Positions 1-25,647 of a stretch of DNA of 25,647 bases are shown one piece after another. This DNA comes from Ceraceosorus guamensis (lineage: Eukaryota; Basidiomycota; Exobasidiomycetes; Ceraceosorales; Ceraceosoraceae). A program made the position numbers and the translations under genes. Below the pieces are notes generated by a model. The model was given only the letters and a program-made list of their open reading frames with translations, had not been told where the DNA came from and did not search any database. The stretch covers positions 1-25,647 of the forward strand of contig NW_020290149.1 in the NCBI RefSeq assembly GCF_003144195.1. Reading direction: 5' to 3'. Position 1 is the first letter of the stretch; each line of letters starts with the position of its first letter.

Positions 1-457
1 CCCCCCCCCGAGCACCACCTTCGCTGCAGCGACTTTCCCAATTCTGGTGCCTGACGTGGCACGCACGCATCGATAGATCTTTTCGACACTCGCATCATGA
101 CATTTTGAATTATACTCGGGCTCATTCAGGCCCGCATGTCCACGCATCGCAGCTCAATCTCCCACCGACTTCCGGTCGTGCAAGACAGAACTTGATCGCT
201 GTTCACCTCGACTTGGCGATACCGAGAATCTTGGGCTGTACGAGCATTCGATTGAGGTTTGCCCGCGAGGTTTTGTAGTCGGAGAGCAGAGCAGAGAAGA
301 GCAAATGCTCTCTTTTCTTCGGTTCTTCACTGCTCTTGAGGTTGCAAGCGCGAGCATGACAATCAAAAGGCTTCACTTGACGTACGCCTTGCCTTTTTGC
401 CCTCCCCCCCCCCCCCCCCCCCACTTCCCGGCACCAAAGCAAAGCGACGCGTATCAT
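1..457. other. 3' flank of the secreted-protein gene, no gene seen
   Basis: No convincing coding frame was found here. The stretch starts with nine C and holds a run of 19 C at 404-422, just beyond the stop codon of the minus-strand gene ending at 458. Short frames on both strands are low in complexity or cross the C run. It probably contains the 3' UTR and terminator of that gene. Confidence 0.5.
404..422. repeat. Run of 19 C
   Basis: A homopolymer 36 bases beyond the stop of the secreted-protein gene, in its presumed 3' UTR; on the transcript it is a G run. Confidence 0.95.
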
Positions 458-2241
458 TCAATCCACATCGTTTGCGCCAGCTCCCTTTTTCGTAGGGCTC
501 TTTGACTCTGCTTCATCATCACCCTCACCGTTCGACTCGCTCCGAGCTGGTCTCTTGGTCCCCTTGACGCTCTCATCTGCAGAATGCGTCGCGGCGCTGA
601 AGGTCTCCTTATCCGAAGAAGAGGCAGCAGGTCCACTGGAAGTCGAGCTTTCCCAAGAGCGGTGGCTGCTCCTAGAAAGACTGTCCGCGCTCGACTTGCT
701 CGACTCCGAACGGCTCAAAGTTTCGAGAGGAGGAGTTGCGCGTGCCAGGGACAGGGACTTTTGCCAAGCAAGTCTGCTACGCTCCAATTCCGCCTTGACC
801 TTTTCTCGAGCCTCTTCATTCATCCGACCAACATTCCTCCAAAGCCTTTCTCGCGCTTCGCGTCCAGTCAAGCGTTTTGGACTTTTCGAAGCGCCCGAGG
901 CTCCTCGAAGGCTGGGAAGCACCGTTGCGGCTGTCGCTTTACTGCGAAGTGTGACGGGTCTCTGAGGCCCATCAGCGTGAGGGTCACGTGAAGGTTTGCA
1001 TGGTGAGAAGGGGGGGCAGCTTGATAAAGGGGAGCGGAGGGGGGGGCCAAAAATGATTTCGCGGGGGAGGTTGATGATGGGTGGGGTGGTGGCGGGGATC
1101 TGTTCCAAACACTCACTTGATTCGTCCTTTGCCGTGTGCTCGATGCGTCGCTGGCCGCGTTGTCCAAGGTTTGCGTGGGCCAGTGCTGCTTCAATATCGG
1201 AACGACTTCGTGACCCTTGATCTCGTTGTGTTGAGCATCGTAGGCAGTGCCTCTGAGAGTGGGAATGCGCCTGCCCGTACGACCACTGTCCGCAAAGGTA
1301 TCGTGCACCTTTTTTGCATCCACAACGAAGGGTTGCGGTTACCATATCGAGATGATTTGTCAAATGAAACCGAGAAGTTGCTTCGATGATACGCGTGGTG
1401 GGAGGAAGCAGCGTCGACTCACCTTGTAGTGCTTCACCTTGTCGTGCCACTGCAAGTGATCATGAATGGCCGTCTTCATGACCTTTTGCTCTAGAGGCAT
1501 ACTCTCTGGATCGCCATACTCTATCCTGCTGTCAAAGTGTATTTCGGCCTTTTTATTGTGCTGCCAGGGAATGACGGTGGCACCGTCGTACTTTTTGCCC
1601 GAAGCGTGCTTTCCTTGTCCCAGAATGACCGAGGGCCCATCAGGTCGAGGTCTGTGCCACGATTTGATGACCTGGGGCAAAGAGATTGAAAGCAGTCACC
1701 TCAGCGTACGTGCCAAAAGCCCCCCCACATTTGCACGTCTAGCTACGAAGCGACGGACAGACTGGGCCCCAACCCACTCTTGCCTCACATGGTAAGACTG
1801 GATGTACTTGTCTTGTCCAGGCCTTTGCCGAGCCCGATTGATTTGCTCCCTGATGATCGTCTTTTGTGCAGCAATAGTGTGCTTCATGTGCTCGGGTACG
1901 TGGTCAAAAGCATCCTTTGCAAAAGTGATCTCATCGTCGGCCAAAGGACGATACTGATTGATCGTGAGGACCGGTTTGAGCTGCACTCGGCGCAGAAGCA
2001 TCGAGACGTCCTTGTGATGCCTTGATATACCTGCGAGAGCTGCATTCTGCTCCAGAGACGGGAGCATCAAAGCTGACTGAGCCAAGGCGAGAGCGAGAGC
2101 AGTCTACGCTCTGCAGCGACGACGTACCTGAGCGCTTACTTCCCTTCCCATCTTTGAAAAGGACGGTCCTTGGGTAGTCTTGGCCATAGCAGAGCCTACG
2201 TAGAGTGCGAAGAGCACCGCGCGGATCGATAATGACTTCAT
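458..2241 (-). CDS. Predicted secreted protein of unknown family, five exons
   Basis: Exons, in coding order: 2128-2241, 1789-2076, 1423-1671, 1117-1308, 458-961. All four introns (51, 117, 114 and 155 bp) are phase 0 with GTACGT or GTGAGx donors, giving 448 residues. The start at 2241 was chosen because residues 1-20 (MKSLSIRAVLFALYVGSAMA) form a good signal peptide. The frame is open upstream to an ATG at 2361, but that start would bury the signal. The middle (about 50-280) is polar and looks folded, with WQHNKKAEIHF, HDHLQWHDKVKHY and SGRTGRRIPTLRGTAYD stretches rich in His, Trp and Asp. Residues 282-350 are a charged helix, and 350-448 are a Ser/Glu/Lys-rich disordered tail. I do not recognise a family. 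A secreted or secretory-pathway role is inferred from the signal peptide only. The exon 3 to 4 junction is the least certain, because it relies on an AAAAAAG acceptor at 1309-1310. Confidence 0.7.
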
Positions 2242-2413
2242 ATCTACAAGACCTCCCCCCGTCAAGCGTCGGAGCGGAGCTGCAATGCTGGCCCAACGAT
2301 CCACCCACTGAATGGCATGCGTTTTCCGGTGTTCATTCAAAAATCTCCTACTATTCACCAAAGCGAAGAGAGCGCGGTGAAAGCTTTTGATGCTTCAGCA
2401 GCTTCCACCTTCT

Positions 2414-3010
2414 TCAGGAAAGCTGTTGCCGAGATTGGAAGGGGGCAAAGGACGAGGGGCAGAAAGAAAGATGCTTGCGGATGAAAGTGTCTCTCCTCCC
2501 TCTTCGAGATGTCAATCTCGTCCGGGGTGTGTTGTTGGGCAATGTGCTGCGACGATCGCGACGGGAGGGTGGGGGAGATGTTATATACGAAATGTGCTCA
2601 CGAAATGAGCGCCACCGGCCTCCAATGAATTGGATCGAAGCACTGCGACCACAAACAGAAGCGCCCCTCGCCACTCGACAATTCTTGATATCCATCATGC
2701 GCCCCCGCTCCTGTTGTATGCCCTCGAGCCCGTACGGTACTTTGGACGGTTGCTTGGTGCTCCCACACCGTTGGCCAGCGTGCAGCAAGCCTTCTGGGGG
2801 GGGGGGGGAAGGGGGCAGGCTATACTGCCTGGCGGTGGCGATTGAAATGTCCAGAGCGAGGCCTGATGGCCGAGGCGCGTGCGTCCTTCCAAATCGCCAC
2901 CGTGCATGGGCTACGTAGAGCGCCATGGCAGAGTGGCGAACAAGCAGAATGCCACGCGGCTCGCCGATCCCGCACAAGAAGATAAGCATGGGCGCGATGA
3001 AGATGCGCAT
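2414..3010 (-). CDS. Doubtful 198-residue open frame
   Basis: The frame starts MRIFIAPMLIFLCGIGEPRG, which resembles a signal or membrane segment. By eye its first 65 codons have a high share of G or C at third positions. Against it, the frame runs through a 13-base homopolymer giving a proline run. The rest has no domain, and overlapping frames on the other strand are equally long. It lies upstream of the secreted-protein gene on the same strand. It is probably not a real gene, or only its start is an exon. Confidence 0.12.
   Translation of the reverse strand: MRIFIAPMLIFLCGIGEPRGILLVRHSAMALYVAHARWRFGRTHAPRPSGLALDISIATARQYSLPPSPPPPEGLLHAGQRCGSTKQPSKVPYGLEGIQQERGRMMDIKNCRVARGASVCGRSASIQFIGGRWRSFREHISYITSPPPSRRDRRSTLPNNTPRTRLTSRRGRRDTFIRKHLSFCPSSFAPFQSRQQLS
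2581..2587 (-). promoter_or_regulatory. Possible TATA box for the secreted-protein gene
   Basis: On the minus strand the sequence reads TATATAA, about 340 bases upstream of the chosen ATG at 2241. That distance is long for a fungal core promoter and would imply a long leader or an intron in the 5' UTR. It may also be chance. Confidence 0.2.
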
Positions 3011-3259
3011 GCTGGGCAGAATCAGGACACACGCCGCTTCGCTTCCCTTCGCACGCGTGACAATCCACAACCAGTGCTTCTTTTCCCCCGCCCCTCCCAA
3101 TCGGACTCGTCAAGAGTAGTCTGGTGATGCGCAGTGCGAGAAAGAAGATGAGCTGGGGTGGGGTGACCAGTCACCCATGCAGGGATGGGTCAGATGCTCT
3201 TGGCGTCGCGAAAAGCCGTAGGCGGGACGGGACAGCTGGACTTTGAGCATCGAAACAAC

Positions 3260-3385
3260 TCATAAGCCTCGCCCTCGCGAGCGGCAACGCCTGCCCTCCA
3301 GGGCGCAGTCGACCAGGCAGCGCCCCTCAAAAGCACTAAAGGTGGCGGTCTCATTGCGGCGGACGCGAATCTGCTGCTTCACCAT
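3260..3385 (-). CDS. Doubtful 41-residue small open frame
   Basis: A short frame starts MVKQQIRVRRNETATFSAFE and ends with TGA. Roughly 80 percent of its third positions are G or C, above the surroundings. It is rich in Arg and has three Cys. No family is recognised. The opposite strand is also open in the complementary register. It could be a small protein, a terminal exon of an unseen gene, or chance. Confidence 0.13.
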   Translation of the reverse strand: MVKQQIRVRRNETATFSAFEGRCLVDCALEGRRCRSRGRGL

Positions 3386-3590
3386 CTGTCCCTTTCTCGC
3401 ACACCGAGCTCACTGATCGTCGTCCAAGCCAAGGAGGGCGAGGTCCCATGTCGAAGTTTGTCTCACACCTAGACATGACATTGTCAAGTGTTTTCGATTA
3501 GTCAAAAATCTTGGAAAGCCGCTCTAAAAGACCAATCTGAATGCAAAAGAAGACGGTTCGTCGACGGATGACCGCCATTACCATTTTTGT

Positions 3591-5128
3591 CTAGTGGTGC
3601 ACACCTCGAGCCTCGAGCTGCGACAACGTGAACAGCATGATCAGTACGGTGCTCCTCCGTCCGGAAGTTCGCTGGTGCCTGCTCACCTCCGCCGCCTTGC
3701 GTTCCGCAGCTGCCAGTCTAGCCTCGAGCTCTTGCAACTCATTAGTCTGCGATTGCACCGCGCTAGCTCTGGAGCGGACGTAGCATGCGGGCCGCGTTAA
3801 TCTCTAATTGTGCACCCGACATGAAAGCTCTAGATCGCACTCACTTCGTCTTGACGCGCTCCTCCATCTCCGCCAGAGCTCGCGTTCCTGCATCGTTCAC
3901 CACGTCCCCGAAGCTGAAATCGTCCCCACCTCCCAAGCTTGGAAGGCTTTGCGGACGAGGTGCGTCAGCAAGGAGTACAGCGAGCACAGCTGCGTGTAAG
4001 CGCTCACCTTGGACCTCCTGCAGCGGCGGCGCCTGGTCCCTGCACAATGTCTGCTTCCGTGCTCGTTGGCGCGTAGCCGCCAGCGACCGCTACCTCTCCC
4101 TCGGGTCGAAGGAAGCATTCTTGCGCGCCCGCTGTGGCTGGGTCAAAAGTATACGCTCGTACTTCTGCGTTCTTCCATTGCTGCAGCGATCAAATCGAGG
4201 GGAAGAAGACTCAGCACAATTGAACCCCGCTCAGAAGGCGTGCAGGTGATTCGTCACGCACGTAGGTGCTAGGTCCTCCAGAAGCAGTGGCTGTGATCTG
4301 TCTGATGATGTCTCCATGTCCTACAAGCAGAATCGTCTTTTCCGGACGAGATCGGATAAATTGTCTGACCCACTGAGCTCGCAGCGCGATCGATTGGGGG
4401 TCGGGCGCTATGAGGCCGACGCTATCAGCATCAGTGCTATCCGATGCTGCAACCGCAATGCAACTGCTCACCCCAGAAGCCCTGTTTGCTGGTCCAGTCG
4501 GGCGTCAGGTTGGAGAGGTCAAAGCCACTGAACTCTGGGTCGCGCTCGAGCACCTCGCGCGGAGATCCAGTGTCGCAGGGAAAGTCGTTGCATTCTGCCA
4601 GATTCAATTCAGTGAGATCGTCAGCTGTCGAATCAGCCTGCACAAGTCCCGCAGCTTGGATGCCCCGACACTTCTTGAGTCGTGGTCGATGCAACGTCTG
4701 CACGCGATCAGCTCTGAGCTCACCTTGCAGTTGGGGCAGAACGATGACCTTCTTCAAACCACCTAGACGCTCGATGGCGGGACCCCAGCCTAGCTTGGTG
4801 CTCTGCAAAGTCCTCTTGAGCCCACTGGAGAGAACGACGTCTACCTGGCTTTGCTCTGCAGCTGTGAAAGAAGGAAGCGTGGCGGACTGCTTCTTTCCCA
4901 GACTGGTCAAGGGTGCGTCAGGAATGCTGTAGTCCAGGTCAACCTGTGACGACGATGATCGTGTTGCGTGCAAAGCCAAAGTCAGCATGCAGTTGCTGTT
5001 GAGCAGCAGCAGCACCACCACCACCACCACCACCACAGCCTAGCACGTCGGAAGCAGTCCAAGTCTTCACTCACATTGTGCTCGGCTTGAGAATGTCGAC
5101 AGATCAAGATGCGAGAGTTTGGTGCCAT
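3591..5128 (-). CDS. Histidine phosphatase (phosphoglycerate mutase-like) family protein
   Basis: Exons, in coding order: 5075-5128, 4724-4943, 4472-4594, 4262-4407, 4008-4180, 3845-3937, 3687-3768, 3591-3617. They give 305 residues, with all seven junctions keeping the frame. Residues 6-18 read RILICRHSQAEHN, the RHG-type motif with nucleophile His12. Arg62 in SSGLKRTLQS fits the second phosphate-binding Arg, Glu92 in PQLQE the general acid, and His163 in LLVGHGDIIR the second catalytic His. ECNDFPCDTGSPREVL and GFDLSNLTPDW are typical of fungal cofactor-independent phosphatases in this superfamily. The likely role is a cytosolic phosphomonoesterase, with unknown substrate. Residues 182-239 form a beta-rich and low-complexity end of the domain. 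About 255-305 is a charged coiled coil (ALAEMEERVKTK, then TNELQELEARLAAAERKAAE), encoded by three tiny exons and not part of the core fold. Intron 2 (4595-4723) is 129 nt with no stop in frame. Confidence 0.88.
5013..5036. repeat. CAC/ACC trinucleotide run within intron 1 of the phosphatase gene
   Basis: About eight to nine CAC/ACC units, preceded by AGC units at about 4997-5012, lie inside the 131-bp intron at 4944-5074. Read on the minus strand they give Val and Leu runs. This makes a false upstream extension of exon 2 look coding. Confidence 0.7.
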
Positions 5129-5897
5129 CTTCTTGATCTATGCTCTAGAGGCTTGACACGAGACGTGAGATTGGTCTAAACTTGTCAGGTATTTAGGGGG
5201 GCGTGGTGGAGTGAGCTGCGCCACTTTGACTTGCAATACTGAATGTCTGCCACAAGTAGGAGGATGATGATGATTGGAGAAGGCCGTCGTCTAGCTTCGT
5301 GATACACGCCCACGATTAGAGTCACGAGTCACAGTCGCGAGTGAATGTATAGCAACGTTCTCATCGATGTTGCATACATGCTGTACACCCTCCCACACGC
5401 GCGCGGCGTTACGTTGGGATCTCGCCCCCCAAACTCCGCGCGAGCTTGAGCAGCATCGTGCCTGCTGTGCCCCGTCCATCAGCGTACGTCCTGCGAGCTA
5501 GCCGGCCAACTTGGCGATGCTGGCGCGAAGCGTCCGTGCGCGCGCTGCTTAGGTTCTAGGATTCTCGTGCTTTTTACTGCACGAGGCATGGGTCGTCGAG
5601 AATATTCCGCTGCAGATGAACGAGGGCATGTGTATTATCAAAGAGAGCCTTTTTATGGAGCTCTCGCTCTTGGCCGAATAGTGATTTTGCAACTCGACTT
5701 GACTTCTCAGCATCTGCATCCACACACCACGTGCCAAGGCGGCGTGACGGAGCAAGAGCATCAGTCACGAGTGAAGACGGCCGCAAATCCCAGTAATTAA
5801 TTACGGCGCACGCCATCGAGAAGAAAGGAGATGCCGCGCGCATACAACGCATCAAAGATGTTTCGGACAAAGCTTATGGGTCAAGCGTGTGCTGAAG

Positions 5898-6281
5898 ATG
5901 AGCATCAAGAAGACCAAGCTCCTGGAACGAGCCAGGAGCACCTGCAAGACGCTGGATGAAAGATGTCTCGCTCCTTTCGGTCTGTCTCGCGATTTGGGAA
6001 GAGGACTGCAGTGCAGCAATGGCGAAATCGGGTTTTCCGATTGAAGCATGCATGCGGCAAGGGAAGTTCAGCTTCTTGTCACATCCATCCAGGAACAAGT
6101 GCGGGAGCGAGCGAAAAGTGTCCTGCGCTCGCTCATCTTGATGCATTTCTCAAGTCAGTCGCCGTTTGTTGCGAGGCGGCCAACGCATGGGCGGCAAATG
6201 GGAGGAGATGAGCGCAAGTCTCTTGAGATCATCAATGAAGCGCAAAGCTGCGGCCGCGCAATGGCGCTGCAACGCAAGTAG
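5898..6281 (+). CDS. Low-confidence two-exon small gene
   Basis: The possible exons are 5898-6010 and 6062-6281, joined over a 51-bp intron (GTGCAG donor, CAAG acceptor). They give 110 residues starting MSIKKTKLLERARSTCKTLD and continuing with a helical, charged stretch EVQLLVTSIQEQVRERAKSV. The junction keeps the frame, but the donor is weak. The minus strand carries a rival 90-residue frame at 5874-6146. No domain is recognised. It may be a small helical protein, part of a decayed gene, or chance. Confidence 0.25.
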
Positions 6282-6348
6282 GCGAGACCTACCTGCTGGC
6301 CATTGACTGCTTGGCAAACGCCTTCACTGCTTTAGGCCTTCAAATGAC

Positions 6349-6750
6349 TCAAGCAAAGTTGCTGTGGCGGCGACGAACGCCAGGGTCATTTGCTATGCTG
6401 TCGTTGAACGCAGAGCCCGCACCGAGCTTGCCCGCAGGCGGATGCGCAGATACCGGGCTATCCCGTGACTTGTCCCTGACAAAACTAGGCGATGACCGGC
6501 CATGCGGCACTGTCACCCACCAAAACAAGTTGTGTATGCAGCGAACGGGGTGGCGAGAGGACAGTGATGAATAGGTCGGCCACCGGCTTGAAGAGAATTC
6601 ACCATCCACTTGGTTCGCAGAGCCCATGGGTCCAATGAGGAGGAGGGACAAACAGCTTACTCAAAGGCTAGCTGCCCAAGCTCGATCGCGAACCCCGTGA
6701 CCGTGCCTCGTTGCCACTCATTGTCAATCTGGGTGCTTGCCCTTGCGCCT
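6349..6750 (-). CDS. Low-confidence minus-strand exon pair
   Basis: One frame reads QIDNEWQRGTVTGFAIELGQ and continues LAFE up to a GTAAGC donor at 6660. With a 74-bp intron it joins in frame to a segment starting RWPTYSSLSSRHPVRC that ends at 6349. An exon upstream near 6840-6941 (MEQREAAHLLCARWARLMKR) might belong to it, but I could not link it cleanly. A plus-strand frame at 6311-6574 competes. No family is recognised, and the left limit and start are unknown. Confidence 0.18.
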
Positions 6751-7129
6751 TGCGGCCCTGGTGCATCATTCGAGTGGCGGCAAGCTCACGCCATCTCAGT
6801 GTCTGCGCCTAATCCGGTCAAATCTCGGCAGTCAGTCAGCGCAAGGCCCACGCGAGCTGTTGGTGGCCAATGTAAGTGAAGCGCTTCATAAGGCGAGCCC
6901 ATCTTGCGCAAAGGAGATGCGCCGCCTCCCGCTGCTCCATGACGCTCCTTCTTGTCACTGCGTGGTTCACGATAATCATCCTTCTCCCCTCCGAACGAAG
7001 CTGGTCTTCGCTCGCTGAAAGACTATTTTTCGACTTTTCACAGCTGGTCTGTTGACATTCTGTACTCATTTCGTCATTCTTCACTAGAAGTCTCTCTCGC
7101 TTTCCCGCGGACGGGCATCGGGCGGGAGG

Positions 7130-10100
7130 ATGAGGCCCGCTGTGCTGGTCTCGCTCCTGCTGCTGCTTGTGCACGCCTCGGCTGCGCCAGTGCCTTACAT
7201 CGAGCTGGGCGACCGGATCACCAAAAGAGAAAAGTTAGTGGATCACCCAAAGAGTTCAGCAACGTTCTCGAAGCGTGCCGCTCACCTCCTACTCCATCCT
7301 TACAGTCGTGCTGTACATACTGCGTCCGAGGAGCCTGAGAATGAGGCGCAGCAGCAGAATCCTTCCTCGTCGAGTTTCCAAAGGCCATCCGGAAATGCTG
7401 CGAGCACGACTCGATACGAGCAGCAGCGGTCGCACTCTGTTGACGTGGAGCTTGTCAAGCGATACGTGTATCCCAGCAATGATCCAGTTACGCTACACAG
7501 CAAACCATGGCCAAAGCGTCACGCCTTTCAAGTGGTCGCGCCGCCGCGCAAAAAGAAAGATGGCCTGAACGCGGGTCAAATTGCTGGAGTAGCTGCAGGG
7601 TAAGTGTAAATGGAGGAGCATGCTGCCACAGCTTTCGCTTACCCTTGGGTCCTCTTTGCTCAAACGTTGCAGCTCTCTCGCTGGCGCCGGTCTACTGGGC
7701 GGAGCTACGGCTCACGTACTCGGTAAAAAGGTCTCCGGACTGAGTTTCGCTCTGAACAAATTCACAAAGCGTCCACGGGTTGGACCTCTGTTCAAGCAAA
7801 AGATAGAGACGACGCCCACTTTCACGCCCATCTCTCGCGTGTTGCCTCGTGACATACAGCAGATGCATGCTGTCTTGACTCGCAGAGATCTCGCGTCCCA
7901 ACAACTTCTGCACACGGTCAATCAAACCGACAAGAAGGGTCAGAAGAAGCAAAATGGTCTCTCGGATAGGATCACTTCGACGCTGCAAAAAGTGGTGCTG
8001 CCGGCTTTGTGAGTCCTAAATGTGTGGCACGGCCAGGTTCACCGCCACTGACCACTGTCCTTGCGGTCAGAGCGACTCTGGGTGCAATGCTCGCTACGGA
8101 AGCAATCATCAACGGAGTTCAGACGAAGCAGGAAGAGTCGGCCTTGAAGAAGGCAGGTGTGCACGAATTCACTCATGTCCGCGCCAAACGCGGTATCGAG
8201 GATGAGCTATCTCCAGACACGGACACGGTGGTCAGTCGACGAACTGAACACGACGAGTCTCTCGATGCGGGACGATTCGTGCCGATGCCAAGCAACAAAA
8301 AGAAGAAGAAGAAAGGTTCACTGACGACTAAACAAAAGTGGCTCTTGTAAGTTTGCACGCACATCACCCAACCTTTTCCGCTGTTCTCACTTCTGACAGC
8401 GCTTCGCGCGACCAGGGGAGCCGGGGGAGCAACGGCAAGCGTCGGTTTAGCCGGCTTTGTCTATGGCCTCAAGAAGCTGGCTGACCAATTGAAGCAGACC
8501 AAAGGTTTGACTGCTGTGCGACGTCGAGAAGAGGCATCCATGCCAGGGATGGTCAAGTCCCGTGACCTCGATGCTAGGGACACATCAGGGGAGACGGCCT
8601 TCACCGTTCCAGTCTCGCGCGATCGGGACTCACAGATTGCCGCAATAGAGGAGCTGCGCAAACGGGACGCACTTGATGGCAGCTTCGACGTACAAATTTT
8701 GGAAGCTCGCAAGGGCAGGATCAAGTTCAAGCCGCCGAAAAAGAAGAAGAGGAAAGATCAAGCTGCTACGGGAGCAGACCCACCAAGCAGCTCCTCACAC
8801 CGTCACAAGGTCCGAAACGCTGCTTTGGTGTGAGTGCGGGCGTGCGTTCACGCATACTTTCTACCTCAGCGCTGATGCCATCTTGCACTTTGTCCAGCTC
8901 GCTTGGAGCAGCGACTGGTGTAAGTGTGTTGACAGGAGCAATCGGCTTCCGCCGCAGTCTCTCGTCGCTCGCTTCACATTTGTTCACCAATCCCTTTCGA
9001 TACGTCAAGATTTCCAAGCGGGCCGAGAGCGCTTTGCGCGATGCTTGGGACGAAACAACGTTGCGCAAACGTTCACCGATGCATTTCAGACACAAACGAC
9101 CCGATGATGACGACTCGGCCTACAATAATCGCGTCAACGGCAACAACGCTGCACCAGCTCCTAACAGCACTTCGCGCCACAAGACGGCACGCAATGCTGC
9201 TCTCATGTAAGTGCTGCTCGACATCGCCTCGAGGACTTTGAATTCGCTGCTGACAGGAAATTTGGACTTCGATTTGGTACAGTTCCCTTGGCGTGGGAGC
9301 GGGCGCTGGCGTGCTGGGCGGAGCGTTTGGGTACCGCCACAGCCTCCTTGGAATGTTCTCCAGGCCGTTTTCGAACTCAATGCGCTACGCAAAGATCGCT
9401 AGGCGAGACTTTGAGAGCACTGCCCCAACCAGTGCGGAGGAGGGGTTAATCGTTCTAGAAAGACGCAAAGGGGGTGGTGGAGGTGGTCACGGTGGTGGAG
9501 GTGGGGGCCACAGCGGAGGTGGAGCGGCCTCGGGAAGAGGGGGTCCGATCACAGCAGTGCCTGGTGGTGGGGCCTTTGCAGGTGGCAACGCGGCGCGCAG
9601 CGGCTCTAGCGGCGCACACTCGTCAGGCAAAAAGTCAAAGGGTATTAGTGGTGCAGCCCTGGGCGGTATTCTGTGAGTCAATGCCTGCGTTCAGGGACTC
9701 TATCGATCTTGCAACCCATCTGATCTCCTCTGCTTTTTCCCTGCGGGCGCTGGCACCTGCAGTGGAGGCCTCGGAGGCCTCGCCGTGCTGTTTGGTGGGG
9801 TGTATTATGGTGGCAGAAAATTGCGAACCGCACTCATGAAATTTGGAGGCGCAGGAACGAGGAGGTCTGGTAGCAACTCTCCGAGGCATCATTTCGATCC
9901 TGAACGGGCTTCTCGGGCCCCTCATCACTTCAAACGATCTGAAGAGCACATTTCTTTAGACCACGAAGCATCTAAAATTTCTCGTGCTGAAGATTCAGCC
10001 AATGAGACCACTGCCATCCTCGAGCGTCGCAAAGGCGGAGGTGGCGGTGGCGGTGGCGGTGGGCATGGCGGTGGTGGTGGCGGGGGTTTCCGAGGTGGTG

Positions 10101-13100
10101 GCGGCGGGGGGTTTCGAGGTGGTGGAAGCGCTACTGCGGTCGGTGGAGGAAGCTTCTCGCGCGGCCGCGCTCCCCCTTCCAGCGGCAAGGGCAAGGACTG
10201 GAGTTGGGGAGCCACAGCAGGTCTTCTGTGAGTTGGGTCACGCGAAGCTTGTGCGGACGTATCCCAATCGCTTACGCAACCTTCTAATCGTTCATGCTCA
10301 GCGGAGGACTGGGAGGTGCTGCCGGACTCGCTGCGTTAGCAGCAAAGTGGCGATCGGGCGGCCTGAAGGGCATCGGTCGATTCTTTTCTGCACCATTCAA
10401 GAACAAAAGCAAACCCAGAGGTGTTACTCTTTCAGGCGCAGAAGGGCGTGGTACAGACTTCAAGCCGCTTCCTGCCCCTTATGCACCAGCCATCTTCAAA
10501 AGGTCATCAGCCAATCTCTCGATCCCAGAACGAGGGGAGACGCCCATCCGAAGCTTGACTACAGACACAGATAGCTCGAAGCTCGATCGTCGCAACTTAG
10601 CCTTGTAAGCACGGCGACGGTGTACCTAAGAATATGAACTTTCTTTCTGACGCTTGCGACCCTTTTGGTGCTGCTTTTTTTTGAAGCAACCTTCGCGCAT
10701 CGCCAGCGGAGGCACACGACGAGCGCAACAGCTTGCAAGAGCGAATCAGTGCAGCCAAACCCTCCATCGAGCGAAGAAACTTCTTCGATCACGATGACGC
10801 TCAAAGTGATGGCGGGCCTTCGTCAGGTCCGGCAACGCGACGACTGCAGCGCCGGGATCTCCAGACAAAGACGGACCATCTAGAGGTTCGTCAGTCCACA
10901 CCTGCTGAAAAATCTCGTAAGAAAGGAGGTTGGGATTCCATCTCTGGTAATGCCAAAGCAGGCATTGGCTTCGTACTTGGGCTTGGCGCTGGTGCTGCTG
11001 GAGCTCTAGGCATTAGAGCTGGCCTTGCAAGGCTGGCCAAGACTGCTCGTCGGGCGACCCCTGTGCGCATAGAGGCTTCTCCCTCGAGGGGACAAACGCC
11101 TCTCCTGCCACACGTGCCTGAACCTCGTCGACAACCGAGCGTCTCTCGGCAGCTTTACAATTTCGAGAACGCCTATGCTGGTGAGGTCACTCCGGCCGGA
11201 GTGCGTGCCATCGAGCGCTATCGTGGAATTGAACGTGGCATACTGATGTCTGGGAGGTCCCGAAGAGAGCCTCGCCGGTCGCCTGACCGCGGACCCGGTA
11301 GCGTCGAGTTGACCAATCTCAGGGCAGCACGACCAGCATCGCGTCTTCCTAGACCCAGTGCGCCTCAAGAATTTGCACTTCGCCCGTCCGGTGGACAAGG
11401 GCGCGGTGCGGAGTTGCATCCCTCGAGTCCGGCTCCATCGAGCTCGGACTCCAATGTTTCCATTCCACCCATGCCGGCACATTTCGACGGACCACGACGT
11501 CGAGATCTCATGGCTCCGGCTACATCTAATTTAGTGAGGCGATCGGCGTTGAAGCAGCCTTTGGCAGCACGAGACTTATCTTCCGGCGAAGAGTTTGGAC
11601 TGGGCCTAGGTGTCGGCGTGGCTGGCGGAGCGACAGGATATCACTTTGCGCGAAAGGCCATCAGTGGGAACCATCAGCAGGTCACAAGTCCTTCGGACGC
11701 GTCGGAGCACATCACTCCATTCTCCGACCGTCGCCGAGAAAGTATGGAGCATCTAGAACCCAATACCGGGACAGCAGCTGGTGCTGAGAATATCCACAGT
11801 CCAGCGATGCTCTCGAATTCGCCAAGTAGGTTGCCAGCGATTCTTGAGGACACCTCTCCTGAACGCTTAGTCGCACGACAAGGTAATTCCGGCTCTTCGA
11901 GTCGGGCACGAAGGCCCACCTCGGACTCGCCATCGACTGTTCGCGACGGTGGTCATCGAGCATTGACACCAGAACACACCCTTAGCCATCCGGCTAGAGA
12001 GTCAAATTCCCTCGACGAGCTGAATGCAGCGCGTTCTTCGAGACCTGCATCCAGATTCCCGACGTCGGGATCTCAAAGAGCCCCTCATCTGGGCGAGCAA
12101 CGACGCGGTGCTGAAGAACACACAATGCAACACACTACTGACGCCACTCGCGGATTCCAAAGAATGGCAGGATCAGGTCCTCCTAGACGCGGTCTTGGTT
12201 ATAGAGAGGGCCTGTCGGACGGAATCAACCTGGCTTGGGGTTATCAACCCGCTTACTACGCGCACGCCGGCTCTCTTCGAGATTCTGACATGCTCGGAGA
12301 CATTCCTGGCGGTCTGCCGTCAACATACCTTCGAGGACTGCGTCACGGTCGAGGGCAAGCGCCACCCCGCCGGACTTCTTTGCTTCATCCGGAGCAGCAT
12401 GGAGCATCTGCGTCTCGAACAGACTCAGATCGCTGGCGTGGAAGGCAGTCTGGTATGGTAGACCACTCTCCTGAGAGCCCTTCCAGCCCAAGTAGCACAT
12501 CATCCGCAGACTCGAGCACGCCGTTGGAACGAGAGCTCTCGAGGGCATCGAGCATCGTTGAGGGTGCAGCGCTACGCTTCGATCATCCTCGCCGTCGCGC
12601 ATTGTCGTCTTTCGCTACGACCCTAATTAGGCGAGGGTATCCCAGCAGGTCCATTACCGAGCTTTCTCCAAAGCTACATGGATCCTTTACTTCATTGGAG
12701 AAGCGCCTCTCGTATCCTGGCGAAAGTAAGGAAGATGAGAAAAAACAAAGAGAGCTCATGTCATTGGCATTTGCATCTATGGGTGCGTTGGTGGCAGGAG
12801 GACTGCTTGGGCACTATGCAGGAAATCGACACGAGCAGATCATGGCGGCTTTGCGCAGAATGAAGGAAAGCTGCGTCAATTGCCTTGGTGGTGGTACTAG
12901 GAACGCTGAGAGGCTTGCCATCAACGCCGGTCCTGATCATGCTTCTTCTGGCCCTGATGCTTTGTCGCACAGCCCTGTCGAGCGCTCCACGAGCTTCGAC
13001 GCTCTCTCAAGATCGGGCCAGTCCAACGACGTCCCATCGCACGCGCTCAGCACCCCCGAGTACCGCACTCTCAGCAGGAGCACATCGCAAGGCGGTGCCC

Positions 13101-16100
13101 AATTGGCAGCACCGAGCCGGTCCATGACCCACAGCGCCTCGTTTGCCGGACTGCGTGATGGACATCATCCACCAGCTCGCAATGAGCAGCATAGCTTCGC
13201 GGCGCCTGAAATCGAGTTGGCTTCTCCAGAATCACCGCCACAGCTCGTGCGGAACCACAAGTTGCGTGGTGACGCTGGCCCCTCCACTTCGAGCCAAGCG
13301 CACGAAACGACTCGAAGCTCTTCGCTCGGAATCGCGCCCGATCACCTGCATCGTCGCCAGGGAGATGCAGCCTTTGGAAGCGCACGGCGGTACATCGAGT
13401 CAGACATTTTGGCTGCGACAGGCGCTTCTCGCTCTAGCACGCCCGCAGCACGCGAAGCCCAGTCCCTCGCCACTCGAGATGCGAATGGAGACGATTTCGC
13501 ACATCCATCGAACGACTACCACCTCACGTCAAAGGAGCTAGGCAAAGGCCTCGCTGGTGTCGGCGGCGCTATTGGTGTGGCAGCGGTGGGAGCTGGCAGC
13601 TTCTTCCTCGCGAAGTGGCTAAGGAACAGGTTCTCCAGGACAGCTTCCGCGAAAGTGCATCACGTTCTGCCACAGGGAGGAGATGCTTCCCCGCGCCTAA
13701 ATGATCCGCATCGCCGCGATGTTCAGCTCACGACTGCGCTCAGCAGCCCAAGGTCAGGCAACGAGAGTCGGAAGGATCAGACTGTTCTCTTGCCAAAGAG
13801 GAACCGTCAGCTAGACTCGACAATTAAACGCAGGCAGACGCCTGATTTGCGCGCAGACCGTCCTGTGCCGACCGCCGCTGAAAAGCAAGCTGCGCATAAG
13901 TCCGCGGCGGAGCGAGCTCGCAAACATGCTATGGTGTATGGCGGTCTGGTTTTTGGCACAGCTGGAACTATTGCGACACTCATCCTGGGCAAAAAGTTGC
14001 ACGCTCAATGGGGAACTTGGAGCCGTGCTGCCAAAGCTCGCACGACCATGAGAGCGAAAATGTCCGCCACGTCTTCTGTGCGGTCCCAGTCAAATTCTAG
14101 CCCCGCCGCTGACGAACGCGGCGACAGTGTACGCCGCTCGATCGATGGGTCGTCCACACCCAGGCTCAGCAAGAGAAATTCGGCACCCGCATCGGGCAAC
14201 GCGCCCAGATTCGGCACTTATGAAGTCGGTGCACACAATCTCTCAAAGGGCCCGCTACCAGATGCTGCACATCGAAGACAGGCTCAAGACCAAAAAGTCT
14301 TCGAGAAGGATGCCTTCAAGAAAGCTGCTATCTTAACGACCGCTATCTCTGGTGCTGTAGGAGGTGCCTTTGGACTCTATCACGGAATCAAGCGTCTTCC
14401 TGCAGGTGTCAAGACTCTGCGCGCCAAATTGAGGCGCTGGAAGGGCACGGCCGAAGTGACACCTATTGCACACGTTCTAGAGATGGTGCGTCACCCTCTA
14501 GCGGGACCACGAGTGCATCTCCCTCGTCGAAATTTAGACGAGATTGCAGAAAGGGCTGGAAGCGTCCGTTACAAGAACCTACTTGTGCGCCGCGAGGATG
14601 CGGACTACCAGAAGCAACGTTTGCAGCCTCCCACCAGTGAGGAGCCCGCCAGGAAGAAGCATTTTGGCGATGATAAGCTCGATTACGCGCTAGTCTCGGT
14701 CGGAGCCGCCGCCGCCACGATTTTTGGTGGCTACGGCCTCACCAAGCTTTATCGAGGCGCTCAGCGTTGGACGCGAGCAGCTGTACGGCAGAAGAATCGG
14801 ATGAGCGCCGATGTGATGCCTGTGGAGCACCCGCCGCCCGGTGCGCTGTTTGCCCCGCAGGCAGGACAGCGCAATCAAATTCCGCGGCTGTTGGTCACGC
14901 TGCCTGAGAGGACGGCACCGCCTCGCCCACACTCGGCCTTGCCTCTCCAGCGTCGATCTACTGTTTCGAGTAGCGGCTCCACTGCAGATCTTCCATCAGG
15001 CAAAAAGACGTCATTTGGTCTTCGAAAGCCCGCCGTCGATCTCGAAAAGGATGTTCGATTACTGCGTCGCGGCGATCAGACCGCGCCAACCGGCTCAGGC
15101 ACAGCTCACGACAGGTCACTTGAAAAGCCAGATTCGCTTCTCAACGTAGCCGAGCAGCATCCTGCTGCTTTCTGGAGCACGACCGCAGTGGGTGGGGTGG
15201 GCGCCGGTGTTTTGATTGGGATGGGTTCTCTCAAAGCAGCAAAAGGCATAGACGCGCTCCGAGAAGCCGCACCAGGGCTCGTGGAGCGGCTTCGACGTCA
15301 GCGGAGACGCATGACGACGAGCGTGATGCCCATCGAGCGTCCGCCGTCCAATGCATATTTCCAGCCGCACCATGTGCCAGGATCGCGCGAAGCCAACGTG
15401 CGGATGGTGCCTCTGGCACCTGAGGCGCTGATGCCGCCGCGCTCGCTTCCCTCTTCCTCCATACAGCGCCAAGCCGCTGCTCCTAATTCTGCGCTCCATC
15501 GACGGCAGCAGTCCGACGTCGCACCCACGACACAGCCTCAGCAAGGCGAAGAAGCTGGCTCGAAAGCCAATGCCGACGCAGAAATAGTAGCGGCTGAGGC
15601 GCGACACCACGATCGAGAAGTTGAGCGACACAATCACATGATAGACACGATCAACAATGTCAGTCGCACTGCCGTTTATCCTCTGGGTGCAGCAACGGCA
15701 GCTCTCGCGCTTTATCTCGGCTTCACCGGACAAAGAGGTAGAGCCCTATGGTCTCGAATCTGCGCTTGGAAAGCTCGCCGTTGCCCAACAGTCACGCCTG
15801 TGATGCCAATTTCTCCCCACGAAGCAGAGAGGCAGATGCGAACTCGTCGATGGGGTTTACCTCGATTTGTTCATGATCGTACGCGCCAAGCCATTGCAAA
15901 CATACTGCCACCGCTTCGCGAGCAGCACGCGTTCAGAGTCGAGGCCGGGGCCCAACCTGTGCTGAACCATCTTCCGCGCGAGCCCATTACACGTGCACGT
16001 CGCCCAGAACAAGTGCCGCAAGCAAACGATCGACACGTCGCGATAGCAAAAAGAAGTGTGCTGGCGAAAGGGTCAAATGGTTCAGATGCACGTTGGAGCG

Positions 16101-16612
16101 CACCACCAGACGCAGCCCAACGTCGAATCGATGGTCATAGTGCAAGGACATTCTTTGTAACGCGCCGAGACGCAGCCGGAGCGCAAGCAGATCAAACTCG
16201 ACATGCAGCTGATGAGGAGGCCGAAAAGGTGCGGAAGTTGAAGAAGAAGAACAAGAAGGAGTCCAAAATCGCCTGGACCTATGTTGGATTGTTCGGAGCT
16301 TCGGCGGGCCTGATGTTCGGCAGACCAGTCTTCAAGGCGCTGAGCAGAAAGATGACAGCTTGGCAAAATCGGCGCAACTCTGCGATTCAGCCGGTCTCTG
16401 CTAGTCTTGCAGAGCATCAATTAGCTGCTCGACCGGTAGGATTTGAGGGCGAAGGCGCTGCTGGCACAGAGGTCAGGGCCAGGGCCGGGGCTGAAAGGCC
16501 CACGCCCGCGCCCGCGCCCGCATCGAACCTCGCTCGCCTCCCTCGCGAGCGCATGCATAACGAGGTCCACGGCCCCGTACTTCTGGTCCCTGGTGCTCCC
16601 TTTCCATACTGA
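7130..16612 (+). CDS. Giant secretory-pathway protein with about 17 glycine-zipper hydrophobic modules
   Basis: Exons: 7130-7599, 7673-8008, 8071-8346, 8416-8829, 8898-9206, 9283-9672, 9763-10227, 10302-10604, 10687-16612. They total 8,889 nt, or 2,962 residues. All eight introns (62-90 bp) are phase 2. Residues 1-19 (MRPAVLVSLLLLLVHASAA) are a clear signal peptide. Hydrophobic G-rich segments start near residues 150, 269, 361, 499, 602, 732, 887, 1076, 1288, 1678, 1937, 2068, 2199, 2320, 2482, 2647 and 2848. Typical ones are LGVGAGAGVLGGAFGYRHS, GVGVAGGATGYHFARK and SGAVGGAFGLYHGIKR. Most have a basic cluster before them and a basic helix after them, then a V-x-P-[IV] motif. Long Ser/Pro/Arg-rich linkers hold many KR/RR sites. 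The family is not recognised. It is either a Kex2-cut precursor of many peptides or a multi-pass membrane scaffold. An alternative exon 9 acceptor at 10731 is also in frame. Confidence 0.85.
9469..9540 (+). repeat. Gly/His-rich linker in exon 6
   Basis: GGT/GGA codon runs encode LERRKGGGGGGHGGGGGG followed by more His-, Ser- and Gly-rich sequence, directly after an RR pair. The run lies between two hydrophobic segments and is matched by a similar linker in the next exon, so it was duplicated with its exon. Confidence 0.85.
10036..10125 (+). repeat. Gly/His/Arg-rich linker in exon 7
   Basis: This is the sister of the exon 6 linker: LERRKGGGGGGGGGG, then His and two FRGGGGGG-type repeats. RGG-like repeats usually belong to RNA-binding proteins of the nucleus or cytosol. 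Here they sit in a protein with a signal peptide, so a spacer role is more likely. Confidence 0.85.
10950..16350 (+). repeat. Ten further module copies within one exon
   Basis: The cores lie at about 10950-11040, 11585-11670, 12756-12833, 13531-13629, 13925-14000, 14318-14400, 14682-14760, 15166-15245, 15661-15738 and 16264-16350. The two at 14682 and 15166 are followed by clearly related linkers (SADVMPVEHPPPGALF and TTSVMPIERPPSNAYF). Their spacing is 120-390 residues, and the last seven are the most regular. Homology to the exon-encoded copies rests on the shared G-x-x-x-G-[GA]-x-x-G pattern, flanking basic residues and the following proline motif, not on long identity. Confidence 0.75.
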
Positions 16613-16969
16613 TGACTTTGAGGGCGCCACATCGACACGCTTCCCCTACCTTCTCTCTCGACCCCGCCCGTACCTACGCGTCCTGCACATGGCGAGAGAC
16701 ACAATGCATGCCAGGAGGGGCCCGCCTCACCCGGCTCGTAAACGAATCGCACGTTGGCCCTGCGGCAAGATACCAAAGAAGCTTTCTCGATCCCTCGCTC
16801 TTTGGCCAAAAGAAAACCATTGCCGCTTCTCGCTCTTTCCGACTACTCTTTTACTAAATCGCCCACATTCTCTCCACCCTCACAAAAAGAAATGAGAATC
16901 TCTTTCAAGCGCGCAAATGCAATCCATTCAGCGATTGTCCGAGTGAGGAGTATGTGCGGTTTTAGCGTT
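16613..16969. other. Gap between convergent genes
   Basis: These 357 bases separate the stop of the giant repeat gene (plus) from the stop of the transporter gene (minus), so both 3' UTRs and terminators must lie here. An overlapping plus frame adds nothing recognisable. No strong hairpin or repeat is seen. Confidence 0.55.
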
Positions 16970-19900
16970 TCAATGAGAGGCAGCAGCGGGTGCAGGTGCA
17001 GGTGCAGAATCGGCCGATACGAGCACCGCGAACCCCGCGGCAATCGTAGCGCATCCCAGCAGACTTATCCACTTGAATTCGTGTCCCAGTGCAATGTCCG
17101 CAAAGAACACTTGCAGGAGCGGGCGTGCGTGCGGCGCGGGAAAGGAAGAGGAGGGGCCCGGGAAAAGCAAACAAATTGGAGAGGAGGAGGGGGGGGGGAA
17201 AGAAGGAAAATGTTTTTTTGGCAAGTCAGCTGGGTCTGTAGAGAAAGCGCGTACCTAGGCGCAAAAAGAAGACGCGCGCACTTACCGAGGACGGTTGTAA
17301 GTAAGCAAGAGACGCTAGCAAGCACGGGTCCCCAGAGGGAAAGTAGCAGCACTGCACAAGAGGGGGAGGGAAGCATTACACAATCATGGCAAAAGGGGTC
17401 GTCAGTCTGTTGGCGTCTGAAGCGGCGAGAGGGGGGGATGGGGGGCAAAGAAATGTACTGACTAAAACAACCATTGAAAATGATTCCCATGCCCGCCACG
17501 CCCGCAATACAAAGCACCGTCGTCCAGTTGCTTGGAAGCTCGAACGTTTCCCAACCCAAGAGGTGCGCGATAGGCTAGGCAGCACAAGCGGACGTAAAAA
17601 GGGAGGGACGTGCGCGTCATCAGAGGAAGTTCAGATGGTGATGAGTATTCTTGGATTGCAACGTCTTCCTGAGTCGGGCAGGGGCGCCAAAAGCAGGCAA
17701 GGTGCGGTCGACTCACGAGACCTATCCAGAGCGTGAGGAGCGTGACGAGACCGATGCCGGACGTCATGAGGTTAGAGTGGAGTCCGAACGGTAAAGGAGG
17801 AGGCATCCAATGCTCCTCTGTGTCTTGCCCACCACCTCCTCTGCTCTTGCCAGCACCGCTGCTGCTCGTCTCTTTGCCTCTCCGTCTCTGCTCCGCACTT
17901 CCTTCTCGTTGTGCCCCCACCGTCGTCAGTCTTGATGAATTGCCCGAATCGGCGAGATGGGGCTCGAACACGCTCCGAGCTGATGGTCTGTTCGTCTTTG
18001 GCAAGATCCGACTCGCTCTGGCCCCCGCCCCCGCTCCCTCTGCGCGCGAAGAAGCAGCAGCAGCAACAGACCTATAAGAGCCGCCTTTAGCCCTTCCTAA
18101 ACGAGTAGAGCCTCTGCCTACTTCTTCTTCGTCGTCCGAACTCCTATACGCTTCCGTCTCGCTGGATGATTCCTCTTCTTCTTCTTCTTCCTCCTCCTCC
18201 TCCTCCTCTTGCCGCTCGCTCGTCCATTCGTCAGCCTGCCTCTCCTCCTCATTTCGTCCACTCTTTCCCTCCACAGCCCCCCGCTCTCGACCTCGCGCTT
18301 GTCGCTCTTCCTCCTCCAGCTCAACCCGCTCGCTCTCCTGCGCATCGTCCTGCAACAATCCCTCTTCCTCCGCCCTCAACGTCCTCGTCTCTGACGTCAC
18401 ATAAGGATTCCCCAGCTGGGCCGCACGATAGCTCGTAGGTCTCCTCACACCTCCACCTCTACCAGCTCTGCGGCCCCCAGCAGCAGCAGCAGCACCCGCA
18501 TACCTTTCCCTCTGCGCCTTCTCGTCCGGCAATTTGCCTAGCAGCGCAAAGGCCATTTCGTAACCTGCCATGGTCACTGCTCCTACAAAGCTCAAGATCG
18601 CACCTAGCAGGGGATTTGAGCCGTTCGGATTGGGCGTCGGCGCCGGCGCGGGGCTTGGCGAGGTGTCTGAAGGGGATCTTTCCACATCGATGTCCAAGCC
18701 AGATCGATGAGGCAATAATGATCGACGAAGCAGCATAGGCAGGTGCGAAGATGCCACGTCCGAAGTGGAGGCAGCGTGGCTGAACATCGGATCGGCTTCT
18801 CTAGGCCTTCGTCGGTGTTCTGCTCCTCCATAAGCTACCAGCACCACACCTCCCACCGCCAGCAACACAGCCAGCACCTTTCTCTGCATCAAGCAAAGCC
18901 GATCGCGGAATGGCGTCACCCGGGTAGCCGGAGTCGAAACATTACAAGCGTCGTTAGAGGAGGTGCAACTTTCGCAGTCGGGCACAGCATATACTCACGC
19001 GCTCCCATTTCTCGCCGAGAAAGTAGATGGAAAAGACGAGCGCCCAGACTGCGTAGGTGTTGTAGATCGTCGTCACATCCGCCATGGTGGTGAGGGGAAC
19101 TGCGGAGTACCTGTGCGTTCACCACCAGCAGCAGCAGCAGCAGCAGCACATTAAGGGAAGCAAGAGCATGCGCTTAGTCTTGCTGAATCATGAGCCCCAC
19201 CAAATCTAGAGTCGCGGGCGTGCTCTCTCTCCCTCCCTCGCGCCCTCCCTCCAGCTCGCTCTCTCTGTATGTGTGCGCGCAAACTCACCAACTGAGAGCA
19301 GGAACGGTGATGCCGATGGTGAGTATGAAGAACAATTTGATGAGAGCCAAAATATCGAATCCAAAAGCTTTCTCCAGCGCACTCTGCAGCTCCGGAGGCC
19401 CTCTACCGCTCCTCTGTTTGCCTATTCGCGCCCCCAACTGCTCCGACTCCTCCTCCTCTCCCTCCCCCTCCTCCTCCTCTCCCTCCCCTCCCTCATTCCT
19501 CTCCGCTCTCCTCTCGTCCATGCTCGAGCTCGCTGTCCTGCTCGAGCCGAAGCTGGTTCGATGCGTAGGTGGATCCAACTGCGACTCGTCGGCGCGTGCA
19601 GCGTCGAGAGTGTTGCTGGTGCTTGCGAGCAACAGTTGAGATCTGGATCTGCTCCAAGTGGAGCTGAGCCTGCTCCTGACCCTTCTAGCCACCCTGGTCA
19701 AATGTTCCGGCGCCTCTTCTTCCCTTTGCGAACTGCTGAGTTGCCAATTCAGATTAGCAGCTATGATCTCGTAGTGTTTGCCCAACGTCGTTCCGGGATA
19801 CCGGATGCGCAGATAGAGCAGATGAATGGGTAGCAGGAGCAAAAAGGAGCTGTGACCGATAAAGAGGCACAGGAATGGTTTTCGATAGGATAGACCTGAT

Positions 19901-20241
19901 TGGACGTACTGCGCCAGTTCCGTCTGGATCGTAAAGGCGATCAGAGAGATGCCAAAGGCGCTTAGTGCTTTGCCGCCTCCTGGCAATGAGATGAAGCGTT
20001 TCTTCTTCCTTTTGGTCGGACGAGAGGGGGTGGGTGTGCTGAGCTGTGAGCCGCTGGATGTGGCGCGTTGGCGTGATGAAGGGGGAGGGGCGCTGGAGGT
20101 TGAAGCGGGAACGAAGGCGGGGGCGGCGGCGGCTGCTGCCGCTGCTGCCGCTGCTGCCGCTGCTGCCGGAACACTTGACTGGCTAGCATGTTCCCCCTCT
20201 CCGTTTGCCCCGCCCTGTTTGTACGTGCCTGTTGGCGCCAT
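16970..20241 (-). CDS. EamA/DMT-type membrane transporter (SLC35F-like)
   Basis: Exons, in coding order: 19289-20241, 18999-19110, 17717-18883, 17463-17574, 17286-17351, 16970-17109. They give 849 residues. About ten membrane segments are visible: near 92-113, 122-146, 298-320, 332-350, 357-376, 446-470, 728-750, 762-781, 782-808 and 817-836. The stretch WYSAVPLTTMADVTTIYNTY and then VFSIYFLGEKWE is typical of the vacuolar/SLC35F branch of drug/metabolite transporters, as is SLWGPVLASVSCLL in the second half. The substrate cannot be told; relatives sit in vacuolar or Golgi membranes. Unusual parts are an N-terminal Ala run (residues 26-40), a long Ser/Glu loop after TM2 (about 150-290), and an acidic, disordered loop of about 250 residues with a Glu run between TM6 and TM7. 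The intron 4 donor (GTCAGT at 17462) is non-standard but is the only one that keeps frame. Confidence 0.85.
18173..18207. repeat. CTT/CCT trinucleotide run coding a Glu tract
   Basis: On the minus strand these GAA/GAG repeats give a run of about 12 Glu followed by SSSE in the TM6-TM7 loop of the transporter. The run is pure at the DNA level in two blocks, so length variation between strains is likely. Confidence 0.8.
20119..20168. repeat. GCN run coding an N-terminal alanine tract
   Basis: Alternating GGC/GCT/GCC units read on the minus strand as about 15 consecutive Ala near the transporter N-terminus, just before its first membrane segment. The third-base pattern (CTGCTGCCG units) shows growth by six- and nine-base steps. 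Confidence 0.8.
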
Positions 20242-21336
20242 GCTCGATACGTGCGCGGCAGAGGAGGGCCTGTGTGTATAGAGTGCTTTGTTCTCCTCAG
20301 CGATGTGATGCGTATGTTTTCGCCCCCCCCACCCCCCTCGAGCTTAGACGCTGCAGGTGGGAATGTCAAGTCCAAGTCCTTGCCCCCGCGCCCATCAACG
20401 AGAATGAGGAAAGCTTTGTACGTGCGATGCTACGCCCAACTCTGCAGCACCTTTTCGGGCCAAGCGCTGAGAATGTCAAGAGGAGGGGGGAGAGGAGGAG
20501 AGGGGTGCAAAGATGATCAAAGCCAAAGAGCGTTGAGCTGTGAGCTGTCGAGTCGTGGGTCGTGGGGTCGTGGGGTCGTGTGCGAGCGAGTGCTGCAGCA
20601 TGTGCTGGCAATTAAGATGAGCAGCACAGCTCCTTCGAGCGCCTGCGGGGGTGGTGGTCGCAGCACAGCCAACCATCCGAGAATTGAATCGAACATCAGT
20701 CACGTGAGCGCTGTGACTGCGTATATGTGGTGTGCCTTGGCCGGCCGGGGCGGAGGCGGCGGCGGCGGCGGCGGCGGGCGCGTTCCTGAACTCAATTAAC
20801 GGCCGCGCATGAGTCTGGATTTGAATTAAGCCTGCACGCTGCTGCTATGAACGTTTATTTTATTATTCTCACGACCTCATCGCGCGCGCCCCAATTTTGA
20901 ATGCCAATCCAGTCAAAGAGTCCGAGAATCGAGTCGATCCGAGTCGACTCGACTCTACCAACTTACCGCATCAAGCAGCAGCAGCAGCAAATTCAAGGGC
21001 AAACGGGGGAGAGAGAGAGAGAAGATAAGCGAATCAGAGGGGGAAAAAAGTCACGAGTCCGAGTGTGGCTGGCGCCTACGAATGGGCTTTCGAACATCCC
21101 CTCCCTCCCAACACAAACGCGCGACTTCTTTTCCCCTCTTGAAAGCGTCCAACTTCACAATCGAAAGCAGCCAAAGGGGAGGCCCCTTTTGAGCCATCTG
21201 TCTCACTGCACGGGGGATTCAAAGAGGAGCGAAGCAAGAGCATCTTGCTCGAATTTCCTGCTCGCTTTGTCTTTGTCATCCAGGTTGCAACACAGCTGAA
21301 AGGAGGGAGGACACGCTACAGAGCGAAGGAAAAGTC
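20242..21336. other. Promoter region between transporter and HYPK-like genes
   Basis: These divergent genes share about 1.1 kb. It holds two C runs near 20322-20337, tandem GTCGTGG units at about 20552-20580, a (GGC)n run at 20756-20778, an AT-rich patch TTTATTTTATTATT near 20855, a (GA)n run at about 21009-21022 and a TCACGAGTCC motif at 21051. No coding frame is convincing; the 132-residue plus frame at 20901-21299 is built partly from repeats. Confidence 0.5.
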
Positions 21337-22257
21337 ATGACAGGTCGACCAGCTCCCGAGGTGAGTTGATGGGGCGTGTGCAAGGTCATGCATAACCAGC
21401 ACCACGCTACTGCAGCACAGCAAGGGGGGGCTGCCCAAACGCTGCAGTGATCCGCTTCGGTCCACGTTGCCGCCGCTAGTATGGATTCTGATGGGGCACA
21501 CGCGTCCCCCCCCTTTCCACTTTGACGGCAACAAAAACAGGTGATTCAGGAATGGGCAGATGGCGATTCAGGCTGGACTTTTGAACGCGGTAGGATGGAG
21601 AGGAATGTGAGGGATATATGTTTCGATAGACCTGCTGTCTATGCGCCTCCTGCCACCACCACCACCGCCGCCGCCGCCGCCGCCGGTAGCAACAGCACAA
21701 ATGCGATCAAGTTGAAAAAGGATGATGTGGATTTCATCGTGAGTTGATGCGTATGTGCGCCGGTGAGAGGGAGGGGGGGAGATGGGGAGAGGGGGGGGGG
21801 AGGTATATGCAGAGGAAGGGGGAATGAATGGTGGTGGTGGTCTGCCACTGCGAGCCAACCAGCAAGCCAACGACGAGGGCTTGCCGAGCTCGAGCTCAGC
21901 GTTCAGCGTTCATTAGATGCGCCAATAGTTGGTCAAATCAACAGCCCTGCATGCGGGCTTCTCGAACGCATCCGCATCCGCATCCGCATCCAGCCCAGTC
22001 CAGTCAAAATGCAGATATGCGAAAAGAGGAAAAGAAAAGGGCTCAAGCATGGGAAAGCGGGAAGCAAGTCGGGTCCGGTCCCATGCTGACTCGACCCTGC
22101 CTCCCTTCCTTAATCCCCCCGCCCCCCACAATCTTGTCGCATTCAGGTCAACGAGCTTTGGATTTCTAGAGCAGCAGCTGAGAAAGCTTTGCGTGCTAGT
22201 GTGGGGGATGTGACGTTGGCTATCAAATCCATCGTCCTGCCTCGGGAGGATTTGTGA
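21337..22257 (+). CDS. HYPK-like protein with C-terminal UBA domain
   Basis: Exons: 21337-21360, 21541-21738, 22147-22257. Both introns (180 and 408 bp) are phase 0 with GTGAGT donors and CAG acceptors, giving 110 residues. The C-terminal part reads IKLKKDDVDFI then VNELWISRAAAEKALRASVG and DVTLAIKSIV. It closely follows the NAC-type UBA of huntingtin-interacting protein K (animal HYPK has a comparable KKEDLELIM, EISRAAAERSLRE, G-V-AL pattern). HYPK proteins bind and regulate the ribosome-associated NatA N-terminal acetyltransferase. The N-terminal MTGRPAPE then VIQEWADGDSGW is less conserved, and a Thr/Ala run (residues 45-54) separates it from the UBA. The first exon of only 24 nt rests on an ATG and a good GTGAGT donor. 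The identification depends on the UBA half, which is split by the long intron. Confidence 0.72.
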
Positions 22258-22320
22258 GGGTGAGGGATCAGCGCTGGACGGGAGGAGTGGAGGGGTGATG
22301 TGAAGGAAGGTGTGATAGCG

Positions 22321-22367
22321 AGAGGGAGCGAGAGGGAGCGAGAGGGAGCGAGAGGGAGCGAGAGGGA
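22321..22367. repeat. Decamer tandem repeat, 4.7 copies
   Basis: AGAGGGAGCG is repeated four times without change and then a partial copy follows. The copies are identical, so the array is young or kept homogeneous. It lies about 60 bases downstream of the HYPK-like stop codon, probably in its 3' UTR or just beyond. Confidence 0.95.
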
Positions 22368-22621
22368 GGTTGAGAGAGGGAGAGCAGAGGGCGTACGAGC
22401 CTGGAGTTGTAGGATTCTGCATGAAATGTAAACGCGCAAAAGGTAGCAATTCGAACTTCGAGACTTGGAATGATGTGAGATAAAGCAAAGAGGGGGGAGG
22501 AGAGGGGGAGATGAGTGGGGGGGGAGGGAGGGAGGATTAGAATGCGGCATCCTCATCCAACCCGTCCCGGTTTCCTGCCTTCTGGCAGGCCTTGTTTCTC
22601 ATATTCACGCATCGCATAAGA

Positions 22622-22639
22622 AGCAGCAGCAGCAGCAGC
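22622..22639. repeat. AGC trinucleotide run
   Basis: Six AGC units in a row in non-coding sequence. Confidence 0.9.
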
Positions 22640-23865
22640 CCTGCTGAGACTGAACGATTTCACAAAGCACCCGCCCCATTCCCCCGACCCCCAAAAGTTC
22701 GTTTGGAGGGGGGTGGGGGGTCACGTGTGCGATCGTTGGCTTGCATGGGCCATTCGACAACAATCGTGAATGTGGAATGTGTCAAGAGGATTGGACGCGA
22801 CACGCTCCGCACGAAGTGGGAAGTGGGAAGCTGGGAGATGCGGTGAGCGCGCGCGGTATCGCAAGCAATTAGTCACGCAAGCGGAGTAGCTAGGCGAAGC
22901 GCGCGAAGCGCGGGCAGGGCAGGGCAGATGGCGTGTGCAGTCTGAGTTTGAGTGTAATACGTGCAACGCTTGGAATTTGGACATTCACTTTTTCCGGCCA
23001 GTAGAGGTTACGACACGCACTCACTCACGAGTCACGATTCATCAACGATTCTGATTGAAAAGCTTGTGCTCAGCAGCATTTTGGTTCAGATTGATTCATT
23101 CAGCTTCGCGTAGTCATTCAACTTTCGAGATTGAAGTCAGGCGGGCGCGGGCAATGTGAATCTTGAATGAAGCCTCGGTTCAGCTTGATTCCCTAGCTGT
23201 GATATTCATGCGAATCAAGCTGTGTATTGCGCTGCTGTGCAGCTCAGGCCAGCGCAGCCAGGCAGCAATTTGAATTGAAGCAGCTAGCTATATATAGATA
23301 GCCCGCCCACCTCCACCATCTTGCATATGCAAGCATATATATGCAGATGGGTACACTTTTGACTACTGTATACTGTAGGTATAGGTACATGTGCTGTAAT
23401 CGATTGTGTACCGCGGTGCGCAATCAGCAGCGGTCCGACGGTCGGTTCGGCTGGATGCTGTGTCATTCATCGTACGATGTTTGCTTCCTTGTATTCGATA
23501 TACACGTTCACATTCAAGATTCACGATTTGCTCAACACTGCCTGCATACAGCAGTAGCTCCTAATCACGAATCGCGCCCGCGCGCCCGATCACGAAAATC
23601 ACAAAGAATCATGAATTTGAACATTCCCCTCCGTCCATCAAATCGTCTTTGCTTTGTGATCGGGGAGGGGGAAATGGGATCGATGTTATTCACGATTCAC
23701 GATTGTTTGTGTCGTGTGCCAGCGCTCGAGTAAAGCTGTAGGGCTGTAGGGCGCAGTCAGAGCGTGCCTTTTGAGCCACAATTGCTTAGCGGTGAAGTCA
23801 GAGTCACGAGTGCAGGTGCACGTTAGCCAAACTTCAAGGGCGCGCGCGCCTTGGGTGATCCTTCG

Positions 23866-23907
23866 CCTCCTCCTCCTCCTCCTCCTCCTCCTCCTCCTCC
23901 TCCTCCC
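23866..23907. repeat. CCT trinucleotide run
   Basis: About 14 CCT units lie roughly 95 bases upstream of the DUF4336 start codon. They probably fall in its promoter or leader as a polypyrimidine tract on the coding strand. Read through in frame they give a false Leu run upstream of the true start. Confidence 0.9.
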
Positions 23908-24001
23908 GCACGCAAGCCAAGCATCCACCCCGCTCACAACAAGGAAGTGTCTGCCGCCTGAAAAGAATCGTACCGCTCGCACTCGCAACCCCGACCCGGT
24001 G

Positions 24002-25589
24002 ATGAGCGATCAGATGGTCTCCAACACCAACACTGCGCAAGCTCATCCTTCGACATCCACATCCACAGCAGCGGAGAGCATGTCCAGCACCACCACCCGA
24101 CTCTCCTCCCCTCACGCCACGCTACGAACCTTTTCGGCGCCTTTTAGCAGGTTCGGCATCATTCCTGTGGGGGGTAGGAGCACGGCTGCTAGGTTGAGCG
24201 ATGGAGGCGTTTGGGTATTGGCTAGTACGCCTTTGGACGATGTTACGAAGCGAGGAATAGAGGAGCTTGGGAATGAGGTCAAGTGAGTATTTTTTGTGCG
24301 CCAAGTGGGGGGGGGGGGGGCTTGGAGGGGGAACATGTATGCGGCTCCCCCCATCTCTCTTCAATGCTGACGCCCTCGTAATATACCGCTCCGGGGGGGG
24401 GGGGGTGGGGGGGGGGCTTGGAGGGGGAACATGTATGCGGCTCCCCCCATCTCTCTTCAATGCTGACGCCCTCGTAATATACCGCTCCCGCTCCCCCTTC
24501 CCGCCTCACTTGCTTGCTTGCCTCGCCTTGCTCGGGTGCTTGTTTGGGTGGGAAAAAGATATATCATCGCGCCTGATGTGGTGCATCATCTGTACATCAA
24601 GGATTTCGCAATGGCTTATCCAGGAGCCAAAGTGATCGGAGTGGATGGATTGGAGAAGAAGAGGACGGATGTGAAGTGGGATGGATGTGAGTGGTGTGTT
24701 TGCGCGAGCTGTGAGCTGCGAGCTGCGGGAATGGGGGATGGGGATGGAGGTGTGGGCATGCATGCTGCCTCTTTTGGGACTCCCGGAAGCGTCGGGCGAT
24801 GCTGATGCCGCACAAGCGCAGCTAGCCAAGTCAATCACGAGCCGCGGGATGCGTGTCCCAGTCATGTCTTGACGTCCACACCGCCCCCTTTCCAACCCCC
24901 CCATTCGCAGTGTACGGCAAGGATGCACCAGACACAAGGTACGGTTTCGAGGATGACATCTCTGCCAGGTATTTCAGCACTTTTGCCAACAAGGATGTAG
25001 CCTTTTGTCATCACGAGTCCAAGGTGAGGCCTCGGGATCGCTTGGTGATGTGCAGAAGCGTCGGGCAGCATGTGCTTTGGGCGTGTTTCTTTCTGCCAAT
25101 GCTGCTGTACCTACACGTGCGATGGACCTTTGTACAAAAGAGGGGAGAAAAAGGCGCGCAGAAAGGAGCTGAGCTGAATACTTGCGCACCTTCCTCGCCC
25201 CCCCCCCCCCCCCCCCCCCCTTCTTCTGCTCTGCTCTGCTTTGCCCCTGCTCGTCAGTCTCTCATCACTGCGGATCTCATCTTCAATCTCCCGTGCAACG
25301 AGCAGTACTCCAACACCTCATCAGGTCGCCCAACCTCTTTGATCCCATTCCTCTCCTTCTTTTCAAAATACATGGTCCCTTCTTCCTCCTTTCACCAATC
25401 CTTCTTGTGGTCAGCAGGAGCAGCGTCAGGCCAAGGCTCCACGTCGGATAGGAGGAGACAATTCGCAAAGGACGCTCAAGCTGTGAGCACGTGGGAGTTT
25501 GAGAGGATCATCATGTGCCATGGAGATGTGCTGGAGGGAAGGGAAAAGGCAAAGAAAGCTTGGAGAGAAGCTTGTGCAAAGGTGAGTTT

Positions 25590-25647
<58 letters not shown>
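24002..25647 (+). CDS. DUF4336 (metallo-beta-lactamase-like fold) protein, 5' part
   Basis: Exons: 24002-24282, 24559-24686, 24911-25023 and 25258-25581, with introns of 276, 224 and 234 bp. A GTGAGT donor at 25582 opens a further intron that runs off the window. 282 residues are visible. After a Ser/Thr-rich start, residues from about 40 read TLRTFSAPFSRFGIIPVGGR, then RLSDGGVWVLASTPLDDVTK, then YIIAPDVVHHLYIKDFAMAY. This is the pattern of fungal DUF4336 proteins, a family with a metallo-beta-lactamase-like fold and the His pair in VVHHLYI. WDGLYGKDAPDTRYGFEDDI and SLITADLIFNLPCNEQY continue it. The biochemical role of the family is unknown. The start could also be the ATG at 24080. Introns are longer than elsewhere in the window because they hold repeats. 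Confidence 0.85.
24307..24488. repeat. 72-bp direct repeat with G runs inside intron 1 of the DUF4336 gene
   Basis: 24321-24392 and 24417-24488 are identical over 72 bases, a 96-base period. Each copy is preceded by a G run (14 G at 24307-24320; 24 bases of G broken by one T at 24393-24416). Perfect identity points to recent duplication. Both copies carry a CTGAC branch-site-like motif. Confidence 0.95.
25198..25220. repeat. Run of 23 C in intron 3 of the DUF4336 gene
   Basis: A pure C run lies about 37 bases before the exon 4 acceptor at 25257 and could act as part of the pyrimidine tract. It is a likely site of sequencing or length error. Confidence 0.95.
25595..25647. repeat. CT dinucleotide run reaching the window end
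   Basis: At least 26 CT units start 13 bases after the exon 4 donor and continue past the window. The run may mark why the sequence breaks here. Confidence 0.95.

Follow-up and report, generated by a model that had tools for sequence, protein, structure and literature searches.

Ceraceosorus guamensis is a yeast-like member of the smut clade that comes from a leaf surface. The window, that is the whole stretch of 25,647 nucleotides that was analysed, is contig C154 of its genome, and the gene described here was proposed from a sequence-only reading to be a single unit of some 2,960 residues. It is: a splice-aware reading leads from the ATG at 7130 to the stop at 16612 in one open frame of 2,962 codons, interrupted by eight GT-AG introns of 62-90 bp (Table 1).

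Table 1. Features of the gene, with positions in the window (aa, residues of the predicted product; KD, Kyte-Doolittle)
Feature	Position	Strand	Description
Whole gene	7130..16612	+	9 exons, 8 phase-2 introns, 2,962-aa product; splice model, NCBI intron agreement, codon usage
Signal peptide, putative	7130..7186	+	aa 1-19, by inspection; hydrophobic window aa 1-27
Module 1 segment	7571..7721	+	aa 148-173; contains intron 1
Intron 1	7600..7672	+	phase 2; within module 1
Module 2 segment	7992..8122	+	aa 264-286; contains intron 2; no GxxxG; one Glu
Intron 2	8009..8070	+	phase 2; within module 2
Module 3 segment	8339..8470	+	aa 359-379; contains intron 3
Intron 3	8347..8415	+	phase 2; within module 3
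Module 4 segment	8819..8952	+	aa 496-517; contains intron 4
Intron 4	8830..8897	+	phase 2; within module 4
Module 5 segment	9193..9334	+	aa 598-619; contains intron 5
Intron 5	9207..9282	+	phase 2; within module 5
Module 6 segment	9641..9814	+	aa 722-749; contains intron 6
Intron 6	9673..9762	+	phase 2; within module 6
Module 7 segment	10199..10347	+	aa 878-902; contains intron 7
Intron 7	10228..10301	+	phase 2; within module 7
Intron 8	10605..10686	+	phase 2; sole intron located in a linker
Exon 9, complete codons and stop	10688..16612	+	aa 989-2962; modules 8-17, intron-free
Module 8 segment	10952..11029	+	aa 1077-1102
Module 9 segment	11585..11641	+	aa 1288-1306; below KD 1.2 over 19 residues
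Module 10 segment	12752..12820	+	aa 1677-1699
Module 11 segment	13538..13624	+	aa 1939-1967
Module 12 segment	13928..13999	+	aa 2069-2092
Module 13 segment	14321..14380	+	aa 2200-2219
Module 14 segment	14678..14743	+	aa 2319-2340; no strict GxxxG
Module 15 segment	15161..15241	+	aa 2480-2506
Module 16 segment	15668..15730	+	aa 2649-2669; no strict GxxxG; missing in NCBI model
Module 17 segment	16265..16321	+	aa 2848-2866; below KD 1.2 over 19 residues; missing in NCBI model

The mature protein contains 16 runs of at least 15 residues free of D, E, K, R, N, Q, H and P, where shuffled sequences contain 0.4 on average and four at most (n = 500), and module 2, with its one Glu, brings the number of segments to 17. 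These are indeed, as first described, separate G/A-rich hydrophobic segments in polar, basic sequence: 15 of the 17 reach a Kyte-Doolittle value of at least 1.2 over 19 residues (the exceptions being 9 and 17), the linkers between modules measure 72-370 residues, and linkers are net positive in 17 of 18 cases, with Gly-rich blocks in linkers 5 and 6. Basic residues were also said to flank most segments, and in fact every C-flank (17/17) and 14 of 17 N-flanks are net positive; at positions +1 to +20 past the segments, K and R make up 25% and D and E 4%. The C-flanks show no significant amphipathic signal (56/500 shuffles). Filtering all six frames for G/A-rich segments with basic flanks retains 10 in the gene and 3 in a 200-kb sample of the same genome. 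The term glycine zipper suits the 14 segments with a strict GxxxG and not modules 2, 14 and 16, and the shared ending of the GGAFGY type, attributed to many segments, occurs in five (modules 4, 5, 9, 13 and 14), so that "many" was too generous. Hydrophobicity on a Hessa scale did not distinguish the segments from the signal peptide or from a neighbouring transporter-like frame, and was dropped as evidence.

Two further features had been overlooked in the sequence-only reading. The first is a signature of exon duplication. All eight introns are in phase 2 and seven lie inside a hydrophobic segment (chance under random placement, 2.7e-5), splitting modules 1-7 at the corresponding position, and the top five C-flank similarities are all between adjacent modules. 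This combination points to tandem duplication of a symmetric exon. As judged from the exon layout, the gene grew at modules 1-7 through copying of a phase-2 exon that begins and ends within the hydrophobic core, so that every duplication would join two half-segments. Modules 4 and 5 share 29 of 55 aligned residues despite saturated synonymous sites (pS 0.83, pN 0.31), and the protein therefore seems to be under purifying selection there. Over all pairs of modules the mean z is low (0.43 for C-flanks, 0.41 for N-flanks), so sequence does not establish that modules 8-13 are homologous to the others; among the N-flanks, the non-neighbour pair 2-17 likewise has a z of 4.5.

The second feature is a set of kexin-like sites. 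In the 16 inner linkers, [KR]R followed by [DENQS], a P1' set picked after inspecting the observed P1' residues, occurs 31 times against 12.9 expected, a 2.4-fold excess that none of 1000 shuffles attained, and 15 of the 16 linkers have such a site. The excess is directional, since the mirror motif is at chance (14 against 13.0), as is [KR]K[DENQS] (7 against 6.1), and it is confined to RR (49 against 33.2), KR not being in excess (15 against 13.9). The presence of a dibasic pair in all 16 linkers was matched in 337 of 2000 shuffles and hence is unremarkable for this composition. Dibasic places are kept in 3 of 7 cases (539/642, 789/953 and 820/983; lost at 517, 765, 2410 and 2528), no better than K/R residues generally, in the four aligned module pairs that were used after pairs 1-2, 2-3, 3-4, 12-13, 13-14, 15-16 and 16-17 were dropped for self-overlap. 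In silico cutting at KR and RR puts each of the 17 segments on a fragment of its own, 39-164 aa long; of these fragments, 16 are net positive and one has zero net charge. Complete cutting gives 62 fragments, 45 of them without a hydrophobic segment. A kexin-type P-domain is found in the C. guamensis genome, and together with the enrichment of directional sites in the linkers it favours the earlier suggestion of a precursor for a set of peptides.

We lean towards the view that the gene encodes a secretory polyprotein, which Kex2 would cut to release about 17 glycine-zipper peptides or mini-proteins. We envision that the chain enters the secretory pathway and that late-Golgi Kex2 cuts the linkers, giving about 17 differing fragments of roughly 40-165 residues with one hydrophobic core each. 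More speculatively, these fragments might act at membranes or self-assemble on the cell surface, like the Rep1 repellents of Ustilago. Were the segments to enter the ER membrane co-translationally, Kex2 would have no access to half of the linkers. The protein could instead remain uncut, as a secreted or wall-bound structural protein whose segments act as stickers, assembling the entire chain into a matrix at the surface, with the polar, basic linkers serving as disordered spacers. The length and basic charge of the linkers suit this idea, as do the Gly-rich blocks of linkers 5 and 6, which recall structural proteins, but the kexin-like sites in all but one of the inner linkers would lay such a chain open to Kex2, and we consider it unlikely.

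Less likely again is a single many-pass scaffold with 17 membrane crossings in alternating orientation, the other proposal made from the sequence alone. The segments are of membrane-plausible length, and the C-flank is more positive than the N-flank in 14 of 17 modules (two-sided p 0.013), as in stop-transfer segments, but the alternating positive-inside pattern of a many-pass protein is not seen: odd-numbered and even-numbered modules agree in the sign of their charge difference, with means of 2.0 and 2.25 respectively (Mann-Whitney p 0.92). Even and odd linkers are also alike in kexin-like sites (16 per 1,255 residues and 17 per 1,290) and in N-glycosylation sequons (6 and 5), so that neither class looks cytosolic. 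This lack of alternation in charge, sites and sequons argues against one multi-pass protein.

The NCBI protein for the gene, IE81DRAFT_353746, is shorter (2,344 aa). Its eight introns are identical to ours to within the split codon; the model additionally excises further stretches, translates 12057-12458 in a different frame and ends at 15800, so that it departs from ours at the 3' end as well as within exons 1, 5 and 9. Coding sequence and the final two modules seem to be wrongly missing from it. When codon usage is trained on exons 1-8, the uncut frame of exon 9 outranks the other two forward frames in all 19 windows along the exon and all five other frames in 18 of them, the score falling slightly below zero in two near 15488-16087; this test concerns exon 9 only, the stretches that NCBI removes from exons 1 and 5 having belonged to the training set. 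A decaying or mis-modelled locus, with small separate genes or a pseudogene taken for one frame, would fit these discrepancies and the lack of relatives in protein searches, but it is highly improbable given an open frame of 1,975 codons, the consistent preference for the uncut frame among the forward frames of exon 9, the eight shared introns and the purifying selection apparent when modules 4 and 5 are compared.

The claim that the protein belongs to no recognised family holds within the protein, Pfam, NCBIfam, PDB and own-genome searches. Among 5.8 billion proteins, with candidates limited by length and shared words, searches returned the gene's own record or nothing; any homology to Rep1 and Hum3 was judged from these searches. 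Pfam, NCBIfam and PDB gave no relative. The glycine-zipper families of Pfam matched none of the 17 modules, all of which were scanned; ten families were each hit by one module (best E 0.011, Podoplanin), and scanning aa 1-670, exon 9 and each of the modules (aa 671-988 as modules 6 and 7 only) against Pfam gave no hydrophobin at E values up to 1. In the genome itself, queries with module 5, module 6, modules 14-15, aa 1-663 and exon 9 found only this gene at credible E, and aa 1-663 had no match in a plasmid collection. Three weak genomic hits were rejected as chance: one (E 0.012) is antisense to what we take to be a pyrroline-5-carboxylate reductase frame, the next (E 0.06) faces a frame of 651 residues, presumably a fasciclin protein, and the third (E 0.47) has no module-like frame. 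An occurrence of the GGAFGY pattern on contig C197 was rejected as well, the 96-residue frame around it having no segment of this kind.

The closest parallels are in layout. According to PMC4617103, Rep1 and Hum3 of Ustilago maydis are secreted precursors from the smut clade whose repeated amphipathic units lie between Kex2 sites; the two proteins have 828 and 652 aa, with repeats of 31-55 aa, of which Hum3 has 17, and Rep1 peptides form amyloid-like surface fibrils. Our gene resembles them as a putative secreted smut-clade precursor with repeated units, 17 as in Hum3, and Kex2-type sites. It differs in its greater length and in its units, which are longer, mostly diverged beyond recognition and built on a G/A-rich core; compared with Hum3, no hydrophobin was matched, and Cys amounts to 0.1%. 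The polyprotein would work like Rep1 while falling outside the repeat criteria of the Kex2-processed repeat class. Candida albicans Ece1, the candidalysin precursor, is also secreted and Kex2-cut, one product being a membrane-damaging peptide (PMC5784256); it has 271 aa and seven KR motifs, and the likeness is one of layout, lytic activity being described for Ece1.

Two surveys of Kex2-processed repeat proteins (KEPs) define the class more formally. One drops TMHMM-positive proteins and those whose motifs cover less than 15% of the length (PMC6339444), and the other requires at least three repeats in tandem, each no longer than 100 aa (PMC7329392). As in KEPs, the units lie between dibasic sites, behind a putative signal peptide that looks clear by inspection (KD 2.04), and where at least four fragments are expected from KR/RR cutting the protein gives 62, with [KR]R[DENQS] enriched and directional. 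When at least three recognisable repeats between sites were sought, in an approximation of the published rule, only the Gly-rich pair aa 647-691 / 805-849 exceeded 60% identity over 40 aa; moreover, 5 of the 17 segment-bearing fragments are longer than 100 aa, and the protein would likely count as TMHMM-positive because of its 17 hydrophobic segments. Such a design would probably be left out by the selection rules of both fungal surveys, and the gene suggests what may fall in the gap between filters against membrane segments, sparse motifs and repeats above 100 aa: a transcript that by itself would yield many different products, each with a hydrophobic core. The exon layout in turn suggests how such genes could originate, from symmetric exons with ends inside the hydrophobic core. 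We found no paper on the 17-module locus in the literature on Ceraceosorus, the locus-tag prefix, Kex2 polyproteins and symmetric exons, supplementary files lying outside the search. New here are the phase-2 exon-duplication layout, the directional kexin-like sites and the lack of odd/even alternation in the linkers. More tentatively, and a little short of an even chance, we picture a one-gene arsenal or coat, in which some 17 differing membrane-spanning or self-assembling glycine-zipper mini-proteins would be released through Kex2 from a gene grown by tandem duplication of exons with ends in the core, a class outside the filters of the two surveys.

Ten profile hits to the modules were at chance level (E 0.15-2), including CD4, EphA1, glycophorin A, uS5m and CFAP44. 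Mitochondrial uS5m and CFAP44 share nothing notable with the modules. CD4, EphA1 and glycophorin A contribute type I single-span dimerising helices, which the modules resemble in their small-residue core, an analogy of layout and not a significant match. Such helices also have a basic C-flank, as the modules do.

We lean slightly towards reading the product of the gene at 7130-16612 (+) as a secretory polyprotein from which Kex2 would release about 17 glycine-zipper peptides or single-span mini-proteins, most of them cationic. Kex2 would cleave at the linkers, the polar, basic sequence between the hydrophobic segments, and the roughly 17 units freed would insert into membranes or assemble at the surface, two fates between which we do not choose; some fragments may also stay membrane-bound. 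Surface assembly would be akin to that of the Ustilago Rep1 peptides, which form amyloid-like fibrils (PMC4617103).

In the window, contig C154 (1-25647) of the 23.8 Mb, 199-contig genome of Ceraceosorus guamensis (Ceraceosorales, Exobasidiomycetes, Ustilaginomycotina), a dynamic-programming splice model divides the gene into nine exons by eight phase-2 GT-AG introns of 62-90 bp and gives a product of 2,962 residues. The sole database protein matching it is 'hypothetical protein IE81DRAFT_353746 [Ceraceosorus guamensis]', a one-member 'Transmembrane protein' in UniRef. This NCBI protein (2,344 aa) has eight introns that agree with our model to within the split codon, and it loses additional stretches from exons 1, 5 and 9, ending up 618 residues shorter than the uncut reading. 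It also takes 12057-12458 in a different frame and stops at 15800, again in a different frame (15693-15800), which removes modules 16 and 17. We prefer the uncut reading because exon 9 lies in an open frame of 1,975 codons, because that frame comes top of three forward frames in 19/19 windows and top of six in 18/19 when scored by codon usage learned from exons 1-8 (two windows scoring slightly below zero), and because alignments pair the excised piece of module 4 with a counterpart retained in module 5; the 75-base cut in exon 1 has no such argument against it. Within exon 9, the removed stretches have the look of coding sequence when read in the uncut frame.

The sequence-only reading had described some 2,960 residues carrying about 17 glycine-zipper modules, and this pattern is real: one frame of 2,962 residues holds 16 stretches of at least 15 residues free of D, E, K, R, N, Q, H and P, and module 2, which contains one Glu, supplies the seventeenth segment. 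In 500 shuffles of the mature protein such stretches average 0.4, with a maximum of 4. Strict GxxxG occurs in 14 of the 17 segments, and 15 attain a Kyte-Doolittle value of 1.2 over 19 residues. A six-frame segment filter returns 10 segments in the gene; run over 200 kb sampled from this genome (0.8% of its length), it returns 3, and the segment pattern is therefore distinct from the genome background.

Fungal Kex2 is taken to cleave after KR and RR (the rule used in PMC6339444). Across the 16 inter-module linkers, [KR]R with D, E, N, Q or S as the next residue, a residue set chosen after the list of sites had been viewed, is counted 31 times where shuffled sequence gives 12.9; none of 1000 shuffles reaches 31, and 15 of the 16 linkers carry such a site. 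At the sequence level this excess is directional and specific, since the mirror motif (14 vs 13.0 expected), [KR]K[DENQS] (7 vs 6.1) and [KR]R before any other residue, K/R excluded (24 vs 25.8), stand near expectation. The narrower [KR]R[DE] gives 11 against 4.9 expected (4/1000 shuffles), and RR is in excess, KR not. Cutting in silico at every KR or RR leaves each of the 17 segments on a fragment of its own, 39-164 residues long, and 16 of these 17 fragments have positive net charge. A kexin-type P-domain gene is present in the same genome. Conservation of dibasic sites is weak evidence, and its low rate slightly reduces our confidence in cutting: four usable module pairs offer seven places where either partner has a dibasic, of which three are kept (539/642, 789/953, 820/983) and 517, 765, 2410 and 2528 are not; an eighth, LERRK at 662/820, is kept too when judged by eye.

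Two readings had been proposed earlier, a many-pass membrane scaffold and a peptide precursor. One multi-pass protein with alternating orientation is unlikely. If orientation alternated, odd modules should have the reverse charge asymmetry of even ones, and every other linker should carry the lumenal features (kexin sites, N-glycosylation sequons). Neither pattern appears: C-minus-N flank charge averages 2.0 for the odd modules and 2.25 for the even ones (Mann-Whitney p 0.92), kexin-like sites number 16 in 1,255 even-linker residues and 17 in 1,290 odd ones, and sequons 6 and 5, end linkers included in both counts. The C-flank exceeds the N-flank in positive charge in 14/17 modules (p 0.013), so most modules seem built to a single orientation, and the units may act singly once released. 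The lack of odd/even alternation speaks against the scaffold, and the precursor is mildly favoured by its directional kexin-like sites.

Seven of the eight introns interrupt modules 1-7 within the hydrophobic segment, 3-11 residues into the segments as delimited here, at split codons for G, L, L, V, I, L and L with S, A or G next. If introns were placed at random, at least seven of the eight would land in segments with a probability of 2.7e-5; one phase for all eight has a probability of 4.6e-4 if phases are equally frequent. Each of exons 2-7 opens with the latter half of one segment, closes with the front half of the one after it and is symmetric (2-2); these exons are therefore duplicable with the frame intact. 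Among 136 pairwise comparisons, every C-flank pair with z >4 is adjacent (14-15, 5-6, 4-5, 6-7, 16-17), a likeness between neighbours that marks tandem duplication; N-flanks yield two such pairs, 6-7 and the Lys-rich non-neighbours 2-17. Modules 4 and 5 share 29 of 55 aligned residues despite saturated synonymous sites (pS 0.83, pN 0.31), pointing to selection acting on the protein, and modules 14 and 15 give a weak selection signal (dN/dS 0.70). Sequence comparison does not establish homology of modules 8-13 to the remaining modules.

Functionally, the nearest proteins would be Rep1 and Hum3 of Ustilago and the class of Kex2-processed repeat proteins (KEPs). Membership fails on recognisable repetition, with one Gly-rich pair only above 60% identity in our approximation of the published rule, and on unit length, with 5/17 segment-bearing fragments above 100 aa; Umemura's survey required at least three tandem repeats, each of at most 100 aa (PMC7329392), and the other screen drops TMHMM-positive proteins and those whose motifs fill less than 15% of the length (PMC6339444). 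The gene probably sits in the gap left by the filters of two KEP surveys (PMC6339444, PMC7329392), whose main texts do not name Ceraceosorus. As the earlier reading had it, the family is not a recognised one: within the scope searched, Pfam, NCBIfam and PDB give no credible match (best E 0.011, 0.022 and 0.15; residues 671-988 covered as modules 6 and 7 only). Protein searches with exon 9, NCBI residues 20-620 and spliced residues 20-663, each over about 8,000 word-sharing candidates of near-query length, return the gene's own record or nothing, and five queries against pre-filtered candidates find no paralogue elsewhere in the genome. Since such searches could miss an orthologue in C. bombacis if its gene model is fragmented, the gene is a species orphan provisionally.

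Features of the gene and its surroundings
Feature	Position	Strand	Remark
Histidine phosphatase branch 1 (PF00300), near-cut-off match	4440-5039	-	E 4.6e-4, 20.4 bits vs cut-off 21.7
Stretches removed or part-reframed in the NCBI model	7232-7306, 8920-9009, 11063-11152, 11201-11557, 11825-12631, 15659-16612	+	mapping of IE81DRAFT_353746
Gly-rich blocks of linkers 5 and 6, each following LERRK	~9460-9580, ~10030-10150		sole stretches >60% identical over 40 aa
Two frames	17465-20343	-	sole Pfam match sub-threshold, Nop14, E 0.01
FAM174-like membrane protein DUF1180, sub-threshold match	23750-24283	+	E 8.2e-4, 20.3 bits vs 27.7
Simple repeat at contig end	25600-25647		run of SL in one frame

The two minus-strand frames resemble what we take to be one intron-split SLC35-type transporter. 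The DUF1180 match is possibly driven by a Leu run, and the assembly probably broke at the simple repeat, since the contig terminates in it.
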